NCBI GenBank assembly: GCA_023129115.1
Contig: JAGMCR010000001.1
Span: forward strand, 1 to 64,000
Reading direction: 5' to 3'
Length of the DNA: 64,000 nucleotides
DNA from: Candidatus Iainarchaeum sp.
GTDB lineage: Archaea; B1Sed10-29; WALL01
Made by a program: the position numbers and the translations under genes. The notes beneath the pieces were generated by a model, which saw nothing but the letters and a program-made list of their open reading frames with translations, was not told where the DNA came from and did no database searches. Positions 1 through 64,000 of this stretch are shown here, one piece after another; the stretch's first letter is position 1; each line of letters begins with the position of its first letter.

Positions 1-78
1 ACCACGAAGCGCAAGACAACCAAGCGGAAGACCACTAAGAGAAAGACTGCACGCAGGACAACGAAGAGAAAGAAGTAA
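1..78 (+). CDS. C-terminal tail of a Lys/Arg/Thr-rich protein (5' end outside window)
   Basis: Frame 1 is open from the window edge to TAA at 76-78 and encodes 25 residues built from repeated TTKRK-like units (TTKRK TTKRK TTKRK TARR TTKRKK). Such very basic low-complexity tails occur on archaeal nucleic-acid-binding proteins and some ribosomal proteins, but the folded part lies outside the window, so no function is assigned. The gene converges with the M42 peptidase gene on the other strand. The gap between them (79-168) is T-rich and shows no further gene. Confidence 0.6.
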   Translation, partial: TTKRKTTKRKTTKRKTARRTTKRKK

Positions 79-168
79 GGGACCACGTTGTTCTTTGTTG
101 AATGGTCTTTTTGAACCCCTTTTTCGATATCTCTTTCTCTTTCTTTATCTCCCCCAGCCCGTGGCCTG

Positions 169-1188
169 TCAGACCGGCGGGTCAGTGGCAATCGCTTCAA
201 TGACCCTTACGGTCTCCTTCACGTCGTTTATGTCAGCGATAGAAATAGTGGAGTGGATGTTTCGCACGGGGATTGAAATCACCACGGTTGGCGTCCCGCC
301 CTTGCTCAGCGAGATGGCGAGGGCGTCGGTCGTGCCCGTGTCGCTCACCTCGATTTGGTACGGAATTCTTTTTTTCCTCAAGAGCTTCTCAATCTTTTTC
401 ATGAGCACCGTGTTCGCAATGAATTCTTCGTCTTTGTAAGTGAGGTACGGCCCGTGGCTCATTCCCCCGTTGGTGTCGTCGTAGTCCTGCGCCGGCGTGG
501 TGTCCACGTTTATGGCGAAGTCGCCCTCGAGCTTGAACGCGGAAACCCTGGCGCCGTACATGCCCATCTCTTCCTGCGCAGTGAAGACGTACGAAATGTT
601 CCGCTTCTTTTTCTTCATTTTCTTCGCGAGCATTATCGACGCGGCGCAGCCGACGCGGTTGTCCATGGCCTTTCCCGACATGATGTTTTCCTTTCCAAGC
701 GTGGCGAACGCGCGGCGCGGGATGACGTAGTCGCCCGGGCCGATGCCCAGCCGCTCCACTTCTTTTTTGCTCTTGAGGCCCACGTCGATGTACATCTGCT
801 CGATTGACGGGAACTCTTCAGAGACAAGCCCCTCGTGGAGGTTCTTCGAGGAAATCACGCCGTGCACCACGCGCTTTTCCGAGGCCACGATGTGCACCTG
901 CTGCGCCAGAAGCGTTTCCGGCTCTATGCCCCCGACGCGCGAGAAGATTATCCTGCCGTCCTTCTCGACTTCCTTGACCATTAGCCCAATCTCGTCCATG
1001 TGCGAGAACACGAGCACGTGCGGGCCCCGGCCCTTCTGTGTCGCGATGAGGTTGCCGAACGAGTCAACAGTGATTTTGTCGACGAATGGCCGGATTTCTT
1101 TCTTTATGAGTTTCCTGATGTTCTCTTCGCCGCCTGACGGGCCGTACACGGCCGCAAGGCGCTTGACCAAGTCGACGACTTTGTCCAT
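169..1188 (-). CDS. M42-family metallo-aminopeptidase (deblocking aminopeptidase / endoglucanase M type)
   Basis: This 339-aa protein matches the usual length of M42 peptidases, which form large cytosolic tetrahedral particles and trim peptides from the N-terminus using two metal ions. The metal-ligand motifs are visible in order: SHMDEIG (His63 and Asp65), KAMDNRVG (bridging Asp), TAQEEMG (catalytic Glu followed by a metal-ligand Glu), NVDTTP (Asp) and RNIHS (final His). The C-terminal part with GTTDA is also typical. The ATG start is 2 nt downstream of the glutaredoxin stop codon, so the two genes form a minus-strand operon. Substrate preference (acidic, hydrophobic or lysyl) cannot be read from these motifs. 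Confidence 0.93.
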   Translation of the reverse strand: MDKVVDLVKRLAAVYGPSGGEENIRKLIKKEIRPFVDKITVDSFGNLIATQKGRGPHVLVFSHMDEIGLMVKEVEKDGRIIFSRVGGIEPETLLAQQVHIVASEKRVVHGVISSKNLHEGLVSEEFPSIEQMYIDVGLKSKKEVERLGIGPGDYVIPRRAFATLGKENIMSGKAMDNRVGCAASIMLAKKMKKKKRNISYVFTAQEEMGMYGARVSAFKLEGDFAINVDTTPAQDYDDTNGGMSHGPYLTYKDEEFIANTVLMKKIEKLLRKKRIPYQIEVSDTGTTDALAISLSKGGTPTVVISIPVRNIHSTISIADINDVKETVRVIEAIATDPPV

Positions 1189-1190
1189 TC

Positions 1191-1424
1191 TTACAACCCC
1201 AGCAGCCCGTCAACCTTTGCCTGGTCGAACCCGATGACAATCGTTCCGTTGATGTCGATGACCGGCACTCCGCGCTGCCCCGACTTCTCAATCATTTCCA
1301 CCGCCTTTTCCTGGTCCGCTGCCACGTCGTAGGCAGTGAAATCAATGCCTTTTTCCTTCAGGTAGTCCTTGGCGCGGTCGCACCACGGGCACGTCGGGGT
1401 AGAATAAACTATCACATTCGCCAT
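1191..1424 (-). CDS. Glutaredoxin / NrdH-like thiol-disulfide oxidoreductase
   Basis: This 77-aa single-domain protein has the thioredoxin fold of the glutaredoxin/NrdH family. The redox motif CPWC follows VYSTPT near the N-terminus, and the cis-proline motif GVPVI plus a helix-capping Gly-Phe-Asp follow later. CPWC is a dithiol motif and suggests reduction of protein disulfides rather than monothiol Fe-S transfer. It is the first gene of a two-gene operon with the M42 peptidase. The start ATG lies in an AT-rich segment (1425-1470) shared with the divergent membrane-protein gene. NrdH and Grx cannot be separated from sequence alone. Confidence 0.9.
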   Translation of the reverse strand: MANVIVYSTPTCPWCDRAKDYLKEKGIDFTAYDVAADQEKAVEMIEKSGQRGVPVIDINGTIVIGFDQAKVDGLLGL

Positions 1425-1489
1425 GCCGATACTAAACCACCCACCCTATTTAAATAAATCCTTTGAGAATTTATTTGCAGGTGTTTTCC

Positions 1490-2212
1490 ATGAATGCGCT
1501 AACGGCAATGAAGAAGGCCTGGCAGGCCTACCGGTCCAACGCGGCGAGGCTCATCATTGGCACGGCCATACTGCTCGTGGCGATTGTGCTGCTCGTCATG
1601 TTCGCTTTCCTGCCGCTGCTCGGGCTGTTCGTCTTCTCCAATCCCGAAATGGTCTTCATCTCGCTGTCACTGTTCTCGCTGTTCGTCATCGTGGCGCTCG
1701 GCGTCGCGGGCGTGCTGTGCGCCGGCTACATCCGCTTCACTTCACAGGCCTATGGCATCACTTATGCCGAGGCCAGCAAAAAGAAGCGCGTGCGCGCGGA
1801 CGAGAAGCCGGACTTCATGACAATCTTCAAGTTCGCGAGCCGCGAGGGGAAGAACGCGGCGCTTTTGGCGTACGCCTGTGCCTTCGCGCTGCTCGTCATA
1901 TTCGGCGTGCCGTACATCTGTACTTCTTCGCTCGACGCCGTGCTGCTCGCGCTGCCGTTCGCGCTCGTGTTCCTGTTCTTCGTGATGCTGGCGCCGCCCA
2001 TAACCGTGTTCGAGAAAAAGCCGCCGCTCGAGGCGTGGGCAAAGTCGTTCGAGTTCGCGCTCAATAACTTCCCGCAGCAATTGCTTTTGACGGCAGTGAT
2101 GGGGCTAATCTTCCTCGTGCTGGCAGTGATTCCTTTTGTCGGGCCGGTGGTGCTGTTCGCGCTGATGCCGTGGTTCGCATTGAGCAAGGTCGCGTTCTAC
2201 CGGGGCGAGTAA
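1490..2212 (+). CDS. Polytopic membrane protein, unknown function
   Basis: A 240-aa hydrophobic protein with about five to six membrane segments: LIIGTAILLVAIVLLVMFAF, a second near residues 50-75, then a charged KKKRVRADEK loop, two more around 120-165 and a C-terminal pair. The ATG at 1490 is preferred because GCAGGTG lies 6 nt upstream as a ribosome-binding site; an in-frame TTG at 1463 would add nine residues. The pattern resembles archaeal DUF7847-like or glycerophosphodiester-phosphodiesterase membrane-domain proteins, but no diagnostic motif is present. It has no operon partner; downstream lies a repeat array and the convergent ZIP gene. Confidence 0.75.
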   Translation: MNALTAMKKAWQAYRSNAARLIIGTAILLVAIVLLVMFAFLPLLGLFVFSNPEMVFISLSLFSLFVIVALGVAGVLCAGYIRFTSQAYGITYAEASKKKRVRADEKPDFMTIFKFASREGKNAALLAYACAFALLVIFGVPYICTSSLDAVLLALPFALVFLFFVMLAPPITVFEKKPPLEAWAKSFEFALNNFPQQLLLTAVMGLIFLVLAVIPFVGPVVLFALMPWFALSKVAFYRGE

Positions 2213-2252
2213 CAAATGACTTGGAAACCTGCCGCGCTACCCCAAAGGACTT

Positions 2253-2361
2253 GGGGGATGCCAATTGGCATCCCCCCATAGGCCGATTGTTCCACTCACC
2301 CATCCAGTTGTTCCACTCACCCATAGGCTGATTGTTCAACTCCCCCAGAGGCCGACTTCTT
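2253..2361. repeat. Palindrome plus tandem short repeats, left flank of the ZIP gene
   Basis: A perfect 24-bp palindrome (2253-2276) is built of a G5 run, an ATG arm and the core CCAATTGG. It is followed by about four imperfect 21-24-nt units sharing CCCATAGGCCGATTGTTCCA and TTGTTCCACTCA, which run up to the ZIP stop codon at 2362. The same structure recurs in inverted orientation on the other side of ZIP (3104-3178) and near 39.38 and 49.2 kb. RNA from either strand would form a long hairpin. Confidence 0.9.
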
Positions 2362-3060
2362 TCAGGCAGGCATTCCCGCAATCGCTATCAACACGAGCGA
2401 CAGCGCCATGCCCAGCAGGAAGTACATGGGCCTGCCCTCCCGGCCGTCGGGCACGAGGTCCCTTATCACGACGTACAGCAGCACGCCCATCACGAGGCTG
2501 AACACCGCGTAGAACGCCACGGCCCTCAGCTCGAGCGCGGTCGCGACCACTGCGCCGAACACCGTGGACAACGAGAGCACGAGCTCTTCCAGCTTGTTGC
2601 TATTGAAGTGCTCGTGGATGTGCCTCACAGAAATCGAGGACGACAGCGTGTGCAGCAGGAACGGGATGAACACGAGGTACCCCAGCTTCCCGCCACTCAG
2701 CGGGATGCCGAAGAACATCACCAGCGCGAACCCCAGTATGAACGAGTCCGCGATGAACCCGGCGATGTGCAGGTGCGCGAGGTCCTTCAGGAGCATTTTC
2801 TTGTTTTGCACGTGCTGGTACACGTATTTTTCGGCAACGTGGAACGCCGTGAACCCCAGCAGCAGCAGCAAATAGACGTTTTCGCCGATGAACCCCACGC
2901 CCATCGTGAGCTCCGGCAGCACCTCAAGCATTATGTACGTAATGAATATTCCAGCGGAAAAGCTAGTGATTTCGTGGTGGAACTCCTTCACGCGGTTGGC
3001 CGTCTTCTCGCTGAAGAAGTGCACGATTGTCAGCACCGCCGCGAGCACGATTGGAATCAT
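2362..3060 (-). CDS. ZIP-family metal transporter
   Basis: A 232-aa integral membrane protein with about seven to eight hydrophobic segments and the polar intramembrane motifs of ZIP zinc/iron transporters: SFSAGIFITYIMLEVLPE in an early helix, then HLHIAGFIADSFILG and TALELRAVAF in later helices. It probably moves divalent cations into the cytosol. The ATG at 3060 is chosen because a TATA box (TTTTTATAAA read on the minus strand) is centred about 26 nt upstream, as in a leaderless transcript; a TTG at 3075 would extend it by five codons. The gene stands alone and is bracketed by inverted copies of one palindromic repeat, which suggests the whole segment may have moved or been rearranged as a cassette. 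Confidence 0.85.
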   Translation of the reverse strand: MIPIVLAAVLTIVHFFSEKTANRVKEFHHEITSFSAGIFITYIMLEVLPELTMGVGFIGENVYLLLLLGFTAFHVAEKYVYQHVQNKKMLLKDLAHLHIAGFIADSFILGFALVMFFGIPLSGGKLGYLVFIPFLLHTLSSSISVRHIHEHFNSNKLEELVLSLSTVFGAVVATALELRAVAFYAVFSLVMGVLLYVVIRDLVPDGREGRPMYFLLGMALSLVLIAIAGMPA

Positions 3061-3103
3061 TGGGATTACCAACAATCAAGGGGTTTATAAAAAGCTGCCG
3101 GGC

Positions 3104-3178
3104 AGTAATCCAACCGGCCTATGGGGGGCTGACACAACCGGTGTATGGGGGGGTGCCAATTGGCACCCCCCAACTCCT
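3104..3178. repeat. Palindrome plus repeat units, right flank of the ZIP gene (inverted copy)
   Basis: A perfect 24-bp palindrome (3148-3171), with a G6 run, a TG arm and core CCAATTGG, lies beside two units containing CCGGCCTATGGGGGG and CCGGTGTATGGGG. Read on the minus strand the order is AAGGAGTTGGGGGG, palindrome, CCCATA units. This matches the left-flank copy AAGGACTTGGGGG, palindrome, CCCATAGGCC, so the two copies are inverted around the ZIP gene. Stem positions differ between copies but remain self-complementary. Confidence 0.88.
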
Positions 3179-3258
3179 TGCTCACTGCGTCCTCCAAGTC
3201 CTTGCCTCGCTGATTGCCGCACATCTTTTTTTATACTGGAGTACCTAAAACCATAGCT

Positions 3259-3735
3259 ATGGCAGACAAAGTTGGAGTAGTAGACACCATGTTCGCGCGC
3301 GTGGACATGTACCCCTTCGTGGTCCAGGCGTTCCAGGACGTTGGCTGGGAGCCCGAAATCGTGCGCCGCACGGTCCCCGGGGTCAAAGACATGCCCGTCG
3401 AGGCACTGGACCTACTCGAAAAAGAGGGCTGCGCCATCGTCCTCACGCTTGGCATGGGCGGCGGAGAGCCGGTGGACTACACGTGCGTCCACGAGGCATG
3501 CGTGGGCATCCAGGGCGTGATGCTCAAGACCGGCAAGCACGTCATCGACGTCATCGTGCACCGCAACGAAGTCAAGGACGACCTCGAGTTCTACAAGCTC
3601 TGCAAGAACCGGGCCTACAAGCACGCGGTCAACGCGTACTGGCTCCTCAGCAAGCCAGAAGAATTGACGAAGCGCGCCGGCACCGGCGAGCGGCAGGGCC
3701 TGGACAACGAAGGCCAAATAGCGGTGAAAAAATGA
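3259..3735 (+). CDS. ribC: Archaeal riboflavin synthase
   Basis: This protein (158 aa from ATG 3259) belongs to the archaeal riboflavin synthase family, which is a paralogue of lumazine synthase and unrelated to bacterial RibE. It dismutates two 6,7-dimethyl-8-ribityllumazine molecules to riboflavin. Signature stretches are VGVVDTMFARVDMYPF at the N-terminus and TVPGVKDMPVEALDLLEKEGC, followed by the GMGGGEP loop. A TATA box (TTTTTTTATACT) about 26 nt before the ATG predicts a leaderless start; the in-frame upstream extension is rejected. It overlaps ribH by 4 nt (ATGA) and heads the operon ribC-ribH-ribA-phosphopantoate ligase. Confidence 0.93.
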   Translation: MADKVGVVDTMFARVDMYPFVVQAFQDVGWEPEIVRRTVPGVKDMPVEALDLLEKEGCAIVLTLGMGGGEPVDYTCVHEACVGIQGVMLKTGKHVIDVIVHRNEVKDDLEFYKLCKNRAYKHAVNAYWLLSKPEELTKRAGTGERQGLDNEGQIAVKK

Positions 3736-4121
3736 AGCTTGGCATTATTGTCGCAGAGTTCAACAAGGAAATGACCGAACAAATGCTCGCGAAGGCCGAA
3801 GCGACCTCAAAAGAGCTCGGCATCGAGACCACTGTCCGCTGGGTCCCCGGCGTGTACGACATGCCGCTCCAGGCCAAAAAAATGCTTCCGTCCGTGGACG
3901 CGCTCGCCCTCCTCGGCGTCGTGAAAAAAGGCTTGACCGCGCACGACGTGATTGTCGCGGAAAACACTGCGCGGCTCGCGGCAGACCTCTCGCTTGAGTT
4001 CAACAAGCCAGTCACCCTCGGCATAATCGGCCCCGACGCCAGCCAGGAAGTCGCTGCCGACCGCCTCGAGGGCTATGCCAAGCGCGCCGTGAAAGCCGCT
4101 TTTTATCTGGTTAAGGAGTGA
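3732..4121 (+). CDS. ribH: 6,7-dimethyl-8-ribityllumazine synthase
   Basis: A 129-aa lumazine synthase of archaeal type. It condenses 5-amino-6-ribitylaminouracil with 3,4-dihydroxy-2-butanone 4-phosphate, supplying the substrate of the upstream riboflavin synthase. Visible family features are [12 protein letters not shown] at the N-terminus, [14 protein letters not shown] (substrate-binding loop), [13 protein letters not shown] and the final [11 protein letters not shown]. The His before Asp in TAHD occupies the position of the catalytic histidine. The start ATG overlaps the ribC stop codon and the stop overlaps the presumed ribA start, so all three are translationally coupled. Confidence 0.93.
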
Positions 4122-4738
4122 CGAAGTTGAGTTCCCCCAAGCAAATAGATGCACAGGTGCAGAGGGAGGCAGAGACCCTCCTGCCGACCAAGCACGGCGA
4201 CTTCAGGCTCATCGCTTATTCCACCGGTGCTGGCTCGGCCCAGCCAATTGCGCTCGTGAAGGGAGAGATTGGCGGCGGTGCAGTGCTGGTGCGCGTGCAC
4301 TCCGAGTGCTTTACGGGCGACGTCCTCGGCTCCAAAAAATGTGACTGTGGCGACCAGCTCGCCGCTGCCCTGGAGCAAATAGAAAAAGAGGGCGGCGTGC
4401 TCGTTTACCTGCGGCAGGAGGGCAGGGGCATTGGCCTGCTGAACAAGCTAAGGGCGTACGAGCTCCAGGAAGGCGGCCTCGACACAGTCGAGGCGAACCA
4501 CGCCCTCGGGTTTGGCGTGGACTTGCGCGACTACGGCGTTGGCGCGCAAATCCTCCTCGACCTCGGCGTGCGAAAAATCCGGCTGATGACGAACAACCCA
4601 GAGAAAATCATTGGCCTGGAGGGCTACGGGCTCGAGGTCGTCGAGCGCGTGCCCCTTGAGGTCGCTCCCCACGAAGCCAACCGGGACTACCTGCTCACCA
4701 AGCAGAAAAAAATGGGCCACTTGCTGGGGGGCCTTTGA
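4118..4738 (+). CDS. ribA: GTP cyclohydrolase II (bacterial-type RibA)
   Basis: A 206-aa protein with the full set of GTP cyclohydrolase II signatures: [20 protein letters not shown] (three Zn cysteines), [38 protein letters not shown], and [19 protein letters not shown]. It opens the GTP imidazole ring, the first committed step of riboflavin synthesis. Many archaea use the unrelated GTP cyclohydrolase III, so a bacterial-type enzyme here is noteworthy and may reflect old transfer. GTG 4118 overlaps the ribH stop. A TTG at 4127 has GGAGTGA 5 nt upstream and is a good alternative start. No dihydroxybutanone-phosphate synthase (ribB) or deaminase gene is in the window. Confidence 0.94.
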
Positions 4739-4739
4739 C

Positions 4740-5450
4740 ATCGAAATCCCGGAGTCCCATCCCCGGCACGGCTCGCTCGTCGCACGCGAAAAAGTCGAGG
4801 CCGCGGTCCAGGCTGGCTATGCCACGCCGGTTGGGCTGGTCGCCCACGGCCGGGGCGAGGCCTTTGACTACTTAATCGGCGAAAAGACGACTGGGTACGC
4901 GCGCGCCGCGTGCGAGGCCGCGGTCGCCAAGCTATTGTCCACGAGCTCCGCCCTTTCCGCGAACGGCAACGTCGCTGCCTTGTGCGGAGAGGAATACGTC
5001 GCGCTCAGCGAGGCCCTCGGCGCGCCCATTGAAATCAACTTGTTTTACCGCACGCCCGAAAGAATGAAGAAAATGGAGGAGCGCTTCCGCGGGGCCGGCG
5101 CGAAAGAAGTCCTTGGCGTGCGCGAGGACGCCGAAGTGCCTTTTCTCGAGAGCGAGCGGCGCAAAGTGGACTCCCGCGGCATTTATTCCCGCGACACGGT
5201 GCTCGTCCCCCTGGAGGACGGCGACCGCACCGAGTGCTTGAAGAAAATGGGCAAGTTCGTGATTGCCATTGACCTGAACCCCCTGTCCCGCACTGCACAG
5301 CAGGCCGACATTACTATAGTGGATAATATAACGCGCGCCGTGCCGCTCATGATTGAATTGGCCAAAAAGAAGCCGGAGTGGCGCGGGTTCGACAACAAGG
5401 CAAACCTCCGCGGCTCCATGGAACTGATGAAGCACTACCTCAGCCTGTAG
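4740..5450 (+). CDS. 4-phosphopantoate--beta-alanine ligase (archaeal phosphopantothenate synthetase), no canonical start codon
   Basis: This about 236-aa protein joins 4-phosphopantoate and beta-alanine using ATP in the archaeal CoA pathway. Family blocks are IPESHPRHGSL, GLVAHGRGEAFDYLIGE, SANGNVAALC, INLFYRTPERM, GIYSRDTVLVPLEDGDRTE and IDLNPLSRTAQQADITIVDN. The family normally begins at MEIPxSHPR, but here that position is ATC (4740-4742) and no ATG, GTG or TTG lies close by in frame. It begins 1 nt after the ribA stop, and skipping one base in the G6 run at 4726-4731 would join both frames. So initiation is at a rare AUC, or by +1 frameshifting from RibA, or the run contains an indel error. 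The last 16 nt overlap the convergent reductase gene. Confidence 0.85.
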   Translation: MEIPESHPRHGSLVAREKVEAAVQAGYATPVGLVAHGRGEAFDYLIGEKTTGYARAACEAAVAKLLSTSSALSANGNVAALCGEEYVALSEALGAPIEINLFYRTPERMKKMEERFRGAGAKEVLGVREDAEVPFLESERRKVDSRGIYSRDTVLVPLEDGDRTECLKKMGKFVIAIDLNPLSRTAQQADITIVDNITRAVPLMIELAKKKPEWRGFDNKANLRGSMELMKHYLSL

Positions 5451-6058
5451 TGCACCAGAATCCCGGGGCCCAGCCGGCTTGTCTCTATAACCTCAAGCGG
5501 AATCGGCTCGCCTTTCGTGCCTTCGCCGTCCGCCATTGTCGGCGTGTCTTTGCCGCCTACCACCATGGGCGCGATATAGGCGTACAGGTCGTCGACCAAT
5601 CCGTGCCGCACAAAGCCCCAGATGACAGTGCCGCCCCCCTCCACAAGCAATTTCTTGATTCCGTGCCGGCTGTACAAGGCCTCCAGCACTTCTTCCAGGT
5701 CGAGCAAGCCCTCCCCGCCCGGGCACTGCACGAGCTCCACGTTCCCGCCGTATTTTCCCCCGCTTTCTTCTGAAGTGATTATCAGTGTTTTTGCCGCCGC
5801 GTCCACCACGCGCGCGTTTTCCGGTGTCCTGCATTGCGAGTCCAGGACCACGCGCACCGGCCGCTGCTCTGCGTTCAGCCCGGGGTCGTCGGACAACACG
5901 GTCCCCACACCCACAAGAATTGCGTCGCACCCGTTCCGCAACGCGCGCACGCGCTCCGCGTCTTCTCTACACGAAATCTTCAGCGGCTTCCTGCCAGGCA
6001 GGGCTATCTTGCCGTCGCAGGACATCGCGCAATTAATGGTCACATGCGGCCGATTCAT
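5435..6058 (-). CDS. arfC: 2,5-diamino-6-ribosylamino-4(3H)-pyrimidinone 5'-phosphate reductase
   Basis: A 207-aa stand-alone RibD C-terminal (dihydrofolate-reductase-like) domain. In archaea and fungi this enzyme reduces the ribosyl side chain before deamination, using NADPH. Family features are MSCDGKIA near the N-terminus, RALRNGCDAILVGVGTVLSDDP, LNAEQRPVRVVLDS, KKLLVEGGGTVIWGF and APMVVGGKDTP. It lacks the deaminase domain of bacterial RibD. It is transcribed toward the ribC-ribH-ribA operon and its end overlaps the ligase gene, so the riboflavin genes are clustered on both strands. The archaeal deaminase step is not represented here. Confidence 0.9.
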   Translation of the reverse strand: MNRPHVTINCAMSCDGKIALPGRKPLKISCREDAERVRALRNGCDAILVGVGTVLSDDPGLNAEQRPVRVVLDSQCRTPENARVVDAAAKTLIITSEESGGKYGGNVELVQCPGGEGLLDLEEVLEALYSRHGIKKLLVEGGGTVIWGFVRHGLVDDLYAYIAPMVVGGKDTPTMADGEGTKGEPIPLEVIETSRLGPGILVHYRLR

Positions 6059-6130
6059 TTATTCCCCCTCCTTTTTTGTGGGCTAAAGGTATTTAAACCA
6101 GAACCTCTTTTCTATTGCAGGGTGCTCCAA

Positions 6131-6403
6131 ATGACCATGGAAGACGAAGTCAAGACCACTTACAAAATGCTCAAGACAAACGATTTCAAGGTAGCCGAAA
6201 TCATTTTCGAGGGCGGCGTAAGCGTAAAGGACACTGCTTCACTCGCGTCGCTCCAGCAGTGGGTCGACGGCGGCAAGGCCTTTGGCGTCATCCACGTCAT
6301 CTACTTCACCCCGGACGGCCAGCAGCGCGTAATCGACATAACCGCAGGCAAGCCCGAATCCGCGGTGCCAGCCCCCGAAAACACTGAAGTGACCGAGCCG
6401 TGA
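6131..6403 (+). CDS. Small protein of unknown function, coupled to nitroreductase
   Basis: A 90-aa protein starting at ATG 6131 (a second ATG follows two codons later), behind a TATA-like TATTTAAACC at 6091-6100 that gives a short leader. It is a compact alpha/beta sequence with MEDEVKTTYKMLKTNDFKV, a VIHVIYFTPDGQQRVIDI strand pair, and a short Pro/Glu-rich tail. No family motif is recognised. The stop codon overlaps the GTG start of the nitroreductase gene by 4 nt, so the two are translated together; whether the small protein serves the flavoenzyme is unknown. Confidence 0.6.
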   Translation: MTMEDEVKTTYKMLKTNDFKVAEIIFEGGVSVKDTASLASLQQWVDGGKAFGVIHVIYFTPDGQQRVIDITAGKPESAVPAPENTEVTEP

Positions 6404-6912
6404 GCTTCCTCGCACTCGCACAGAAGCGCAAGTCAATCCGCCGATTTCTCGACAAGCCAGTCCCACAAAAGCTAGTCGACACAATCCTCGAGGCCGCCAG
6501 GCTCGCGCCTTCCGCAGGCAACCTCCAGGCCTACGAAGTCGTCACCGTAAAAAACGAGGAAACAAGGAAAGCGCTCGCCGCAGCGTCGTTCGGCCAGGCC
6601 CAGGTGTCAGACGCGCCGGTCGTGATGGTGTTCGTCGCAGACCCGCCGCGCAGCGCAGCCAAGTACGGCGACCGCGGGGCAGAGCTCTATTCAGTCCAGG
6701 ACGCCAGCATCGCGTGCGCGTACGCCCAGCTCGCCGCCGCTGACCTGGGCCTCGGCGCGGTATGGGTCGGCGCTTTCGACGAGGACGCTGTCGCGAAAGC
6801 AGTCAACGCGAGTGGCAGGCCAGTTGCGCTGCTGCCGATTGGCTACCCCGCCGAAAAGCCCGGGCACCCGCCGCGCAGGGACGGCGTCTTTTTCGAGGAA
6901 ACACTAGACTGA
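6400..6912 (+). CDS. Nitroreductase-family FMN oxidoreductase
   Basis: A 170-aa nitroreductase-fold flavoprotein. The FMN-binding N-terminal signature RKSIRRFLDKPVPQ is followed by ARLAPSAGNLQAYEVVTV. A second FMN contact region, GAVWVGAFDEDAV, and the closing LPIGYPAEKP block are also present. Family members are FMN-dependent, usually homodimeric and reduce quinones, nitro compounds or cofactors; the substrate cannot be deduced. Translation starts at GTG 6400, overlapping the upstream gene. The 3' end overlaps the convergent exchanger gene by 9 nt. Confidence 0.88.
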   Translation: MSFLALAQKRKSIRRFLDKPVPQKLVDTILEAARLAPSAGNLQAYEVVTVKNEETRKALAAASFGQAQVSDAPVVMVFVADPPRSAAKYGDRGAELYSVQDASIACAYAQLAAADLGLGAVWVGAFDEDAVAKAVNASGRPVALLPIGYPAEKPGHPPRRDGVFFEETLD

Positions 6913-7836
6913 CTTGATGAACATATGCATCATCAAGAACACTGCGTAAAGCAGGACAAACATCACGCCGTGCCGCCTGCTTAGCCGGGTGTGCTTCACC
7001 AGCAGGTACCAAAGCAGCAGGGACACTCCGACGAGGAACGCTATTGTCGACGCGAACGTTTCGTAGTCGGCACTCAATGGGTTCAGCAGCGCGGCAGCCC
7101 CAAGCACCAGCGTTATGTTCACCACGTTGCTCCCCAGCACCTCGCCCAGCGCCAGGTTCGTGTGCCCCTTCTTTACCGCGCCGATTGCGATGGCGAGCTC
7201 CGGCAGCGACGTGCCGAGGGCTATTATGGTCACGGCTATCGTTGACTCTGGAATCATGAGCTGTGCCGCAAGCGAAGCCGCTGAGCCCACCACGAACTGT
7301 GCCGCGATTACCACGAGCACCATGCCGAACCAGAACTTGGCGTTGTAAAGGACCCAGTCCTTTGTGCGCACGTGGTCAGTGAGCTCGAACCGATAGTCCC
7401 GCTTGGCCACGAAGAACACGTACAGGGCGAAAAGCAGGAGCAGCAGAAGCCCCTCGTAAAAGCCAATCGAGCCCCGCAGGAAAAAAATCAGCGGCGCGAA
7501 CGTAATCAAGAGCAGGATTTCCGCGTTCTCCATCAACTCCTTGCGCTTCACCCTCACGCCTTTAATGGCAACGGCGAGGCCGAGCACCAGCAAAATGTTT
7601 GTGATGTTCGAGCCCAGCACGTTCCCGATTGCAATCCCGACTTCACCAGTGTACGCCGCCGTCAAGGCGACCACCAGTTCGGGGAGGCTCGTGAAGATGG
7701 AAATGGCTATGAAGCCCAGGGCAAACTCCCCAATTTTGAGGTAGTCCGCAATCTTCATTGCCGCGTGTATTACCACGTTGCTGAACACCACGAGCGCCGC
7801 AAGGCTGCCCGCGAGCACCAAGAGCTCCGGAATCAT
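6904..7836 (-). CDS. Sodium/calcium exchanger family (CaCA) membrane protein
   Basis: A 310-aa transporter with two inverted-repeat halves of about five membrane helices each. The two alpha-repeat pairs are clear: SIFTSLPELVVALTAA with GNVLGSNITNILLVLG in the first half, and ALGTSLPELAIAIGAV with GEVLGSNVVNITLVLG in the second. It would exchange cytosolic calcium for sodium or protons at the cell membrane. It is divergent from the calcium P-type ATPase, and a TATA element (7858-7867) lies about 27 nt from both start codons, so the two calcium-export genes probably share one promoter. No regulatory domain is present. Confidence 0.92.
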   Translation of the reverse strand: MIPELLVLAGSLAALVVFSNVVIHAAMKIADYLKIGEFALGFIAISIFTSLPELVVALTAAYTGEVGIAIGNVLGSNITNILLVLGLAVAIKGVRVKRKELMENAEILLLITFAPLIFFLRGSIGFYEGLLLLLLFALYVFFVAKRDYRFELTDHVRTKDWVLYNAKFWFGMVLVVIAAQFVVGSAASLAAQLMIPESTIAVTIIALGTSLPELAIAIGAVKKGHTNLALGEVLGSNVVNITLVLGAAALLNPLSADYETFASTIAFLVGVSLLLWYLLVKHTRLSRRHGVMFVLLYAVFLMMHMFIKSV

Positions 7837-7857
7837 TGACCAAGGTTACTGCCCAGG

Positions 7858-7867
7858 TTAATATATA
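7858..7867. promoter_or_regulatory. Shared bidirectional TATA element between exchanger and calcium ATPase
   Basis: TTAATATATA sits alone in a 53-nt gap, with its centre 26.5 nt from the exchanger ATG (7836, minus) and 27.5 nt from the ATPase ATG (7890, plus). Both distances equal the usual archaeal TATA-to-start spacing, so one near-symmetric box could drive leaderless transcription both ways. Confidence 0.65.
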
Positions 7868-7889
7868 CCCTTTGGTTTAGTGTAGCTGA

Positions 7890-10559
7890 ATGGACTACCA
7901 CGCACAAAGCGCAAAGGCAGTGATGTCCTCACTCAAGACAACCGAGAAAGGGCTTAGCAACGCCGAGGCACGAAAGCGCCTTGAGAAATACGGCAAAAAC
8001 GAGTTCGCCAAGCACCACCGCGTCTCAATCCCAGAAATCTTTCTCGGCCAGTTCAAGTCATTCATCGTGCTCATCCTCCTCGCCGCCGTCGTGATTTCCG
8101 CTGCCCTCGGCCAACTAATCGACACCATCGTAATCTCCGCAATCGTAATCTTCAACGCCGCGTTCGGCACCATCCAGGAATACCGCGCCGAAAAGGCCAT
8201 GGAAGCCCTCGAGTCAATGGCCGCCCCCCACGCAGTAGTAATCCGCGGCGGCAAAGAAAAAGTCATTCCCGCCAGCGAGCTCGTGCCCGGCGACATAATC
8301 GTGCTCGAGACCGGTGACTCTGTTCCCGCCGACGCCCGCATTATCCAGAAAATGAACCTCAAGTGCCAGGAGTCCGCGCTCACGGGCGAGTCAGTGCCCG
8401 AGGACAAGTCCGCCAGCCACGCCGCCAAGGACGCGCACCTAGCCGAGCGCACGTCAATGGTATACATGCACACCACCGTCGCCTACGGCCACGCCAGGGC
8501 AGTCGTCACCGCCACAGGCATGCAGACCGAAATGGGCAGAATCGCGCACTTCATCAAGGGAATCCAGGACGTCGAGACCCCCATGCAGAGGCGGCTGGAC
8601 GAGTTGGGCAAAAAGCTCGGCCTCGTGATATTGGTTATATGCGGCCTGCTGTTTGTCCTCGAAATAATTGAGTCCCCCGAAATACTCGCCCACTTCCTCG
8701 CGTTCCGCGGCGACCTGTCCCTCCTGTTCGCCCAGCTCGCCGGAACAGAAATAGTAGAGCTGTTCCTCGTCGCGGTCAGCCTCGCGGTCTCCGCGATACC
8801 CGAGGGCCTGCCCGCGGTCGTGACAATCACCCTTGCAGTTGGCCTGCAGAGAATGGCCAAGCGCAACGCAGTCGTGCGCAAGCTCCCGGCAGTAGAAACA
8901 CTCGGCAGCACCACGGTTATATGCACGGACAAAACTGGCACGCTCACCCGCAACGAAATGACCGTCACAAAAGTCTTCGTGAACAACGAAGTCGTTGACG
9001 TCTCCGGCACGGGCTACGAGCCCACCGGAAAGTTCAGCAAGACAAGCGCTGAGCTGAAGCGCTTGCTCGAGATTGGCGTGCACTGCAACAACGCGGACCT
9101 CGTGCACGACGACTCGTGGGGCATCATTGGTGACCCGACCGAGGGCTGCCTATTGACGCTCGCGGCAAAAGGGGGCGTCCACGAGTCACTCCATTGCATC
9201 GACGAGCTGGCGTTCGACTCCAAGCGCAAGCGCATGACCACGCTCCACCGCGCGGCCGGCGGCACCGTCGCGTTCATGAAGGGCGCGCCCGAAAGCGTCC
9301 TCTCGGTGTGCACCCACGCGCTCGTGAACGGAAAAACCGTAAAGCTTTCTGCCCGCGACAAGCAGCGCATCATGAAGCAAAACAACGACTTCGCATCGTC
9401 CGCGCTGCGCGTGCTCGCGTTCGCGTACCGTGATTTGCCCGAAAAATTCAGCAAGAAGGACGCGGAGTCAAAAATGGTGTTCGTTGGGCTCGCGGGCATG
9501 ATTGACCCGCCGCGGCCCGAGGCAAAGTCCGCAATCGCCAGGGCCCGGCAGGCGGGAATCCGTGTTGTGATGATTACCGGCGACAACGAGCTGACCGCGA
9601 GGGCAATCGCGACGAAGCTCGGGCTCGCTGGCGAGGAAGAGGGCGTCGTCACCGGCAGGGAGCTGGACCGGCTTGGCGACAAGGCGCTGCCAACAATCGT
9701 CGGGAGGACCACGATTTACGCGCGCGTCTCGCCCGAGCACAAGCTCAAAATCGTCCGCGCCATGCAGGCACAGGGCGAGGTGGTCGCGGTCACGGGAGAC
9801 GGGGTGAACGACGCGCCCGCGCTGAAGACAGCGGACATCGGCATTGCGATGGGCATCACCGGCACCGACGTCTCGAAAGAGGCTTCAGACATTATTTTGG
9901 CGGACGACAACTTCGCGTCCATTGTCGCGGCTGTGGAGGAAGGCCGCTGCATTTACGGGAACATACGAAACTTCATCAAGTACTTGCTGTCCGCGAACTG
10001 CGATGAAATCATTGTGGTCGCCGGCGCGGCATTGGTGGGCCTGCCGCTGCCGTTCCTGCCCGTGCAAATCCTGTGGATTAACCTCGTGACGGACGGGTTC
10101 CCGGCGCTTGCGCTTGGGCTGGACCCACCTGACCCGGACGTGATGAATCAGAAGCCACGGTCAAAGGAACAGAGCGTGTTCCACGGCATCGGCAACGTAG
10201 TGGTAATGGCTGGCTTGATTGCGGCAGTGATTACTTTCATCGCTTTCCTGACGGGCCTCGGCACGAGCGTCGAAAAAGGGCGGACAATGGCGTTCACCGC
10301 GTCCGTGCTATTCGAATTATTCTTTGTGTTCAACTGCCGGTCGGTGCACCAGTCGCTGTTCAACGGATTGTTCGAGAACCGCTTCCTCGTGGGCGCCATT
10401 GGCTTGAGCCTCCTGCTGCAGCTCGCGGTGATTTACGTGCCGTTCATGAATACCTTGTTCGGCACCGTGCCGCTCGCGCTCGACGACTGGCTCTTGATAC
10501 TGCCGCTGTCGCTGACGGCGCTGCTGCCTTTCCTCGGGAACTTTTGGAAGAAGTCTTAG
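7890..10559 (+). CDS. P2A-type calcium-transporting P-type ATPase
   Basis: An 889-aa cation pump of full family length. Order of domains: N-terminal cation-ATPase segment, actuator domain with TGES (near residue 170), membrane helix M4 with the calcium-site motif [12 protein letters not shown], phosphorylation site [10 protein letters not shown] (near 345-355), nucleotide-binding domain with MKGAPE, hinge [20 protein letters not shown], and M5-M6 with NCDEI and [19 protein letters not shown]. These are the marks of SERCA/PMR1-like pumps that expel calcium using ATP. It starts leaderless at 7890 from a TATA box shared with the divergent Ca/Na exchanger. Manganese as an additional substrate is possible. 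Confidence 0.94.
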
Positions 10560-10666
10560 CCAAATATTATGCGCTCGATTTCGTCGTGGTCGGCGTCGGC
10601 CTCGATTGCGTCAAAGACTTTGTCGATTGTTTTGTTGAACTCCCGCATGCTCTTCCGGTAGTTCAT
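10556..10666 (-). CDS. Possible 36-aa peptide or gene remnant
   Basis: A short minus-strand frame starts with MNYRKSMREFNKTIDK, continues with an acidic stretch DAIEADADHDEIER and ends IIFG. Its stop codon overlaps the stop of the calcium ATPase, a packing typical of convergent real genes here. No ribosome-binding site or convincing TATA box was found, and the frame is open further upstream with only Lys/Ile-rich codons. It may be a small regulator or the 3' remnant of a lost gene. Confidence 0.3.
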   Translation of the reverse strand: MNYRKSMREFNKTIDKVFDAIEADADHDEIERIIFG

Positions 10667-10719
10667 CTTTTTCTTTATTTTTTTGATCTTGCTAGCGTTG
10701 GCTCCTTAACCGCACCGAG

Positions 10720-10818
10720 ATGAGCCACTTCCTTGCCCTGTGCTACAGGCCCGGCCCAAACCACGTGGAGCATGTCTCAAATGCAATGAAGATACTCGCC
10801 GACAACATGGCTAGCTAA
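10720..10818 (+). CDS. Possible 32-aa peptide or gene remnant
   Basis: The frame ATG 10720 to TAA 10818 encodes MSHFLALCYRPGPNHVEHV followed by SNAMKILADNMAS. It looks protein-like but is short and lacks a visible promoter or ribosome-binding site. Together with the minus-strand frame to its left it fills an otherwise empty 290-nt gap between the calcium ATPase and the antiporter. The hexamer GCTAGC occurs at 10691 and again at 10811. Treated as a low-confidence remnant. Confidence 0.2.
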   Translation: MSHFLALCYRPGPNHVEHVSNAMKILADNMAS

Positions 10819-10851
10819 CCTTTAAAAACCCCTTTCCCGTTGTGTGTAATT

Positions 10852-12024
10852 GTGGTAGAGTTTGTCATAAGCCTCATCGTCCTTCTGGTTGGCGCCAAGC
10901 TCCTCGGCGAAGTAGCCGAGCGGGTCGGCTTGCCCAGCGTCATCGGGTACATCTTCGCGGGCATAGCGGCGGGGCCAATGCTGCTCGGCATCAGCGCCCC
11001 GGGCGACGTCTCTGCGTTCGCCGAGCTAGGAATCATCTTGATGCTCTTCGTCACTGGGTTCGAGCAGGGCAACATCGCGGAATTGATGAAGAACTTCAGG
11101 GCAATCTTCACGGTCTCGACAATGGGGTACTTCATCCCGTACGCCGCGGTAATGGCGGTCGCCATGGGCTTCGGCTTCGGCTTCAACCAGGCCCTCCTGC
11201 TCGGCCTCATAATGTCCGCCACTGACTCGGGCATCACGCTCAAGAGCATCAACAGCGTCGGCAAGCTTGGCACTAGGGCCGGCAAAACAATGATTGGTGT
11301 CACGGTGATGGACGGCACCATGGGCCTGGTTATCTTCACTGGAGTAATGGCCTACCTCGCGGTCGGCGCGCTGGACTTCGTGCAAATAGGCTCTGTCGTG
11401 CTCTCAATCCTCGCGTTCCTCGTCGTATTCCTCATAATACAAAAGCTGGTTCCAATCCTGATGGACCAAGTCGAGCACCTTACGGTCGAGCAGGCCGAGT
11501 TCAGCTTCGCGTTCATCTTCATGATACTCCTCGCGCTCGTCGCCGAGACCTTTGGGCTGCACGGCATCATCGGCGCGTTCCTCGCCGGCACTGTCCTCGC
11601 GCGGTCGCCAATCGCGGGCACGAACTTCATCGAGCGCGTGTCCAGCATCTCGTACGCGATTTTTGTGCCGCTGTTCTTCGTGTGGACCGGGCTCCTGCTG
11701 AACCTGCAGTCCCTCACCCTCCTGGCGTTCGCCGTGACCGGCGCAGTGCTCATAGCAAACGCAATAGGCGCGTACTTCGCGGGCAAGCTCAGTGGGTTCT
11801 CGACCCAGGAGAACCTCCTGCTGAGCATAAGCATGCTGCCGCGCGGCGACATAAACCTAATCCTCGTCTCAATTGGCATAACCATGGTCGGCATGAACGG
11901 CCAGCTCATCGTGACGCCGGCGATTGGCCAGGAAATGTTTTCGGCGGTAATGTTCCTCGTGCTGTTCGGCGCCCTGATTACCGCCGTGATGTTGAAAATA
12001 TTTATAAAAAAGGAGGCACAGTAA
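10852..12024 (+). CDS. CPA2-family monovalent cation/proton antiporter
   Basis: A 390-aa protein with about 12-13 membrane helices of the KefB/NapA-like Na+(K+)/H+ exchanger family. Features are the N-terminal LGEVAERVGLPSVIGYIFAG helix pair, the ATDSG segment (near residue 125) in the discontinuous helix region, and ETFGLHGIIGAFLAGTVLA in the second half. There is no TrkA-N regulatory domain. The GTG at 10852 is chosen because TTTAAAAA (10821-10828) lies about 27 nt upstream (leaderless); TTG 10840 is the longer alternative. Its TAA overlaps the ATG of a CBS-domain protein, which probably senses a nucleotide and regulates the exchanger. Confidence 0.88.
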   Translation: MVEFVISLIVLLVGAKLLGEVAERVGLPSVIGYIFAGIAAGPMLLGISAPGDVSAFAELGIILMLFVTGFEQGNIAELMKNFRAIFTVSTMGYFIPYAAVMAVAMGFGFGFNQALLLGLIMSATDSGITLKSINSVGKLGTRAGKTMIGVTVMDGTMGLVIFTGVMAYLAVGALDFVQIGSVVLSILAFLVVFLIIQKLVPILMDQVEHLTVEQAEFSFAFIFMILLALVAETFGLHGIIGAFLAGTVLARSPIAGTNFIERVSSISYAIFVPLFFVWTGLLLNLQSLTLLAFAVTGAVLIANAIGAYFAGKLSGFSTQENLLLSISMLPRGDINLILVSIGITMVGMNGQLIVTPAIGQEMFSAVMFLVLFGALITAVMLKIFIKKEAQ

Positions 12025-12470
12025 TGGTTGACATGAAAAAAATAAGGCAAACCCCCGTAAAGGACGTCATGCGCAAGAAAAACATAAAGAAGCTGAAGCC
12101 AACGGACAAGGTGGGCACGGCCATCAAGTGGCTGTGCACCAGCGAGCTCAGCATGCTCCCGGTCATAGACGGCGGCAACTACCTCGGCGAAGTCGTGGAG
12201 GCGGACCTGCTGAAAATCGTGATTGACCCACGGGACATGTCCACGCGGCAGATTATGTCCGAGCCCATGCTCGGCATGAGCTTCTTCCCAGAGAGTGTGA
12301 GGCACGTCATGCGGACGCACAATGTGTACCTGTCTCCGGACGACACGCTCCGCAGCGCGGCCAAGAAGATGTACATGGTCAAGGCGGGTGTCCTGCCGGT
12401 GATAGAAGGCGGCAAGCTCGTTGGCCTGCTCTACGCCGACGACGTGATTGCGCGCCTAGTCAAGAAATAA
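12024..12470 (+). CDS. Tandem CBS-domain protein, probable antiporter regulator
   Basis: A 148-aa soluble protein made of one pair of CBS domains (about residues 10-70 and 78-147), which together form an adenine-nucleotide-binding module. Motifs include VKDVMRKKNIKKLKPTD, LPVIDGGNYLGEVVEADLL, STRQIMSEP and LPVIEGGKLVGLLYADDVI. ATG overlaps the antiporter stop (TAATG), so it is translated with the transporter, and the natural inference is ligand-dependent control of cation/proton exchange. The last 15 nt overlap the convergent Lrp-type regulator gene. Confidence 0.9.
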   Translation: MVDMKKIRQTPVKDVMRKKNIKKLKPTDKVGTAIKWLCTSELSMLPVIDGGNYLGEVVEADLLKIVIDPRDMSTRQIMSEPMLGMSFFPESVRHVMRTHNVYLSPDDTLRSAAKKMYMVKAGVLPVIEGGKLVGLLYADDVIARLVKK

Positions 12471-12923
12471 GTGCACGGGGTCGTTGGGTGAGTACTTCAC
12501 TGTCTGGAACACCAGGAGAGACTCAGTCCTCTCGACGTCCGGTATATTCACGATTTTCTCGAACAGCTTGGTCAACGCATTCCTGTTGGGCACGCTTATC
12601 TCCAGTAGGTAGTCGTGCGGCCCAAGCACGCGGTGGATTTGGGATATCTCTTTCATGTGGCTAAGGCTTTTCTCGACCTCGACCAGCTTGTTCTTCCTCT
12701 TCAGCGTCATGAGGCTGAACACCTTTATGTCCAGCCCAACCCTCTCGAGATCCAGCTGCGCCGTGAACTTTTGTATCACCCCTGACGCGTAAAGCCTCCT
12801 CACCACATTGTGGACTGTCTGCCTGGTCAATTTGTTGTCCTTCGCGATTTTTGAATAAGGCCTCCTGGCGTCTACCACGAGGCTCGACAGCACCTTTTTC
12901 TCGGACTTGCTAAGCTTCACCAT
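12456..12923 (-). CDS. Lrp/AsnC-family transcription regulator
   Basis: A 155-aa protein with an N-terminal winged helix-turn-helix (LSKSEKKVLSSLVVDARRPY, then NKLTRQTVHNVVRRLYASGV as the recognition helix) and a C-terminal RAM/AsnC ligand-binding domain (VFSLMTLKRKN, VLGPHDYLLEISVPN). Family members bind amino acids or other small molecules as octamers. A TATA box (TATAAAA on the minus strand at 12940-12946) precedes it; GTG 12929 is an alternative start. The AT-rich gap to the next gene (12930-13087) contains inverted half-sites such as ACAATA and TATTGT, plausible autoregulatory sites. Effector unknown. Confidence 0.9.
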   Translation of the reverse strand: MVKLSKSEKKVLSSLVVDARRPYSKIAKDNKLTRQTVHNVVRRLYASGVIQKFTAQLDLERVGLDIKVFSLMTLKRKNKLVEVEKSLSHMKEISQIHRVLGPHDYLLEISVPNRNALTKLFEKIVNIPDVERTESLLVFQTVKYSPNDPVHLFLD

Positions 12924-13087
12924 GGGCACACCTGTAAAATTTTATACACGTTTTCAAATAAAAAGGTTACACTTTACTATTATTACAATACTGTTTTTAC
13001 GTATTGTTTGTTTTTCAATCGGTGGTTTTATCTATCTGTTTGCACATAATATCCAGTGCCCAGTGAGTATTGGTTCGAGCGAGGTCC

Positions 13088-13354
13088 ATGAAAGCTGAGT
13101 TCATTCCGATTGATGGGGGTGGTTGGAATGGCGTTGAGCGACCTTTTATGGCGTCCGCCCTCGTAGTGCAGGGCTGGAAGTATTGGCTCTTTGTCCTGGG
13201 CTTTGCGCTGGGGGCGTGCTCTACAGGACTCACGAAATACGCTGTGGCCTTCTCAGCAATCATCGGGGTCATCCAGGAGGTACTCCAGCAATACTGCGTG
13301 TTTCTCCAGGCCGGTGTCCTCGCCGGCGTTTTCGTGAGAATGACGCGGCTTTAA
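13088..13354 (+). CDS. Small membrane protein, unknown
   Basis: An 88-aa protein with a polar N-terminus (MKAEFIPIDGGGWNGVERP) and two hydrophobic segments (WKYWLFVLGFALGACSTGL and the following AVAFSAIIGVIQEV, then a shorter LQAGVLAGVFV). GAGGT precedes the ATG closely; in-frame upstream start codons could extend it by six residues. It lies between the AT-rich Lrp control region and a GC-rich terminator-like hairpin, so it appears to be a single-gene transcript. No family recognised. Confidence 0.5.
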   Translation: MKAEFIPIDGGGWNGVERPFMASALVVQGWKYWLFVLGFALGACSTGLTKYAVAFSAIIGVIQEVLQQYCVFLQAGVLAGVFVRMTRL

Positions 13355-13390
13355 GGGAGGCGGCGATTGGCTCGTGCGCCGCCCCTCTTT
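13355..13390 (+). terminator. GC-rich hairpin followed by T run
   Basis: GGCGGCG (13359-13365) pairs with CGCCGCC (13377-13383) over an 11-nt loop and is followed by CCTCTTTTTAT. The T run also forms the TATA box of the next gene (ATG 13418), so one element seems to end one transcript and start another. Confidence 0.55.
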
Positions 13391-13417
13391 TTATTTCCCT
13401 GCTGCAATAGTTAACCA

Positions 13418-14293
13418 ATGAAGACACTCGTCACCCTCGCGCGCTTTGTTTCCCCCGCGGAACAAAAAGAAATAGCCAGCCGCATCGCCGCGATGGGCTA
13501 CAAAGTCCAGTCCGACCCGTGGGCGCCGCAGCGCCGCCTCATCGTCGAGGGGGAAGCGTCGGGAAAATTGTTTGAGGTCGAGGGCGTTTCCCAGGTAATC
13601 CCAATCCACGCCGAGGCAAAAACAAAAACACTTTCCGAGGCAGCAAAGCTAATCGCGGACACGACCAAAAAACTAAACCTTTCCTCGTTCACCATCCGCG
13701 CAAAATTCCTCGGCGACATCCCCTTCCACCAGCGGGCCCTCCGCGAGCGCGTCAAGAAAAAAGCAAAGAACACTCCGGGCCGCACGCTTTACATCGAGGC
13801 AAAGAAACAGGCGGACTACGTATTGGTCCGCGTGGGCCTGCCCGAATTATTCCACACCGAGAAAGACATCCCGCTCGTGCTGGTCCTCGAGTCGCCGAAG
13901 ACGCCGCACGAAATTGCCGACTTCCTGCGCCTGGCAATCGTTTTCAAGGTGCCGCTCCGCATCTCACTCGAGGGCGACTTGCGCACTTTGCACGCTTTGC
14001 AGGAGGCAAAGTCCATTGTGAAGGGCCACGAGAAGACGACTGTCATGACCTACAAGACCACTCTTGAGGCAATCAAGGACAGAAAAGCAGTCGCCCTTTC
14101 CTTGTGGGGCGACAAGGGAGAAGGCTTCCTGAAAAAAGAAAAAGTGGACGCGCTTGTTTTCGGCAACGAGGAGCGCGGGCTTAAACTATCAACACAAAAA
14201 ACCTGCGTGGGCGTCGTCCACCTAGGCCCCCGCAGCAGCGAGCCGATGCGCTCCTGCCAGGCGGCTGCGTACGCGCTTGGAGTGATGGCGTGA
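13418..14293 (+). CDS. THUMP-domain SPOUT (SpoU/TrmH-like) RNA methyltransferase
   Basis: A 291-aa protein with an N-terminal ferredoxin-like/THUMP RNA-binding region (about 1-140, with SSFTIRAKFLGDIPFHQRAL and a closing LYIEAKKQADYVLVRVG strand pair like ThiI N-termini) and a C-terminal SPOUT fold. The SAM-knot motifs are recognisable: ALSLWGDKGEGF, DALVFGNEERGLKL, and RSSEPMRSCQAAAYALGVM replacing the usual S-L-N-V-S motif. It probably methylates tRNA or rRNA 2'-O-ribose or a base; the target is unknown. A TATA box at 13391-13394 gives a leaderless ATG. Its stop overlaps a methyltransferase-like gene. Confidence 0.7.
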   Translation: MKTLVTLARFVSPAEQKEIASRIAAMGYKVQSDPWAPQRRLIVEGEASGKLFEVEGVSQVIPIHAEAKTKTLSEAAKLIADTTKKLNLSSFTIRAKFLGDIPFHQRALRERVKKKAKNTPGRTLYIEAKKQADYVLVRVGLPELFHTEKDIPLVLVLESPKTPHEIADFLRLAIVFKVPLRISLEGDLRTLHALQEAKSIVKGHEKTTVMTYKTTLEAIKDRKAVALSLWGDKGEGFLKKEKVDALVFGNEERGLKLSTQKTCVGVVHLGPRSSEPMRSCQAAAYALGVMA

Positions 14294-14892
14294 GGAACCC
14301 TCTCCCGAAGTACGAAAAGCTTGTTGAACTCTTAGAAGCCGAGCTCGCGGAAATCCCAAAAGACAAGAAGCTGCGGATACTCGAAATCGGGCCTTCAACA
14401 GAGGACTTCAAAAGCCTCATCGCGCTGAAGAAGCACTTCGGCGACAGGGACATCGAGTGGTCTGGAATCACGCGGGACGTTGTCCTGAAGAAAGACCGCG
14501 AGAAGCACCAGAACGAGGGCATTGACGTGCGGTTTGGCGCGGTCGACCACAAAAGCGCAATCAAGAGCATGGGCGAGTTCGACTTCATCATCTCGAAAAA
14601 CGTTTTCTCGTGGCTGGGGCTGATGACGACTTTCATTCCTTCTGCGAAAAGGCGGAAGCTCATCGATAAGGATATGGGCGACACCTTAGGTTATCTCCAG
14701 CGCGAGTTTGACGAAGTGTTCCCCATAATATCGAGGGACATGCACCAAAACGTTTACGATGGCTTGAAGCCCGGCGGCAAGGCAATCCACGTCGTTGACC
14801 CACAGGAAGACTTCATAAAGCCACGTGACGTGCCTTTCCACGTCAAGAGCGAGGGCCGCAGCCACATCGTCGTGGAAAAGCGCAAAAAATAA
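14290..14892 (+). CDS. Class I SAM-methyltransferase-like protein
   Basis: A 200-aa Rossmann-type sequence. LRILEIGPSTEDFKSLIAL resembles methyltransferase motif I, and LKPGGKAIHVVD resembles the post-motif strand. The usual acidic motif II is not clear, and the middle part (MGEFDFIISKNVFSWLGLM) aligns only loosely with motif IV, so catalytic activity is uncertain. GTG 14290 overlaps the stop of the THUMP-SPOUT gene, suggesting both act on the same RNA or product. Confidence 0.6.
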   Translation: MRNPLPKYEKLVELLEAELAEIPKDKKLRILEIGPSTEDFKSLIALKKHFGDRDIEWSGITRDVVLKKDREKHQNEGIDVRFGAVDHKSAIKSMGEFDFIISKNVFSWLGLMTTFIPSAKRRKLIDKDMGDTLGYLQREFDEVFPIISRDMHQNVYDGLKPGGKAIHVVDPQEDFIKPRDVPFHVKSEGRSHIVVEKRKK

Positions 14893-14927
14893 GCAACTTT
14901 TTATCCTTGAACGCCCTTGTTATAGTC

Positions 14928-16130
14928 ATGCCTGTGAAGAAGCGCAGGAAGCAGCGGGTCCTCAAGAAGCCTGTTCCTGAATACTGGTACGCAGAGCCAA
15001 CGTTCTCCAGCCGGTTCAAGGGCAAGGGTTATGAAAAGAAGCTGACTAAGACGGAGTACCTCAAGCAAAAAGAAAAACACAAAGAATTCACGGAAGAATT
15101 CAAGAAACGGCATCCCCTCGTTAACGAAGAAAGGGCGTGGGCGATATGGGAAAAAGAACGACGCAGAGAAATGCGTGTCCGGGAGCCTGGTTTCGCGCAG
15201 CGAGTGTTCGGCAGGTCGTTCGCTACGCCCGTGCAAAGAGTTAGGGCGTGGTTCAAACTCCGCAAGTCACACAAAAAAATCGCGAAAGAAATGGAAAAAC
15301 TTGTTCCCGGTGCCAAAACAATTGGCCCCGACTTTTATGCCTACCTCGCGCAAACAAAGTTCGTGGAGTTGACGTCGCGCGGCACTGGAACAGAGTTGGT
15401 ACAAGAAGGCTACGAGCACCTCCCCGGTGTTGTGGGCGAGCGCTCGGAAGAAGACAAGATAAAATTCGAGCTCTGCATGCTCCTGAAAAAAGACCGGCTT
15501 TTCGACAAAGGCTATTTCAAGCCCGTTGAGCGCGAGATGGGCAGGCTTTACGGCGCGTACATCGTAAGGCGCGGCTTCCCGACGTTCATGGCGTCGAAGC
15601 TGCTGGAGGGCGCCCCCCGAAAAAAAGGCAGCAAGGTTGTGGTGCTTGGGTTCGGCGGGACGGGGCTCGGCTACCTCTCGAAAAAGCCTGACCCGCACCG
15701 GAAGTTCGTCCTCGTGGACAACAGCCCCACCATTGCCGAAGCCGCGAAAACACTCAAAGAATTAAGGAACCTCAAGAACGTCACGGTCCTCGAAAAAGAC
15801 GCGACCACAACAGTGGTCCATGACGCCGACCACATAGATGCCCAGTTGATTTTTGAGTACCTTGACTGGGGCCAGCGAGAAGAATTAATCCAGAACGCGG
15901 CCAAGTCCCTCAAGAAAGACGGGACAATGTTCATCACGGACAAGAGTTTTCGAATGGGTGTGTCCGGAGTCGAGGAATACTCTCCGTGGGGTTACATGCT
16001 GCCGAAGCGAGACGAAAAGAAAGAGCTCGCCAGCGTCCGCAAAGTCGTAAAACTCCTGAAGAAGCACGGCTTTAAAGCAACACACGAATACAAGGGCAGG
16101 CTCTATCGCATCAAGGCAAAGAAGAAATAA
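14928..16130 (+). CDS. Methyltransferase-like protein with basic N-terminal extension
   Basis: A 400-aa protein. The first about 230 residues are highly charged and mostly helical (PVKKRRKQRVLKKPVPEYWY, multiple KEK and ERRRE stretches). The rest is a class I methyltransferase-like Rossmann domain: SKVVVLGFGGTGLGYLSKK (motif I), KFVLVDNSP (motif II), VLEKDATT, LIFEYLDWGQREELI (motif IV region) and LKKDGTMFITD. The leaderless ATG 14928 lies 26 nt after TTTTTATCC, and the in-frame TTG upstream is rejected. A nucleic-acid substrate is plausible from the basic extension. It converges on the YjbQ gene with a 1-nt gap. Confidence 0.65.
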   Translation: MPVKKRRKQRVLKKPVPEYWYAEPTFSSRFKGKGYEKKLTKTEYLKQKEKHKEFTEEFKKRHPLVNEERAWAIWEKERRREMRVREPGFAQRVFGRSFATPVQRVRAWFKLRKSHKKIAKEMEKLVPGAKTIGPDFYAYLAQTKFVELTSRGTGTELVQEGYEHLPGVVGERSEEDKIKFELCMLLKKDRLFDKGYFKPVEREMGRLYGAYIVRRGFPTFMASKLLEGAPRKKGSKVVVLGFGGTGLGYLSKKPDPHRKFVLVDNSPTIAEAAKTLKELRNLKNVTVLEKDATTTVVHDADHIDAQLIFEYLDWGQREELIQNAAKSLKKDGTMFITDKSFRMGVSGVEEYSPWGYMLPKRDEKKELASVRKVVKLLKKHGFKATHEYKGRLYRIKAKKK

Positions 16131-16131
16131 T

Positions 16132-16548
16132 TCACTCCCCAGTGAATTGTACAACAAGTTCTCTATTGCGCTTTTTATTATCAAACTCACAGAAAACGAT
16201 TTGCTGCCACGTCCCGAGCAGCAGGTCACCGTTGTCGAACGGCACTGTCAAGCTCGACTTCAGCATGCTGGCGCGGATGTGCGAGAACCCGTTCCCGTCG
16301 CCCCACTTTTCGTCGTGGTGGTAAATCCCTCTCGGGAACACGCGGTCCATTGCCTCGCGGAAGTCCGTTTGTAGTCCCGCCTCGTACTCAATCGTCGTGA
16401 CCCCGGCGGTGCTGCCCGGCACAAAAATAAGTGCTTGCCCGCTCTTCATCCCCGTCCCGTCCAACACGCCCTGGACGTCTTTCGTGATGTCCAGCATCTT
16501 CGGCTCAATCGTCGGCTTCAGCTTGATTTTTTCGGTAACGACGCGCAT
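16132..16548 (-). CDS. YjbQ/UPF0047-family protein
   Basis: A 138-aa single-domain protein with the complete UPF0047 pattern: FVPGSTAGVTTIEYEAGLQ, GIYHHDEKWGDGNGFSHIRA, SLTVPFDNGDLLLGTWQQI, FCEFDNKKRNRELVVQFTGE. Family members form trimers and show weak thiamin-phosphate synthase activity in bacteria, but their real role is unsettled. The start codon is 35 nt from the divergent ThiI-like gene, and two TATA-like boxes (TTAATAA at 16553 and TTAATTAA at 16570) are interleaved in that gap. Confidence 0.92.
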   Translation of the reverse strand: MRVVTEKIKLKPTIEPKMLDITKDVQGVLDGTGMKSGQALIFVPGSTAGVTTIEYEAGLQTDFREAMDRVFPRGIYHHDEKWGDGNGFSHIRASMLKSSLTVPFDNGDLLLGTWQQIVFCEFDNKKRNRELVVQFTGE

Positions 16549-16583
16549 AACGCTTAATAACCCAACGCCCGTTAATTAAAGTT

Positions 16584-17189
16584 ATGCTTGGCATCGCGCT
16601 CGTGTCAGGAGGCATCGACTCCCCAGTGGCCGCGCACCTGACGGCCAAAAAAGCGGACCTGGTCCCGGTCTACTTCGACAACGACCCGTTCGCCGGCAAG
16701 GGCACGAGGCAGCGCGCACTGAAGGCAATAGCCAAGCTCCGCTCGCTACACAAAAACATTCTTGACCCCATTGTCTTCAGCCACGGCCCAGCGCTCAAAG
16801 CGTTCGCGGACAATTGCGACCGCAAGTACCAGTGCCTCTTCTGCAAGCGAATGATGGTCCGTGTCGCGTCGCGGCTCGGCGAGGGCGAGGGCGCCAGGTT
16901 CCTCGTCATGGGCGACTCGCTCGGACAGGTTGCTTCGCAGACGCTTTACAACATCGTGGTCACCGAAAATGCTTCGTCGCTCCCGGTTGCGAGGCCGCTC
17001 GTGGGCATGGACAAGATAGAAATCGAGAAAATCGCCAAGGAAATCGGCACCTTCGGCATCTCCATCGAAAAAGCCGTGTGCTGCTCCATCGTGCCCGACA
17101 AGCCCTCGACAAAAGCAACCATTGAGGCCCTGGAGGCAGAGGAGGCCAAGCTCGACGTCCCCGCGCTTACGGACGCGTACTTCCAGTAA
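16584..17189 (+). CDS. ThiI-type PP-loop sulfurtransferase domain (no THUMP domain)
   Basis: A 201-aa stand-alone AANH/PP-loop domain homologous to the C-terminal half of ThiI, which adenylates uridine-8 of tRNA for 4-thiouridine formation. Motifs: LVSGGIDSPVAAHL (pyrophosphate loop), YFDNDPFAGKG, YQCLFCKRMM (cysteines in the position used for persulfide transfer), MGDSLGQVASQTLYNI, and RPLVGMDKIEIEKIAKEIGT. The THUMP and NFLD domains of complete ThiI are missing. A THUMP-bearing protein is encoded 2.3 kb upstream fused to a methyltransferase, so tRNA binding may come from another subunit. Sulfur could come from the IscS/SufS proteins at 31-34 kb. Confidence 0.85.
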   Translation: MLGIALVSGGIDSPVAAHLTAKKADLVPVYFDNDPFAGKGTRQRALKAIAKLRSLHKNILDPIVFSHGPALKAFADNCDRKYQCLFCKRMMVRVASRLGEGEGARFLVMGDSLGQVASQTLYNIVVTENASSLPVARPLVGMDKIEIEKIAKEIGTFGISIEKAVCCSIVPDKPSTKATIEALEAEEAKLDVPALTDAYFQ

Positions 17190-17287
17190 CGCTTTTATCC
17201 CTCCCGCGTTTCTGCGTACGAGACCATGCCCCTCGGCAGGGCGTAGGGAGACTTGTTTTTAAATGGGGTTGCCCCCAACTTTTTGTT

Positions 17288-17614
17288 GTGGACTGCAAGA
17301 AAGAAGTATTAAAGAAGCTCAAGGGCTTGCAGCAGGGGAGTATCGTCTTCACGACTCATGCCGCTCTCCAGGCCAAAGTACGCCAGGTGAGCCTTGAGGA
17401 AGTGGAGAAAAACCTTTTGAGCCCCCGGCGATTGAGGTATGCTGAGAGGCAAGCGTCTCGCAAGGGGGAGTCCAAATACAATTGTTATTTTGGTTATAGC
17501 CGGACAATGGTCCACAGATACGTAATCGTTATTAACGCCAAAGCCGTGGTTGTTACGATTATCAAGATAAAGAAGCGCTGGCAGAGGAGGATTGAGAAAC
17601 GTGGCAAAAAGTGA
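17288..17614 (+). CDS. DUF4258-like protein, possible toxin component
   Basis: A 108-aa basic protein with the DUF4258 pattern: TTHAALQAKVRQVSLEEVEK near the N-terminus, YNCYFGYSRTMVHRYVIVIN strands, then AVVVTIIKIKKRW. GTG 17288 lies about 28 nt after TTTTTAAAT (leaderless). DUF4258 genes are often adjacent to DUF2283 genes, as here, and the pair is suspected to be a toxin-antitoxin-like module; that is an inference from synteny. The 3' end overlaps the following gene by 14 nt. Confidence 0.65.
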   Translation: MDCKKEVLKKLKGLQQGSIVFTTHAALQAKVRQVSLEEVEKNLLSPRRLRYAERQASRKGESKYNCYFGYSRTMVHRYVIVINAKAVVVTIIKIKKRWQRRIEKRGKK

Positions 17615-17951
17615 GTTCAGTTATGACGCAGAAAGCGATGACTTGTTTTTGTATCGTAAGGGCTCAAAGTCTAGTGGCAGCGTCGAGCTTGGCAACATAA
17701 TCCTTGACTTCGACAAGAACGGTGTCAACGCCCTCCAGTTTATTGAGGCGACTGAAACGCTTTCGGGGATTGTTGGATTGAGGGTGACGAAGAAAATGCT
17801 TTCTTCGATTACTGCTGTTAGCCTGGACTCTGAGGTCAAGGGCGGAAACTTGATTGTCCGCTTTGGTGTAGTGGCCATGGACATGAAATTGGCTGCGCCC
17901 ATAGTCGTCCCCGGATTCAAGCACAAAAGCCCGGCCCTGGCTTTCGCGTAA
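17601..17951 (+). CDS. DUF2283-family protein, possible antitoxin partner
   Basis: A 116-aa protein starting SEFSYDAESDDLFLYRKGSK, the classic DUF2283 opening (F-x-Y-D-x-E-x-D-x-L-Y), followed by SVELGNIILDFDKNGVNALQFI. GTG 17601 is chosen because GGAGG (17586-17590) stands 10 nt upstream; TTG 17592 would sit directly on that site. It overlaps the DUF4258 gene, so expression is coupled. Function is unproven; antitoxin is the working guess. Confidence 0.75.
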   Translation: MAKSEFSYDAESDDLFLYRKGSKSSGSVELGNIILDFDKNGVNALQFIEATETLSGIVGLRVTKKMLSSITAVSLDSEVKGGNLIVRFGVVAMDMKLAAPIVVPGFKHKSPALAFA

Positions 17952-18032
17952 TGCAAAATGCTCACTTGGGTGCACTCAATAAAGCACGCAAAGAAGTAAC
18001 GTTTTTATCTCTAGCTTGTGTTATCTTAGTGA

Positions 18033-18614
18033 ATGGCTGACGAGCGCGTAATTCGTATTAATGGAAAGGACTACGTAGTGCCTTACATGAAGAACGGCTA
18101 TTGGCGCAAGGAGAGGGATGCACACATAATCGCTGTCACCGCTCACCACAAGAACCCTAAAGACGTACTGGTGTGGCGAAAGGAGTCTAACACGCTGCCA
18201 TGGATGCAGGTGTATGCAACGTCCGCCAAGCTCAAAGACGGGAAGATAGTTGAGGCCGAAGAACCACCAGAGGTCACGAGCAAACGCTCTCCTATCGAAC
18301 CTCATGAATGGCACTTGTCTATAGCCTCCCCAGAAGACCGAGGGAAAGGGCTCGGAAGACTCGCGAAACGCATACTAACGCTTGTGGAAAAGGACTTAGG
18401 GAGGAAGAGTGTGGCTTTCCCGAAGTGGGAGGACCAGTGGAGGATACCGAAAGAAGTTAGGGATGGCTTCTTCAAGGATGTGTTCAAGCGTAAGAAAGAC
18501 CACCGGGAAATGGAAGGCCGTGTCAAAGACGTGCTCAAAAAACCGGGGGCCAAGCTCCTAAAAATACATTGGATTGGCACCAATCCCCGTAAACGCAAGC
18601 CCCTGAAAAAGTAA
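18033..18614 (+). CDS. Unknown protein with GNAT-like motif
   Basis: A 193-aa basic protein. The central EWHLSIASPEDRGKGLGRLAKRI segment contains the RGxGLG pattern of acetyl-CoA binding in GNAT acetyltransferases, followed by a helix, which is the best clue to its fold. The N-terminal part (INGKDYVVPYMKNGYWRKE) and the Lys/Arg-rich C-terminus are not recognised. The leaderless ATG is 27 nt after TTTTTATC. A preceding 13-codon frame (17958-17999) ends in the TAA that opens the promoter and may be a gene remnant. Confidence 0.5.
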   Translation: MADERVIRINGKDYVVPYMKNGYWRKERDAHIIAVTAHHKNPKDVLVWRKESNTLPWMQVYATSAKLKDGKIVEAEEPPEVTSKRSPIEPHEWHLSIASPEDRGKGLGRLAKRILTLVEKDLGRKSVAFPKWEDQWRIPKEVRDGFFKDVFKRKKDHREMEGRVKDVLKKPGAKLLKIHWIGTNPRKRKPLKK

Positions 18615-18645
18615 CGCTTTTATCCCTCCTCTGCGTTTGTTTGGT

Positions 18646-18975
18646 GTGTTGTTTTGGATTGGGGTTTTATTGGTGTACCTTGTTGGCGGGAGCCTGGTTT
18701 TCCTGGCCCACAGGCACGCCAAGAAACGCCCTGACTTGTCGCTGCTTGCCCTAGGGTTCGCGGCTGGCCTGGGGCTCATGTCGATTGTGGGCATTCCAAT
18801 ACTCTTGGCGGCGGGGTACTTGTTCGTTAAGCAAGGCGTTAAGATGGAGTGCAAGCCGGGCGAGGAAGCGAAGAGGGCGTTGGTTGGCGTCGGCGTGATA
18901 GCGGTGTTCCTCCTGGGTGCTGGCGTGGTAATTGTTGGCTCGTGGGTTATCCGCGTAATGGAGTTAGTTTTATAA
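18646..18975 (+). CDS. Small membrane protein, unknown
   Basis: About 109 residues with three hydrophobic segments (LFWIGVLLVYLVGGSLVFLA, LALGFAAGLGLMSIVGIPIL with the following LLAAGYLF, and VGVGVIAVFLLGAGVVIVGS) separated by a short basic loop and a charged ECKPGEEAKR linker. GTG 18646 fits the TATA box at 18618-18625 (leaderless spacing); TTG 18637 is an alternative. It is followed by a second small membrane-protein gene with its own TATA box. No family recognised. Confidence 0.5.
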   Translation: MLFWIGVLLVYLVGGSLVFLAHRHAKKRPDLSLLALGFAAGLGLMSIVGIPILLAAGYLFVKQGVKMECKPGEEAKRALVGVGVIAVFLLGAGVVIVGSWVIRVMELVL

Positions 18976-18998
18976 ACCCCCTAGGCGTATTTAGGCTT

Positions 18999-19271
18999 AT
19001 GGACGCTTTTTTGAAAAAGCTGCTGATTTATGTTGGCGTTTTTTTGGCTGGGTTTGTGGCTACAATTGCCTTAGTCTTCATGGGGCTGTCGATTATAGGC
19101 AACCTGCTTATGTTCGGCATTCACCTGTGGTTCATGTACGTGGTCTACAACGATGCCAAGGCAATCGGTGTCAATGAAAACTGGTGGCTGGTAATATTAG
19201 TCCTTGGGCCCATTGGTGGGTTCATCTACTACTTGGTGACTAAGGACAAAAGGGGCCCACCAGCCCCTTAA
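18999..19271 (+). CDS. Small membrane protein with PLDc_N-like segment
   Basis: A 90-aa protein with an N-terminal double hydrophobic stretch (LIYVGVFLAGFVATIALVFM and IIGNLLMFGIHLWFMYVV), then NDAKAIGVNENWWLVILVLG followed by PIGGFIYYLV and a basic tail. The last part resembles the short phospholipase-D nuclease N-terminal membrane domain found in many small prokaryotic membrane proteins. ATG 18999 lies 28 nt after TTTTATAAA (leaderless). Role unknown. Confidence 0.55.
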   Translation: MDAFLKKLLIYVGVFLAGFVATIALVFMGLSIIGNLLMFGIHLWFMYVVYNDAKAIGVNENWWLVILVLGPIGGFIYYLVTKDKRGPPAP

Positions 19272-19375
19272 CCCTTTTTTTATTCGGCCGGCTGGCGAAT
19301 GGCCATGTAAGACCTGTCGCCTGCTGGCGTGACCCTTATCTCCCCACCAAGACGTACTTCTGGATTAAAAAGGTT

Positions 19376-20176
19376 TCATGGCGCGACGGCCAGAAATATG
19401 CTTGCCCCAACAAGTATTGCGTTAGCCAGCAGTGAGCACGCCCAATAAAGTTTTCTGACGATTTCAGGCGTGTGCGGGTCGAGGCTGATGATTCCAAGTG
19501 TGACAATGATTATTATTGGGAGCATGGCGTAGACGACGTATTGGCCGCCGAATCGTGCCACTGACTGGAACACTAGCGCCACTAGGATTATGGTTGCGAT
19601 GAACGCTGATATGAATGACCCGCCTTTCCTGACCTTGTTGGCGAAAAACGTTTGTATTGAGGCGAGGGCTATTGAGGCCGGGGCTGCCAGGGCGCCCTGT
19701 GTTGTCGCGACGATTATTACGAAGGTTATCGGGAGTACGAAGAGCACGTACCCCATGCCAACCAGGATTGGGATGCCTATAACAAAAAGCAACAGTTTTT
19801 CTTTGCCTTTCAAGAAATTGGCGAGACGCATGACGAGGTCCGCGATGAACCGTGGGACTTTTATCCGCAGGGTTTTTGGCGGTATGCTATCGCATTGTGG
19901 GCATTGCTTGAACTTCGTTTCGCTTGTGTAGCCACACTTTTTGCACGAGTACACGGGCTTTTCCCGTTTTGCGTATTCTTCCTGGTTGGAGACGTGGGCT
20001 TGGGTGGGGCTGCTAAGCTTTTCAAGTTGTTCTATTGGCGGAGGTAGAATTTCGTTGTTGGACCCGTGCCTGAACCCCTTTTCCTCGAATGTTTTTGCCG
20101 CTTTGGGCGGCAATTCGTCCCACGTCTTGACTTCTTTGCCGTTGACGCGTATCGTCGCGGTTCTAACAGGGTCCAT
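19376..20176 (-). CDS. Zinc-ribbon membrane protein, unknown
   Basis: A 266-aa protein with a soluble N-terminus containing a CxxC-x(n)-CxxC zinc ribbon (YSCKKCGYTSETKFKQCPQC, about residues 77-96) and a C-terminal region of about six hydrophobic helices. ATG 20176 is preferred over TTG 20182 because it lies near the TATA half (TTTTTATTCC, minus strand) of a divergent promoter at 20201. Zinc ribbons on small archaeal membrane proteins usually mediate assembly or nucleic-acid contacts; nothing more specific can be said. Confidence 0.6.
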   Translation of the reverse strand: MDPVRTATIRVNGKEVKTWDELPPKAAKTFEEKGFRHGSNNEILPPPIEQLEKLSSPTQAHVSNQEEYAKREKPVYSCKKCGYTSETKFKQCPQCDSIPPKTLRIKVPRFIADLVMRLANFLKGKEKLLLFVIGIPILVGMGYVLFVLPITFVIIVATTQGALAAPASIALASIQTFFANKVRKGGSFISAFIATIILVALVFQSVARFGGQYVVYAMLPIIIIVTLGIISLDPHTPEIVRKLYWACSLLANAILVGASIFLAVAP

Positions 20177-20200
20177 GCTCAACCCAAGGCACTCCCGGAA

Positions 20201-20216
20201 TAAAAACGTTTTTATA
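20201..20216. promoter_or_regulatory. Palindromic divergent TATA promoter
   Basis: TAAAAACGTTTTTA (20201-20214) is a perfect palindrome that supplies a TTTTTAT box in both directions, for the zinc-ribbon gene (ATG 20176) and for the threonine-rich surface protein (ATG 20253, with GAGTGATG as ribosome-binding site). Confidence 0.6.
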
Positions 20217-20252
20217 CTCTTGTTCTGTATCTATCGCCAAGAGTGATGCTCC

Positions 20253-20720
20253 ATGAAAAAAGTGCAGTTGGCCCTCCTCGGGGCCGCAGCAATCGTGTTC
20301 CTCATAATCATTATGCTCGTGGGGGCCCTCGGCGTCGTCGGCTACCTGTACCTCAAGTCCAACCCAAACGTCGGCACGTTCAACTACAGCTCGTACAATG
20401 ACTCCGCAGAGGTCACCATCACGCCCACGCCCACCGCGACCGCGACTCCGACGCCAACAGCCACTCCGACGGCCACGCCGACCGCTACCCCCGCACCCAA
20501 CGCCACTGCCACTCCCACCCCGACTGCTACGCCCACAGCCACGCCACTGCCTAGCGACTGCGTTACGTATGAAGGCAAGTCCGAGCACGGCGACCGCGTG
20601 TGCGGCGGCAAGGACGCCGACGCTTCCAAGAAGTACGTGTGGGAGTGCCAGGACGGGACGTGGACCTACATACAGACGTGCAGCTCGTCCAGTGCGTGCA
20701 GCGACGGCGTGTGCGGCTGA
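20253..20720 (+). CDS. Membrane-anchored protein with Thr/Pro linker and Cys-rich domain
   Basis: A 155-aa protein with an N-terminal membrane anchor (ALLGAAAIVFLIIIMLVGAL), a short extracellular segment, a roughly 45-residue TPTPTATA-type linker and a C-terminal domain with six cysteines (CVTYEGKSEHGDRVCGG ... WECQDGTWTYIQTCSSSSAC ... GVCG). The linker is typical of O-glycosylated spacers on archaeal surface proteins, and the cysteines would pair as disulfides outside the cell. The repetitive linker DNA may vary in length between strains. Confidence 0.65.
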   Translation: MKKVQLALLGAAAIVFLIIIMLVGALGVVGYLYLKSNPNVGTFNYSSYNDSAEVTITPTPTATATPTPTATPTATPTATPAPNATATPTPTATPTATPLPSDCVTYEGKSEHGDRVCGGKDADASKKYVWECQDGTWTYIQTCSSSSACSDGVCG

Positions 20721-20766
20721 AGGCTTTTATAGCTTTGCAACTGCAATTACAGCTCTAGGTGTTGAC

Positions 20767-21555
20767 ATGGTTTTCGAAAATTTTACTGTTGACGAGGCGG
20801 ACGTGAGCCGCGCCATTATCCGGGAGTTCATGAAGGAGCTGGACGCAATGGCAGAGACAGACGTAATCATTGTCGGTGCAGGCCCCGCTGGGGCAGTCGC
20901 CGCCAGGAAGCTGGCGGAGCAAGGCATTGACACGCTGTTGATTGAAAAAAACGTGAAGCCGGGCGGGGGCATGTATCTCGGCGGCATGCTCATGAACAAG
21001 CTCGTCGTCGAAAAGCCCGCAATTTACTTGCTGGAAGAGGTGGGGGTCAAGTCACTAAAGCTCTACAAGGAAGGGCTTTACGTCGCGGACGCGTATGAGG
21101 TCTCGACCAAGCTTTTGGCGAGCGCGTTTGACGCTGGCGCCAAGATGCTTAACGCGGTCGAGGTCGCGGACGTTGTCTACCGGCCCGACAAAATCGCGGG
21201 CGTTGTCGTGAACTGGCACGCAATAAGCTACCTGCCGAAAGTGCTTACTTGTGTCGACCCATTGGCGTTCAAGAGCAAGATGGTGATTGACGCGACGGGC
21301 CACGGCGCGGAAATCGCGAAAATCGCGGGCAGAAAACTTGGCTTTGAGGTCCACGGCTGCGAGGGCAGCATGTGGATGGCCGAGGCCGAGAAAGCGACGC
21401 TGGAGAACACGAAAGAGATTTATCCCGGGCTTATTGTCGCTGGAATGGCGGCAAACAGCGCGTTCGGCCTGCCAAGGATGGGCCCGCTGTTCGGGGCAAT
21501 GTTCTTGTCCGGAGAAAAGGCCGCGGGGCTCGCCGCAGCCAAGCTGAAGGGATAA
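20767..21555 (+). CDS. thi4: Thiamine thiazole synthase (Thi4 family) with cysteine at the sulfur-donor position
   Basis: A 262-aa FAD/NAD-dependent enzyme that makes the thiazole moiety of thiamine from NAD and glycine. Features: dinucleotide-binding VIIVGAGPAGAVAARKLAE (residues 33-51), IEKNVKPGGGMYLGGM, and ATGHGAEIAKI. At residue 162 the motif is TCVDPL. Methanogen enzymes have His here (HVDP) and use free sulfide, whereas yeast and plant enzymes have Cys (CMDP) and sacrifice that sulfur. This protein therefore carries the suicide-type residue. It is immediately upstream of the cysteine-synthase leader. A TTTTATAG box lies about 37 nt before the ATG. Confidence 0.9.
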   Translation: MVFENFTVDEADVSRAIIREFMKELDAMAETDVIIVGAGPAGAVAARKLAEQGIDTLLIEKNVKPGGGMYLGGMLMNKLVVEKPAIYLLEEVGVKSLKLYKEGLYVADAYEVSTKLLASAFDAGAKMLNAVEVADVVYRPDKIAGVVVNWHAISYLPKVLTCVDPLAFKSKMVIDATGHGAEIAKIAGRKLGFEVHGCEGSMWMAEAEKATLENTKEIYPGLIVAGMAANSAFGLPRMGPLFGAMFLSGEKAAGLAAAKLKG

Positions 21556-21589
21556 AGCTTAAATACTCCCTTTGGCAATAATCATGCTA

Positions 21590-21622
21590 ATGCAAGGTTT
21601 GGCCTGTTGCTGTTGTTGCTGA
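21590..21622 (+). CDS. Cysteine leader peptide (five consecutive Cys codons)
   Basis: ATG CAA GGT TTG GCC is followed by TGT TGC TGT TGT TGC and TGA, giving MQGLACCCCC. A TATA box (TTAAATA, 21559-21565) is centred 28 nt upstream, the leaderless spacing seen across this window; an ATG at 21584 would add two residues. The peptide sits 114 nt before cysteine synthase. Runs of codons for the pathway end-product are the hallmark of attenuation leaders, and here the Cys codons lie inside an RNA stem, so ribosome stalling on them would reshape the leader RNA. Confidence 0.7.
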   Translation: MQGLACCCCC

Positions 21623-21740
21623 GAAAGCAATCCAACTACTTCTTGCAATAGGCCACAAAAGCATTTCACATCGCCTACAGCCATTGCTGTTCGCCTGTTG
21701 CATGAACCCTCAAACAAAATCCGAGGTGACGACAGGTGAA
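21600..21740 (+). promoter_or_regulatory. Predicted four-segment attenuator controlling cysteine synthase translation
   Basis: Segment 1 (21601-21610, GGCCTGTTGC, covering Cys codons 1-2) pairs over 10 bp with segment 2 (21645-21654, GCAATAGGCC). Segment 3 (21693-21701, GCCTGTTGC) repeats segment 1 and pairs with the same segment 2. Segment 3, extended to 21690-21700, instead pairs over 11 bp (two G-U) with segment 4 (21730-21740, CGACAGGTGAA), which contains the cysteine-synthase GTG start. Stalling at Cys codons would free segment 2 to capture 3 and expose the start; fast translation would leave 1:2 and 3:4 paired and hide it. A small hairpin at 21616-21630 spans the leader stop codon. Confidence 0.6.
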
Positions 21741-22617
21741 AATGATTGAAATGGTTGGCGACACGCCAATAACAAATATCCCGGGGACAAGCGTGTGGAT
21801 GAAGCTAGAGTACTTCAATCCCACGGGAAGCATAAAGGACAGGGTGGCTGCTTCCATGGTCGAGGACGCCGAGCAAAAAGGCTTGCTGTCGAAAGGCGAC
21901 ACTATTGTCGAGCCCACCAGCGGCAACACTGGCATCGCGCTTTCTTTTGTCGCGGCAATGAAGGGCTACAAGGCAGTGCTCGTCATGCCGGAAAACGCGA
22001 CGGTCGAGCGCGTCAAGCTCATGAAGGCCTTCGGCGCCGAAGTCGTGCTGACTCCTGTCGGCGGCCACGTCGCCGGCGCGGTCGAAAAGGCAAGGCAGCT
22101 CGCCAGCGAAAGGGGGTGGGTCCTTTTGGACCAGTTCAGCAGCCAGGCAAACATAGCCGCCCACGAAAAAACCGGTGAAGAAGCCATGCGCCAGGCAGGC
22201 GGGTTTGACGCAGTCGTTGCGGGAATCGGGACCGGTGGGACACTCATGGGCGCCGGCAAAGCAGTGCGGCGCTCGAACCCGCGCGCCAGGCTGGTAGCTG
22301 TCGAGCCGGCAGAGGCGCCCGTGCTCTCCGAGGGAAGGGCGGGCTCCCACGGAATCGCGGGCATCAGTGACGGCTTTGTCCCCGCGATTTACGACAGCGG
22401 GGCTGTCGACGAAGTCGTGCGCGTGAGCACTGAAGAGGCAATTGAGGCCACTCGCCTGGCGGCCGGGAAATACGGCATTCTCGGCGGCGTGTCCACGGGA
22501 GCCAACTTGTTCGCGGCCCTCAAGGCACAAAAGCACGGGAAAGTATTGACCTTTGCCCCGGACTCGGGGATGAGGTACCTGAGCAATGGCGTGTACAACA
22601 TTAATTTAAAGGAATGA
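21736..22617 (+). CDS. Cysteine synthase (PLP-dependent, CysK/CysM family)
   Basis: A 293-aa fold-type II PLP enzyme that replaces the O-acetyl or O-phospho group of an activated serine with sulfide. Motifs: FNPTGSIKDRVA (PLP lysine near residue 36), EPTSGNTGIAL (phosphate and substrate loop), GTGGTLMGAGKAV (PLP-phosphate cradle), SHGIAGISDGFVP. O-acetylserine and O-phosphoserine substrates cannot be told apart by eye. GTG 21736 has GAGGTGA 6 nt upstream; ATG 21742 is an alternative. The start region is part of the predicted attenuator stem. tRNA-Cys lies 127 nt downstream, so supply and use of cysteine are encoded together. Confidence 0.93.
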   Translation: MKMIEMVGDTPITNIPGTSVWMKLEYFNPTGSIKDRVAASMVEDAEQKGLLSKGDTIVEPTSGNTGIALSFVAAMKGYKAVLVMPENATVERVKLMKAFGAEVVLTPVGGHVAGAVEKARQLASERGWVLLDQFSSQANIAAHEKTGEEAMRQAGGFDAVVAGIGTGGTLMGAGKAVRRSNPRARLVAVEPAEAPVLSEGRAGSHGIAGISDGFVPAIYDSGAVDEVVRVSTEEAIEATRLAAGKYGILGGVSTGANLFAALKAQKHGKVLTFAPDSGMRYLSNGVYNINLKE

Positions 22618-22652
22618 AGTTTATAACATTCTTGACTTGCAGAGGTAGCAAA

Positions 22653-22744
22653 CCAGCTGAAACGTCAGCACAGACAAGAATCCGTTGGGATTCACGTCAT
22701 GGCACCGTGTATGCGGATGCTTCGCATCCGGCATACGAGAGAAC
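22653..22744 (+). mobile_element. 92-nt hairpin element with 14-bp target duplication at the tRNA-Cys gene
   Basis: The 14-nt tRNA 5' sequence GCAGAGGTAGCAAA occurs twice, at 22639-22652 and as the true tRNA start 22745-22758. The 92 nt between are three hairpins: GCTGA-AACG-TCAGC, GAATCC-GTT-GGATTC, and GTATGC-GGATGC-TTC-GCATCC-GCATAC with one bulge. GGGATTCACGTCATGGCAC inside it recurs with one change at 39289-39309. Direct repeats flanking a structured segment are what insertion with target-site duplication leaves. The element is too short to encode its own transposase. Confidence 0.6.
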
Positions 22745-22815
22745 GCAGAGGTAGCAAAATGGCTTTGCACCCGCCTGCAGAGCGGGAGATGGGGGTTCAA
22801 ATCCCTCCCTCTGCT
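22745..22815 (+). tRNA. tRNA-Cys (anticodon GCA)
   Basis: A complete cloverleaf can be drawn: acceptor GCAGAGG/CCTCTGC, D stem GCAA/TTGC with loop AATGGCT, anticodon stem CCCGC/GCGGG with loop CTGCAGA (anticodon GCA), variable AGATG, T stem GGGGG/CCCTC with loop TTCAAAT. The discriminator is T (U73), the identity base of tRNA-Cys. CCA is not encoded. The nearest TATA-like boxes (22605, 22619) lie before the inserted hairpin element, so the mature 5' end would need RNase P cleavage of a roughly 100-nt leader. Confidence 0.93.
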
Positions 22816-22832
22816 TTTTTGGAGTGCTGTCT

Positions 22833-23786
22833 ATGCAGCTAAACAAAATCTTGTTGGTCGGCTATGGCGAAGAGGCTCTTGAGCCAAAGCAATGGGAGCG
22901 CCTCGACGGCTTGGCCAAAGAGCGCGTTCTGCTGCCGAAGGGCAGCCCCGAAATCCCAAAGCATTTTGCTGGCACTGACTGCCTTCTCGTCAAGCTGGGT
23001 GCGACAGTTGACAAAAGCATGATTGACAGCATGCCCGGCCTGAAGTACATTGGCATGCTCGGCACAGGCTGCGGCAGGATTGATGTGGCCCACGCCGCTT
23101 CCAAAGGCATTACTGTCTGCAACATCGTTGGCTACAGCACCGAGAGTGTCGCCGAACTGGTATTTGCCCTAATCCTTGAGCACATTCGCGAAATAGAAAA
23201 AGCAAAAAAGCAGGCGAGGGAAGCCAATTATTCAGAAGACGGCTTCGGGGCATACGAGATAAAGGGCAAGGTATTCGGGGTCATTGGCCTCGGCAGAATC
23301 GGCGCCCGCACAGCAGAGATTGCGCTGAACGGCTTTGGGGCCGACGCCCGGTACTGGTCCAGGCAACGAAAAGAAAAATACGAGAAAGAAGGCGTGAAAT
23401 ACCAGGGCCTTGACTCTCTCTTGCAGGAAGCGGACTTTATTTCCATTCACATGGAGGCAAACAAAGAAACAAACGGCTTCTTGGGCCACGGCCGCGTCCA
23501 AAAAATCAAGCCCGGTGCAGTGGTCGTCAATACTGCCCCAATGGACGTGGTGGACATCAGCGCCCTCGCGGAAAGGCTGGGGAAAGGGGACCTAACATTT
23601 ATTCTGGACCATTCTGACGAGCTGTCAGAAGCAGACGCAAAAGAGCTTTCAAAATACAAGAACTGCATCATGTACCCCCCGATTGGCTATATATCGGACG
23701 AAGCCACGCTGGCCAAATTAGACATGTTTGTTGACAACATCCAAAACTTTTTGGAAGGAAAGCCCACCAACGTAGTGCAGGGGTGA
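22833..23786 (+). CDS. D-2-hydroxyacid dehydrogenase homologue lacking catalytic residues
   Basis: A 317-aa protein with the two-domain fold of NAD-dependent D-2-hydroxyacid dehydrogenases. The substrate-domain segment GLKYIGMLGTGCGRIDVAHA and the NAD-binding VFGVIGLGRIGART are clear. However, the catalytic Arg motif (usually N-x-A-R-G) reads VNTAPMDVVD, and the usual TPHIG histidine motif reads YPPIG, so both Arg and His are missing. The protein may bind NAD without dehydrogenase activity or have a changed chemistry. ATG 22833 has GGAGTG 6 nt upstream; GTG 22824 is longer. The TBP-like lipoprotein follows after 3 nt. Confidence 0.82.
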   Translation: MQLNKILLVGYGEEALEPKQWERLDGLAKERVLLPKGSPEIPKHFAGTDCLLVKLGATVDKSMIDSMPGLKYIGMLGTGCGRIDVAHAASKGITVCNIVGYSTESVAELVFALILEHIREIEKAKKQAREANYSEDGFGAYEIKGKVFGVIGLGRIGARTAEIALNGFGADARYWSRQRKEKYEKEGVKYQGLDSLLQEADFISIHMEANKETNGFLGHGRVQKIKPGAVVVNTAPMDVVDISALAERLGKGDLTFILDHSDELSEADAKELSKYKNCIMYPPIGYISDEATLAKLDMFVDNIQNFLEGKPTNVVQG

Positions 23787-23789
23787 AAG

Positions 23790-24443
23790 ATGGGAAACAA
23801 ATTCGTGTACGCCGGAATAGCATTCTTGGCAGTGGCGATCCTGCTCGCGGGCTGCACGAGCAACACTGCCCCCCTTAAGCCAATTCTCCCCGCGCAGACA
23901 GGCGACTTCGCTTATGAAATCACTGTGGAAAACATCGTTGGCTCCTTCAACTACACTCCCTCGTACACGCAAAGCGAATTGATTCTTGCTTTGGGCGAGG
24001 ACGCCCTGTTTGACGCGTCGTTCCCCGACGCAGTTATTTTGGCGCCTCCCTCGATTTCAGGCAGCGCCATGCTCTTCGCCAGCGGCACAGTAATCCTGAC
24101 GGGCTATAAGTCAAGCGAAAGCGTTTACGCGGCAGCCACTGAAGTCACGGCTCTCCTGCAGTCCAAGGGCCTCGAGGCCACGCCCGAAGGCCCTGCCAAG
24201 GTAAAAAACATTGTCGCGTCAATAAACCTCAACAAAACCCTGGACATCCCCGCCCTGCACCAAAAGCTTGGCGGGCAATACGAGCCAGACGAGTTCCCCG
24301 CGCTCGCCCTCTCGAACTACGTGCCGGGGTCAACAGTCACGTTCCTCGTGTTCCCGAACGGAAAAATCATTTCGAGCGGCGTCACGACAGAAGGCCTGCT
24401 CCCGGTGACGTTCGACTACGTCGTCATGCAAATCGAATCATGA
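23790..24443 (+). CDS. Lipoprotein with TATA-binding-protein-like double repeat
   Basis: A 217-aa protein beginning with a lipoprotein signal peptide (hydrophobic core YAGIAFLAVAILLAG, lipobox LLAGC, Cys22). The rest resembles archaeal TBP. Repeat 1 (about 43-130) has ITVENIVGSFNY, SFPDAVIL and MLFASGTVILTGYKSSES. Repeat 2 (about 137-217) has VKNIVASINLNKTLDI, QYEPDEFPALAL and FLVFPNGKIISSG. Phe78/Phe96 and Phe169/Phe188 match the four DNA-intercalating phenylalanines of TBP. The final helix of repeat 2 is degenerate. A TBP fold on the outside of the membrane would be unexpected; DNA binding outside the cell or a repurposed fold are both possible. It starts 3 nt after the dehydrogenase homologue. 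Confidence 0.8.
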   Translation: MGNKFVYAGIAFLAVAILLAGCTSNTAPLKPILPAQTGDFAYEITVENIVGSFNYTPSYTQSELILALGEDALFDASFPDAVILAPPSISGSAMLFASGTVILTGYKSSESVYAAATEVTALLQSKGLEATPEGPAKVKNIVASINLNKTLDIPALHQKLGGQYEPDEFPALALSNYVPGSTVTFLVFPNGKIISSGVTTEGLLPVTFDYVVMQIES

Positions 24444-24473
24444 ATATATAGTTCTTCTGCCTAAGTGGGAAGC

Positions 24474-24845
24474 ATGGAAGCCATTTCGACCAACAAAGCC
24501 CCTGCGGCCGTTGGGCCGTACTCGCAGGCGATTAAGGCAGGCAACTTCGTGTTCACCGCCGGGCAAATCGCGCTCACGCCCGAAGGCGAATTGGTCAACG
24601 GCGGCATCGCGGAGCAGACAGAGCAAGTGGTCCAGAACCTCAAGGCCGTGCTCGAAGAAGCCGGCACAACCATCCACAGCGTCGTCAAGACCACGGTCTA
24701 CCTCGCCCAGATGAGCGACTTCGCCCTCATGAACGAGGTGTACGGGGCACACTTCACGAGCAAGCCCGCCCGCTCAACAATCCAGGCAGCCAAAATCCCG
24801 AGAGGGGCGCTCGTCGAAATTGACGTCATCGCGGTGATGGAGTGA
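24474..24845 (+). CDS. ridA: RidA/YjgF-family enamine/imine deaminase
   Basis: A 123-aa protein of the Rid family, which hydrolyses reactive enamines and imines (for example 2-aminoacrylate formed from serine or cysteine by PLP enzymes). Motifs: APAAVGPYSQAIKAGNFVFT, GQIALTPEGELVNGGIAEQT, ARSTIQAAKIPRGALVEIDV, the latter with the conserved Arg of the active site. The leaderless ATG lies 25 nt after TATATA (24446-24451); GTG 24465 is an alternative. Position near cysteine synthase fits 2-aminoacrylate detoxification. It is the first gene of a chain of overlapping genes ending with cysS. Confidence 0.94.
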   Translation: MEAISTNKAPAAVGPYSQAIKAGNFVFTAGQIALTPEGELVNGGIAEQTEQVVQNLKAVLEEAGTTIHSVVKTTVYLAQMSDFALMNEVYGAHFTSKPARSTIQAAKIPRGALVEIDVIAVME

Positions 24846-24958
24846 AACTAAAAGACAACAACTCAAAACACGAGGAATTTCTTCTTAAAATCCAACAACC
24901 AAAAATGAAAGAACTGTGGGATAACAAAGAAGACGAGGCGTGGGAAGTTTTGGAATGA
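24842..24958 (+). CDS. 38-aa peptide resembling an antitoxin C-terminus
   Basis: GTG 24842 overlaps the ridA stop and the TGA at 24956-24958 overlaps the ATG of the cupin gene, so this small frame exactly bridges two genes by 4-nt overlaps. The product begins MKLKDNNSKHEEFLLKIQQ (GTG read as Met) and ends KELWDNKEDEAWEVLE. The LWDNKEDEAWE end is like the C-terminal motif of short RelB/VapB-type antitoxins that wrap around a toxin, but no toxin gene is adjacent. It could be a remnant antitoxin or an orphan regulator. Confidence 0.5.
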   Translation: MKLKDNNSKHEEFLLKIQQPKMKELWDNKEDEAWEVLE

Positions 24959-25302
24959 GTTTCGAGCTATACAACATTCCCCAAGGCAAAATAGGAATCG
25001 CCTACTCCGGGAAAGACTTCAGCACCGGCTACCTCGAGCTCGAGCCAGGCACAGAGCTCGCCAAGCACAACCGCCCGGTCCTCGAGCAACTCATGCAGAT
25101 AAAAGGGGCGTCGACGATGATTATGTTCGACGGCGACGAGCAAAAAGAAATCGTCATGGAAGTCGGCGACAAGCTCGACATCCCCGCAGGACAATACCAC
25201 GCCCACGCCAACACAGGCACGGAAAGCTCTATCACGCTGTGGAAGGCCAGCGGCGACATCACTGAAATCATCGACGCGATACGCAAATCATCGGAGATGT
25301 AG
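24955..25302 (+). CDS. Cupin-domain protein
   Basis: A 115-aa single-domain beta-barrel of the cupin superfamily. The segment GYLELEPGTELAKHNRPVLEQ corresponds to cupin motif 1 with one clear His, and the later GDKLDIPAGQYHAHANTG is motif 2 with two His residues, so a metal site is likely. The ATG overlaps the upstream 38-aa frame, and cysS begins 2 nt downstream. Substrate unknown; neighbours suggest a role near cysteine metabolism. Confidence 0.75.
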   Translation: MSFELYNIPQGKIGIAYSGKDFSTGYLELEPGTELAKHNRPVLEQLMQIKGASTMIMFDGDEQKEIVMEVGDKLDIPAGQYHAHANTGTESSITLWKASGDITEIIDAIRKSSEM

Positions 25303-25303
25303 A

Positions 25304-26704
25304 ATGAAATTCTTCAACACGCTCGGCAGGGAAAAGCAGGAGTTCAAGCCGCTGCGCGACGGCGAAGTAACCCTGTACGCGTGCGGCCCCACGGTGTACG
25401 CACTGCCGCACATCGGCAACTTCCGCTCGTTCTTCTTCGCGGACACGCTGCACCGCTATTTGGAATACAAGGGATACAAAGTAAAGTTCGCCATGAACAT
25501 CACCGACATCGACGACAAGACCATTCGCGACTCCAAGGAAGCCGGAGTATCACTAAAAGAATTCACCGACAAGTACACCAAAGTCTTTTTCGAGGGCCTC
25601 GACGCGCTCAACATAAAGCGCGCCGACTTTTACCCCAAAGCAACCGAGAACATCCCCGAAATGATTGACCTCGTGCAGCACCTCCTCGACAAGGAACTCG
25701 CTTACATAGTCAACGGCTCGGTGTATTATTCAATCCACAAGTTCCCCGACTACGGCAAGCTCTCCGGCATGGACCTGGGCCAGCTAGAGCACGGCCACCG
25801 CGTCGACGTAGACGAGTACGAAAAGGACGCGCCCGGCGACTTCGCGGTCTGGAAAGCCGCGTCGGCAGAGGAAATCGAGCGCAAGATTTTCTTCGACACG
25901 CCGTGGGGCAAGGGCAGGCCCGGGTGGCACATCGAGTGCTCGGCGATGAGCCGCAAGGAATTGGGCCAGCCGTTCGACATCCACACCGGTGGAGTCGATT
26001 TAATCTTTCCGCACCACGAGAACGAAATCGCGCAGTCCGAGGGCGCGTACGGCGAGAAGTTCGTGAACTACTGGCTGCACGGGGAGCACTTGAGTGTGGA
26101 CGGCCGCAAAATGTCGAAATCGAAGGGAAACTACTTCACGCTCACCGACCTGTTAGAGAAATATAGCTATAACGAAATCCGCTACTTGTTTTTGTCGACG
26201 CACTACCGCGACAAGCTGAACTACACCGAGCCAGCGATGAAGAACGCGGCGAGCGGTGCCGCCAAACTGGAGTTGGCGCTGCAGAACCTGGACTTTTTCA
26301 TTGCGAACGCAAAGGAAGGCAAGGAAGACAAAGAGTTTTTGGCAACAGTCGAAAAAAGAAAAACCGAGTTCAACGAGGCAATGGACGACGACCTGGACAC
26401 CCCACGCGCGCTGCGCGCCATCCACGAGCTTGTGTCTGACATTTACAGGTACGAGGCAAAGGAAAAGAAGGCGCTCGAGAAGGCGAAGGAATCACTCCGC
26501 ACTCTCTTGCATGTGTTCGGCTTGTTCGAGAAAGAGGGCGAGCGCGAAGCGCTCGGCGAGGCGCTAATGGCCAAAATCAAGGAGCGCGAGGCAGCAAGGG
26601 CCGCGAAGGACTTCGAGAAGGCCGACTCCATCCGCGACGAATTAAAGAAAAAAGGCGTTTTGCTGGACGACTTCCCCGAGGGAACCCGGTGGAGAAGGGC
26701 CTAG
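25304..26704 (+). CDS. cysS: Cysteinyl-tRNA synthetase
   Basis: A full-length 466-aa class Ia synthetase. Motifs: YACGPTVYALPHIGNFRS (HIGH motif and the first Zn cysteine), HIECSAMSRKELG (second Zn Cys), FPHHENEIAQSE (Zn His and Glu), DGRKMSKSKGN (KMSKS), then the C-terminal helical anticodon domain with a DALIA-like end (EREAARAAKDFEKADSIRDEL). It charges the tRNA-Cys encoded 2.5 kb upstream, so this organism does not rely on the SepRS/SepCysS route used by some methanogens. Its 3' end overlaps the convergent radical-SAM gene by 4 nt. Confidence 0.97.
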   Translation: MKFFNTLGREKQEFKPLRDGEVTLYACGPTVYALPHIGNFRSFFFADTLHRYLEYKGYKVKFAMNITDIDDKTIRDSKEAGVSLKEFTDKYTKVFFEGLDALNIKRADFYPKATENIPEMIDLVQHLLDKELAYIVNGSVYYSIHKFPDYGKLSGMDLGQLEHGHRVDVDEYEKDAPGDFAVWKAASAEEIERKIFFDTPWGKGRPGWHIECSAMSRKELGQPFDIHTGGVDLIFPHHENEIAQSEGAYGEKFVNYWLHGEHLSVDGRKMSKSKGNYFTLTDLLEKYSYNEIRYLFLSTHYRDKLNYTEPAMKNAASGAAKLELALQNLDFFIANAKEGKEDKEFLATVEKRKTEFNEAMDDDLDTPRALRAIHELVSDIYRYEAKEKKALEKAKESLRTLLHVFGLFEKEGEREALGEALMAKIKEREAARAAKDFEKADSIRDELKKKGVLLDDFPEGTRWRRA

Positions 26705-27621
26705 AGCTCCTGCACCTCGATGTTCCACAGCCCCAATTCTTTGGCGTAGTCCACGACTTCGTAGTACTCGTCCCTCTTGAGCCGCCGGTTTATCTCGGGG
26801 TATTCGCTCGCCTTGTACTGCGGCGCGTACTGGCTCATTATGTTGGTGCGCACGTCGTTTCCCAGGTTGTCTGCAATCCACTTGACTATTGGCTTTGCGC
26901 AGCAGTCGACGTGTCCCGGCAAAACAAGCACGCGCACCAGTACCTCGGCCTGTTTCTTCGCGAGCAAGAAGTTCCGCGTGGTCACTTCCATGTACCGAGG
27001 CACGCTGGAGTACTTCAACGCACACTCGTCGCAGCCGTACCTGAAGTCGGCGAGGTAGACGTCAATCGCGCCGTCCAGCAACGACATGGTTTCTTTGCTC
27101 ATGTAGAAGTTGCTGTTCCAGATGATTGGGATATTCCTTTGCGAGAGCGCGAGGCTCTTGAGTATCCAGTGCAGGTTCGGCGTTGGCTCTCCCCCGACGA
27201 AGTTGATGTTGATGCATTCTATGTCTTCAATCCACTTTGCTATCCTGGCGGGGGGCCACACTGTGCCTGCCGCCGGGTTTTGCGAGATGTCCCAGTTTTG
27301 GCAATAAACACACCGCGCGTTGCATCCCGAGAAAAAAATCGTTCCCGACGGCACGAACACGTCTTCTTCCCCGATGTGCGTGAACACGCTCGCGACGCGG
27401 GACTCGTACCCAACGCGGCACCAACCGAGCTCGCCTTCCTTGCGGTTTACTTTGCAGTTCCGCTCGCAGAACCCGCACCGCGTTATTAGCCCGTCCGCGG
27501 CCTTGGACTTCTTTTCCATGTCCGCAGAGAGGTAGCGCGCCTTCTCGTCGCCCTCCACGACTTTGACGTACCTGCCGAGCGCCTTCTGGATTCCCTTGTC
27601 GTTAAACACTGGCTTGCGCAT
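26701..27621 (-). CDS. Radical SAM protein, PflX/PflA-activase-like
   Basis: A 306-aa radical SAM enzyme. The cluster-binding motif is FSGCNARCVYCQNWDIS (CxxxCxxC, near residue 105). An additional N-terminal cysteine motif, RCGFCERNCKVNRKEG with a following GWCRVG, is characteristic of the PflX group of putative pyruvate-formate-lyase-activating homologues (COG1313). Downstream blocks VGGEPTPNLHWILKSL and RVLVLPGHVDCC fit the family. The partner glycyl-radical enzyme is not in the window and the true substrate is unknown. Confidence 0.88.
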   Translation of the reverse strand: MRKPVFNDKGIQKALGRYVKVVEGDEKARYLSADMEKKSKAADGLITRCGFCERNCKVNRKEGELGWCRVGYESRVASVFTHIGEEDVFVPSGTIFFSGCNARCVYCQNWDISQNPAAGTVWPPARIAKWIEDIECININFVGGEPTPNLHWILKSLALSQRNIPIIWNSNFYMSKETMSLLDGAIDVYLADFRYGCDECALKYSSVPRYMEVTTRNFLLAKKQAEVLVRVLVLPGHVDCCAKPIVKWIADNLGNDVRTNIMSQYAPQYKASEYPEINRRLKRDEYYEVVDYAKELGLWNIEVQEL

Positions 27622-27659
27622 TCAACCAAGAATTAGCGGTTCTGGTTTATCTTTGTTTG

Positions 27660-28442
27660 CTAGAGCTGGCTGATGTACGCCTGCACTTCCGGCTCGCTGC
27701 AGTCGCTTGCCTCGTTGCCACTGATTTTGCAGAACAATGCGGTGAGCAAGAGCTCTTCTGTTTCTTCTCCGAGCGCTTCGCCCGCGCCGATGCGGTAGTA
27801 TTTGCCCCCCAGAATAACGATGGGGATGTTGCCCAGCGGCGAGTAGTGCTTGAACGTCGCGATTTCGGGGTGGTCCGGCTCAAGGTCGACTTCAATAATA
27901 TGCGTCGTGACCGACGGGAACTTTTGTGACACCCGGGTGAAAATCGGCTTTTCCCACCCACAGTGCGGGCACCACGTCGCGCCAAAGAAGTACGCGAACG
28001 GCCTCGGCTCTTCGTTGACCATGCGGAAGTAGCCCACGGTTTCGGCGGAGAGCGATAGGTCATAGTCGTGGAACGGGCACACGCTCGCGCTTGGGTCCTG
28101 CGGGTTGAACACGCAGTTGGTTGGGTCCGTGGGGTCACAAGTGCCGAACGCCAGCAGGTTGTACGCCCCATACCCCGTGTAAATCATTGACCCAAAGAAC
28201 AGAATGGTGAAGCACCACGAGACGACCTTGTAGTTCTTGTGTATCAGCCCAGCGGCCTTTGGGCTCTTCTTGAATACTTTGCCCACAATCTTGCCCTTGA
28301 TTTTCTGGTCGAACCCCGTGTCGCACGGCCTCAAAGTCGCCATGCGGAACGTGCAGTCGAACGCCTCGCGCGCGAGGGCGCGGTGCGTCGCCGAAAAAAT
28401 TCCCATTACCCCGAAAACAACAAGCGCCACAACGCAAAGCAT
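27660..28442 (-). CDS. Membrane protein with thioredoxin-like CPHC domain
   Basis: A 260-aa protein with an N-terminal membrane segment (LCVVALVVFGVMGIFSA), a second one near 75-95 (VVSWCFTILFFGSMIYTGYG), and a thioredoxin-like domain from about residue 145. The redox motif is GATWCPHCGWEKP, and the cis-proline motif is GNIPIVILGGKYY. Extra cysteines lie between the second helix and the domain. It is probably an extracytoplasmic thiol oxidoreductase. It belongs with ferredoxin and DUF1858 genes on the same strand and faces a DsbA-like gene 1.4 kb away. Confidence 0.8.
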   Translation of the reverse strand: MLCVVALVVFGVMGIFSATHRALAREAFDCTFRMATLRPCDTGFDQKIKGKIVGKVFKKSPKAAGLIHKNYKVVSWCFTILFFGSMIYTGYGAYNLLAFGTCDPTDPTNCVFNPQDPSASVCPFHDYDLSLSAETVGYFRMVNEEPRPFAYFFGATWCPHCGWEKPIFTRVSQKFPSVTTHIIEVDLEPDHPEIATFKHYSPLGNIPIVILGGKYYRIGAGEALGEETEELLLTALFCKISGNEASDCSEPEVQAYISQL

Positions 28443-28499
28443 GGCAAAAATTGGCTGTGTTCTTTTATTTAAGGCTTTCGTGTGGCTTGCGTTCGTGCC

Positions 28500-28673
28500 C
28501 TAGGCCTCGATGGCGCTGACGGGGCACGCGTTCTTTGCCGCCTCGACACAGTCTGCGTCGGCCGCGCCGTCCTTCGCGTGTGACTTTCCGTCGTCCCCCA
28601 TTTCGAATGCGTCCGGGCACGTGGCGACACAGGCGCCGCACCCGATGCACAGCTCCTTGTTTACGGTAACCAT
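28500..28673 (-). CDS. [4Fe-4S] ferredoxin
   Basis: A 57-aa single-cluster ferredoxin of the thermophile type. MVTVNKELCIGCGACVATCP supplies C9, C12, C15 and C19, and KNACPVSAIEA near the end supplies the fourth cluster ligand (C50) followed by Pro. C42 may form a disulfide with C19, as in the Pyrococcus protein. It is too short for default ORF cut-offs. Ten nt separate it from a second, 53-aa ferredoxin gene upstream on the same strand; the two are recent-looking paralogues. Confidence 0.93.
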   Translation of the reverse strand: MVTVNKELCIGCGACVATCPDAFEMGDDGKSHAKDGAADADCVEAAKNACPVSAIEA

Positions 28674-28683
28674 TTTGTTTCAC

Positions 28684-28845
28684 CTATAACTCAATTGCGT
28701 TGACGGGGCACACGTTCTTCGCGGCTTCCGCGCAATCGCTGCTTTCCTTGGCGTGGGCTTTGCCGTCGCTGCCCATCTCAAAGCTCGCGGGGCATACAAC
28801 AACGCACGCGCCGCACCCGATGCAAGTTGCATTCACTTTAACCAT
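28684..28845 (-). CDS. [4Fe-4S] ferredoxin (paralogue)
   Basis: A 53-aa ferredoxin, MVKVNATCIGCGACVVVCP followed by an acidic middle and KNVCPVNAIEL. Cluster ligands are the three N-terminal CxxCxxC cysteines and the Cys before Pro near the C-terminus. It resembles the adjacent 57-aa ferredoxin except for a four-residue deletion in the middle. An SD-like GGAGTGAT precedes the start on the minus strand. Likely partners are radical SAM or oxidoreductase enzymes; none is specific. Confidence 0.93.
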   Translation of the reverse strand: MVKVNATCIGCGACVVVCPASFEMGSDGKAHAKESSDCAEAAKNVCPVNAIEL

Positions 28846-28851
28846 GGTTTA

Positions 28852-29049
28852 TCACTCCTTAATGGATTCGTTGAGCTTCTTCACGACCCCGCCGGCGTCA
28901 ATCCCGTGCGCCTGGCAGCCCTGTTCCAGCGTCTCGTACTGCGCGAGCGCGCAGCCGATGCAGTGGAACCCCGCCTCGGCGAGGACTGGCACGGCCTCGG
29001 GGTGGTTCGTCACGAGCTCCATGATGTTGATGTCCTTTGTAATGGCCAT
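28852..29049 (-). CDS. DUF1858-domain protein
   Basis: A 65-aa protein with the DUF1858 pattern: ITKDINIMELVTNHPEAVPV, GFHCIGCALAQYETLEQGC, and a closing HGIDAGGVVKKLNE helix. The CxGC motif suggests redox or metal binding; the domain often accompanies hybrid-cluster or disulfide-reductase proteins. The leaderless ATG 29049 is about 25 nt after TTAAATAGG on the minus strand. It stands 6 nt upstream of the ferredoxin pair and probably shares their transcript. Confidence 0.85.
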   Translation of the reverse strand: MAITKDINIMELVTNHPEAVPVLAEAGFHCIGCALAQYETLEQGCQAHGIDAGGVVKKLNESIKE

Positions 29050-29149
29050 GCTGGTTTGTTGCCGCACCGCCTATTTAATCTTTTCCTCGTCGCTTGACGG
29101 GAAAACCATTATATATTGTTTCTCCTCTAACACCACACAGGTGTAACAA

Positions 29150-29824
29150 ATGCTTTCCCCCAAACAACTATTTTTCATTCTAGCCTTCAGCGTCCTCGTG
29201 CTGGTTGGCAGCCAAATAAACTTTTCGCCGCTGCTCGGGGCAGACAACCAGTTCTTCACGCTGTTCCAGTTCTTCGGCCCGACCGCAGGCGCGTTTTTGG
29301 GGCCGGTCGTCGGAGCGGCATCCGTGCTCCTCGCGCAGCTCGCCAACTTCGTGCTCGCCGGCAAAGAAGTCACAATAATTAACTTATTCCGCCTCACGCC
29401 CATGCTCTTCGCGGCCGCGTACTTCGGCTCAAAGGGCCTCCGCCAGCGCTATTTCGCAGTGATTCCCCTGCTGGCCATGGCCGCGTTCTGGCTCCACCCA
29501 GTGGGGCAGGAGGCTTGTTGGTTCTATGCGCTGTACTGGCTCATCCCGATTGTGGTGACCCTCAAGCCCGGCCTCGTGTCGCGCTCCGTGGGGGCGACGT
29601 TCACCGCGCACGCCGTGGGCAGCGTCGCGTTCCTCTACGCAGTGCCGACCACCGCTGCATTGTGGATTGGCCTCATACCAGTCGTTGCGCTCGAGCGTGG
29701 GCTGTTCTCGCTCGGGATTGCGGGCAGTTACGTCGTGTTCAACACCGTGATGGCCCGGCTTGAGCTGCCGGTGTTCGACATCGACAAGCGGTATGTGCTG
29801 TCGAAGAAATTATTGCTTGGGTGA
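29150..29824 (+). CDS. Polytopic membrane protein, possibly ECF-type substrate-binding subunit
   Basis: A 224-aa protein with about six membrane helices. FGPTAGAFLGPVVGAASVLL, followed by AQLANFVLAGK, and the size recall S-components of energy-coupling-factor vitamin transporters, but no A or T subunit gene is present and the match is only by general look. Its TGA overlaps the region where the DsbA-like protein starts (GGGTGA as ribosome-binding site, ATG 29830), so the two are coupled. Confidence 0.5.
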   Translation: MLSPKQLFFILAFSVLVLVGSQINFSPLLGADNQFFTLFQFFGPTAGAFLGPVVGAASVLLAQLANFVLAGKEVTIINLFRLTPMLFAAAYFGSKGLRQRYFAVIPLLAMAAFWLHPVGQEACWFYALYWLIPIVVTLKPGLVSRSVGATFTAHAVGSVAFLYAVPTTAALWIGLIPVVALERGLFSLGIAGSYVVFNTVMARLELPVFDIDKRYVLSKKLLLG

Positions 29825-29829
29825 AACAA

Positions 29830-30888
29830 ATGGCGAAAAAGAAAGCGACAAAGAAAAAAGCAACGGCCAAGAAAGCCGTGAAGAAAAAAACGGCAGTGGA
29901 GAAGCCGGCAGAGCAAGCAGTCAAGGTCGAGCCCAAGCCCCGCATCACGAAGAGGCAGGCCTACGCCATTGCCGCGTTCGTCGCCATCGCCATCGCAGCG
30001 CTCGTGTGGCTCTCGTTCCCACAGGTTCTCGCGCCCGCGGGAGAGCCACCGTCCATAGCCCCGGCACCAACGGCAACGCCCGTGCCCGCGTCCATCACAA
30101 CGCTCACCATAATCAATGACCCAACGTGCGGTGTGTGCGGCGAAAACAACCTGCCCGAAGTAATGGCTATGGTCTTCTCTGAAATCGAAATCACTGAAGT
30201 CGACGCAGCCGACGCACAGGGCCTGATTGAGTCGCTCAACATCAAGGCGCTGCCGGCGTACGTGTTCAGCGAGGGCATCACCCAAACAGCGAACTTTACC
30301 AACACCCAGGCATCCTTCCGGCAGGAAGGCGACTACTACGTGCTTGACGAGCGTGCTGTTCCCGACCTGCCCGCGAGGTACTTCAAGCCCCCGGCAGAGG
30401 CAGGCGAGCCGAGCAAGGGCTCGAACAGCGCGGGAGTCACAATCATTGAGTTCACGGACCCCACGTGCGGCGCGTGCAGGATTTTCTACCAAAACACCAC
30501 ATCCATGCTCGAGAACGAGTACCCCGAGGACGTGAGGTTTGTGTTCAAGACCATGCCCATCAGCGAGTACACTCTCCCCGCCACACTGGCGATGGAGTGC
30601 GCGTTCCGCCAGGGCAAGTTCTGGACCTACACGTATGAGCTCTACGGTGGCCGCAACGTGTCCACTGCCAGGCTGGCCGAAGTCGCGGCAGCCGCCGGCC
30701 TCAACATGGAGGCCTTCCAAGCGTGCGTCGCGGGCGATGACGCGCTCAACGAAATCCTTGGCGACCAGGCAGAGGCCATGGAGTATGCGGTCGTCGCCAC
30801 GCCAACGATTTTCATCAACGGCATAAAGCTGACCGGCATCCCCCCCGAGGAAACGCTCAAGGAAATAATCGACGCGGAGCTGGCTTGA
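29830..30888 (+). CDS. Membrane-anchored double-thioredoxin (DsbA-like) protein
   Basis: A 352-aa protein with a very basic cytoplasmic N-terminus (AKKKATKKKATAKKAVKKK), one membrane anchor (about residues 45-65), a Pro/Thr linker and two thioredoxin-like domains. The first has DPTCGVCGENN (about residue 98), the second DsbA-like domain has FTDPTCGACRIFY (about 214) and cis-proline VVATPTIFINGIKL. It is presumably an extracellular disulfide catalyst, suitable for the Cys-rich surface proteins in this window. ATG 29830 has GGGTGA 5 nt upstream. It overlaps the next gene by 1 nt. Confidence 0.85.
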   Translation: MAKKKATKKKATAKKAVKKKTAVEKPAEQAVKVEPKPRITKRQAYAIAAFVAIAIAALVWLSFPQVLAPAGEPPSIAPAPTATPVPASITTLTIINDPTCGVCGENNLPEVMAMVFSEIEITEVDAADAQGLIESLNIKALPAYVFSEGITQTANFTNTQASFRQEGDYYVLDERAVPDLPARYFKPPAEAGEPSKGSNSAGVTIIEFTDPTCGACRIFYQNTTSMLENEYPEDVRFVFKTMPISEYTLPATLAMECAFRQGKFWTYTYELYGGRNVSTARLAEVAAAAGLNMEAFQACVAGDDALNEILGDQAEAMEYAVVATPTIFINGIKLTGIPPEETLKEIIDAELA

Positions 30889-31253
30889 TGAACGTCGCCA
30901 TAATCGGCGCGTCCAACGACAGGGACAACTGGGGAAACAAGGCCGTCCGTGCGTACCAAACCATGGGCTGGACAGTGTTCCCCATCAACCCGCACGAAAG
31001 AGAAGTCGAGGGCATCGAGGCCTACAAGTCCGTGACGGCAGTGCCGTACAAACTCGACCGCTTTGCACTGTACGTCCCGCCCGAAGAGGGGGCCAAGCTC
31101 GTGAGCCAATTGCGGAAGGTCGGCGCAAAAGAAGTTTTTGTGAAACCCGGCGCCGAGTCCGACGAGTTAATCGAGGCCCTCAAAAAGGCAGGGATAAAGC
31201 CCTTGCCCCAGTGCGCGATAAAAGCAATCGGTGTCGACCCGAGCAGACTCTAA
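30888..31253 (+). CDS. CoA-binding-domain protein (YccU-like)
   Basis: A 121-aa Rossmann-fold protein of the CoA_binding_2 family: MNVAIIGASNDRDNWGNKAV, GWTVFPINPHEREVEGIEAY, FALYVPPEEGAKLV, KEVFVKPGAESDELIEALKK. Family members bind CoA or act in CoA protein-thiol protection in bacteria, but the biochemical role is not settled. ATG 30888 overlaps the stop of the DsbA-like gene. The stop codon TAA runs into a promoter-like CGCTTTTATAAAAG before the iscS gene. Confidence 0.85.
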   Translation: MNVAIIGASNDRDNWGNKAVRAYQTMGWTVFPINPHEREVEGIEAYKSVTAVPYKLDRFALYVPPEEGAKLVSQLRKVGAKEVFVKPGAESDELIEALKKAGIKPLPQCAIKAIGVDPSRL

Positions 31254-31277
31254 CGCTTTTATAAAAGGGAGATAATA

Positions 31278-32447
31278 ATGTCCCCAATGGACCGTGTTTA
31301 CTTTGACCACGCCGCCACCACTCCCGTGCGGGAAGAAGTCCTCGAGGCAATGCAGCCCTACTTCAGCGAGAAGTACGGCAACGCGTCCTCGCTCCACAGC
31401 TTCGGGCAGGAGGCCCGCGAGGCACTCGAAACCAGCCGCGCTACTGTCGCCAAACTTATTGGAGCAAACCCAGAAGAAGTCATTTTCACGGGCAGCGGCA
31501 CAGAGTCCAACAACACAATCCTGAAAGGCACTGCCTTCCACAAAAAAAAGGGCCACATCATCACTTCCGCCATCGAGCACCCCTGCGTCCTGAACGTGTG
31601 CAAGTGGCTCGAAACGCGCGGGTTCGACGTTACTTATTTACCAGTGAACAACGAAGGCATTGTCTCGCCAGGCGACTTTGCAAACGCGTTTAGAAACGAC
31701 ACAATCATCGCGTCTGTAATGACTGCGAACAACGAAATTGGTTCAATCCAGCCCATCGAAGAGCTACAAAAAATCGCGTCCGAGAAAGGCGTGCCGTTCC
31801 ACACCGACGCAGTCCAAGGGTTCGGCAAAATCCCCCTCGCCAGGACAGACGCGCTCACTGTCTCGGCGCACAAGCTCTACGGCCCGAAAGGGGTGGGAGT
31901 GCTCTGCACCAAAGGCATTGACTTCGACCCGCTGCTGCACGGCGGCGGCCACGAGACCGGGAGGCGCTCGGGCACAGAAAACGTCGCTGGCGCCGTGGGC
32001 TTCGCCAGGGCAGCGGAGCTCGCGTTCGCTGAGATGGGCAAGGAAGCAAAGCGGCAAACGGCTTTGCGCGACCAATTAATCGATGGCTTGCTCGCAATCG
32101 ACCGCACGCACTTGAACGGCCCGCGCGAAAAGCGCCTGCCGAACAACGTGAACGTGTGGTTCGAGTTCATCGAGGGAGAGGCGCTCGTGCTCATGCTTGA
32201 CGGCGAGGGAATCGCCGCTTCCACGGGCTCGGCGTGCTCGCAAAAGGAATTGAAGGCGTCGCACGCTCTGCTGGCGCTGGGCCTCGAGGCGCACCAGGCG
32301 CACGGCTCGCTCCGCATGACAATCGGGCGGCCGACGACAGAAAAGGAAGTCGACTACGCGCTCGAAAAAATCCCGCCCGTGGTCCAGCGCCTGCGCAAGA
32401 TGTCGCCGTTCAAGAAAGAGTACGCGGGATTCGGGGGGGAAAAGTGA
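31278..32447 (+). CDS. iscS: Cysteine desulfurase (IscS/NifS type)
   Basis: A 389-aa PLP enzyme that takes sulfur from cysteine as a persulfide. Motifs: VYFDHAATTPVREEV, SAIEHPCVLN, TANNEIGSIQPI, FHTDAVQGFGK, SAHKLYGPKGVG (PLP lysine) and ASTGSACSQKELKASHALLA (catalytic Cys on the mobile loop). ATG 31278 has GGGAG upstream; ATG 31287 lies at leaderless distance (27 nt) from the TATA box CTTTTATAAA and removes three residues. It is first of the iscS-iscU-sufS chain, all overlapping by 1-4 nt. Confidence 0.95.
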   Translation: MSPMDRVYFDHAATTPVREEVLEAMQPYFSEKYGNASSLHSFGQEAREALETSRATVAKLIGANPEEVIFTGSGTESNNTILKGTAFHKKKGHIITSAIEHPCVLNVCKWLETRGFDVTYLPVNNEGIVSPGDFANAFRNDTIIASVMTANNEIGSIQPIEELQKIASEKGVPFHTDAVQGFGKIPLARTDALTVSAHKLYGPKGVGVLCTKGIDFDPLLHGGGHETGRRSGTENVAGAVGFARAAELAFAEMGKEAKRQTALRDQLIDGLLAIDRTHLNGPREKRLPNNVNVWFEFIEGEALVLMLDGEGIAASTGSACSQKELKASHALLALGLEAHQAHGSLRMTIGRPTTEKEVDYALEKIPPVVQRLRKMSPFKKEYAGFGGEK

Positions 32448-32821
32448 TGGCACTCTACAGCGAAAAAGTGATGGAGCACTTCAAGAACCCGCAGAACATG
32501 GGGAAAATCGAGGGCGCGGACGGAGTTGGAAAAGTCGGAAACGTTATTTGTGGCGATGTGATGTACATATACATCAAGGTAAAGGACAACGTAATCGAGG
32601 ACATCAAGTTCGAGACCTTCGGGTGCGCGGCGGCAATCGCCACGAGCTCGATGATGACCGAGCTCGCGAAGGGCAAGACGCTCGACGAGGCAGAGAAAAT
32701 CACGCGCGACGATGTCGCGAACGAGCTCGGCGGCCTCCCCCCTTTAAAAGTCCATTGCAGCAACCTCGCCGCCGACGCGCTGCACGATGCAATCAAGGAC
32801 TACCGGAGCAAATCAAAATGA
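32447..32821 (+). CDS. iscU: Iron-sulfur cluster scaffold protein IscU
   Basis: A 124-aa scaffold on which Fe-S clusters are assembled from IscS-derived sulfur. The three ligand cysteines are in VICGDVMYIYIKV, ETFGCAAAIATSSMM and LKVHCSNLAADAL. The usual LPPVK chaperone-recognition motif reads LPPLKVHC. The ATG overlaps the iscS stop (TGATG) and the TGA overlaps the next ATG. The small N-terminal part MALYSEKVMEHFKNPQNMG is typical. Confidence 0.96.
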   Translation: MALYSEKVMEHFKNPQNMGKIEGADGVGKVGNVICGDVMYIYIKVKDNVIEDIKFETFGCAAAIATSSMMTELAKGKTLDEAEKITRDDVANELGGLPPLKVHCSNLAADALHDAIKDYRSKSK

Positions 32822-34014
32822 ACGTGCGCCAGGACTTCCCAATACTCGAGAAGAGGATTAACGGAAGCCCAATCATTTACATGGACAGCGCGTGCATGGC
32901 GCTGAAGCCAAGGCAAGTCGTCGACGCCATGAACGAGTACTACACAGACTTCACAGCGTGCCACGGCAGGAGCGCGCACGCGTTCGCGCAGGAGACCACG
33001 CGCCGCTTCGAGGCCGCTCGCCAAACGGTCGCAAAGTTCATCGGCGCGGCAAGCAGCGAAGTCGTCTTCACGCGCAACACGACCGAGGCAATCAACATCG
33101 TCGCCAACGGCCTTGACTTGGTAGGCGGCACGGTCGTCACCACTAACCTGGAGCACAACTCCAACCTTTTGCCGTGGCTCCGCCTGTCCAAGCAGGGAGT
33201 CACGCACAAAATGGTCCCGGTCGAGGAAAACGGCGCGCTCGACTTGGAAAAGCTTGCCGAGGCCGTCGACAAAAACACTCGCCTGGTCTCGCTCGTGCAC
33301 ACTTCCAACGTGACCGGCGCGACTATTGACGCGCGCGAGGCAGCGAAGATTGCGCACGACAATGATGCCCTTCTCCTGCTGGACTCTGCGCAGGCGGCGC
33401 CCCACGTTCCAATCAACGCCAAAAAGAGCGGCGTGGACTTCCTCGCGTTCTCGGGCCACAAGATGCTCGGCCCCTCGGGGACCGGCGCCTTGTACGGCAA
33501 GAAGGCCCTTCTCGAGGAGCTGGACCAGTTCATCGTTGGCGGCAGCACGGTCAAGGACGTTTCGGCGGACGGCTGGGTGCCGGAGGAAGTGCCCGGCAGG
33601 TTCGAGGCGGGGCTGCAGGACTACGCGGGAGTGCTTGGGTTCGCGGCGGCGGCGGACTACTTGACGCGCATTGGCATGGGCAAGGTGCGGGACTACGAAA
33701 AGGCTTTGGGCGCAAGGCTGCTCGAGGGCTTGGCGGGGATTGACAAGCTCACGGTCATTGGCGGGGACGCTCCGGAGCGCACCGCGCTCGCGTCGTTCGT
33801 TGTTGAGGGAGTGGAGCCGCACGACATCGCGATGATACTGAGCGAGTCGCACAATATTTTCCTGCGGTCGGGCATGCACTGCGCGCACTTTTACCACAAG
33901 GAGGTGGGCCTGCCGAAGGGGACTGTCCGAGCAAGCCTTTATATTTACAGCACTGAAGAAGAAATAGACACTTTCGTGTCCGCGCTTTCGGGCGCCGTAA
34001 ACACTTTCGCGTGA
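32818..34014 (+). CDS. sufS: Cysteine desulfurase (SufS/Csd type)
   Basis: A 398-aa group II cysteine desulfurase. Motifs: IIYMDSACMALKPRQVVDAM at the N-terminus, FTRNTTEAINIVANGL, TTNLEHNSNLLPWLRL, LLLDSAQAAPHVP, AFSGHKMLGPSGTGALYG (PLP lysine) and FLRSGMHCAHFY (catalytic Cys on a short loop). It is coupled to iscU, so two different desulfurases flank one scaffold. One may serve Fe-S clusters and the other tRNA thiolation or thiamine; that division is inference. Confidence 0.94.
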   Translation: MNVRQDFPILEKRINGSPIIYMDSACMALKPRQVVDAMNEYYTDFTACHGRSAHAFAQETTRRFEAARQTVAKFIGAASSEVVFTRNTTEAINIVANGLDLVGGTVVTTNLEHNSNLLPWLRLSKQGVTHKMVPVEENGALDLEKLAEAVDKNTRLVSLVHTSNVTGATIDAREAAKIAHDNDALLLLDSAQAAPHVPINAKKSGVDFLAFSGHKMLGPSGTGALYGKKALLEELDQFIVGGSTVKDVSADGWVPEEVPGRFEAGLQDYAGVLGFAAAADYLTRIGMGKVRDYEKALGARLLEGLAGIDKLTVIGGDAPERTALASFVVEGVEPHDIAMILSESHNIFLRSGMHCAHFYHKEVGLPKGTVRASLYIYSTEEEIDTFVSALSGAVNTFA

Positions 34015-34019
34015 TTGTT

Positions 34020-35021
34020 ATGAAAAAGTTTTTTGTTCTCGCACTAATCGTTTTGCTCGTGGGCTGCACGCAGCCAGAGGCGACCCCTGCTCCGGCCGCA
34101 ACGCCTACTCCCACTCTAACCGGGGGGCCGTCGGTTGACGGCCCCCCCAGTTCTTCTGGGAATGAGTCCGCCAGCCCCCGGGAAAACGAGTCTATCCCAA
34201 CCCCAACCCCTGACCCGTACTTGTCCGTCGACGTGGGCCAGGTGCTGGAGAAAGGGCTTTTCGAGCTAACGATTGTGTCTGTCGGGGAATACACCCACAC
34301 GACGCCGTTCGGCGAGGAAGTCATGGACTACCGCGTGGACCTTGGGATACAGAACACCGCGGGCACTGAAGAAGAGTACTGGTTCGATTACGAGCTCCAC
34401 GGCGACTCTGGGCAGTACCCGGTGCAGTGGTATTCCCCGCTTTACGCAAAGGGCGTGCTCGGCGCGAGAGAAAAGCTAAGCAGCTCCGTGCTTTACGGCG
34501 TCGGCGGCAGCAAGGGCCCGTTCAAGCTTCTGGTGCGGTCGATTCCGCTGTCGAGGAACGACTACATGGACGTAATCGGCGAGAACGAGCTGGACAAGCC
34601 GGTCGTGGGGGTAATCAACTACGGCGACACTTGCGGCGAGAGCGCGCTGGCCGACGACTACCTCGGCCCGCTCGCGGGCACCGGCGCGTGCGGCGGCATT
34701 TCCGCGGCGCGGGACTGGTTCAACTACCCGTCGTGGATTGAGGAGGGTGTCGTGATTACGCGGCTCAAGCTCAAGAACAACGCTGAAGAGCCGGCCACGG
34801 TCTTTGTGGTGGACGAGGTGCCGGCAAGGTGGGGCGTAACCGCGCGGGACCTGTCGTATACGCATGAGCCTATTTTCCTGGACGATTACCACCCCGCGTG
34901 GTTCGTGAGGCTGGGCAGGAACGAGATTTGGGTGACGCAGGTGAATTTCACGACGTATCTCGAGCAGTCCGAAATCGAGGCTTTGCCGAAGCCAGTGGCC
35001 ACGGCAGTGGATTACGCTTAA
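34020..35021 (+). CDS. Lipoprotein with Thr/Pro linker, unknown
   Basis: A 333-aa secreted lipoprotein: signal FFVLALIVLLVG with lipobox LVGC (Cys15), a low-complexity linker (about 16-62), then a beta-rich domain of unknown family with DUF4352-like features (VDVGQVLEKGLFELTIVSVG, YRVDLGIQNTAG). Within the linker, codons for GGPSVDGPPS are formed by a perfect 11-bp GC hairpin that matches intergenic repeats in the window. The start overlaps the sufS end within 6 nt (ATG 34020; GTG 34011 is an in-frame alternative). Anchoring to the outer face of the membrane is expected. Confidence 0.7.
   Translation: MKKFFVLALIVLLVGCTQPEATPAPAATPTPTLTGGPSVDGPPSSSGNESASPRENESIPTPTPDPYLSVDVGQVLEKGLFELTIVSVGEYTHTTPFGEEVMDYRVDLGIQNTAGTEEEYWFDYELHGDSGQYPVQWYSPLYAKGVLGAREKLSSSVLYGVGGSKGPFKLLVRSIPLSRNDYMDVIGENELDKPVVGVINYGDTCGESALADDYLGPLAGTGACGGISAARDWFNYPSWIEEGVVITRLKLKNNAEEPATVFVVDEVPARWGVTARDLSYTHEPIFLDDYHPAWFVRLGRNEIWVTQVNFTTYLEQSEIEALPKPVATAVDYA
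34122..34147. repeat. Hairpin repeat inside a coding sequence
   Basis: GGGGGGCCGTC (34122-34132), loop GGTT, GACGGCCCCCC (34137-34147). Flanks TAACC on the left and CCAGTT on the right are the same as around the intergenic palindrome at 39379-39404, while the inner stem bases differ in a compensating way. It is in frame in the lipoprotein linker. Confidence 0.75.
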
Positions 35022-35048
35022 ATACCCTAATCACCCTATTATTATGCG

Positions 35049-37280
35049 GTGACTACTTTGAGGAAAGGCCAGGGCTCTCTTGAATATTTGCTTATTTTGG
35101 CGGCGATTCTCGCGATTGCCGTTGTAGTCGTTCTTGTCGCGAACGCTGTGCTGGGCACTCCGTCCGAGGCAGCGGTTGCGCAGCAAGACAAGTACAACCT
35201 CGCGCTGAAGGGGTTCGATGTGAGGGGGTACGACAAGCCGTACGTGCCGGGAGAGCCTGACACGCTGCCCACGTCCATCCTGGGCGGCGGCAGTGAATAC
35301 TTTTACAATGACAGCGCCCCGCCGGACGACGCCGTGAAAATCGGGGAAATCACTGACTCCAGCGGAGACAAGCACACCCTCTACACCAGTGGTGGAGGGG
35401 GCGGCAGCAGCGGCAGCTACCACGTCAAGAAAAAGAAGCCGAAGCCGACTCCGGAGCCAGAGTGCGAGTCCGACTCTGACTGTGACGAGGACGAGAAGTG
35501 CACTTCTGGAAAATGCGTCAAGGAAGACGAATGCGAGGACGACGATGACTGTGACGAGGGCTATGTGTGCACGGGCGGCTCCTGTGTCGAGGAAGACGAA
35601 TGCGAGTCTGACTCCGACTGCGACGGGGGCTATGTCTGTGAGGATGGCTCCTGTGTAAAGGGACCTGAGTGCACGCATGACGATAATTGCACCACTGGCT
35701 ATGTCTGCAAGGACGGCGACTGTGTAGCCAAGGGCTGCACGACCGACTCTGACTGTCTCGCGGGCTTCAAGTGCGTCAGCAACAAGTGCGCCGACATCAC
35801 ACCACCGGTGATTAGCTCAATGTACCTGCAGGGCAACTTGGAGACTGGTCACAGTTCCACTCGCACCAACACTGAAGCAGTCACGGTGTTGCTGGCCGCT
35901 TCCGACGCGGAGTCCGAGGTGCACATGTGCGGCTTCAGCAACGACAATGTGACGTTCACGTGGAGCAGCTACAACGACAGCCTCTGGATAACAAGTACGC
36001 CGTGGACTATACCCACAGGGAATGGCACCAAGACAGTGCACAGCCTGTGCAACGACACGTGGGGCAATGAGGCCTACGCAAGCAACACGATTGTCCTCAC
36101 GCTCTACAGCAACGTGAAGTCCACTTCGTTCTCTGTTGGTGGGAGCAGCACTGGCTCCTCCAGTGGGTGCTGGCTGAACATGTATCACCAGCTAGACCTA
36201 CCCGGCGTGTGCAGGATGTCCACTTCCGAGATTTACTTTGATGACATGGGGTGGGACATGCCCTATAACATCGAGTCAACAACGTACAGGTATTACTACG
36301 CGGAGGATGGCAACGTTTCCATCGGCGGCAACGTCACTTACTTTACTGCGTGCGAGAGCTACAGCGGCAAGCCGGCGGACAAGCGGCGGTGGTCGATTAT
36401 TGAGTGCTACGCCACGAGCACTGGCGCTGGCATCCGTGGGGGCGGCAGCGGCTCGTGCAACGACGACGAGACTTGTGACGCTGGCGAGGACTCCTGGTTC
36501 TGCCCCGGCGACTGCCCCTATGACGCGAACGACTTTGCGGGGCGTGGCTATGTCTTTGGCCTGCAAGTATGTAAGGACGCATGCCCCGACGAGAACTGCT
36601 TTGCTGATTCGTGTAACACTTGCTGGACTGATGGCACACAATGCGCTGCCTGTAACACTTACTTGTCTGCGTATTGCGAGAACGCGACGGGATACCCCTC
36701 GTGGACCTGCGGCTCCTTTGGCTGTGAAAGCGGCGAAGACGTTTTCAATTGCCCGCAGGACTGCTGCGCATCGGACTGCACTGGCCCGCCCGGCAGCAAC
36801 TGCAAGGACGAGTGCAAGGGGTACAATGGCTGTACCACGGTCAGCGCCTCTTGTGACAGCAAGAGCCCAGGGAAGTCTTGTTCCGACAGCTACACTCTCC
36901 TAACTTGCTGCGGCGGCGCGACGCAGGACTGCAGCGCTATTGGGGGAAAGTGTTTCGAGTATGGGGATACTGCCCAGTGTGTCGTATGTGACAACGACGG
37001 CATCTGCGAAACAAATGAAGACGTCGTGGGCTGCCCAAACGATTGCTGCTTGTCCAACTGCACGGGCGATGTCGGCGGTTCCGGCTCTGACGGCATTTGC
37101 CACAAGAACTGCGATGGGAAATCCGGATGCTCTTTCGCTGACTCGGTTTGCGACGGAGAAGACGTTGATGCATATGTCTGTGTTGACGAAGACACCCGTG
37201 TACAGTGTTGCGATGGGTCGACAACGGACTGTGGACTTTATGAATACTGCTGGGATGGTGTTTGTGCGGCTCCCATGTAA
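35049..37280 (+). CDS. Large Cys-rich surface protein with class III (pilin-type) signal
   Basis: A 743-aa protein. N-terminal LRKGQGSLEYLLILAAILAI is a class III signal peptide cut by the PibD-type peptidase before the hydrophobic helix, as in pilins. After a linker come about five tandem 4-Cys repeats (pattern CESDSDCDEDEKCTSGKC), then an Ig-like region beginning TPPVISSMYL, then further Cys-rich blocks (CNDDETCDAGEDSWFCPGDC and related CETNEDVVGCPNDC). It is expected to be disulfide-rich and extracellular, possibly pilus-associated. GTG 35049 is 28 nt after TTAAATA (leaderless). Confidence 0.75.
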   Translation: MTTLRKGQGSLEYLLILAAILAIAVVVVLVANAVLGTPSEAAVAQQDKYNLALKGFDVRGYDKPYVPGEPDTLPTSILGGGSEYFYNDSAPPDDAVKIGEITDSSGDKHTLYTSGGGGGSSGSYHVKKKKPKPTPEPECESDSDCDEDEKCTSGKCVKEDECEDDDDCDEGYVCTGGSCVEEDECESDSDCDGGYVCEDGSCVKGPECTHDDNCTTGYVCKDGDCVAKGCTTDSDCLAGFKCVSNKCADITPPVISSMYLQGNLETGHSSTRTNTEAVTVLLAASDAESEVHMCGFSNDNVTFTWSSYNDSLWITSTPWTIPTGNGTKTVHSLCNDTWGNEAYASNTIVLTLYSNVKSTSFSVGGSSTGSSSGCWLNMYHQLDLPGVCRMSTSEIYFDDMGWDMPYNIESTTYRYYYAEDGNVSIGGNVTYFTACESYSGKPADKRRWSIIECYATSTGAGIRGGGSGSCNDDETCDAGEDSWFCPGDCPYDANDFAGRGYVFGLQVCKDACPDENCFADSCNTCWTDGTQCAACNTYLSAYCENATGYPSWTCGSFGCESGEDVFNCPQDCCASDCTGPPGSNCKDECKGYNGCTTVSASCDSKSPGKSCSDSYTLLTCCGGATQDCSAIGGKCFEYGDTAQCVVCDNDGICETNEDVVGCPNDCCLSNCTGDVGGSGSDGICHKNCDGKSGCSFADSVCDGEDVDAYVCVDEDTRVQCCDGSTTDCGLYEYCWDGVCAAPM

Positions 37281-37301
37281 CTAGCGTAAAGCCCATATCC
37301 A

Positions 37302-37387
37302 TCAAAGCGTTACCTTTAAATAAAACGCTCTTCAAAATGGATATCCACTGATTTAGTGATTATTTTAACGTGTTTAAACGGAGTGAT
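37302..37387 (+). promoter_or_regulatory. Thermosome promoter with inverted half-sites
   Basis: TTTAAATAAA (37315-37324) is flanked by ATATCCAT (37302-37309) and by ATGGATATCCA (37336-37346), giving dyad half-sites on both sides of the TATA box, a layout suitable for a repressor. A second TTTAAA box lies near 37374, and GGAGTGAT (37380-37387) is the ribosome-binding site before ATG 37393. Unlike most genes here, this mRNA seems to have a leader. Confidence 0.55.
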
Positions 37388-37392
37388 ATGAA

Positions 37393-39042
37393 ATGACTCA
37401 ATTAACCGGACAACCGATTTTGGTCCTCCCGGAGGGCGCGCAGCGCCTTTTGGGCAGGGACGCGCAGCGGTCCAACATCGCTGTGGCAAAGGCAATAGCT
37501 AACGCAATCCGAAGCACGCTCGGGCCCAAGGGCATGGACAAGATGCTCGTGGACGACTTGGGCGACGTAGTGATTACGAACGACGGCGCGGCAATCCTCA
37601 ACGAGATGAGTGTCGAGCACCCGGCCGGCAAGATGATGGTCGAGGTCGCAAGGACACAGGACGAGGAAGTCGGCGACGGCACCACCACTGCAGTGGTCAT
37701 CGCTGGCGAGCTGCTCAAGAACGCGGAAGACCTGCTCGAAAAGAAAATCCACCCCAGCATCGTCATCCGCGGCTACGACATGGCTGCCGCGAAGTGCCTT
37801 GAGGCGCTCGAAGAAAAAGCCGAAAAAGTCGAGTTCTCGGACGACAAGCTCCTGCGCCAAATGGCGTTCGTCGCCATGACCGGCAAAGGATCAGGGCGCG
37901 CGGGCGGGCACTTCTCCGAAATCGCGGTCAAGGCCGTGAAGCAGGTCGCTGACCACGCAGACGGAAAAGTCTCGATTGACAGCGACTACATCAAGCTCGA
38001 GAAGAAGCAGGGCGGAGACCTAGTCGACACCTCGCTCATCAGCGGCGTCGTCATCGACAAGGAGCGCGTGCACCCCGGCATGCCCAAGCTCACCAAGAAC
38101 GCGAGAATCGCGCTGCTCGACTCCGCGCTTGAGGTAAAGTCCACTGAGACGGACTCGGCAATCCAGATTACTTCGCCGGACCAGCTCCAGGCATTCCTCG
38201 CACAGGAAGAAAACATGCTGAAGGAAATGGTCAACGAAGTCGTGAACAGCGGCGCCAACGTCTTCTTCTGCCAGAAGGGCATCGACGACATGGCCCAGCA
38301 CTTCCTCGCGAAGGCAGGCGTCGTGGCCGTGCGCAGGGTCAAGAAGAGCGACATGGAAAAGCTCGCCAGGGCAACTGGCGCCAACGTCGTGACGAACATC
38401 CACGACTTGTCCAAGGACGACCTCGGGAAGGCGGGAGTCGTCGAGGAGCGCAAGATTGCCGGCGAAGACATGATTTTCGTCGAAGAATGCAAGGACCCCA
38501 AGGCCGTGACCATCCTGGTCCGCGGCGGCACCGAGCACGTTGTTGACGAGGCCGAGCGCGCCTTGGTCGACGCAATCGGCGTTGTTTCTTCCGCTCTCGA
38601 GGACGAGAAGTACGTCATTGGCGGCGGGTGCATCGAGGTCGAGCTGGCCCTCGATCTGCAGGACTATGCCAAGACAGTGGGCGGCCGCGAGCAGCTGGCA
38701 ATCAGCGCGTTCGCGAACGCGCTCGAGGTAATCCCAAGGACTCTCGCCGAGTCCGCGGGAATGGACTCCATCGACACCCTTGTCGAATTGCGCGCGAAGC
38801 ACGAGAAGGGCAAGAGGGACCTCGGCGTCGACGTAATGGCCGCGAAGACCGCTGGCATGAGTGGACTGCACGTGTTCGAGCCCGCGAAAATCAAGAAGCA
38901 GGCGATTACGAGCGCGAGCGAGGTCGCGGAAATGATTCTGCGGATTGACGACATCATTGCCTCAAGCGGAAGCGGCAAGGCCGCGCCCGAAATGCCCCCC
39001 GGCGGAATGGGTGGCATGGGCGGAATGCCCGGCATGATGTAA
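37393..39042 (+). CDS. ths: Thermosome subunit (group II chaperonin)
   Basis: A 549-aa chaperonin subunit. Motifs: [27 protein letters not shown] split over the N-terminal equatorial domain, [30 protein letters not shown] (ATP-binding GDGTT), apical-domain protrusion, [13 protein letters not shown] and a Gly/Met-rich tail ending [10 protein letters not shown]. It forms a double-ring folding machine in the cytosol. Only one subunit gene is present in the window. The last codons and trailer are duplicated 181 bp downstream (39206-39240). Confidence 0.97.
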
Positions 39043-39356
39043 TCAGCTTAAACTAAGCTGGCACGTTAGACTAAAGCGGGGCGTAAAGCCCCGCTAATAG
39101 GCCGAACCCCCGCGGGCGAAACGAGCTCGCGGTTTTAACTCTTTTTTCCGTCGACGCTTTTCCACCGAGCGAGCGCAAGCGAGTAACAGAAAAAGGGTCG
39201 GTGGGATGCCCGGCATGATGTAATCAGCTTAAACTAAGCTCAAACGAGAATCCCCCGGCGTTTTCCTTCGGGAAACTCGCCAGGTCCTGCGGGATTCACG
39301 TTATGGCACGTTAGACTAAAGCGGGGCGTAAAGCCCCGCTAATAGGCCGAACCCCC
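39025..39356. repeat. Duplicated thermosome tail with modular hairpin repeats
   Basis: The 35 nt 39025-39059 recur exactly at 39206-39240, and the 52 nt 39060-39111 recur exactly at 39305-39356. In the second copy 64 nt (39241-39304) are inserted between the two blocks, containing a stem GAATCCC/GGGATTC. Each copy has hairpin A (AGCTTA-AAC-TAAGCT), GGCACGTTAGACTAAAGC, and hairpin C (GCGGGGC-GTAAA-GCCCCGC). The segment 39149-39197 (CGACGCTTTTCCACCGAGCG onward) recurs near 62159-62207. No gene is seen between 39043 and 39496. Confidence 0.85.
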
Positions 39357-39378
39357 ACAACAAACCGAGTAATTAACC

Positions 39379-39493
39379 GGGGGGACGCCAATTGGCGTCC
39401 CCCCCAGTTGTCTTTTTGCTGCGGCTCCCCCAGTTGCTTTTTCTTTTGCTTTCCCCCGTTTTGCTGGGGCTGCCCCCAGTTGCTTTTTCTTTG
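39379..39493. repeat. CCAATTGG palindrome with tandem CCCCCAGTTG units
   Basis: A perfect 26-bp palindrome occupies 39379-39404 (G6, ACG arm, CCAATTGG core). It is followed by CCCCCAGTTG units spaced about 22-45 nt with T-rich spacers (GCTTTTTCTTT). Same family as 2253, 3148 and 49202. Confidence 0.9.
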
Positions 39494-39496
39494 CAC

Positions 39497-39664
39497 CTAT
39501 AGCTGGTACAATTGCCCCTTGAACCACTGGTAAATCATCGCGAAGCATATCAGGTTCGAGAAGAGGAACACGACCATGTTGCCGCCGAACGTGTTCAGCA
39601 GTAGCTGGAATATCGTGAAGTAGTAAATCACTGCGATAATGAGTATTACGAGCACCTTCTTCAT
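39497..39664 (-). CDS. 55-aa double-membrane-span peptide
   Basis: The frame encodes 55 residues: MKKVLVILIIAVIYYFTIFQ, LLLNTFGGNM, VVFLFSNLICFAMIYQW, then FKGQLYQL. Two hydrophobic helices flank a short polar loop. It starts 29 nt from the dyad of a symmetric TATA box shared with the transglutaminase-domain gene on the other strand, which supports it being real. Function unknown. Confidence 0.65.
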   Translation of the reverse strand: MKKVLVILIIAVIYYFTIFQLLLNTFGGNMVVFLFSNLICFAMIYQWFKGQLYQL

Positions 39665-39687
39665 TGCCCTTACAAACGCGGAAGAAC

Positions 39688-39699
39688 TATAAATTTATA
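39688..39699. promoter_or_regulatory. Palindromic TATA box shared by divergent genes
   Basis: TATAAATTTATA is a perfect 12-bp palindrome. Its centre is about 30 nt from the minus-strand ATG (39664) and about 30 nt from the plus-strand ATG (39724), so both genes can start leaderless or nearly so from one box. Confidence 0.65.
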
Positions 39700-39723
39700 T
39701 GGGAAGCCCGTGTTATCCAAGCA

Positions 39724-41964
39724 ATGAAAAGGCTTTTGCTGGTCCTGCTGCTCTTTTCGCTTGTTTTCGCCCAAATAGAAGAGCCCAAGCTAGTCAAGCA
39801 GCTAGACTCAGTAATCACGCAGACAGGCGCCATACGCGTAGTCGGTGGCCAAATGTACTCCGTGGAAATCAACGTCACCGTGCCGCAGGAGAGCCTCTAC
39901 CAGAAAGTAGACATGGGCGGCACCCTAGTCGACGACGCCGAAGGCAACCGGCTCGCCACGCTGTCCCACGACAGCCCCCCCAACCCCTTCGCCTACTCGG
40001 TCCAAAGCACTGTATCGACCAGCGAGCGCACCACGAAATGGCTCCCAACTGGCTACGAAGTCCCCGACGACTACCTCGTCTACACACAGCCCAGCGAAAG
40101 CGCCCAAAGCAACGACCCCGCAATCAAAGCCCTCGCCCAGGAGATTACGGCGGGCCTTGTCACGGACTTCGAGAGGGTCTCGGCCCTCGCGATATGGGTC
40201 CACAACAACATAGAGTACGACCTCTCCATCGTCGGCCAGCGCAAGGACGCGACGTGGGTACTCCAGAACGAGAGGGGGGTGTGCGTCGAGTACTCCAGCC
40301 TCTTCGCCGCGCTGGCGCGCTCGCTCGGCTACCCCACGCGCTACGTGCTCGGCAAGTCCTACGGCGAGTACGGCTGGCTAGGCCACGCGTGGAACGAGGC
40401 CTACATCGGCGACTGGGTTCCGGTCGACGCCACATGGCTCGAGGTCGGCCACCTCGACGCCACGCACATAGAGTTCTTCAGGAGCGCCGAGTCCAGCGCC
40501 CCCCAAAAAGTAGTCGCGAAGGTAAGCGGCGACGCGTCTATCCAGGCAGAGACGCCCGAGTTCGGCGGCGAGGCCGACGGCGTTACCGTGGAAATCTCTG
40601 ACGTTGCCGTTTCCCGGGAAAGGGCCGACTACAACTTCTCGCTCGTGGCCCCGTCCCTCGGGTTCGGCCAGCAGACCCTCGCCATCCTCGCGATTGAGGG
40701 AACTGACTACCGCGTCCTCGACTTGCGCCTCGTGCCGTGCAGGGCCGAAATCGACTTGATTGAAATCGAAGCGCCAGGCCGCGCCATAGTCCTCGAGCCC
40801 GGCAAGACCTCTTACGCCGCCTGGCTCCTCACCACGGCCACTGGCTTGGACCCCGGCATCAAGTACACGTGCCCCCTCACGCTCAACTCGCGCTACCTCG
40901 ACGAAAAAAGCGCGGCCCTCTCCATCCAGAAAACGCACAAGCCGAGCGGCCTCAAGGCAACGATTTACGACTCTGCCCTCGCGCCGGGACAGGAGGTTTC
41001 GGTCTACGCCGACGCCGAGCGCGGCGAGCAAATCACTGTCGCCGGCGACGGCTACCTCCACACTCGCCCCGCGTCCAGGGGAGCCATCGTGTTCTCGTTC
41101 ACGCCCACCCACACCGGTACGCACTCCGTGTTTGTCGCGGCCGAGAGCGGCGGCGTCGAGGAGCTCCAGTACACGGTCGAGAAAGAGGCAAAGGTATACA
41201 TCAAAAAAATCGATACGCCCGCCCGCGTGCTCGTCGGCGAAGAGTCCGACTTCAACATCACGCTCTCCAACGCCGGCAGTAAAGAGGAAAAAGTCAGCAT
41301 CAGGGTCTCGATTGGGGACGTCGAGCAGCTCACGCACCTCGTGATAGAGGAAAGCGCGGACATAGCATTCTTTTTCAGCCCGGGCTATCCCGGCAACGAG
41401 ACCCTCGTGGTCGAGGTGTCGGGCGAAGGCTTTTCCGACACGAAGACGCTGCCGGTCACTGTCTACGACGAGCCGTGGGTGGAGGTCGGCACCGCTTCCA
41501 TTGCCCCGGCCAATGGCAACGTGGTGGTGGCCATTCCGGTGGACTCCTCGAACTCTGTCCGGGAAGTCACGCTCTCCATGGCGGGGCAGCAGCAGACGCT
41601 GGTTTCCGGCAACGCCACTTTCCAGGTCGGGGGGGGCGTCTACGTCCTCACCATAGCGTGGACCGACCTCAACGGCGAGCCCCATAGCGAGGCCCGCACC
41701 ATAAACACAGCCCTCCCGGAAAAAGACGGGATTGGCGGCCTCACCACCCTGGCGATTGCAGTGGTCGGCGTGCTGGTGCTTGTCTTCCTAATCTATGCGG
41801 GCAGGAAGATATGGGCGGAAAGAAAGGCGGTGGAAGAGCAGAGGAAGGCAGAGGAAAGAAAGCGGCGAGTAGCAGAAATAATGGAAGAAAAGAAAAAAGA
41901 AGAAGTGGTGCAGGAAAAGCAAGCACCTGAAGAAGACAAAATGCCCTACGGGCCTACTTTTTGA
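39724..41964 (+). CDS. Secreted, membrane-anchored transglutaminase-like domain protein
   Basis: A 746-aa protein with signal peptide (RLLLVLLLFSLVFAQ), a transglutaminase-like cysteine-protease-fold domain (about residues 140-250), several beta-sandwich domains, a C-terminal membrane helix (LTTLAIAVVGVLVLVFLIYA) and a charged cytoplasmic tail rich in EEKKKEE. The catalytic triad is visible: Cys in ERGVCVEYSSLF, His in GWLGHAWNEAYI, Asp in WVPVDATW. It faces outward and may crosslink or cleave surface proteins. A single gene, driven by the palindromic TATA at 39688. Confidence 0.85.
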   Translation: MKRLLLVLLLFSLVFAQIEEPKLVKQLDSVITQTGAIRVVGGQMYSVEINVTVPQESLYQKVDMGGTLVDDAEGNRLATLSHDSPPNPFAYSVQSTVSTSERTTKWLPTGYEVPDDYLVYTQPSESAQSNDPAIKALAQEITAGLVTDFERVSALAIWVHNNIEYDLSIVGQRKDATWVLQNERGVCVEYSSLFAALARSLGYPTRYVLGKSYGEYGWLGHAWNEAYIGDWVPVDATWLEVGHLDATHIEFFRSAESSAPQKVVAKVSGDASIQAETPEFGGEADGVTVEISDVAVSRERADYNFSLVAPSLGFGQQTLAILAIEGTDYRVLDLRLVPCRAEIDLIEIEAPGRAIVLEPGKTSYAAWLLTTATGLDPGIKYTCPLTLNSRYLDEKSAALSIQKTHKPSGLKATIYDSALAPGQEVSVYADAERGEQITVAGDGYLHTRPASRGAIVFSFTPTHTGTHSVFVAAESGGVEELQYTVEKEAKVYIKKIDTPARVLVGEESDFNITLSNAGSKEEKVSIRVSIGDVEQLTHLVIEESADIAFFFSPGYPGNETLVVEVSGEGFSDTKTLPVTVYDEPWVEVGTASIAPANGNVVVAIPVDSSNSVREVTLSMAGQQQTLVSGNATFQVGGGVYVLTIAWTDLNGEPHSEARTINTALPEKDGIGGLTTLAIAVVGVLVLVFLIYAGRKIWAERKAVEEQRKAEERKRRVAEIMEEKKKEEVVQEKQAPEEDKMPYGPTF

Positions 41965-42340
41965 GGATTTCAGCGCCGCGCTGTGCGTTGTCGAGCGAGA
42001 ACACAAGGTTGACTTTGTCGTTGCCCCTGCTCAACATGTAAATCGCTTCAATGTTCACGCCTTGCTTGCCGAGCTTCCTCGCGATTTCCGTGAGCGAGTT
42101 CGGCTTGTCGGCGACTGACTTTATCACCACGTCGTTCGCCGTGAACATAAAGTCCCCGTCCTCGAGGAGCTGCATTACTTTCTTGTCGTTGTCGACCACG
42201 ATGCGGATGAACCTCTGGTGGCCCACGCGGTCTGTGGCAATTGCTTTTAGGTTCACGCCATTCTTGCCAAGCAGTTCACATACCCTGGCCAGCTCGCCGG
42301 GCGAGTCGTCAAGCTCTATAACAAATTCGTTTGCTATCAT
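41954..42340 (-). CDS. Double ACT-domain protein
   Basis: A 128-aa protein consisting of two ACT domains: NEFVIELDDSPGELARVCEL with NGVNLKAIATDR, and NDVVIKSVADKPNSLTEIAR with QGVNIEAIYML. ACT domains bind amino acids and regulate enzymes; stand-alone pairs are common in archaea. The Gly of D-x-P-G is replaced by N-S in the second domain. It overlaps the transglutaminase gene convergently by 11 nt and is followed upstream by an AT-rich promoter segment. Confidence 0.88.
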   Translation of the reverse strand: MIANEFVIELDDSPGELARVCELLGKNGVNLKAIATDRVGHQRFIRIVVDNDKKVMQLLEDGDFMFTANDVVIKSVADKPNSLTEIARKLGKQGVNIEAIYMLSRGNDKVNLVFSLDNAQRGAEILKK

Positions 42341-42414
42341 TTATTGAACACCTCTTGCAGTGCAAAAACTATTGATAACTGGTTTTTGGCTGGTGAATGT
42401 TTTATGCGCCCTAA

Positions 42415-43284
42415 CTATTTAATCCTGCCGATTATCTGGCACGCCTTGCAGGTTTCCCCGCTCGACGGCTCCCCGCACGCCTTGCACACCTTCGGCGCAG
42501 TCCCCGCTTTTTTGCCCCAGAACTCCGAGAGATAAAAATTAACGATGTTGTTCTTGGCGTTCGGGTGCTTCTTCTCGAACTCGTCCAAAAACCCGCGGAA
42601 ATTCCGCCTGTACGCGTCAATGGAGTACGGGCACCTGCTGTACTGGACTGGGAAGCCCATAGCCCTCGAGTACGCCGCGGTCTCGCTTTCCTTGATTAGG
42701 TAAAGTGGCTTTATTCGCGGCACGAACCCCTTTCCACTGCTCCGCGGCCCGCCCCGGTACACTTGTTTCGTGTCGTTCCTGAACACGTTCATAAGAAAGG
42801 CCTGTGCCTCGTCGTCCATGGTGTGGCCGGTCGCGACAACGTCGAACGCTTTGGCGTGCCTGTTGATCATCTGCCTGCGCAGCACGCCGCACAAGGCACA
42901 CATCTGCTGGTCCACCCCTTTCGCGGCAAGCATTTTCTTTATCTCGGGCACGGAGTGGCCAAGCTCTTCCTTGACCAAGTATTCAGTTAGGGGTATGCCG
43001 TGCTTTTCGCACACTGCGCGCAGGTTCTCCACGTTTTTGTCGGAGTGCTTTCCCCCGAACGCCGTCACAGTTATTCCCTCGACGCCGTACCCGAACTTGT
43101 GCAAGAGGTAAAGCAGCACGGTCGAGTCCTTGCCGCCGCTCACAGCGACCGCGACTTTGTCCTTCTTCCCGATTAAGGAAAACCTGCGTATCGTGTACCG
43201 TACCTTCTTCTCGAAGTACTCCATGAAATGGCTCTTGCAGAACCCCGAGCAATATTCTTTCTTGCCGCACTTGGTGCAGGGCAT
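42415..43284 (-). CDS. TtuA/Ncs6-type tRNA 2-thiolation protein
   Basis: A 289-aa PP-loop ATPase (TIGR00269 type) that thiolates tRNA uridine (position 54 or 34). Features in order: N-terminal zinc ribbon (PCTKCGKKEYCSGFCKSHF), VAVAVSGGKDSTVLLYLLHK (PP-loop), MCALCGVLRRQMIN (conserved CxxC that with a later Cys holds the Fe-S cluster), TGHTMDDEAQAFLMNV, SRCPYSIDAYRRN, and a C-terminal zinc ribbon (CKACGEPSSGETCKAC). A TTTTAAAT element 26 nt upstream is shared with the divergent gene. Confidence 0.9.
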   Translation of the reverse strand: MPCTKCGKKEYCSGFCKSHFMEYFEKKVRYTIRRFSLIGKKDKVAVAVSGGKDSTVLLYLLHKFGYGVEGITVTAFGGKHSDKNVENLRAVCEKHGIPLTEYLVKEELGHSVPEIKKMLAAKGVDQQMCALCGVLRRQMINRHAKAFDVVATGHTMDDEAQAFLMNVFRNDTKQVYRGGPRSSGKGFVPRIKPLYLIKESETAAYSRAMGFPVQYSRCPYSIDAYRRNFRGFLDEFEKKHPNAKNNIVNFYLSEFWGKKAGTAPKVCKACGEPSSGETCKACQIIGRIK

Positions 43285-43306
43285 GCCACTATTTTTGCAG
43301 CAACGC

Positions 43307-43314
43307 TTTTAAAT
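43307..43314. promoter_or_regulatory. Shared TATA element between ttuA-like gene and secreted protein gene
   Basis: TTTTAAAT is centred 26.5 nt from the minus-strand ATG at 43284 and 25.5 nt from the plus-strand ATG at 43336. A single near-symmetric box thus fits leaderless starts on both sides. Confidence 0.6.
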
Positions 43315-43335
43315 GAATGCGTGCATAAATCTTTC

Positions 43336-43824
43336 ATGACCTTGAAGAGGCACGTTTATGCCCTTACAGTCCTGTTCCTCGTCTTGGGCGGGGCTTTCGC
43401 GGTAATGCAGCTCGGCAGCGCCCCTGTTGGGTGGCGTTCCGCAAGGCAAATGGCCCGTGCGAGGTACACGCCCAGGGCGTACCAGCCCATGGCGTCTAGC
43501 CCTCCGTGCAACTTCACGGGGGCCTCCAATTACCGGAAAGTGAGCGGCAACTTCAGCATGGCCCTTACCGATCTTGTTGGGCTCCGAGGGTCCAAGAGCA
43601 AGATTATGCTAACCAGCTTTACGGTCACTACAAGCGGCGGCAAAGTGACGGCAGTCACCGCGAACATGTGCATGAGGACTGGCTCAAGGTTCAGCAAGAA
43701 GACGTTTAACTTGAACAAGCCAGTCACGATTGACAAGAGAGTGAAACTGACGGTCACTGGCGCCACTCGCTCGATGGTGCCGTGGGTCCCATCAACCGTA
43801 AACTTCAAGTTGACAAAGGACTAG
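43336..43824 (+). CDS. Secreted protein, unknown
   Basis: A 162-aa protein with an N-terminal signal or anchor (VYALTVLFLVLGGAFAVMQL), an Arg-rich stretch (RSARQMARARYTPRAY) and a beta-rich C-terminal domain with two cysteines (PPCNFTGASNY and NMCMRTGSRF). The leaderless ATG 43336 is preferred to the upstream in-frame extension, which overlaps the ttuA-like gene. No family recognised. Confidence 0.6.
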   Translation: MTLKRHVYALTVLFLVLGGAFAVMQLGSAPVGWRSARQMARARYTPRAYQPMASSPPCNFTGASNYRKVSGNFSMALTDLVGLRGSKSKIMLTSFTVTTSGGKVTAVTANMCMRTGSRFSKKTFNLNKPVTIDKRVKLTVTGATRSMVPWVPSTVNFKLTKD

Positions 43825-43856
43825 GCTTTTTATTCCCAAAGCACTTTTCTTTTTGC

Positions 43857-44132
43857 ATGAAGCGAGCGCACTTGATTATTTCCGGTAGGGTACAAGGAGT
43901 GTTCTACCGCGCAGCTGTCCGCGACGCCGCGAGAGAATTCGACGTAACCGGCTTTGTCCGCAATTGCGCGGACGGCACTGTCGAAGTGGTGGCCGAGGGC
44001 GACGACGAAGAAGTAAAGCGGTTCGCCGAGGCGTGCTTCATCAACGACGGCACGCGCATGGCGGCCTCGATGGAAAAAGACTTCAGCGACATCGAAAAGC
44101 GGGAATACAGCGATTTCTCGATAACCTATTAA
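43857..44132 (+). CDS. acyP: Acylphosphatase
   Basis: A 91-aa acylphosphatase, which hydrolyses acyl phosphates such as carbamoyl or acetyl phosphate. The catalytic signature is GRVQGVFYRAAVRDAAREF (phosphate-binding loop with Arg) and FVRNCADGTVEVVAEGD (catalytic Asn in VRN). The C-terminal FSITY strand closes the fold. The leaderless ATG is 27 nt after TTTTTATT. Confidence 0.95.
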   Translation: MKRAHLIISGRVQGVFYRAAVRDAAREFDVTGFVRNCADGTVEVVAEGDDEEVKRFAEACFINDGTRMAASMEKDFSDIEKREYSDFSITY

Positions 44133-44155
44133 ATCCTGGCTGCGTTAATTATACC

Positions 44156-46819
44156 ATGGCGAGAGCGGGCTATGCGAAGAGGGTGTCCACCCACCTCCGC
44201 AAGCGGATGAAAAAGCGCGAATTCTACAACTGGGACCGGCACTACGAAGCAGGGCGGATTGCGAATTCACTCGACAAGAAAGAGATGCCCCGCACGCTCG
44301 TCAAGGCCATTGACTACGTCGAGGACCAGAAGCTCTTGGCATCCCTCGTCTCCCATTCCAGCCCCGCAGTAAGAAAAAGAGCCGTTCTTAAGCTCGACTT
44401 GCCCGGTGAGGAGCACATCCAAAAGGCGCTTGAACAGGCAGCCGTTGACACGATCCCCAGTGTCAGGGCAATGGCTGTAATCAAGGCACGCCACTTGTTG
44501 CGTAATCACTATTTCCCTTACCTGGTCAACCTCATCGAGAACGCAGCCAGCGACCGCAGCAAGGAAGTCCGCGTCCAGGCAGACGACGCGCTTAAGACAA
44601 TTGCCATAAAGAAGCCAGTGTGGGAAAAAGCCACGGCAATCAAGCCCCTGGCCCTTAAGCTAATGGACGCCCTGAAACAAGAAGAGCTCTTCAACCCGCC
44701 TGAACATTACCCTGAGTCCAAGCGCCTAATAACTAATTTCGCGCACAGCAACAACGCCTACTCGAATGGCGCCCTCTCGTCCGTGCTCTTTAATTCCACT
44801 GGCATGATGATAACCGCTTCCGAGGGCCTCATCGACCGGCGCCCCGAACTCGCGAAAGACATAATCAAGTACGCCAAAGGCCTTTACGATTTATTCTCCA
44901 CCAAAAGCGTAAGCGAATTCTTTGACGAAAAGACGCTTAGTTTCAGCAAGCATGACCTTGGCCAGCGGCGCATGGAACGGGAGCAGGCCGTTAGCCGCCT
45001 GGCAGAGATTGCAATCAAGACAGGCGACCCCGGCGTCGTCGAAAAGCTCCTCGAAATTCGTGCTGCGGACGACACCTCAGGCGACGAAAAGGAGTATGCA
45101 GCCATGGGAATTCTCGCGGCGAACAAGGTCGCGCGCACCAAACAAACACGCGCAGCAGTGAACTCCTTGTCCCCAAAAGAGAAAGCCAACGCCTTGGAAG
45201 AACTAAAGCGCTGGAAGAGGATGGGGGAGCAATGGACGGCGCGCATGGCGGAAGCTGAAAAGGCACAGGAAGAGAAGCCCGTACCACCCCCTAAGCCAAA
45301 GCGCCTGTCCAGCAAGGAATCAAAAGAGATTGTGGCACTTGGCAACATGGGCGTAGACGAGGCACTTGGCCGCGCGTCTGAAGGCAAAATCTCTTTCGAG
45401 GACGCGCTCAAGGCAATCGAGTCCATACGGTCCCCGTATGCGGCTTCCGTGCTGTGGGACTTTTACGCCAATCTCTACCGAATGGAAAACCCTGAGTTAT
45501 CAGGGGACTGGCAGAAGGCCTACGGCATAGTGCCTTCTGCAAAAGAAGAGAAGAAAAAGAAAGAAGCCGCCCAAATGAGCCAATTCATGACGGCTTTTCT
45601 CACGGGATTCCAGCCATCGCCAGCGCTGCAGCTGCGCTTCAAAATTGGTGTTTCCCTCGCGAAGATAGACACCGAAGAAAGCCTCAAGCCCCTTCTCGCC
45701 TTGCTTGGGACTGACCTCCAGGCAAAACAAATACTCATCAACTCGGGGGAGACCGGCACCCACAAACTCAAGGAAATCGCAGGCAACGAAAAAGAAAAGT
45801 TCGAGAGGCGCACCGCAGCCATTTACTCCCTCACGGGAAAGCGGAACAGCCGGTTCCTGGTTGATCTCTTCAGCACGACAAAAGACCCACACATCAAAAT
45901 GTATTGCCTTGGGCAGCTGGCGCGTTCCGACCACGCCCTCTCGCCCGACCTCCTGCGGGAAGTTTTGTCAGAGGAGAGCCGCTCCCTTGACCCAAAGAAA
46001 GTACAGAAAATGGGTTTCCTTGACGGCCTCACGCCCAGCGTGACCACGACCGAGACCAAGAAGACTGAATCTGGCTATACCAGCACGACTACGCTCGGCA
46101 AAAAAGGGTACAACCCATTCAAGTTGACCAGCACGCACGCTGTTGCCACAGCCCTTCTGGGGGCCATGGCTGAGTGGGGGCCAGCCGAAGAGATTATGGA
46201 GAAGCACGCCGGCAACGAAGATGTTATGAAGTATGCTTCTAGTATCAAGAGCAGGGCGTACTCGTTTTTTGGTGTGGAGTCCATGCCCGACATTCCCAAA
46301 CGGGCCAAGCGGTCTATTGCAAACTCCCTCGTGAAAAGCGGAGAGACGCCGCTGGCGAAGGAGCTGGCCGAGGTTGTTGAGGCCACCGACGACCCCGAAG
46401 TAAAAACAATCGGCAACGCCCACCTGGATTCGATGGCACGCGCCCGCGGGGACGCCCAGGCGATGCTTGACGCGCTCAACATGACTGAGGACGAGAAACA
46501 AAAAGAGCAGGTCCAGCAGTTCCGCAAGGCCCTCGAGAACAAAAACTCCGTGATAACCACTTACACGCCCCCGAAATGGGCGCTACGAATTTTCAGGAAA
46601 GAGCTGGGTGAAACTTATTGCCGCGCGCACAACGACCACCAGTGGGCGGTCTATGGCGTTGGTGCTGAGGCCTTGAAAGGCAATCCCCACGCGCTCAAAG
46701 TTTTGAGGGAGCTCGGCCTGAAGTCTCCTGACGAGCACACCCGGAAGATGTCCAAGACTATTCTTGGCCACGTCAAGAAAAAGGCGAAGAAACAGAAGGC
46801 AGTAAAGGGCTCGAAATGA
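44156..46819 (+). CDS. Large helical-repeat (HEAT-like) protein, unknown
   Basis: An 887-aa soluble protein with no signal peptide, rich in paired amphipathic helices. HEAT-like units include LLASLVSHSSPAVRKRAVLK, SVRAMAVIKARHLLRNHYFP, FLVDLFSTTKDPHIKMYCLG and LAEVVEATDDPEVKTIGNAH. A charged linker (KAQEEKPVPPPKPKRLSSKE, near 370-390) separates two halves, and another lies at EEKKKKEAAQ. It is likely a protein-protein scaffold. Its last codons overlap the primase start (ATGA), so it is translated with a replication protein, hinting at a replication or repair role. No close family recognised. Confidence 0.65.
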   Translation: MARAGYAKRVSTHLRKRMKKREFYNWDRHYEAGRIANSLDKKEMPRTLVKAIDYVEDQKLLASLVSHSSPAVRKRAVLKLDLPGEEHIQKALEQAAVDTIPSVRAMAVIKARHLLRNHYFPYLVNLIENAASDRSKEVRVQADDALKTIAIKKPVWEKATAIKPLALKLMDALKQEELFNPPEHYPESKRLITNFAHSNNAYSNGALSSVLFNSTGMMITASEGLIDRRPELAKDIIKYAKGLYDLFSTKSVSEFFDEKTLSFSKHDLGQRRMEREQAVSRLAEIAIKTGDPGVVEKLLEIRAADDTSGDEKEYAAMGILAANKVARTKQTRAAVNSLSPKEKANALEELKRWKRMGEQWTARMAEAEKAQEEKPVPPPKPKRLSSKESKEIVALGNMGVDEALGRASEGKISFEDALKAIESIRSPYAASVLWDFYANLYRMENPELSGDWQKAYGIVPSAKEEKKKKEAAQMSQFMTAFLTGFQPSPALQLRFKIGVSLAKIDTEESLKPLLALLGTDLQAKQILINSGETGTHKLKEIAGNEKEKFERRTAAIYSLTGKRNSRFLVDLFSTTKDPHIKMYCLGQLARSDHALSPDLLREVLSEESRSLDPKKVQKMGFLDGLTPSVTTTETKKTESGYTSTTTLGKKGYNPFKLTSTHAVATALLGAMAEWGPAEEIMEKHAGNEDVMKYASSIKSRAYSFFGVESMPDIPKRAKRSIANSLVKSGETPLAKELAEVVEATDDPEVKTIGNAHLDSMARARGDAQAMLDALNMTEDEKQKEQVQQFRKALENKNSVITTYTPPKWALRIFRKELGETYCRAHNDHQWAVYGVGAEALKGNPHALKVLRELGLKSPDEHTRKMSKTILGHVKKKAKKQKAVKGSK

Positions 46820-47592
46820 ATCTCCCGTTCGGAATGCGTGCCTCCACCCTGGAGGAAAGAAAGCGATTCTACGAAGGCTTTGACTTGCAAAAGGCAACGG
46901 GCTGGATTGGCCGCAAAGTGGTCTATGTAGTTATTATCGGCCGCCACTCCGGGATTTATCCGCCGCAGTTCGAGGAAGACAAGAGCGTGCCGCTCGTGAT
47001 TGACAACTACAAGACCCTGGACGATGTCATGAAGTACGTAATGAAGTACCTGCCCGAAGGCATTTACTACGACCGGAATTACTACCACGACTTTTCCCTG
47101 TGCCACTCGCACGACTTGAAGGACGCGTGGGACTGGGACAACTTCGCGGGCCAGCAGCTCGCGTTCGACATTGACTCTGAAAACGTCACCTGCCCCGAGC
47201 ACGGCACGTTGAAAGAACGTATGAAGCGCGGCGAAGGCCTCTCGTTCTGCGAAAAAGCCTTCGAAATCGCGCGCAAGAACACAAGCAACCTCTTCGACGC
47301 GCTCACACAAAATTACTCGGACCTACGCATCGTTTTCTCGGGAAGAGGGTTTCATATACATGTATTCGATAAGGACACGATAACGCTAACCCGCGACGAA
47401 CGGAAAAAAATCGCTTCCGACTACCTGCGCTTCGGAATAGACCGCTGGGTGACCGAGGGGGAAATGCGCTTGATTAGATTGCCTTACTCGCTGAACGGCA
47501 CATCCTCACGCATAGTCACGCCTATCAAGAAATCGGAATTGGGGGCCTTCAACCAGGGCGATTACTCGGCTTTTTTCTCGCCTTCCTTGTAG
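46816..47592 (+). CDS. priS: DNA primase small-subunit-like protein
   Basis: A 258-aa archaeo-eukaryotic primase domain. Motifs: LAFDIDSENVTCPEH (the catalytic DxD and start of the Cys region), RIVFSGRGFHIHVFD (SGRGxH nucleotide-binding motif), and GEMRLIRLPYSLNGTSSRIV (third motif, basic). It is shorter than canonical PriS (about 330-380 aa), and the zinc-knuckle is reduced to a few Cys/His (LCHSHD, TCPEHG, FCEK), so it may be a primase-like domain such as those of LigD/PrimPol-like proteins. It is coupled to the HEAT-like protein and overlaps a small gene on the other strand by 31 nt. Confidence 0.82.
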   Translation: MNLPFGMRASTLEERKRFYEGFDLQKATGWIGRKVVYVVIIGRHSGIYPPQFEEDKSVPLVIDNYKTLDDVMKYVMKYLPEGIYYDRNYYHDFSLCHSHDLKDAWDWDNFAGQQLAFDIDSENVTCPEHGTLKERMKRGEGLSFCEKAFEIARKNTSNLFDALTQNYSDLRIVFSGRGFHIHVFDKDTITLTRDERKKIASDYLRFGIDRWVTEGEMRLIRLPYSLNGTSSRIVTPIKKSELGAFNQGDYSAFFSPSL

Positions 47593-47735
47593 TACTGGGC
47601 TTTTTTCTCCTCTTCCCCGGTTTTTTTCTCGCCCTCTTTGTAGTAGCCCTTCTTCTCCGCTTCCCCGGCCTTCTTCTCCGCTTCCCCGGCCTTCTTTTCC
47701 CCTTCTTTGTAGTAGGCCTTCTTTTTCTCTTCCAT
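47562..47735 (-). CDS. 57-aa Glu/Lys repeat protein, antisense-overlapping priS
   Basis: Minus-strand ATG 47735 to TAA 47562 encodes 57 residues composed of KKAGEAE and YYKEGEKKA units (MEEKKKAYYKEGEKK, two AGEAEKK units, YYKEGEKKTGEEEKK, AQYYKEGEKKAE). It would form a single charged helix. A longer frame in the same place (47506-47778) is out of register and Arg-rich. The 3' end overlaps the primase 3' end by 31 nt. TATA-like TTATAT and TTTAAATA lie upstream (about 47755-47790). Function unknown. Confidence 0.6.
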   Translation of the reverse strand: MEEKKKAYYKEGEKKAGEAEKKAGEAEKKGYYKEGEKKTGEEEKKAQYYKEGEKKAE

Positions 47736-47832
47736 GCCTAAGGCTACGCCAATTTGATATAATAAGCTTTCCCCGCAACCTATTTAAACAACAAATCCCT
47801 CCCTTTCCGCAGCAGGTTTTAGGTGAACCACT

Positions 47833-48927
47833 ATGAAAAAGCTACTAATACTCTCGCTTTTCGTGTGCATGCTCACACTGTCCGCGTTCGCGGCACAGCT
47901 GAGCGACACGAACGACGAGCGAATAGAATACAGGTATTCTATAATGTACGCCCGCTCCGAGGCCCACCGCATTGGCATGGGCGCAGTGCTCGAATACCTC
48001 GGCGACTCGGTGACAACGGACCTCCAAGACGCGTACGACTCGTTTGTTGGGGCCTACGACGGCCTCGAGGACGCCGTGGCGGCAGAAGACTTCGACGCGC
48101 TCTGGGACACGCGCCTCGAAATGATTGACGTCGCGGAAGACTTCCGCACCGAGGCCCGGGAAATCCTCGGCGACGACACCGCCGCGGCACGCGCCGCGGT
48201 CGCGGCAGCACTCCTCGAAAACGAGGAATACCTCGCGTCGCTCGAGAAGGACGTGTACGACAACCACGTCGACCTAGTGCTGAACATCTTTGACAACGGC
48301 GTCGAAGTGTCCGAGGAAAAGCTCGCCGGCCTTGAGGAACAGGGCGCCGACACCACGGACGCCGAGGCTGAGCTCGACGAAGTCAAGGGCATGCGCGGCA
48401 CGCTTGAGGAAAAGCTGGGCGACGCGTACGACGCGTGCATCGGCGACTTGATTCTCGTGTGCGACAGCGACGAGTTCACTGACTACGTCGAGTACCGCCG
48501 CCAGACCCACGAAGGGTTCAAGGAAGTCGCGCGCCTCGCACTGCAGGCCGCGCACATGAACTGGGTCGACAAGATGCGCGAGCGATTGGACGCGGACGAG
48601 GAAAAGCTCCTCGCGCTTGACATCGACACCACAGAATACGAGGAAGACCTCGAAGAAATCCGTGCACTGCTGGGCGAGGCCGAAGCGCTTTACGCCGACG
48701 GCGACTTCGCGGGCGGCCGCGACAAGACCAGGGAAGCGCGCGAGCTCTATGTCGACGCGCTCAAGGGCATCAGGGAGGCCCTGCAGGAGGCCCGGGCGGC
48801 CGCGCTCGAGGCATCCAGGGCAGAGCGCGAGGCCAGGGCCGCAAAGAAGCCCAAGCCCACTGCGGACACTGACGATGGCACCACTGGCAATGGCACCACT
48901 GCCAACAACACGGGGGCGATGGCATGA
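47833..48927 (+). CDS. Secreted helical protein, unknown
   Basis: A 364-aa protein with a signal peptide (LLILSLFVCMLTLSAFA cleaved before AQL) and a mainly alpha-helical acidic body rich in Ala, Glu and Asp, ending in a Thr/Asn-rich tail. Two cysteines (ACIGDLILVC) may pair. Heptad-like segments (about 150-200 and 270-330) suggest coiled coils. Codons are strongly GC-rich. The stop overlaps the start of a small lipoprotein gene (ATGA), so the two probably work together at the cell surface. Confidence 0.6.
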   Translation: MKKLLILSLFVCMLTLSAFAAQLSDTNDERIEYRYSIMYARSEAHRIGMGAVLEYLGDSVTTDLQDAYDSFVGAYDGLEDAVAAEDFDALWDTRLEMIDVAEDFRTEAREILGDDTAAARAAVAAALLENEEYLASLEKDVYDNHVDLVLNIFDNGVEVSEEKLAGLEEQGADTTDAEAELDEVKGMRGTLEEKLGDAYDACIGDLILVCDSDEFTDYVEYRRQTHEGFKEVARLALQAAHMNWVDKMRERLDADEEKLLALDIDTTEYEEDLEEIRALLGEAEALYADGDFAGGRDKTREARELYVDALKGIREALQEARAAALEASRAEREARAAKKPKPTADTDDGTTGNGTTANNTGAMA

Positions 48928-49151
48928 AGCAAGTACTGGCTCTCGCGCTGGTCGCGTGCTTGTTGGTAACGGTTGGCTGTGTCGGCGGCAAGAAAGCCGA
49001 GGTGACGCCGACCCCGACGCCCGCGCCAGAGGTCACAGCGACGCCAACACCAGAATCAGTTGACGACGCGCCGGCGCTTGCCGACGAAGTGATTCCGGAA
49101 GTCAATATGGAAGACGACGCGGAAGACGTTGACTTTGGGGGGGTTATCTAG
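48924..49151 (+). CDS. Small lipoprotein
   Basis: A 75-aa protein: signal LALALVACLLVTVG with lipobox-like VTVGC (Cys19), then a TPTPTPAPEV linker and an acidic tail (NMEDDAEDVDFGGVI). It is coupled to the upstream secreted helical protein. It may act as a membrane-tethered acidic peptide; no family recognised. Confidence 0.6.
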   Translation: MKQVLALALVACLLVTVGCVGGKKAEVTPTPTPAPEVTATPTPESVDDAPALADEVIPEVNMEDDAEDVDFGGVI

Positions 49152-49156
49152 AAAGC

Positions 49157-49313
49157 AATTGGGGGCTATTCCCCGAGACCAACAGGGGGCTTGAAACCAA
49201 TGGGGGCTGTTGACAATTGGTCAACAGCCCCCGTGTTTTCGGGGGAGCTTGGCAAATCGCCAACACCCCCCTTTCTTTGGGTTGTTCCAGTCCTTTTGGT
49301 GCCACCCCCCCTT
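49157..49313. repeat. Hairpin and GGGGGCT repeat cluster
   Basis: GGGGGCT units at 49160, 49185 and 49202 precede a hairpin with 13-bp arms (GGGGGCTGTTGAC 49202-49214, GTCAACAGCCCCC 49220-49232) and loop AATTG. The centre ACAATTGGT is one base short of the CCAATTGG core at the other sites. GGGTTGTTCCAGT further right recalls TTGTTCCACT at 2.3 kb. No gene lies in this gap; the MscS-C39 promoter follows. Confidence 0.85.
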
Positions 49314-49368
49314 TTAAATAAAAATGCTTTTAAAGACCTTTGAGCAGTAAAGGACAAGAGGTATGATT

Positions 49369-50865
49369 ATGTCGGACTTATTCCTTGGCGTCAGCGTAAA
49401 CACATGGATTAGTGGAATCCAGGTTATTATAGTGCTCGTCACAGGCCTCGTGCTGTTGAGGCTGTTCAGCATCGCGAGCGCGCAGATAAAAAGGAAGTCG
49501 GCAGTGGCGAGGGTGTTCGCCAAGGCAGTCGACTACGTCCTCATAATCGGCACAATCTTTTTCGCCGTGTACTCGCTTGACCCGTCACTGACGAGCATGA
49601 TGGTGACGAACCTCGGCGGCTACATGCCCATACTCGCGTCCACCCTGCTGCTCCTGATATTCGGCATAATGCTCGTGAACCTCGTGATGGAGCTCGTGGA
49701 CCTTTTGTTCACAGAGATAAAGCTCCAGGTATACTCGAAGCGCTTGGGCGTCGACGAGTCACTCATAAAAATCCTCTTGCTTGGCCTGCGCCTGTTCCTC
49801 TACCTGATTGTGCTGCAGGTCTCGATGGCGCAGCTCGGAATCCCCAAGAGCGTTGTCGAGAGCTCGATGTCGGCAATCAGCTACGCGTTCGCGTTCCTCA
49901 TCGCGGCGCTTGTGTTCTTCGCGTCGAAGGACCTGGTGACGAACTGGCTCGCGGGCTTTTACCTCAAGTCCTCGCGCTTCCTCAAGATGGGCCAGCGCGT
50001 GTTCGTGGACGAGGCCGACGGCGAAGTCGCTGGCTTCTCCTCGTTCTCGACCCTCCTTGACACTGGCAAGGGCTACTACCTCGCGGTGCCGCACTCGCGG
50101 CTCGTGGGCGACGAGGTGCGGCTCAAAAAGTCGCGCTTCGAGCTGAAGACACTTGAGTCCATGCGCAGGCACTACATTGCACAGGAAAAGTCGCTGTGCG
50201 TGCCCGCGGTCATCAACGTAATCCTCGACATGTTCGGCTACCCGGTGAAGGGCGGGCAAAAGGCAATCGCCAAAGAGTGCAAGACAGTGGTGCCCGGCGG
50301 GACCAAGCCCGCGGACGCCCTGAAGGCCGTGGCCGACCTCACGGACAACAACATGCAGGGCCTGCTGGTCCCGCACAAGAACATCATCAACCTGCGCGAC
50401 GAGGTCAAGGCGTGGCTCGCCGAGGGCGGGCTCGTAATCCTGAACTTCTACAAGGCGGCGCTATTCCCCGGCGTAAAGCGCGACCAGAAGCACGCAGTGC
50501 TTTGTTTGGGCGTGGAGGGCGACGGCCTGCTTATAATGGACCCGAACGCCAAGACCGGCGGCGTCTACCTCGTGAACTACAAGGAAATGGAGCGCGCGAT
50601 GGGCCCGTTCGAGGGCGAGGAGAGGAGCTACATCGCGTACGCGCCGAAGGGCACCAAGGCCTTCTGGCGCATCCAGAACAAGCTCTACTACTCGGACCCA
50701 GTGCACTACAAGACGCTAAGCAAGGCGCTGGAGCGCAAGCTCAAGCAAATCTTCCGCGAGGCGAACAGGGCGGGCGAGGACGTCTTCCCCGAGTACGTGC
50801 GCGAGTTCCTTGACGAGTTCCGCTCCGCCGAAAGCGAGCGCATAGAGAGGCTGTGGAAGCCATGA
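49369..50865 (+). CDS. MscS-like channel fused to a C39-like cysteine peptidase domain
   Basis: A 498-aa protein. Residues 1-190 carry about five membrane helices, the last being the pore-type helix AISYAFAFLIAALVFFASKD. Residues 191-255 are an MscS beta-domain (LAGFYLKSSRFLKMGQRVFV, DGEVAGFSSFSTLL, AVPHSRLVGDEV). Residues 262-430 match the C39/papain-like fold: QEKSLCVPAVINVILDMFGY (Gln272 and catalytic Cys277), then KHAVLCLGVEGDGLLIMDP (His375 and Asp391). The peptidase would be on the cytoplasmic side. ATG 49369 has GAGGT 6 nt upstream. The stop overlaps the RimK-like gene. Confidence 0.8.
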   Translation: MSDLFLGVSVNTWISGIQVIIVLVTGLVLLRLFSIASAQIKRKSAVARVFAKAVDYVLIIGTIFFAVYSLDPSLTSMMVTNLGGYMPILASTLLLLIFGIMLVNLVMELVDLLFTEIKLQVYSKRLGVDESLIKILLLGLRLFLYLIVLQVSMAQLGIPKSVVESSMSAISYAFAFLIAALVFFASKDLVTNWLAGFYLKSSRFLKMGQRVFVDEADGEVAGFSSFSTLLDTGKGYYLAVPHSRLVGDEVRLKKSRFELKTLESMRRHYIAQEKSLCVPAVINVILDMFGYPVKGGQKAIAKECKTVVPGGTKPADALKAVADLTDNNMQGLLVPHKNIINLRDEVKAWLAEGGLVILNFYKAALFPGVKRDQKHAVLCLGVEGDGLLIMDPNAKTGGVYLVNYKEMERAMGPFEGEERSYIAYAPKGTKAFWRIQNKLYYSDPVHYKTLSKALERKLKQIFREANRAGEDVFPEYVREFLDEFRSAESERIERLWKP

Positions 50866-51740
50866 AGTTCGCGCTCCTGGCCGGCTCTACGAACTACAAG
50901 GAAGTAAACGAAAAGCTGCTGAAGGCGGCCGGCAAGCTGTTCACCGAAGCGGTTGAGGCGCCGTTCCCAGAAATAAAGGCGGTCGCGTCCAGCAAAGAAA
51001 ACGCAGTGATTTTCGGCGAGAAAAACCTGTGCGGGTTCGACGCCGTCTATCCCCGCACTTCTTCTCCCGACATTGAGTACGCGCCAATCATCCTGGACAT
51101 GCTGATTGACGCCGGCGTCTATTCCCCAATCCAGCCGGACGCGATTACCATCGCGAAGAACAAGTTCTACACCCTAAAAATCATGGCCGAGGCAGGCCTC
51201 CCGACGCCGAAGTCCGTGCTCATCACTTCGCCGCGCATTGTCGAGAGCGTCGTGAAAGACTTTGAGTTCCCTGTCGTGGTGAAGCTGCAGCACGGCATGG
51301 CCGGAAAGGGCGTCATGCTCGTGTCGTCGCAGAACGACTTCCCGCCAATCATTGACGCGATGGCGAAGCTCCACCAGACGGTCAATGTCGAGGAGTTCAT
51401 CAAGAACCCGGGCGAGGACCACCGCCTCTTCGTGGTGGGGGACGAGGTCGTGGCGGCGATGAAGCGGAAGGCCGTGAAGGAAGGCGAGTTCCGCACCAAC
51501 ATCACGATTGGCGGCAAGCCCGAGCCCTACAAGCCCACGAAGGAAGAAGTCGAAATCGCCTTGAAGGCCGCGAACACCATTGGCATGGAAATCTGTGGCG
51601 TCGACCTGATCCCGAGCGAGAAGGGGCCGGTGCTTATCGAAATCAATGACGGCCCGAGCTTTAAGGGGATAAGCACTGTCACGACCGTGGACCTTTACAA
51701 GGCAGTGGGCGAGTTTATCTTCAAGCGGGCTAAGTCCTGA
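50862..51740 (+). CDS. RimK-family ATP-grasp ligase
   Basis: A 292-aa ATP-grasp enzyme. Motifs: ITIAKNKFYTLKIMAEAGLP, FPVVVKLQHGMAGKGVMLV (ATP-binding Lys and loop), VEEFIKNPGEDHRLFVVGDE, MKRKAVKEGEFRTNITIGG, and GVDLIPSEKGPVLIEINDGP (metal-binding Glu/Asn). The family adds glutamate or other amino acids to ribosomal S6, cofactors or peptides. The ATG overlaps the stop of the MscS-C39 protein, and a RimB-type protease gene converges at the 3' end with an 11-nt overlap. Confidence 0.9.
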   Translation: MKFALLAGSTNYKEVNEKLLKAAGKLFTEAVEAPFPEIKAVASSKENAVIFGEKNLCGFDAVYPRTSSPDIEYAPIILDMLIDAGVYSPIQPDAITIAKNKFYTLKIMAEAGLPTPKSVLITSPRIVESVVKDFEFPVVVKLQHGMAGKGVMLVSSQNDFPPIIDAMAKLHQTVNVEEFIKNPGEDHRLFVVGDEVVAAMKRKAVKEGEFRTNITIGGKPEPYKPTKEEVEIALKAANTIGMEICGVDLIPSEKGPVLIEINDGPSFKGISTVTTVDLYKAVGEFIFKRAKS

Positions 51741-52095
51741 CCTTGCCCTCGCCTGGGCCCTTGTGCGTTTTTGACACGTCTATAACAAAGTTATTGAGTA
51801 TTATGTCGCGGCCGACCAGTATTTTGCACCTTGAGTGCCTGCGGTCCGTGATGTTGGCCTCTGTCACGTATCTTTTCTTGCCGATTGTGATTGCTGCTTT
51901 TTTGACCGCGCGGCGGTGCCCTGCAGAAGAGGCGCTCTTTACTTTTTTGTGGCGCAGCACGGGGCCCAGCCCCGCTTCCCTGGCGAGCGCGGTGTCTATG
52001 CTTGTTGTCTTTGCGCCGGTGTCGAACTTGGCGAGGGCCTTTACTTTTTTCTTGCCCACGAGCGTTACTTGCTTGAAGAGCCCAACTGTCTGCAT
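51730..52095 (-). CDS. RimB-type aspartyl/zinc protease-like protein (COG4067)
   Basis: A 121-aa retropepsin-like domain of the PF05618 family: KVKALAKFDTGAKTTSIDTA (catalytic-type DTGA), RRAVKKAAITIGKKRYVTEA, NITDRRHSRCKILVGRDIIL and FVIDVSKTHK. In bacteria RimB is encoded beside RimK and trims polyglutamate tails. Here the gene is convergent with the RimK-like gene, supporting a tail-adding and tail-removing pair. Confidence 0.9.
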   Translation of the reverse strand: MQTVGLFKQVTLVGKKKVKALAKFDTGAKTTSIDTALAREAGLGPVLRHKKVKSASSAGHRRAVKKAAITIGKKRYVTEANITDRRHSRCKILVGRDIILNNFVIDVSKTHKGPGEGKVRT

Positions 52096-52277
52096 GGGTT
52101 GAATTATCGTGGGGCGGTTTAAAAAAGCAGCGGCTTCATGGAGTTGGGTGAGGGCCTCAAAGCCAAGGGAAATTTCCGAAGAAACTTCTATATTAAATCA
52201 AGTTAAACCGAAGTTCAACCTAATTCAATCCTTGATTGCTCGACCCTTGCCTCCAACTACTCCCTTCTGGTTTATAA

Positions 52278-52288
52278 GGCTTTTTATT
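52278..52288 (+). promoter_or_regulatory. TATA box in the 52096-52310 gap
   Basis: GGCTTTTTATT lies 27 nt before ATG 52311. An additional TTTATAAGG lies just upstream at 52271. The rest of this 215-nt gap is AT-richer than its surroundings (for example TTCTATATTAAATCAAG); no other gene or repeat was recognised. Confidence 0.55.
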
Positions 52289-52310
52289 GGCTGCCGTGTA
52301 ATAACTACTC

Positions 52311-52859
52311 ATGGCAATGCACGCGGAAATGGCGGGGGAAAAGCCCTACACGCCTGGGGGCGGCGAAAAGCGCGAGAGCCTCCTGAAGGCCCATGAACGC
52401 TTTAAGCCATGGGTCAAGGAGATTGATGGCTGGCTCAGGAGGGACATAGCGGGCATGGACCTCGCCACCAACCACGACATAATCCGCAACATAATCAAGA
52501 GCCATCCCTTGCCCGGGATTGAGTCTGGTGAGAGCAAGGCGCAGGTAGCAGTGGACTCTCTTAAACAGGCAATCACCCGTAATAAGCTGGCCATGCTGGG
52601 GCTACAGGACTCTATTAGCCGGGACCGGCAACGCATTGAAATGGGGAAAAAGATTACCAGGCAATTTAGGCGGGTTAAGGCACTTCCCGCGCAGTTCGAG
52701 GACTACGAGGATTTGGGGGACGGCAAGGGGCCTATTGCCGCTAAGCCAGAGAGTGCTGACGAAGCCACTCCGGAAGCCAAGGAATTACTCGAAAAAGCAG
52801 GGGACTACCTGGAGCACTTGCGTAATGTTGCCGCGGCTTTTGAGCTGAAGGAGTACTGA
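52311..52859 (+). CDS. Hypothetical soluble protein
   Basis: A 182-aa hydrophilic, mostly helical protein (ESLLKAHERFKPWVKEIDGW, then SKAQVAVDSLKQAITRNKLA and ISRDRQRIEMGKKITRQFRR). No cysteines, signal or catalytic motif were seen. Leaderless ATG 27 nt after a TTTTTATT box. Monocistronic by context. Not recognised. Confidence 0.55.
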   Translation: MAMHAEMAGEKPYTPGGGEKRESLLKAHERFKPWVKEIDGWLRRDIAGMDLATNHDIIRNIIKSHPLPGIESGESKAQVAVDSLKQAITRNKLAMLGLQDSISRDRQRIEMGKKITRQFRRVKALPAQFEDYEDLGDGKGPIAAKPESADEATPEAKELLEKAGDYLEHLRNVAAAFELKEY

Positions 52860-52898
52860 AACATTAACTTAATTAATCTCCACCTCTTTTTATTTTGC

Positions 52899-53396
52899 AT
52901 GAAGGCCTGGCACATGGCCTTGCTCCTGCTTTTGGCGGGCTGTGTGCAGCAGGAGGCAACCGGCATGAAAATTACGAGCACTGCTTTTAGGGACATGCAA
53001 CCGATTCCGGCGAAGTACACGTGCGACGGCAACGACATGAGCCCTCCCCTCGACGTGTCTGGCGCCCCGGAGGGCACGAAGTCGCTCGCCCTGATTGTGG
53101 ACGACCCCGACGCGCCAGTCGGCGTGTGGGTGCACTGGGTCGTGTGGAACCTTCCCGCGGCAAGCATTCCCGAGAACTCCCTGCCCGCTGGGGCGCTGCA
53201 GGGAATGAACAGCTTCAGCAAGCTGGACTACGGGGGGCCGTGCCCGCCGAGCGGCAGGCACCGCTATTTCTTCAAGCTCTACGCCCTCGACACCAAGCTC
53301 GACCTCGAGGACGGCTCGTCAGAAAAAGACCTCGAGATGGCAATGAACGGCCACATCCTTGCAGAAGCCCAGCTAATCGGGACTTATGAGCGCTAG
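52899..53396 (+). CDS. YbhB/YbcL-type PEBP-family lipoprotein
   Basis: A 165-aa phosphatidylethanolamine-binding-protein homologue with its own lipoprotein signal (MALLLLLAG, lipobox LLAGC, Cys15). Family blocks: CDGNDMSPPLDVSGAPEGTK, LALIVDDPDAPVGVWVHWVV, YGGPCPPSGRHRYFFKLYAL and a final NGHILAEAQLIGTYER. The ligand pocket (DDPDAP, HW, GPCPPxGRHRY) is intact. Ligand unknown. TTAATTAATC lies about 27 nt before the ATG. The surface location is shared with other lipoproteins in the window. Confidence 0.92.
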   Translation: MKAWHMALLLLLAGCVQQEATGMKITSTAFRDMQPIPAKYTCDGNDMSPPLDVSGAPEGTKSLALIVDDPDAPVGVWVHWVVWNLPAASIPENSLPAGALQGMNSFSKLDYGGPCPPSGRHRYFFKLYALDTKLDLEDGSSEKDLEMAMNGHILAEAQLIGTYER

Positions 53397-53438
53397 AACA
53401 GGAAAGTATTTATTGCAAAAAAAGCATTAAGCAATGCA

Positions 53439-54389
53439 GTGCCGATTTTCAAGAAACGCCGCAAGCGCGTACTTAAGCCGAAGGAAAAATGGTCTCCTTA
53501 CTCGCGCGGTTCCGAAAAAATTGGGGCCCTGAAAGAGCCCGTGGCCCGGAAAGAGCGCGTGGTCGATAAATTTAGGGCCGGGAAAGAGCCTGGGGCATGG
53601 AAAAAATACTTTTCGCAACAAGGTCGGGTTGAGCTGCACAAGGGTGAGGAACTGTTTTACCAAAAGGCATTAAACAAGCTCGGCGAGAAGGCAAGGGAGT
53701 TGCGCAGGGAGAAAACCGGAGTCGGGCAGGTCGCCGTGGACTCCACTAAGTTCTTCTTTGTCCCTCCAGAGCACTTGCGGGGCGTCGCTTGGAGGAATCT
53801 CACCCCTGAAGGCAGAGTCGCCAGAACGGCACTCCTCAAGCAGAAGCAAAAGGAATTCACCAACCAATACGGCGAAGAGCAGGGCATGAGGCAATACAAC
53901 GAATATCTCCTGAAGGAGCGTGTACTCACTGGTGTGGAAGCGGGTCTAGAAGCAGGTGTCTGGGGGCTTGCACTAGCACCAATCCCAATAGGAGGCAAGA
54001 GCGGCGCTGTGGGGATTCGGCTCGCCGGGACTGGGATGGAACGCGTTGCAGCGAAATTAGTGGGGGGAGGCCTTGAGAAGCTTGCTGTGAAAGGAGCCGA
54101 GAAGCTTGCTGTGAAAGGAGCTGAGGAGCTTGCTGTGAAAGGAGTCGAGAAGTTTGGTGTGGCAGGCGCCGAGGAGCTTGCTGTGAAAGGAGCCGAGAAG
54201 TTTGGTGTGAAAGGAGCCGAGGAGCTTGGTGTGAAAGGAGCCGAGGAAGGAGCCAAACACACTGTCTTGGATGCTGGGAAGCATGAGCTTCCAGCATTCG
54301 TTTCCAGCCTTAAGACAAAATTTGGGGGCAGCTGGTTAGGGGAATTCATTGCGTCCCACAAGGGAAAGAAGCGCCCTTCTCCTCTGTAA
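53439..54389 (+). CDS. Protein with octapeptide minisatellite repeat, unknown
   Basis: A 316-aa basic protein starting at GTG 53439 (28 nt after TTTATT, leaderless). The N-terminal half is Lys/Arg-rich and hydrophilic. Residues near 180-205 (LALAPIPIGGKSGAVGIRLA) are weakly hydrophobic. Residues about 213-268 are seven octapeptides of the forms EKLAVKGA, EELAVKGA and EKFGVKGA. The C-terminus is short and basic. No family was recognised; the repeats look like an amphipathic helical or solenoid segment that can change in number. Confidence 0.6.
   Translation: MPIFKKRRKRVLKPKEKWSPYSRGSEKIGALKEPVARKERVVDKFRAGKEPGAWKKYFSQQGRVELHKGEELFYQKALNKLGEKARELRREKTGVGQVAVDSTKFFFVPPEHLRGVAWRNLTPEGRVARTALLKQKQKEFTNQYGEEQGMRQYNEYLLKERVLTGVEAGLEAGVWGLALAPIPIGGKSGAVGIRLAGTGMERVAAKLVGGGLEKLAVKGAEKLAVKGAEELAVKGVEKFGVAGAEELAVKGAEKFGVKGAEELGVKGAEEGAKHTVLDAGKHELPAFVSSLKTKFGGSWLGEFIASHKGKKRPSPL
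54075..54242 (+). repeat. 24-bp coding minisatellite (seven units)
   Basis: Seven consecutive 24-nt units (consensus GAGAAGCTTGCTGTGAAAGG plus AGCC) encode octapeptides. Units 4, 6 and 7 carry the TTTGGTGTG or CTTGGTGTG variant, so the array has probably grown by slippage and unit exchange. Confidence 0.92.
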
Positions 54390-54392
54390 GCG

Positions 54393-55256
54393 CTAGAACA
54401 GGAATATCACTGACACTACAAACGTGATGACCGTGAGAATAGTTATATGCTTCAGCCCCGCCACCAGGCTCCCCTCGGAAATCTCGCCCAGCAGCAAGCC
54501 CGAGAAAAACGCCTGCACCAGGAACAAGTAAAAGATGTTCGGCGTGTAGTCAATCTGCCCGCCCACTCCCATGAACGCGTTGTCCTGCGCGAACGGGTTA
54601 TCCTCCATCGCGGTCGCGTTGTCCGTGACCCCCATCCCAGACATCGCGAAAATGCTGCTGTTGAGTATTATCACCACCGCAAGGAACATGAAAAACACGA
54701 TGTACCCAGTCAGCACCATGGCCTTCATCTGCGACTCGCGGTTCATCCTCAGCGCCTGTGCCTTCCTCAAGTTGTCGCCAGTCGCCTTGAATATCATGGT
54801 CAATCTCCCCCCGCCTGCAGTGTACGCCGAAAACAAAATCGACACAGCGCTCGCAATGCTTTTGCTGCCCGTCTCCTTCGCGAACAGCTTGAACGCCTCG
54901 GGGAACGTCACGCCCATCTCCATGCGGCTCTGCATCCTCGCGACGAGCGGGTCAAGGCGCCCGTAGCCCGCGTCCCTCGCGACCTCAATCGCCTGCGGCA
55001 GCGTGAGCTGCGCCTCAAGCATCGAGTGCACGTTCGACAGGAACGTCGGGAACGCGAGCTCGTACTGCCTCAGCTTCCTCTGCTGCGCGTACGTGTAAAC
55101 GAACGGCGGCACCATCGTGATGATGGCCACCGCCGGAAGCGAAATGCTGGTCGTGACCTCGAGCACGAAGTGAAGCACGAGCCCCACCACTATCGCGGAA
55201 AGCACGCTGCCCGCCGCGACCTTCACCAGCATGGGGTCCAGCTCTATGTCCTCCAC
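54393..55256 (-). CDS. TadC/FlaJ-like type IV pilus membrane protein
   Basis: A 287-aa T2SSF-domain platform protein: YELAFPTFLSNVHSMLEAQL, MEMGVTFPEAFKLFAKETGS, AVSILFSAYTAGGGRLTMIF, and three to four membrane helices near the N- and C-termini. GTG 55256 is directly after the upstream gene's TGA. With the next gene it represents the split form of FlaJ seen as TadB plus TadC. It anchors pilus assembly in the membrane and works with the ATPase at 56108. Confidence 0.85.
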   Translation of the reverse strand: MEDIELDPMLVKVAAGSVLSAIVVGLVLHFVLEVTTSISLPAVAIITMVPPFVYTYAQQRKLRQYELAFPTFLSNVHSMLEAQLTLPQAIEVARDAGYGRLDPLVARMQSRMEMGVTFPEAFKLFAKETGSKSIASAVSILFSAYTAGGGRLTMIFKATGDNLRKAQALRMNRESQMKAMVLTGYIVFFMFLAVVIILNSSIFAMSGMGVTDNATAMEDNPFAQDNAFMGVGGQIDYTPNIFYLFLVQAFFSGLLLGEISEGSLVAGLKHITILTVITFVVSVIFLF

Positions 55257-56111
55257 TCACATCCCCTCCGGCTGGATGGCCTTCACCAGCACGATGAAGC
55301 CAATGTTCATCACGGGGATGACGAGGAAAGTCCCTATCGCCAGCAGGTCAGTCACCTGCATCTCCATGAACTGGCCGCCCCCGAGGAAGCCCATCACGAT
55401 AATCATAATCAGGAACAGCAGCGGCGCGAGGAGGAACACAGTCGTGTAAACCGTGGAGAGTGTCTCCACGTAGTTCTCGAACCCCTCCTGTATCCGCACG
55501 TACTCGCTCATCGCGTCATCAGCCTTTTCCTCGAAAAACCTCGTCAAGTCCCCCCCCGTCAGTATCTCGCTCCTGAGGCTCTTCAGCACGTCCGTCAGCC
55601 GCGGCGCCGGTGACCTATCCGCCTCAATCTCCAGTGAGTCCTGCAGCGCCATTCCCCCATCCTCAATCCGCTGGATGATGCGCTTCGTGACCCTGGACAA
55701 TTCCTCGTACTCGGTAACGCCCGAAATCATTTCTAGGGCCTTCACAGGCGTCGCGCCCGCCCCAATCATGGCAGACAAGTACGCCAGTGCCGGCGGCAGC
55801 TCAATCGCAATCCTCTTCTTCTTGAACTCCGCCTCCTCAATCGGGTACAGCAAAAACATCAACAGGAAGACCACGCACGCGATTTCGCCGGCCGCGACGA
55901 ACGGCACGAACATCCCGCTCACAATCCCCCCCACGATTGAAAGCCCCAGAATCCCCGCCACCCCCGCAATCATCAGCGACGCGTAGTCCGCGTAAAGCAT
56001 TTTGATGCCGGAGCGCAGGAACGTCTGCTTGAATTCTTGGTGCGAGTCGTGGGTGAACAAGTGGCCTATCCTGGTAGAAAACGTCCGGGCGACTGAAGTC
56101 ATGTCTGTCAT
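55257..56111 (-). CDS. TadB/FlaJ-like type IV pilus membrane protein
   Basis: A 284-aa T2SSF protein: IAIELPPALAYLSAMIGAGA, EEKADDAMSEYVRIQEGFEN, with two N-terminal helices (LMIAGVAGILGLSIVGGIVS and FVAAGEIACVVFLLMFLLY) and a C-terminal pair. ATG 56111 overlaps the ATPase stop (ATGA); the longer frame extending upstream is out of register with the ATPase and is rejected. Middle gene of the ATPase-TadB-TadC operon. Confidence 0.85.
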   Translation of the reverse strand: MTDMTSVARTFSTRIGHLFTHDSHQEFKQTFLRSGIKMLYADYASLMIAGVAGILGLSIVGGIVSGMFVPFVAAGEIACVVFLLMFLLYPIEEAEFKKKRIAIELPPALAYLSAMIGAGATPVKALEMISGVTEYEELSRVTKRIIQRIEDGGMALQDSLEIEADRSPAPRLTDVLKSLRSEILTGGDLTRFFEEKADDAMSEYVRIQEGFENYVETLSTVYTTVFLLAPLLFLIMIIVMGFLGGGQFMEMQVTDLLAIGTFLVIPVMNIGFIVLVKAIQPEGM

Positions 56112-57772
56112 TTCTTTCCCCGGCCCTTCAGCAGCTTGACGGCCGCCGCCCTGTCCTTCCTGAACAGGTTTATCCAGTGCGTGAAGTCGGCGAAGCCCAC
56201 GTTCTTTTCCATCATGAGCTCGAGGTACTGCTTCCTCTTGTGCAGCTCTTCCGCAATGTTCCTCTTTTTCTTCTTTTTCTTTTCCCGGGTCCGGTAAATG
56301 TCGACCAGCTGCGACGTCCCGGCCTTGCTGAGCTTTTGCAGCATTATGCTGCTCCCCGTGTACTCCGCCGTGTCGTCGCCCGGGTTCCACCTGAACACGA
56401 TGTTGTAGTCGCCCCTCGTCGCCGTGTAAATCTCCGCGACCTCCCTCACGCGCCTCGCGTTGGGCGCGATGCTCGGCGCCTGTTCCATCACTATCACTAT
56501 ATCGACGAGGCTGATGAGCTCTTTCTGCAGGCTAATCGGCGGGCTCGTCAGCCTGTCCACAATCGTCTCCACGGACTCCGCGTGAATCGTGCCCATGGAG
56601 TAGTGGCCCGACGCCATGCCCTGGAACAAGACGTTCGCCTCTTCCCCACGGACTTCGCCTACAATCACGTAGTCCGGCCTCTGCCTGAACGACGCCTTCA
56701 GCAAATCGAACATCGTGACCTCTCCCGTCAACCCCCCGGTGCCCAGTGCAGGCCTCGAAATGCTCTGTATCCAGTTGTCCCTCATCAAGTTTAATTCCGC
56801 GGTGTCCTCGATGCTCACGACCTTGAGGTTCTGTGGGATGAACAGGCTGAGGGCGTTCATCGTCGCGGTCTTCCCGCTCGCAGTCCCGCCCGCGAGAATC
56901 AGGTTCACGCCGGCCTCAATCGTCAGCCAGAAATAAGCCATTTCCTGGCTGCTGAACGTCCCGAGCCTCACGAGGTCCAGCGGAGTGAACGGCACTTCCC
57001 TGAACTTCCTTATCGTGAACGTCGGGCCCTTCAGCGTCACGCCAGCGCCGAACGTCGCGTTCACCCTGCTCCCGTCCGGCAGCGTCCCGTCCAGCAATGG
57101 GTTGCCGTACGAAATGAACCGCCTGCACTTCTGCGACAGCTTTATCGTGAAGGACTCGAGGGCTGCCTTGGTCTCGAACATGATGTTCGTCACTATGGAC
57201 CCGTGCTCCCGGTGGCGCACGTACAGCGGCACCTGTATGCCGTCGCAAGAAATGTCTTCTATGTTCGGGTCGTGCATGATTGGCTCAATCTCGTTGAGGC
57301 CGAGGAAGTCCCTCTCGAGATAGTAGTCCAGCACTTGCCTCTCCTTTTCGCCCACCTTCATGCCGTAGACCTTGATGGCGTCGTCCATCGCGTTCCTCAT
57401 GAACTTGTGCTGCTCCACCCGGCCGGAACGCAGCGTCGCGTCCATGACCTCGACGACCCTCGCCCTTATCCGGTTGTACTTTTCCTCGTCCTTTGGCGGC
57501 TCGAGCACTTCGTACAGGTACTCCCCCGCCTTGTGCGTTATCCGCACCCGTGCGTACTTCTCGCCCACAGGATACTCGTCAACCACGCCCTCGGGCACGG
57601 CCTCCGGCTTCCCGAGCCCGCTCTTCCGTGGCGACTTCAGGCGGATTGCCGTGGCTTTCTTGAGAGTAATCCCCTTTTTCTTGCCTTTCGCTGTCTTGCC
57701 CCTCTTTCTGAGGGACTCGCGCTGCTCCCTCAGCGCCTCAAGGCTTTTCTCGAGCTCACTTTCAGTTGGCAC
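56108..57772 (-). CDS. Type II/IV secretion ATPase (TadA/FlaI/PilB family)
   Basis: A 554-aa hexameric ATPase that powers pilus assembly. Features: basic N-terminus, N-domain, GNPLLDGTLPDGSRVNATFG, LILAGGTASGKTATMNALSL (Walker A), VSIEDTAELNL, RQRPDYVIVGEVRGEEANVL (Walker B) and SGHYSMGTIHAESVETIVDR. GTG 57772 is used because the TATA element (TATATAAATA, about 57812-57821) predicts transcription start near 57789; a TTG at 57799 lies upstream of that. The promoter region is shared with the divergent pilin genes. Confidence 0.92.
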   Translation of the reverse strand: MPTESELEKSLEALREQRESLRKRGKTAKGKKKGITLKKATAIRLKSPRKSGLGKPEAVPEGVVDEYPVGEKYARVRITHKAGEYLYEVLEPPKDEEKYNRIRARVVEVMDATLRSGRVEQHKFMRNAMDDAIKVYGMKVGEKERQVLDYYLERDFLGLNEIEPIMHDPNIEDISCDGIQVPLYVRHREHGSIVTNIMFETKAALESFTIKLSQKCRRFISYGNPLLDGTLPDGSRVNATFGAGVTLKGPTFTIRKFREVPFTPLDLVRLGTFSSQEMAYFWLTIEAGVNLILAGGTASGKTATMNALSLFIPQNLKVVSIEDTAELNLMRDNWIQSISRPALGTGGLTGEVTMFDLLKASFRQRPDYVIVGEVRGEEANVLFQGMASGHYSMGTIHAESVETIVDRLTSPPISLQKELISLVDIVIVMEQAPSIAPNARRVREVAEIYTATRGDYNIVFRWNPGDDTAEYTGSSIMLQKLSKAGTSQLVDIYRTREKKKKKKRNIAEELHKRKQYLELMMEKNVGFADFTHWINLFRKDRAAAVKLLKGRGKK

Positions 57773-57844
57773 TCTCTGCTCACTTCCCGCACAAAGCAAG
57801 GGCTACGGCATATTTATATATAACTCCGGTGAGTTACCCCCCTG

Positions 57845-58654
57845 ATGCGAAAAGGCCAGGCCAACATCGTGGGCTATGTCATGCTGCTCGCCATAGGCGC
57901 AATCCTGGGCGTGGCCCTGTTCTACATGTTCGCGAGCACTTCCAGCGAGATAGGCACAATCATGCACACGCAGTCGCGGCAGCAGGCCAGGGTAATCTCG
58001 TCCTCGCTCAGCCTCTACGCGCCCGGCGCAGTGCGGGAGGGAATCCCCTACCGCGCAGTGGTCCAGAACACGGGCCACTCCACAATCACGGGCCTGTCCG
58101 CGTTCATCAAGTCCGGTGAAGTAGAGACATCCCTCACCGTGACCGACCTCGGCGGCAGCCCAATATCCTCCCTCCTTAAGGACAGGGTAGGCCTCGTCAC
58201 CGTGGCGCCTCCTCCGCAGCAGGGCGACCTGCTCGTCGTCGGCGGCAAAGAGACGTACGCCTTCAAGTCGTTCGACACGGCGCCCAAGCGCGTCAAGCAA
58301 GTGGTGTGCGGCGGCCCGGAATTGAGCGCAGTGGACGGCTCGGGCATCACGATTTATTCCAACACGTGCGGGGCGAACAACACGTTCACCTGCAACCTGA
58401 CCGTGGACCCTGACTCCTTGTACGTCGTGGCGTGGGCCAAGAGCCAGGGCGGCTATTCTTACTTCATTGTCACGGACGGCGGCAACTTTTCTGTCCTGGA
58501 CTCTGTCTCTAGCGACGGCGACGAAGGCGTTTACTACGCAGGCGACGCCGCGACGCCGGGCAACGAGCTTGACGTCTGTATCCAGAAAACAGTGGGCGGC
58601 TACCTGTTCCTCGACTACTTGATTGCCGTGCCGCTGTATACCCCGGAGGTGTGA
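57845..58654 (+). CDS. Pilin-like protein with class III signal
   Basis: A 269-aa protein beginning MRKGQANIVGYVMLLAIGAI, a class III signal (KGQ cleavage) followed by the polymerising helix, as in archaeal pilins and archaellins. The extracellular part is beta-rich with several Cys (VVCGGPEL, NTCGANNTFTC, VCIQK). The leaderless ATG is 27 nt after TTTATATATAA. It is transcribed divergently from the pilus ATPase operon, and the second pilin-like gene follows after 6 nt. Confidence 0.85.
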   Translation: MRKGQANIVGYVMLLAIGAILGVALFYMFASTSSEIGTIMHTQSRQQARVISSSLSLYAPGAVREGIPYRAVVQNTGHSTITGLSAFIKSGEVETSLTVTDLGGSPISSLLKDRVGLVTVAPPPQQGDLLVVGGKETYAFKSFDTAPKRVKQVVCGGPELSAVDGSGITIYSNTCGANNTFTCNLTVDPDSLYVVAWAKSQGGYSYFIVTDGGNFSVLDSVSSDGDEGVYYAGDAATPGNELDVCIQKTVGGYLFLDYLIAVPLYTPEV

Positions 58655-58660
58655 TGCGCA

Positions 58661-59509
58661 ATGAAGAAAGGGCAAAGCGAAATCGTGTTCCCGATTCTGA
58701 TTGGCATCCTCGTTGTCTTCGTGCTCATGGTGACGCAGTCCATTTCGACGCAAGCGCTTTCCTTTTCCGAGGCACAGTCCTACGCCGTGCTGGAGCAAAG
58801 GGCCGCGTCTGACGCCGACTTCGAGCTCTTCCAGCCCCCGACGCCGCTGGACAGTGACGGCGTAGTGCGCAACTCGGGCGCGATTCCCCTGAGCAACGTC
58901 GAGGTGACGGTGGCCTCGTCGGGCCTGGACACGACTTTGGTATCGCCCATGCTGTCCCAGCTCGAGAACGCGAACTTCACTGCCGACGTCGAGTACGGCG
59001 ACCTCGTGATTGTCTCGAGCACCGAGGGCTTCCGCGTCTTCCCCGTCATCCCCGAGCCGCAGCGCATCGAGGGCGCGACGGCAGAGGTCGCGGAGGCGGC
59101 GCTGCTGTTGGTCAAGACCGCGGTGACCACGCGCTCGTTCATCGGCGGAAACGAGACCGCCGAATTGAACAACGCGCTCCTGACACAGGGCGGCACCAAC
59201 TACACCCTTTCCTCGAACGACATAACGAAGGGCGTGGAAATCCAGTTCGACACGAACCCGTGCCTCACGATTGGCGCGGTCCTGGACATGCGCGTGCTGA
59301 CAGACGAGGCCGTTACCATCCGCACGTTCAACGGATACGAGTACGTGGACGGGTTCATTTGCTATTTCCCGCCCGAGGCCTGCAAGACCACGGACCTGTC
59401 GGGCGTGATGCAGCAGGACGCCAATGGCACGTTCAAAATTTTGATTGGCCACCCGAATGAGGCGCCGATAACGATTGACTACGCGGCGCTTGACCTGCGG
59501 TGCACCTAG
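58661..59509 (+). CDS. Pilin-like protein with class III signal (second)
   Basis: A 282-aa protein starting MKKGQSEIVFPILIGILVVF, the same signal type as its upstream neighbour, then a beta-rich ectodomain with N-x-T sequons (ENANFTADV, GGNETAEL, GTNYTLSS) and late Cys (NPCLTIG, FICYF, EACK, LRCT). GGAGGTGTGAT upstream of the ATG is a near-perfect ribosome-binding site. It overlaps the convergent KaiC-like gene by 4 nt. Confidence 0.83.
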   Translation: MKKGQSEIVFPILIGILVVFVLMVTQSISTQALSFSEAQSYAVLEQRAASDADFELFQPPTPLDSDGVVRNSGAIPLSNVEVTVASSGLDTTLVSPMLSQLENANFTADVEYGDLVIVSSTEGFRVFPVIPEPQRIEGATAEVAEAALLLVKTAVTTRSFIGGNETAELNNALLTQGGTNYTLSSNDITKGVEIQFDTNPCLTIGAVLDMRVLTDEAVTIRTFNGYEYVDGFICYFPPEACKTTDLSGVMQQDANGTFKILIGHPNEAPITIDYAALDLRCT

Positions 59510-60225
59510 ACAAACATTTCTTCTTCGGGGTAGACGTCGATTCCGCCGCGTGTTATCTTGTATTCCCTTAGCACGCGGTCTATTTTTGAGCCCCGCTGCT
59601 TGATGACGCGCACGCCCCTGCGGAGGCGGCGCTTCTTGTCCTCGATTTCGGTGAGCTCTATCAGCCCGTCGGCGAGGAAGTCCTCGAAGCCGAATGGGGC
59701 GTTGCCGCTGGCGTTTTCTGTGAGGTAGACAGTGGTCAGGCCCTTGCTCTTGGTGAAGTTGAACACGCGGTCGAGCTCGTGCCTCATCTCGTTGGGGTTG
59801 CTGTAGTTGTACGTGAGCGTGGACACGGAGTCGATGACGAGGCGCGTGTACTGTGTCTTGCCGCGGAGGAAAAAGTTCACTGCCTCGACGAGGTCCTTGG
59901 GCTGGAGCGCTTTTTTGCCCCCGCCTTTCTTGCGGAACGAGGCCTCGGAGAACTGCGAGAGCAATAGCTTGTCCGGGTCTTTCGCGAGCTCGGCAATCTT
60001 GAAGTCAGAGCCATCGAACTCGGCGACGACGTTGCCGATTTCCTGGCTTGTCGAGAGGTAGATGCCGGGCTCGCTGTATTTTTTCACGCCGTTGATGAGG
60101 TACTGCATGCCGAGCGTTGTTTTGCCTGTCCCTGGCGTGCCCTTGACTATGATGTTGCTCCCCGGCACGATGCCGCCGCCCAGCAGCTTGTCCAGCCCTG
60201 TAATGCCTGTCCTAATGCGCTCCAT
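59506..60225 (-). CDS. KaiC/RadA-superfamily ATPase (FlaH-like)
   Basis: A 239-aa single KaiC domain: RIRTGITGLDKLLGGGIVPG, IIVKGTPGTGKTTLGMQYLI (Walker A), YTRLVIDSVSTLTYNY (Walker B), VRVIKQRGSKIDRVLREYKI. Archaeal FlaH/ArlH proteins of this type regulate the archaellum/pilus ATPase, and the location beside the pilin genes supports such a role. The leaderless ATG 60225 is about 27 nt from AATAAAAAC on the minus strand. Confidence 0.85.
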   Translation of the reverse strand: MERIRTGITGLDKLLGGGIVPGSNIIVKGTPGTGKTTLGMQYLINGVKKYSEPGIYLSTSQEIGNVVAEFDGSDFKIAELAKDPDKLLLSQFSEASFRKKGGGKKALQPKDLVEAVNFFLRGKTQYTRLVIDSVSTLTYNYSNPNEMRHELDRVFNFTKSKGLTTVYLTENASGNAPFGFEDFLADGLIELTEIEDKKRRLRRGVRVIKQRGSKIDRVLREYKITRGGIDVYPEEEMFV

Positions 60226-60315
60226 GCCCTTCAAGACACGCCCCGTGTTTTTATTGCTTTGCGTGGCACCGGCTCTGTTTTAATAGTGCCCGGCTATCGC
60301 TTCGCCAGAGGAGGG

Positions 60316-60468
60316 TCAGAGCTGCTTCTTCAGGCGGGCGAGGTCGTACTCCAGGTCCCCCCGCTTCTTCTTGTCCATGATGGGCATGCGGAGGTCCTGT
60401 TCTATTCTGGCAATCTTTTCCTTGAGCCCCTTGGCCCTTGCGTGCGCTTGTTTCTTGCTAATTCCCAT
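60316..60468 (-). CDS. 50-aa coiled-coil peptide
   Basis: MGISKKQAHARAKGLKEKIA begins a 50-residue helical basic peptide ending LEYDLARLKKQL, probably a short coiled coil. The longer in-frame extension (to 60627) crosses the Lnt-like gene and is rejected. A TTTATATT box lies upstream at about 60504-60511 (minus strand). Role unknown. Confidence 0.6.
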   Translation of the reverse strand: MGISKKQAHARAKGLKEKIARIEQDLRMPIMDKKKRGDLEYDLARLKKQL

Positions 60469-60526
60469 TTGAAACCCCTGCTTATACGGGTGCGGCGCGG
60501 GAATATAAACGTTCATGGCTCGGAAG

Positions 60527-62011
60527 CTATTTCTTTTGCCGGGGCTTTGCCTTGGCTTTCTTTTTGAGGTGATAGTCATAGCCAAACAAAGCCAGCGCCA
60601 GTGCAACAACAGCCCAGCCGAACACATCCCCGTATTTGGTGTAAAAAGTTCTCTTGTTGGTGAAGGAAACCTTTCCAGCGACTATTTCTGGTTCTGGGGC
60701 CGTGTCCTGTATTATTCGACCATAGGGGTCAATTATTATGGAACCACTGGACCCAAAGAAAAGGGCTGTGTACACCCTGTGCTCAACAGCCCTGTAAACT
60801 GCGTTACCGCCAATTAGTCCCTGGAAAGCGCCAATAACCGGCCTGTCACATGAAGTTACAATTATGAATTGTGTGCCGTCCTCAATCAGCTGCCTTGCCG
60901 GGATTGTTGATGCGGATTCTATGCACAGAAGAATGCCGAGCCTCCCAAGCTTTGTATCGTAGCCATGGGTTCTTGGCAATATCTTGCTAAGGTCAAATGG
61001 GACAAAGCCGTCAATTATCCCGGCAGGAAATGCATTTAAAAAAGGAGCCTCATGGCGTTCAGTTTTGCCATCAGGATACACTAAATCTTCTGAATTCGTC
61101 AAGTAAATATTATGCTCTTTGCTGAAATTCACATACTGGGTCGTGTAAGGGCCTACTGTTTCAAATGGCTCATAATTCATCCAATCCGACCACAATATTA
61201 TTTCTGGGTTATATTTCAATGAATTTTTTGTTAAATTAAAATAGAGTTCATTGACATATTCTGTTTCCATCACTTTTGGCTGTGCCTGGATAATAATTAC
61301 AGTGGTATCGCCAGCACTGAGTTCCGGGATGCTAACTAAACCATAAGCAAATATTGCCCCAAATATAAAGAGGACTGCAATCGCTTGCTTGGATATCTTC
61401 TTTGTTTCCTTGTAATGAATTACCATATACGCGAGAGCGCAGTTGACAAGCAGGATTAGAAAAGTAACTCCGTACATGCCTGTGAATGACGCCAACTGCA
61501 GGATAGGAGTATTCATCCACTGCGTTCTTGACAGCGAGACAAATCCAATCCCCCCACCAATTTTCATAATTGCTGGCAGATTCATTAAGAGAAACTCCAC
61601 TGCTGTCCCAACAATCGGTATAATGAGGACCTGCAGTGTGGAGGGGAGGTAAGCCAGTTCTTTACGGGGCAGTTGCTTGGGCTTCCAATAATCCTCAACA
61701 TGCCACGTGACATAAAATGTCGTCAAGAGAGCCAGGATTATGCCTAATGGCCAAGCGATAATAGAAGGCAAAAAAACATCAAATTCGTTATAGAGCCAAA
61801 TAAATACTGGTGCGAGAAAAATACCTGTAATACACAGCAGCCTGTCCATTCTTTTTACCTTTGTCTCATTGTAAATGGCAACAATCAAAGGCACCAGCGC
61901 GAACCACGCCAAAAAGCTCCCGAAGTTAAAAGGCGGGTAGCTAAGCAAAAGCAAAATCCCGGACAATGCCGCCAGCCCATAGCCTGTTTTATTATTGAGC
62001 ATGTTATTCAT
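60527..62011 (-). CDS. Apolipoprotein N-acyltransferase (Lnt)-like protein, altered active site
   Basis: A 494-aa membrane protein with six to seven N-terminal helices, a nitrilase-fold domain (about 225-465) and one C-terminal helix, the Lnt architecture. Bacterial Lnt transfers a third acyl chain onto lipoproteins with a Glu-Lys-Cys triad. The Cys is present (GILLCIESAS), but the Glu position reads ILWSDWMN, and the usual Y-x-K-x-x-LVPFGE reads GIIDGFVPFDLSK, so Lys and the second Glu appear missing. The gene is clearly more AT-rich than its neighbours, suggesting transfer. Several lipoproteins in the window could be substrates. The ATG is 27 nt after TTAATAATC (minus strand). Confidence 0.75.
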   Translation of the reverse strand: MNNMLNNKTGYGLAALSGILLLLSYPPFNFGSFLAWFALVPLIVAIYNETKVKRMDRLLCITGIFLAPVFIWLYNEFDVFLPSIIAWPLGIILALLTTFYVTWHVEDYWKPKQLPRKELAYLPSTLQVLIIPIVGTAVEFLLMNLPAIMKIGGGIGFVSLSRTQWMNTPILQLASFTGMYGVTFLILLVNCALAYMVIHYKETKKISKQAIAVLFIFGAIFAYGLVSIPELSAGDTTVIIIQAQPKVMETEYVNELYFNLTKNSLKYNPEIILWSDWMNYEPFETVGPYTTQYVNFSKEHNIYLTNSEDLVYPDGKTERHEAPFLNAFPAGIIDGFVPFDLSKILPRTHGYDTKLGRLGILLCIESASTIPARQLIEDGTQFIIVTSCDRPVIGAFQGLIGGNAVYRAVEHRVYTALFFGSSGSIIIDPYGRIIQDTAPEPEIVAGKVSFTNKRTFYTKYGDVFGWAVVALALALFGYDYHLKKKAKAKPRQKK

Positions 62012-62079
62012 GGCTATAATTACCCCCCAGATTATTAAGCTTTGCTTTGGGCATCTAAGCAAAGTCTGGCCCAGAAGCG

Positions 62080-62285
62080 GCTGAAACTCAGCCCAGACCT
62101 GAGCTGGCGAGGTCGACTAAAGCGGGGGCATAAAGCCCCCGCAAATAGGCATTTTTCCATCAACGCTTTTCCACCGAGCGAGCGCTAGCGAGTAACAGAA
62201 AAAGGGTTGCTTGGAACTCAGCCGGCACGTTAGGCTTGGGAATCTAAAGATTCCCAGAGACAGTTAATTGGCCCAGAAGCTACTC
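62080..62285. repeat. Hairpin-repeat region, related to 39.1-39.4 kb and the tRNA-Cys element
   Basis: Contains GGCTGA-AAC-TCAGCC, GACTAAAGC plus GCGGGGGC-ATAAA-GCCCCCGC (8-bp stem), CAACGCTTTTCCACCGAGCG with the following GAGCGCTAGCGAGTAACAG, and GGCACGTTAGG followed by GGGAATC-TAAA-GATTCCC. Stem bases differ from the other copies in compensating pairs. The 258-nt gap 62063-62320 holds no gene. Confidence 0.85.
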
Positions 62286-62320
62286 CCCCCAAGCCGTAAT
62301 AGGAGCGATTGCCTGATTAT

Positions 62321-62575
62321 TCAATATGCTTTATCATGATGGTCTACTGAGATTATCTTAACAATGTCATCTCTTATTGTGTAGACAAGTACAAAGCTTC
62401 CAAAGTGCACTCGCAGGTATCCAGCCAGGTCTTGCTTTAGTGGCTTGTAGTGTTCCGGATGCTCGATAATCTCAATCAGCTTTTTTTGTATTTGCTTGAA
62501 GAGAGGCCGATTTTTTTTCTTCAGCTTTTTCATTGACTTATCGAATTGCTTGCTGAACTTGATTTTGTACTGCAC
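62321..62575 (-). CDS. RelE/ParE-family toxin
   Basis: An 84-aa protein of RelE fold: MQYKIKFSKQFDKSMKKLKK, LIEIIEHPEHYKPLKQDLAG, YLRVHFGSFVLVYTIRDDIV and a final KIISVDHHDKAY. RelE toxins cleave mRNA in the ribosomal A site; the basic residues and late Arg/His expected in the active site are present. It directly follows its antitoxin gene with no gap. AT-richer than surrounding genes. Confidence 0.9.
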   Translation of the reverse strand: MQYKIKFSKQFDKSMKKLKKKNRPLFKQIQKKLIEIIEHPEHYKPLKQDLAGYLRVHFGSFVLVYTIRDDIVKIISVDHHDKAY

Positions 62576-62806
62576 CTAAAGGCCTTCCAGGTACGCAATC
62601 GCTTCCTTTTTGCTCATGGCCCGGGCTTCCCCGTCTAGCTGCGCCTCTATCTGTTCGTATCTGGCGATTCTCTTTGCCATGATTTTCTTCCGTATTTCGT
62701 CCAGGATGAACTCCTGCACGTTCTTGTACCCGTATTCCTGAGAGTATTCCTTGGACGCTTTAAAGAGATTTGCAGGCATTGTAACACTAATTTGCTTCAG
62801 GGCCAT
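62576..62806 (-). CDS. Ribbon-helix-helix antitoxin
   Basis: A 76-aa protein with an N-terminal RHH DNA-binding motif (KQISVTMPANLFKASKEYSQ) and a C-terminal toxin-wrapping helix (AQLDGEARAMSKKEAIAYLE). ATG 62806 has GGGTGA 6 nt upstream; an ATG at 62821 lies at leaderless distance from TTTAAATA (62841-62848) and adds five residues. Autoregulation of the pair is expected from the family. Confidence 0.85.
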   Translation of the reverse strand: MALKQISVTMPANLFKASKEYSQEYGYKNVQEFILDEIRKKIMAKRIARYEQIEAQLDGEARAMSKKEAIAYLEGL

Positions 62807-62885
62807 TGAATTCACCCACATACTTTTGCGTACGTTTAAGTATTTAAACTCATTGGCCCGAGAAGCGGCTCTTTTCCCCTGGCGG

Positions 62886-64000
62886 TTACGCGCCCAGCAT
62901 CTCTTTCTTTAGCTCGGCGAGGGCGTGTTGGCTGCCGTGGTACCTGTAGTCCTTTTTGAGGATGTCGTCCATCCAGTACGCGTCGCCCTCGTACGTGAAC
63001 TGCATCAGCTCGCCGATGACCCGCTTGTTCTTCGCCGAAATGAACTTGAGGAAGGCGTGGCGCTTGCCGCCGGAAGAAAACACGCGCACTATCTCGATTT
63101 TCCCTGCCTTGGTGCTCATGGCGTACCTCGCGGTCTTGGGGATGCCCCTCATTTCGCGCTTGGCGTCCTCGAACAGCTGGGACCCCTCCACAAGGGGGAC
63201 GTGGAAGTGCGTGGCGCCACGGACGGGCCTGCACTGGAACAGGTAGTACGGCGTTATGCCGACCTCAACCATTCTTTCGAACAGCTCTTGGAGCGTTTTT
63301 GGGTCGTCGTTGATTCCCCTCAGCATGACGGCCTGGTTGTAGACCCGTACCCCGCTTTTGAGCAACGTGTCCACTGCCTCGATTGTCTGGGGCGAGAGCT
63401 CGCGTGGGTGGTCGAAGTGGGCGATGACATAGATTTTTTTGTCTGGTGTGGAGTGCTTCGCGAGTATCTCCACCAGCCCGGGGTCGGTGGTGATTCTGGA
63501 CGGCAGGTAAGTGAGCACGCGCGTGCCCAGCCGGATTAGTTTTACGTGGGGTATTTCCCGGAGCTCTGCCAGCATCTCGTCTATCTTTTGGTTGCTGAGC
63601 GTGAGGGGGTCTCCGCCGCTCAGCAGGACGTTGTCCATTTCGGGGTGTGCCTTGACGTACTCGACTACTTCGGCGAAGTCATCGATTGCCTCCGCGTCTT
63701 TTTTGCCGACGTTCCTCCGCCTGAAGCAGTACCTGCAGTAGGACGCGCACGTGTCTGTTGTCTGGACGAGGGCGGTCGGCTCGTACTTGTGCTGGAGGCC
63801 CTTGAGCTTGGTGTTGCATTTTTCGCCGCTGGTGTCGGAATAGCCTTCTTCCGAGAACTCTTCTTTCGTGGGAAAAACCATCCGCAGGAGCGGGTCGGCG
63901 GGGTCGCTCCAGTCAATGAGGCCCGCGAAGTGCGGGGTTATCCTTATGGGGTAAAGCGCGTCAAGCGCTTCAATGTTTCCCTGTGTTACCCCAAGGGCTT
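62886..64000 (-). CDS. KamA-family radical SAM aminomutase (lysine 2,3-aminomutase-like), 5' end outside window
   Basis: The open frame continues past the window edge (reading LGVTQGNIEALDALYPIRIT before the first internal ATG at 63881), so the N-terminus is missing. Motifs: DTCASYCRYCFRRRNVG (CxxxCxxC cluster site), VLLSGGDPLTLSNQKIDEML, RLGTRVLTYLPSRIT, NQAVMLRGINDDPKTLQELF, PYYLFQCRPVRGATHFHVPL and KAGKIEIVRVFSSGGKRHAF. The enzyme uses SAM, PLP and [4Fe-4S]. Lysine or another amino acid may be the substrate. The C-terminus is short compared with clostridial LAM. Confidence 0.9.
   Translation of the reverse strand, partial: ALGVTQGNIEALDALYPIRITPHFAGLIDWSDPADPLLRMVFPTKEEFSEEGYSDTSGEKCNTKLKGLQHKYEPTALVQTTDTCASYCRYCFRRRNVGKKDAEAIDDFAEVVEYVKAHPEMDNVLLSGGDPLTLSNQKIDEMLAELREIPHVKLIRLGTRVLTYLPSRITTDPGLVEILAKHSTPDKKIYVIAHFDHPRELSPQTIEAVDTLLKSGVRVYNQAVMLRGINDDPKTLQELFERMVEVGITPYYLFQCRPVRGATHFHVPLVEGSQLFEDAKREMRGIPKTARYAMSTKAGKIEIVRVFSSGGKRHAFLKFISAKNKRVIGELMQFTYEGDAYWMDDILKKDYRYHGSQHALAELKKEMLGA

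Follow-up and report, generated by a model that had tools for sequence, protein, structure and literature searches.

A candidate cysteine-responsive leader-peptide attenuator upstream of an archaeal cysteine synthase gene

Introduction

Leader-peptide attenuation is a textbook mechanism of gene regulation in bacteria. In erm-type translational attenuators, a ribosome stalled on the leader exposes the ribosome binding site (RBS) of the downstream gene, and classical attenuators usually have their more stable hairpin on the terminator side. Among the systems linked to cysteine, leaderless polycysteine short ORFs from mycobacteria have been reported to act as cysteine-responsive attenuators (Canestrari et al. 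2020, Mol Microbiol 114:93, according to the passages of PMC9031893 and PMC9094748 that cite it). A 2005 analysis had already presented candidate Cys leaders of actinobacteria, for which it found no conserved hairpins (PMC1262725). For Archaea, the open literature, searched by title and abstract and with subscription journals mostly uncovered, yielded nothing relevant on leader-peptide attenuation, in line with an earlier note on the present DNA (the original prediction), whose author knew of no archaeal Cys-codon leader.

Here we describe a locus from Candidatus Iainarchaeum sp. that is likely to be a cysteine-responsive, ribosome-mediated translational attenuator. Three genomes of the family share the Cys run, the promoter geometry, and three mutually exclusive helices that end on the start region, which supports the translational reading given in the original prediction.

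The leader ORF and its putative target gene

The locus lies in a stretch of 64,000 nt (the window) of contig JAGMCR010000001.1, from a small archaeal phylum with 19 genomes in the comparison set. The mini-ORF with five consecutive Cys codons that had been proposed ahead of cysteine synthase, MQGLACCCCC, is present on the forward strand at 21590-21622 (ATG CAA GGT TTG GCC TGT TGC TGT TGT TGC TGA). An alternative in-frame ATG at 21584 would extend the peptide to MLMQGLACCCCC. The TATA-like box of the leader promoter, CTTAAATA (21558-21565, forward strand), has its centre 28 nt upstream of the ATG at 21590 and only 22 nt upstream of the one at 21584, which makes 21590 the likelier start. The leader mRNA is probably leaderless, since this spacing is the one expected for a leaderless archaeal transcript. 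The proximity of the leader to cysteine synthase holds as well, with a gap from stop to start of 113 nt, not the 114 nt previously given.

The putatively regulated gene encodes a cysteine synthase of the PALP/CysK-CysM family (21736-22617, forward strand), which matches PF00291 and also TIGR01136 at 4e-97, although under the curated cut-off of the latter model. It starts with a GTG at 21736, preceded by a Shine-Dalgarno-like GAGGTGA at 21724-21730 on the same strand. As had been noted, a tRNA-Cys (GCA; 22745-22815) lies just downstream and the cysteinyl-tRNA synthetase (CysRS) gene nearby (25304-26704; TIGR00435, 522.7 bits), both on the forward strand. Between them are encoded a D-2-hydroxyacid dehydrogenase resembling phosphoglycerate dehydrogenase (22824-23786, forward strand), which possibly supplies a serine precursor, a RidA-like protein, and a cupin, in this order. 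The tRNA-Cys also follows cysK directly in a genome of the same genus (G001). The RidA/L-PSP family protein (24465-24845), near both cysteine synthase and CysRS, has a similar counterpart adjoining cysS in G001. An Rfam scan of positions 21300-23000 matched no curated T-box or metabolite riboswitch family, the only hits being the tRNA and one sub-threshold sRNA overlapping it.

Mutually exclusive helices in the leader RNA

An unguided search for chained helices returned as its best solution the same switch that the original prediction had drawn. It consists of four segments on the forward strand: segment 1 (TGGCCTGTTGC, 21600-21610), over the first Cys codons; segment 2 (TGCAATAGGCCA, 21644-21655); segment 3 (TTCGCCTGTTGCA, 21690-21702); and segment 4 (CGACAGGTGAA, 21730-21740), over the GTG start codon. 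As claimed, segment 2 can pair with either of two partners. With segment 1 it forms 11 bp (TGGCCTGTTGC/GCAATAGGCCA, 21600-21610/21645-21655), and with segment 3 it forms 10 bp including one G-U (TGCAATAGGC/GCCTGTTGCA, 21644-21653/21693-21702). The 11-bp pairing of segment 3 with 21730-21740 was likewise recovered (TTCGCCTGTTG/CGACAGGTGAA, 21690-21700/21730-21740, with G-U); it covers the GTG at 21736 and its hairpin encloses the GAGGTGA. Segments 1 and 3 do share an identical 9-mer, GCCTGTTGC, found at 21602-21610 and 21693-21701. No set of four 9-mers in matching register turned up when the entire window was scanned strictly for one, because the 3:4 helix is offset from this 9-mer. The top of the 1:2 hairpin (21612-21636, forward strand) arises from pairing between the later Cys codons and AGCAA..CAAC, immediately past the stop codon, and folding places this stop codon at the GAGAA loop.

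In the proposed mechanism, the mRNA would be leaderless and open with an ORF of ten codons, the last five of them for Cys. With plentiful Cys-tRNA, the ribosome would finish the leader and leave, the 1:2 helix would form, and segment 3 would be free to pair with segment 4, closing the RBS and the start codon of cysteine synthase. Upon scarcity of Cys-tRNA, the ribosome would stall on the Cys codons and cover segment 1, so that segment 2 would capture segment 3 during transcription, with segment 4 and the start codon left open. The transcription start, the stalling, and the direction of regulation are what we infer from the sequence.

Conservation in related genomes

Leaders of the same architecture precede cysteine synthase in G001 (MRKMACCCCC) and in a genome of the same family (G003, MNTMDLCCCC). 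A genome from another family of the order (G007) carries the leader MKSRTFCCCC ahead of tRNA-Cys and cysS. The putative target genes are always cysteine genes. The TATA box is centred at -28 from the leader ATG in the window genome (G000), -26 in G001, -28 in G003, and -29 in G007. The Cys run, whose absence from relatives would have counted against the original prediction, is kept in all four genomes with 4-5 codons that vary only between TGT and TGC. Such conservation of a translated run could also reflect a functional Cys-rich micro-peptide, binding metals or thiols, with the RNA pairing being incidental. This is extremely unlikely, as only the Cys run is conserved and not the N-terminal half of the peptide (MQGLA, MRKMA, MNTMDL, MKSRTF), and the pairing is conserved beyond chance.

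The three helices 1:2, 2:3, and 3:4 are all present in G000, G001, and G003, giving each of these genomes mutually exclusive folds of which one overlaps the Cys codons, as an attenuator demands. The position of segment 1 is offset among the four leader sequences. In the three cysK leaders the 3:4 helix covers the Shine-Dalgarno/start region: that of G001 (CGCCTGTTG/CAACAGGCG) adjoins its start codon, and in that of G003 (TTTTCTTGGGCCT/AGGCCCAGGAGGA) segment 4, AGGCCCAGGAGGA, contains the Shine-Dalgarno sequence. In G007, the 2:3 helix is broken by one mismatch and no 3:4 helix is found at a start codon. The helices of G003 are built largely from different sequence and show paired changes relative to those of G000. 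Its 1:2 helix (CCATGGACCT/AGGTCCATGG) has a paired insertion in the core GG(A)CCU/AGG(U)CC and paired changes in the flanks, and its 2:3 helix reads TCTCAATAGGTCCA/TGGGCCTATTGAGA. A short DNA match in another genome, G045, was judged to be due to chance.

Inverted repeats just downstream of a promoter could instead be the operator of a DNA-binding protein, the Cys codons being a by-product or a chance occurrence. We find this scarcely credible, given that the run stands in frame after a start codon at leaderless distance and differs only synonymously among genomes, and that the repeats of G000 and G003 differ in sequence yet retain their complementarity.

The leader has also been kept while the enzyme behind it has changed. 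Over 110 nt that include the leader and segments 2 and 3, the DNA of G000 and G001 is 81% identical, whereas their CysK proteins share only 45% identity. Neighboring proteins are closer (CysS 74%, two others 62% and 69%), and CysK of G001 is 58% identical to that of G003. The cysteine synthase of the window is therefore unusually diverged or has been replaced, under a leader that is still 81% identical. This fits a leader that would track cysteine rather than one particular protein.

Statistical support

The region 21584-21760 has a minimum free energy z-score of -3.7. When the leader ORF was kept and the remainder shuffled with dinucleotides preserved, a 1:2/2:3/3:4 chain of equal strength appeared in none of 5000 shuffles for G000, one of 5000 for G001, and none of 5000 for G003. 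The 1:2 helices alone are not rare, being reached in 161-443 of 2000 shuffles for the three cysK leaders and in 770 of 2000 for G007, whose 2:3 helix with one mismatch was reached in 34 of 2000. The folding and complementarity checks suggested along with the original prediction thus show a chain beyond chance that is kept in three genomes.

These numbers bear on another alternative, a plain upstream ORF effect through reinitiation or polarity, in which cysteine would be sensed without a four-segment switch. This may hold in mycobacteria, whose leaderless poly-Cys ORFs are reported as cysteine-responsive attenuators (as cited in PMC9031893 and PMC9094748) and showed no conserved terminator hairpins in the 2005 analysis (PMC1262725). 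For the archaeal locus such a reading is very unlikely, since the chained helices lie far above chance in three genomes and the pairing is kept despite sequence change.

The pattern of four Cys codons plus stop was searched for in 394 archaeal genomes, and 136 distinct occurrences, a part of the listed matches, were examined. Four of these 136 are short ORFs outside long genes and ahead of cys genes, all of them from the present order. Of the matches examined in these 394 genomes and in 118 genomes from the order of locus L173 (described below), again a part of those listed, nearly all fell within long genes in a different frame and were discarded.

Folding of growing and complete transcripts

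The stalled state was modeled by covering the first part of the RNA, as a ribosome at the first Cys codon would do. In growing transcripts with segment 1 covered, the 2:3 helix forms in G000, G001, and G003 until segment 4 emerges. Without a ribosome, growing G000 transcripts show 1:2 throughout and later 3:4. At full length, on the other hand, stalled RNA prefers 3:4 over 2:3 in G000 (-40.7 versus -36.9, about 4 kcal/mol) and in G003 (-53.8 versus -46.4, about 7 kcal/mol), and only G001 prefers 2:3 (-43.7 versus -41.5). The switch of G000 and G003 must therefore be kinetic, and 2:3 would have to persist as the first-formed structure. The predicted effect of stalling, favoring 2:3, appears in growing transcripts of the three genomes until segment 4 emerges and in the equilibrium of G001, but not in the equilibria of G000 and G003.

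The predicted state of fast translation, 1:2 with 3:4, is similarly seen in the growing transcripts of G000 but not in ribosome-free G001, which folds as 1:4 plus 2:3. The 1:4 pairing is made possible by the 9-mer common to segments 1 and 3, and in the folding model covering segment 1 in this structure leaves segment 4 free too.

Other candidate cysteine-linked leaders in Archaea

Candidate leader ORFs, probably leaderless, were also found in named cysS neighborhoods of a second lineage, before a gene for a PIG-L deacetylase (L173, 8320-8545; L280, about 320-440; L279, about 1435-1500). The archaeon SI047_bin43 carries two of them in tandem, MYLDCCC and MKITNNLRNVYVFSSFKILCCCC, each closed by a stop codon, and behind these the genes for PIG-L, a membrane protein, and CysS. 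In one relative, MSVITICCCC precedes PIG-L. In another, the position is taken by MTWPCSF, with a single Cys, and the same three genes follow. The membrane protein and cysS thus come after PIG-L in two of the three genomes. TATA boxes again have their centres 27-29 nt ahead of the first leader. Behind the leaders come U-rich stretches and no evident hairpin, so that their output may differ from start-codon sequestration.

Such leaders speak for an attenuation acting on transcription, in which the leader ribosome would decide whether RNA polymerase continues (by coupling or factor-dependent termination) and the hairpins would be secondary. The U-rich tracts and the little structure evident after the leaders of L173 and L280 would suit it, as would the G007 leader, which precedes tRNA-Cys, a gene without a start codon to hide. 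As an account of the window locus it is nevertheless unlikely: in G000, G001, and G003 segment 4 lies on the Shine-Dalgarno/start and no U-tract follows the 3:4 helix, and an output at translation is favored for this reason. More broadly, we think it rather probable that amino-acid-responsive leader-peptide attenuation has arisen more than once in Archaea, as leaderless poly-Cys ORFs with different outputs that converge with those of mycobacteria. In Diapherotrites the output would be sequestration of the start codon; in the second family it would possibly be control of transcription through U-tracts.

Several further features were observed at cysteine genes of related genomes. In G005 (L016, about 1455-1520) and G014 (L015, about 1450-1520), a short ORF overlaps the cysK start in another frame (MDKNLRGDYRCPWRIGYNW and MRIKQTKGDYRCS, respectively, each with a stop codon and behind a strong Shine-Dalgarno sequence). 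The two ORFs use the same codons for G, D, and Y except at third positions, both read CGG TGC next, and cysK goes on in the +1 frame. Neither cysK nor cysS contains CGG in these genomes, and the GDYRC pattern, searched in 394 genomes, occurs at cysK only in these two. From these reading frames, a +1 frameshift at the rare CGG beside a Cys codon is a possible second cysteine-linked control of cysK. Upstream of cysK, L016 and L015 also hold MGFVLMGNDVGFDVFPTSCC and MMTPTPIANGKNVSLLGRLSCCWLYC, candidate Cys leaders in which Cys codons are fewer. Both end in a stop and lie 24-27 nt from a TATA-like box.

Between cysK and cysS of G003 (L013/L164) there is a tRNA-Cys with an apparent short intron, uncalled by ARAGORN. 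Behind it lies an ORF resembling, by eye, a LAGLIDADG homing endonuclease. In G014 (L020) and G013 (L026), small ORFs that by eye look helix-turn-helix-like lie directly ahead of tRNA-Cys and cysS, and possibly encode a transcription regulator of this pair.

Comparison with known systems

Conserved, largely rebuilt helices in uncultured archaea suggest a role of archaeal ribosomes as sensors of amino acids, and ribosome stalling on Cys codons becomes a testable prediction. For lineages known only from genomes, the succession of TATA box, 26-29 nt, ATG, Cys run, and stop codon provides a searchable signature of regulons.

The window element resembles the trp, his, and ilv attenuators (PMC1183508) in its leader rich in the regulatory codon and in the exclusive choice of 1:2 plus 3:4 versus 2:3. 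These attenuators end in a transcription terminator, whereas the 3:4 hairpin of the window has no U-tract, hides the RBS, and belongs to an archaeal host. In erm systems, the signal is a macrolide-bound ribosome, while here it is presumed to be a shortage of Cys-tRNA. With the mycobacterial poly-Cys ORFs, as portrayed in the articles citing them, the element shares a short ORF with a run of Cys codons, which in mycobacteria is leaderless and placed ahead of operons and at the window locus is probably leaderless too. It differs from these bacterial elements in its archaeal host, its TATA promoters, and a four-segment fold ending on the start codon, and the prefix of its peptide is unrelated to theirs. 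The likeness is presumed to be convergence between different domains of life. This type of cysteine control is known from bacteria, and the present locus would be, as far as found in the literature searched, its first archaeal case.

What the first reader, a model, noticed from the sequence alone, without database searches (positions are those of the whole stretch)
49369..50865. Mechanosensitive-type channel fused to a C39-like cysteine peptidase
One 498-aa polypeptide has MscS-type helices and beta-domain (to about residue 255) followed by a papain/C39-like domain with Q272, C277, H375 and D391 in the expected order. This combination would couple channel state to proteolysis on the cytoplasmic side. 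It is translationally coupled to a RimK ligase.
Basis: partly seen in the sequence, partly recalled or inferred. Interest (0 to 1): 0.82.

Follow-up and report, generated by a model that had tools for sequence, protein, structure and literature searches.

The report
Mechanosensitive channel fused to cysteine peptidase
Several groups of tiny archaea carry one conserved protein that joins a pressure-sensing membrane channel of the MscS type to a cysteine-peptidase-like domain, usually encoded directly before an amino-acid-ligating enzyme, which suggests that membrane tension is wired to a tag-adding and tag-removing system that has not been described.

Summary
Window 49369-50865 encodes one 498-aa protein: about five membrane helices and an MscS beta-domain (Pfam above cut-off), then a papain-like domain. 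Q272, C277, H375 and D391 align exactly with the catalytic residues of the primitive phytochelatin synthase Alr0975. AlphaFold2 models of two family members match both MscS and Alr0975/ComA/PeiR structures. The same fusion occurs in about 47 other archaeal genomes (Nanohaloarchaeota, Aenigmatarchaeota, Diapherotrites, others). An ATP-grasp (RimK-type) ligase gene follows directly in 42 of 42 loci of four clades; a fifth clade lacks that adjacency. The window's clade also has a RimB-like retropepsin next to RimK, and other archaea put an unfused MscS in one operon with retropepsin and ligases. The set resembles bacterial rimBK and rloABC, the latter linked to hypo-osmotic stress.

Eight Nanohaloarchaeal members lost the triad, in at least two independent events, yet keep fusion and ligase, so the domain also has a non-catalytic role. 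The closest structure is a glutamyl-peptide transpeptidase, so amide or isopeptide chemistry is as likely as ordinary proteolysis. I found no published description of this fusion.

The parts
49369..50865 (+). MscS-C39 fusion protein gene (498 aa plus stop)
49369..50133 (+). Channel part, aa 1-255: about five TM helices (aa 12-41, 45-70, 72-116, 130-155, 160-202) then MscS beta-domain
   Evidence: AF2 secondary structure; topology
49930..50115 (+). MscS beta-domain, aa 188-249 (PF00924)
   Evidence: E=2.1e-6; profile match to E. coli MscS 94-175 E=2e-11
50173..50646 (+). Papain-like (C39/C83-type) domain, aa 269-426, in place of the MscS alpha-beta C-terminal domain
50182..50184 (+). Q272, oxyanion-hole Gln (aligns with Alr0975 Gln64)
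50197..50199 (+). C277, catalytic Cys (aligns with Alr0975 Cys70)
50491..50493 (+). H375, catalytic His (aligns with Alr0975 His183)
50539..50541 (+). D391, catalytic Asp (aligns with Alr0975 Asp201)
50854..50862 (+). Near-invariant C-terminal W-x-P motif; in the window's clade the protein ends exactly here
50862..51740 (+). RimK-type ATP-grasp ligase (ATG overlapping the fusion stop; GTG 50853 alternative); metal-binding GVD...EIN motif intact; the only RimK-family gene found in this genome assembly
51730..52095 (-). RimB/RloA-like retropepsin (Zn_protease PF05618, DTGA motif), convergent, 121 aa; no obvious signal peptide on reading the sequence
49312..49320 (+). TATA-like TTTTAAATA about 50 nt upstream of the start codon (not verified)
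   Evidence: sequence

Best explanation
The protein is a membrane-anchored, probably heptameric MscS-type channel whose C-terminal cage is replaced by a papain-like amide-bond-cleaving domain on the cytoplasmic side. It works with a RimK-type ligase, which adds glutamate (or a similar amino acid) to a protein or peptide; in the window's clade a RimB-like retropepsin also trims such tags. Membrane tension on the channel half would change the spacing or accessibility of the peptidase domains and so shift the balance between adding and removing the tag, as an osmotic-stress response. Shown here by computation: both folds, the catalytic residues, conservation, gene linkage, an intact ligase, a retropepsin. 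Inferred: heptamer, tension sensing, glutamate as substrate, coupling of channel state to the enzyme. In lineages that lost the triad the domain would only bind the tagged substrate or the ligase.
For: Both folds found by sequence profile and by structure. Triad aligned to Alr0975 and intact in 38 of 46 tree rows. ATP-grasp directly downstream, same strand, in 42/42 loci with downstream DNA in four clades; a tandem pair in 37. Ligase B keeps D..E.N in 20/20. Retropepsin beside RimK in all four members of the window's clade. Unfused MscS in operon with retropepsin and two ATP-grasps in L135 and L176-L178. In Pseudomonas, RimB removes glutamates added by RimK (PMC11957791), and RloA/RloB/RloC (retropepsin, membrane protein with inactive transglutaminase domain, ATP-grasp) control hypo-osmotic tolerance (PMC12239564).
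Against: No activity, substrate or gating is demonstrated. Five full-length members (L198-L202) have no adjacent ATP-grasp, though each genome has a RimK-family gene elsewhere. The triad is lost in eight members. Model confidence is moderate (pLDDT 75.6 and 73.3, pTM 0.49 and 0.43), and only monomers were modelled.
Confidence: 0.45

Rival explanations
1. The channel half is only an oligomeric membrane anchor; the papain-like domain is a constitutive glutamyl-peptide hydrolase or transpeptidase (phytochelatin-synthase-like) acting on a small peptide made by the ATP-grasp enzymes, without tension control.
For: Closest structure and only strong PDB profile match is Alr0975; one member passes the Pfam phytochelatin synthase cut-off (L200); a GCS2-type ligase lies immediately downstream in L035. 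The pore-lining helix is bulky (VFFASKD) compared with Gly/Ala-rich MscS (sequence).
Against: The MscS half is retained over very distant members, including those with a dead peptidase domain, and unfused MscS joins the same operon elsewhere, which points to a role for the channel itself.
Confidence: 0.25
2. The papain-like domain is mainly a binding module (as proposed for the inactive transglutaminase of RloB) that recruits the ligase or its product to the channel; residual catalysis is secondary, and glutamylation regulates channel gating directly, possibly on the channel's own conserved C-terminal WKP tail.
For: Triad lost at least twice with fusion and ligase retained; conserved C-terminal W-x-P motif, with acidic tails in many members; RimK enzymes act on C-termini (PMC12239564).
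Against: Triad and oxyanion Gln are intact in most members and in all clades except part of the Nanohaloarchaeota; purifying selection on catalytic residues argues for catalysis.
Confidence: 0.2
3. Processing peptidase: the domain cleaves leader peptides or the channel itself, as C39 domains do in ABC exporters.
For: Pfam and Foldseek resemblance to C39 domains (ComA PEP, TMt 0.80).
Against: No ABC exporter, precursor peptide or double-glycine leader in the conserved neighbourhood; the conserved neighbours are ligases.
Confidence: 0.07

Closest known systems
RloABC system of Pseudomonas (PMC12239564)
   Same: Retropepsin, ATP-grasp protein, and a membrane protein carrying a papain-like-fold domain; linked to hypo-osmotic stress
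   Different: RloB is a 7-TM inactive transglutaminase facing the periplasm and RloA is secreted; here the membrane part is MscS, the papain-like domain is of C39/C83 type, cytoplasmic and mostly with an intact triad; no Pfam match to the transglutaminase/7TM families
RimB-RimK (PMC11957791)
   Same: RimK-family ligase next to a RimB-like retropepsin, both apparently cytoplasmic
   Different: Known target is bacterial ribosomal protein RpsF; archaea lack it (own knowledge); here a channel-peptidase fusion is part of the gene set
MscS mechanosensitive channel (PF00924)
   Same: Pore helix and beta-domain
   Different: MscS alpha-beta C-terminal domain missing, replaced by a papain-like domain; five TM helices
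Primitive phytochelatin synthase Alr0975 (Clan CA, C83)
   Same: Fold and Gln/Cys/His/Asp positions; TMt 0.67
   Different: Alr0975 is a single-domain enzyme, not membrane-bound; identity 16-21%
Peptidase C39 domains (ComA/PCAT)
   Same: Pfam family match in most members; TMt 0.80 to ComA PEP
   Different: No ABC transporter, no leader peptide

Membership tests
MscS channels | Beta-domain (PF00924) after a pore helix | tested here: met
MscS channels | Conserved TM helix PF05552 | tested here: inconclusive
   16.4 bits against cut-off 22 in the window protein; above cut-off in L031 and L038
MscS channels | C-terminal alpha-beta cage domain | tested here: not met
   profile match ends at E. coli MscS residue 175; the C39-type domain follows
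MscS channels | Heptamer, tension-gated conductance | not testable with these tools
   only monomer models available
Clan CA papain-like (C39/C83) | Oxyanion Gln, Cys, His, Asp in order and in structural register | tested here: met
   register by alignment to Alr0975, distances in the model not measurable here
Clan CA papain-like (C39/C83) | Family model above Pfam cut-off | tested here: inconclusive
   window 14.9 against 24 bits; relatives L031, L035, L038, L198, L200 pass
C39 PCAT processing peptidases | Fused or linked to an ABC transporter and GG-leader substrates | tested here: not met
Phytochelatin synthase C83 | PF05023 above cut-off | tested here: inconclusive
   no hit for the window protein; 6 of 17 members at E<0.01; L200 passes
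Phytochelatin synthase C83 | Glutathione cleavage or transpeptidation | not testable with these tools
   -
RimB-RimK set | RimK-family ligase with ATP-grasp metal residues | tested here: met
RimB-RimK set | Adjacent retropepsin with DTG motif | tested here: met
   (window's clade only)
RloABC system | RloB inactive transglutaminase plus 7TM domain | tested here: not met
   no Pfam match to such families

The most novel reading that the evidence does not exclude
A tension-gated chanzyme: opening or closing of an MscS-type pore switches a cytoplasmic ring of cysteine peptidase domains that strip amino-acid tags laid down by the partner ligase, which would be the first known mechanical control of protein or peptide glutamylation and an osmotic signalling system shared by several groups of small archaea.
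Probability: 0.3. Interest if true: 0.85.

Novelty: new variant of a known kind. Interest (0 to 1): 0.66.

Why it matters
It joins a mechanosensor and an amide-bond enzyme in one conserved archaeal protein, and the gene linkage names the partner chemistry (RimK-type ligation, retropepsin trimming). It offers an independent archaeal parallel to the poorly understood Rlo hypo-osmotic system of bacteria, and gives a small set of genes in which the link between membrane tension and glutamyl-type modification could be tested directly.

Tried and rejected
Considered and set aside: (1) chance or artefactual ORF, rejected by full-length relatives at 30-65% identity. (2) Fusion by assembly error, rejected by the same junction in many assemblies including complete genomes (CP046106, CP010424). 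(3) Anti-phage defence, PADLOC found nothing; the weak NCBIfam HalA hit (E 0.2) covers only the N-terminal membrane segment. (4) C39 exporter processing, no ABC transporter or precursor nearby. (5) RNA element in the locus, no Rfam match. (6) Upstream genes (47833-49151) as part of the system, not found near related fusions. (7) Viral origin: BFVD matches are only to the separate domains. (8) Standalone C39 proteins in L137-L139 are next to unrelated genes (L137, L138 by Pfam; L139 not scanned). Literature searches gave no earlier description; the library lacks most subscription papers, including Iyer et al. 2009.

Full report
Observation. Window 49369-50865 (+) is a single 498-aa frame. The start at 49369 has an SD-like GAGG at a proper distance, and the RimK gene starts at ATG 50862, overlapping the fusion's stop as ATGA. 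Pfam finds the MscS beta-domain above its cut-off (aa 188-249, E 2.1e-6) and a sub-threshold C39 match (aa 269-393, E 0.041) in the window protein. With relatives the second half becomes secure: L031, L035, L038, L198 and L200 pass the cut-offs for C39 families, and all but L038 of these also pass for the MscS beta-domain; 15 and 13 of 17 members match the two families.

Fold and catalytic residues. AlphaFold2 of the window protein (pLDDT 75.6; the papain-like region mostly 80-91) shows about five long helices, a beta-domain, then an alpha/beta domain. Foldseek against the PDB gives E. coli MscS (E 3e-6) and, for the other half, phytochelatin synthase Alr0975 (E 8e-7, TMt 0.67), the pseudomurein endoisopeptidase PeiR and the ComA C39 domain (TMt 0.80). 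A second model, of the AR10 archaeon's protein L038, gives the same two sets. Independently of any model, a profile of the domain hits Alr0975 (E 7e-5). In that alignment Q272, C277, H375 and D391 fall on chain positions 75, 81, 194 and 212, which are Gln64, Cys70, His183 and Asp201 once the tag offset of 11 is removed (the residue names in Alr0975 are from my own knowledge). Coordinates of the model were not available, so clustering of the residues is inferred from these alignments, not measured. The profile match to E. coli MscS stops at residue 175, so the usual alpha-beta cage domain is absent and the papain-like domain takes its place. Positive residues lie in loops consistent with N-out and the enzyme domain in the cytoplasm.

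Distribution. Full-length fusions were found in 4 of 19 genomes of the window's phylum, one genus of 156 Aenigmatarchaeota-type genomes, about 24 of 28 Nanohaloarchaeota, 11 of 87 genomes of the AR10 phylum and five genomes of four further archaeal families. A scan of 84,980 prokaryote species by conserved peptide patterns returned archaea only; the pattern method can miss distant bacterial cases.

Gene context. In the four clades with linkage, every one of 42 distinct loci with downstream DNA (the window's own genome included) has an ATP-grasp gene on the same strand, its open frame beginning between 148 nt before and 64 nt after the end of the fusion frame. Outside the window's clade two such genes follow (37 loci). 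The second is an active-looking RimK-type ligase (GVD...EIN, 20/20 in the set aligned, window's clade included); the first has lost the metal-binding residues in nearly all members and looks like a pseudo-ligase. The window's clade has one ligase plus a convergent RimB-like retropepsin. In L176-L178 and L135, MscS proteins that end after the beta-domain sit in one operon with a retropepsin and two ATP-grasps and no C39 domain. So an MscS channel has been tied to the same ligase/protease set in at least two arrangements. The exception: five members (L198-L202) have intact catalytic residues but no neighbouring ligase (in L201 the contig ends at the gene's 3' end); each genome has a RimK-family gene elsewhere, in G559 a pair about 7 kb away.

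Loss of the triad. On the family tree the Cys and/or His is lost in a seven-member Nanohaloarchaeal clade and separately in L041; starred branches force at least two changes. These proteins keep the fusion, D391 and, with one exception, the C-terminal W-x-P motif, and keep the tandem ATP-grasps. Thus catalysis is ancestral and usual, but the domain also has a non-catalytic use, as assumed for the inactive transglutaminase domain of RloB (PMC12239564).

Mechanism. In Pseudomonas, RimK adds glutamates to a C-terminus, and RimB, a retropepsin, removes them and stimulates poly-glutamate synthesis (PMC11957791). RloA, RloB and RloC (retropepsin, membrane protein with papain-like-fold domain, ATP-grasp) set tolerance to hypo-osmotic stress, and RloA cleaves poly-glutamate (PMC12239564). 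The archaeal set has counterparts of all three with an MscS channel as the membrane part. The most economical reading is a tag-adding and tag-removing system attached to a tension sensor. Steps shown: domains, residues, conservation, linkage. Steps inferred: the substrate, the direction of control, the channel activity, the oligomeric state.

Comparison. It is an MscS-superfamily member lacking the cage domain, and a clan CA papain-like member between C39 and C83; it is not a C39 exporter peptidase and not RloB by family. No earlier description was found in the open literature searched, which does not cover most subscription journals.

Noticed in passing
L135:3329-6290 (G063); L176:1722-4897; L177:2777-5939; L178:2314-5625: Unfused short MscS channel in one operon with a RimB-like retropepsin and two RimK-type ATP-grasps, in Aenigmatarchaeota-phylum genomes without the fusion.
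   Followed up: partly
L031:7526-8362 and orthologues in 40 loci: First ATP-grasp of the tandem pair has lost the metal-binding D and E residues: a likely pseudo-ligase paired with an active one.
   Followed up: partly
L169, L170 (G136, G137): Two retropepsin copies in one open frame (221 and 253 aa) beside an ATP-grasp gene, a tandem, pepsin-like arrangement in archaea.
   Followed up: no
L177:5951-7546, L180:4873-6429, L182:1694-3205: RimB-like retropepsin repeatedly next to a divergently oriented DEAD-type RNA helicase gene in Aenigmatarchaeota-phylum genomes.
   Followed up: no
L035:9128-10234: GCS2-family (glutamate-cysteine ligase) gene overlapping the end of the active ATP-grasp in Nanohaloarchaeon M3_22, extending the operon's amino-acid ligation theme.
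   Followed up: no
L031-L034, L041, L043, L088, L091, L092, L095 C-termini: Ten fusion proteins of two phyla end in an acidic tail with an L[DN]EF motif after the W-x-P motif; meaning unknown.
   Followed up: no
window 47833-49151: 364-aa secreted-looking coiled-coil protein followed by a 75-aa lipoprotein-like protein, no family match, not conserved near related fusions.
   Followed up: no
window 43964-46819: Large protein with HEAT repeats of unknown role just before a primase-small-subunit-like gene (46816-47592).
   Followed up: no
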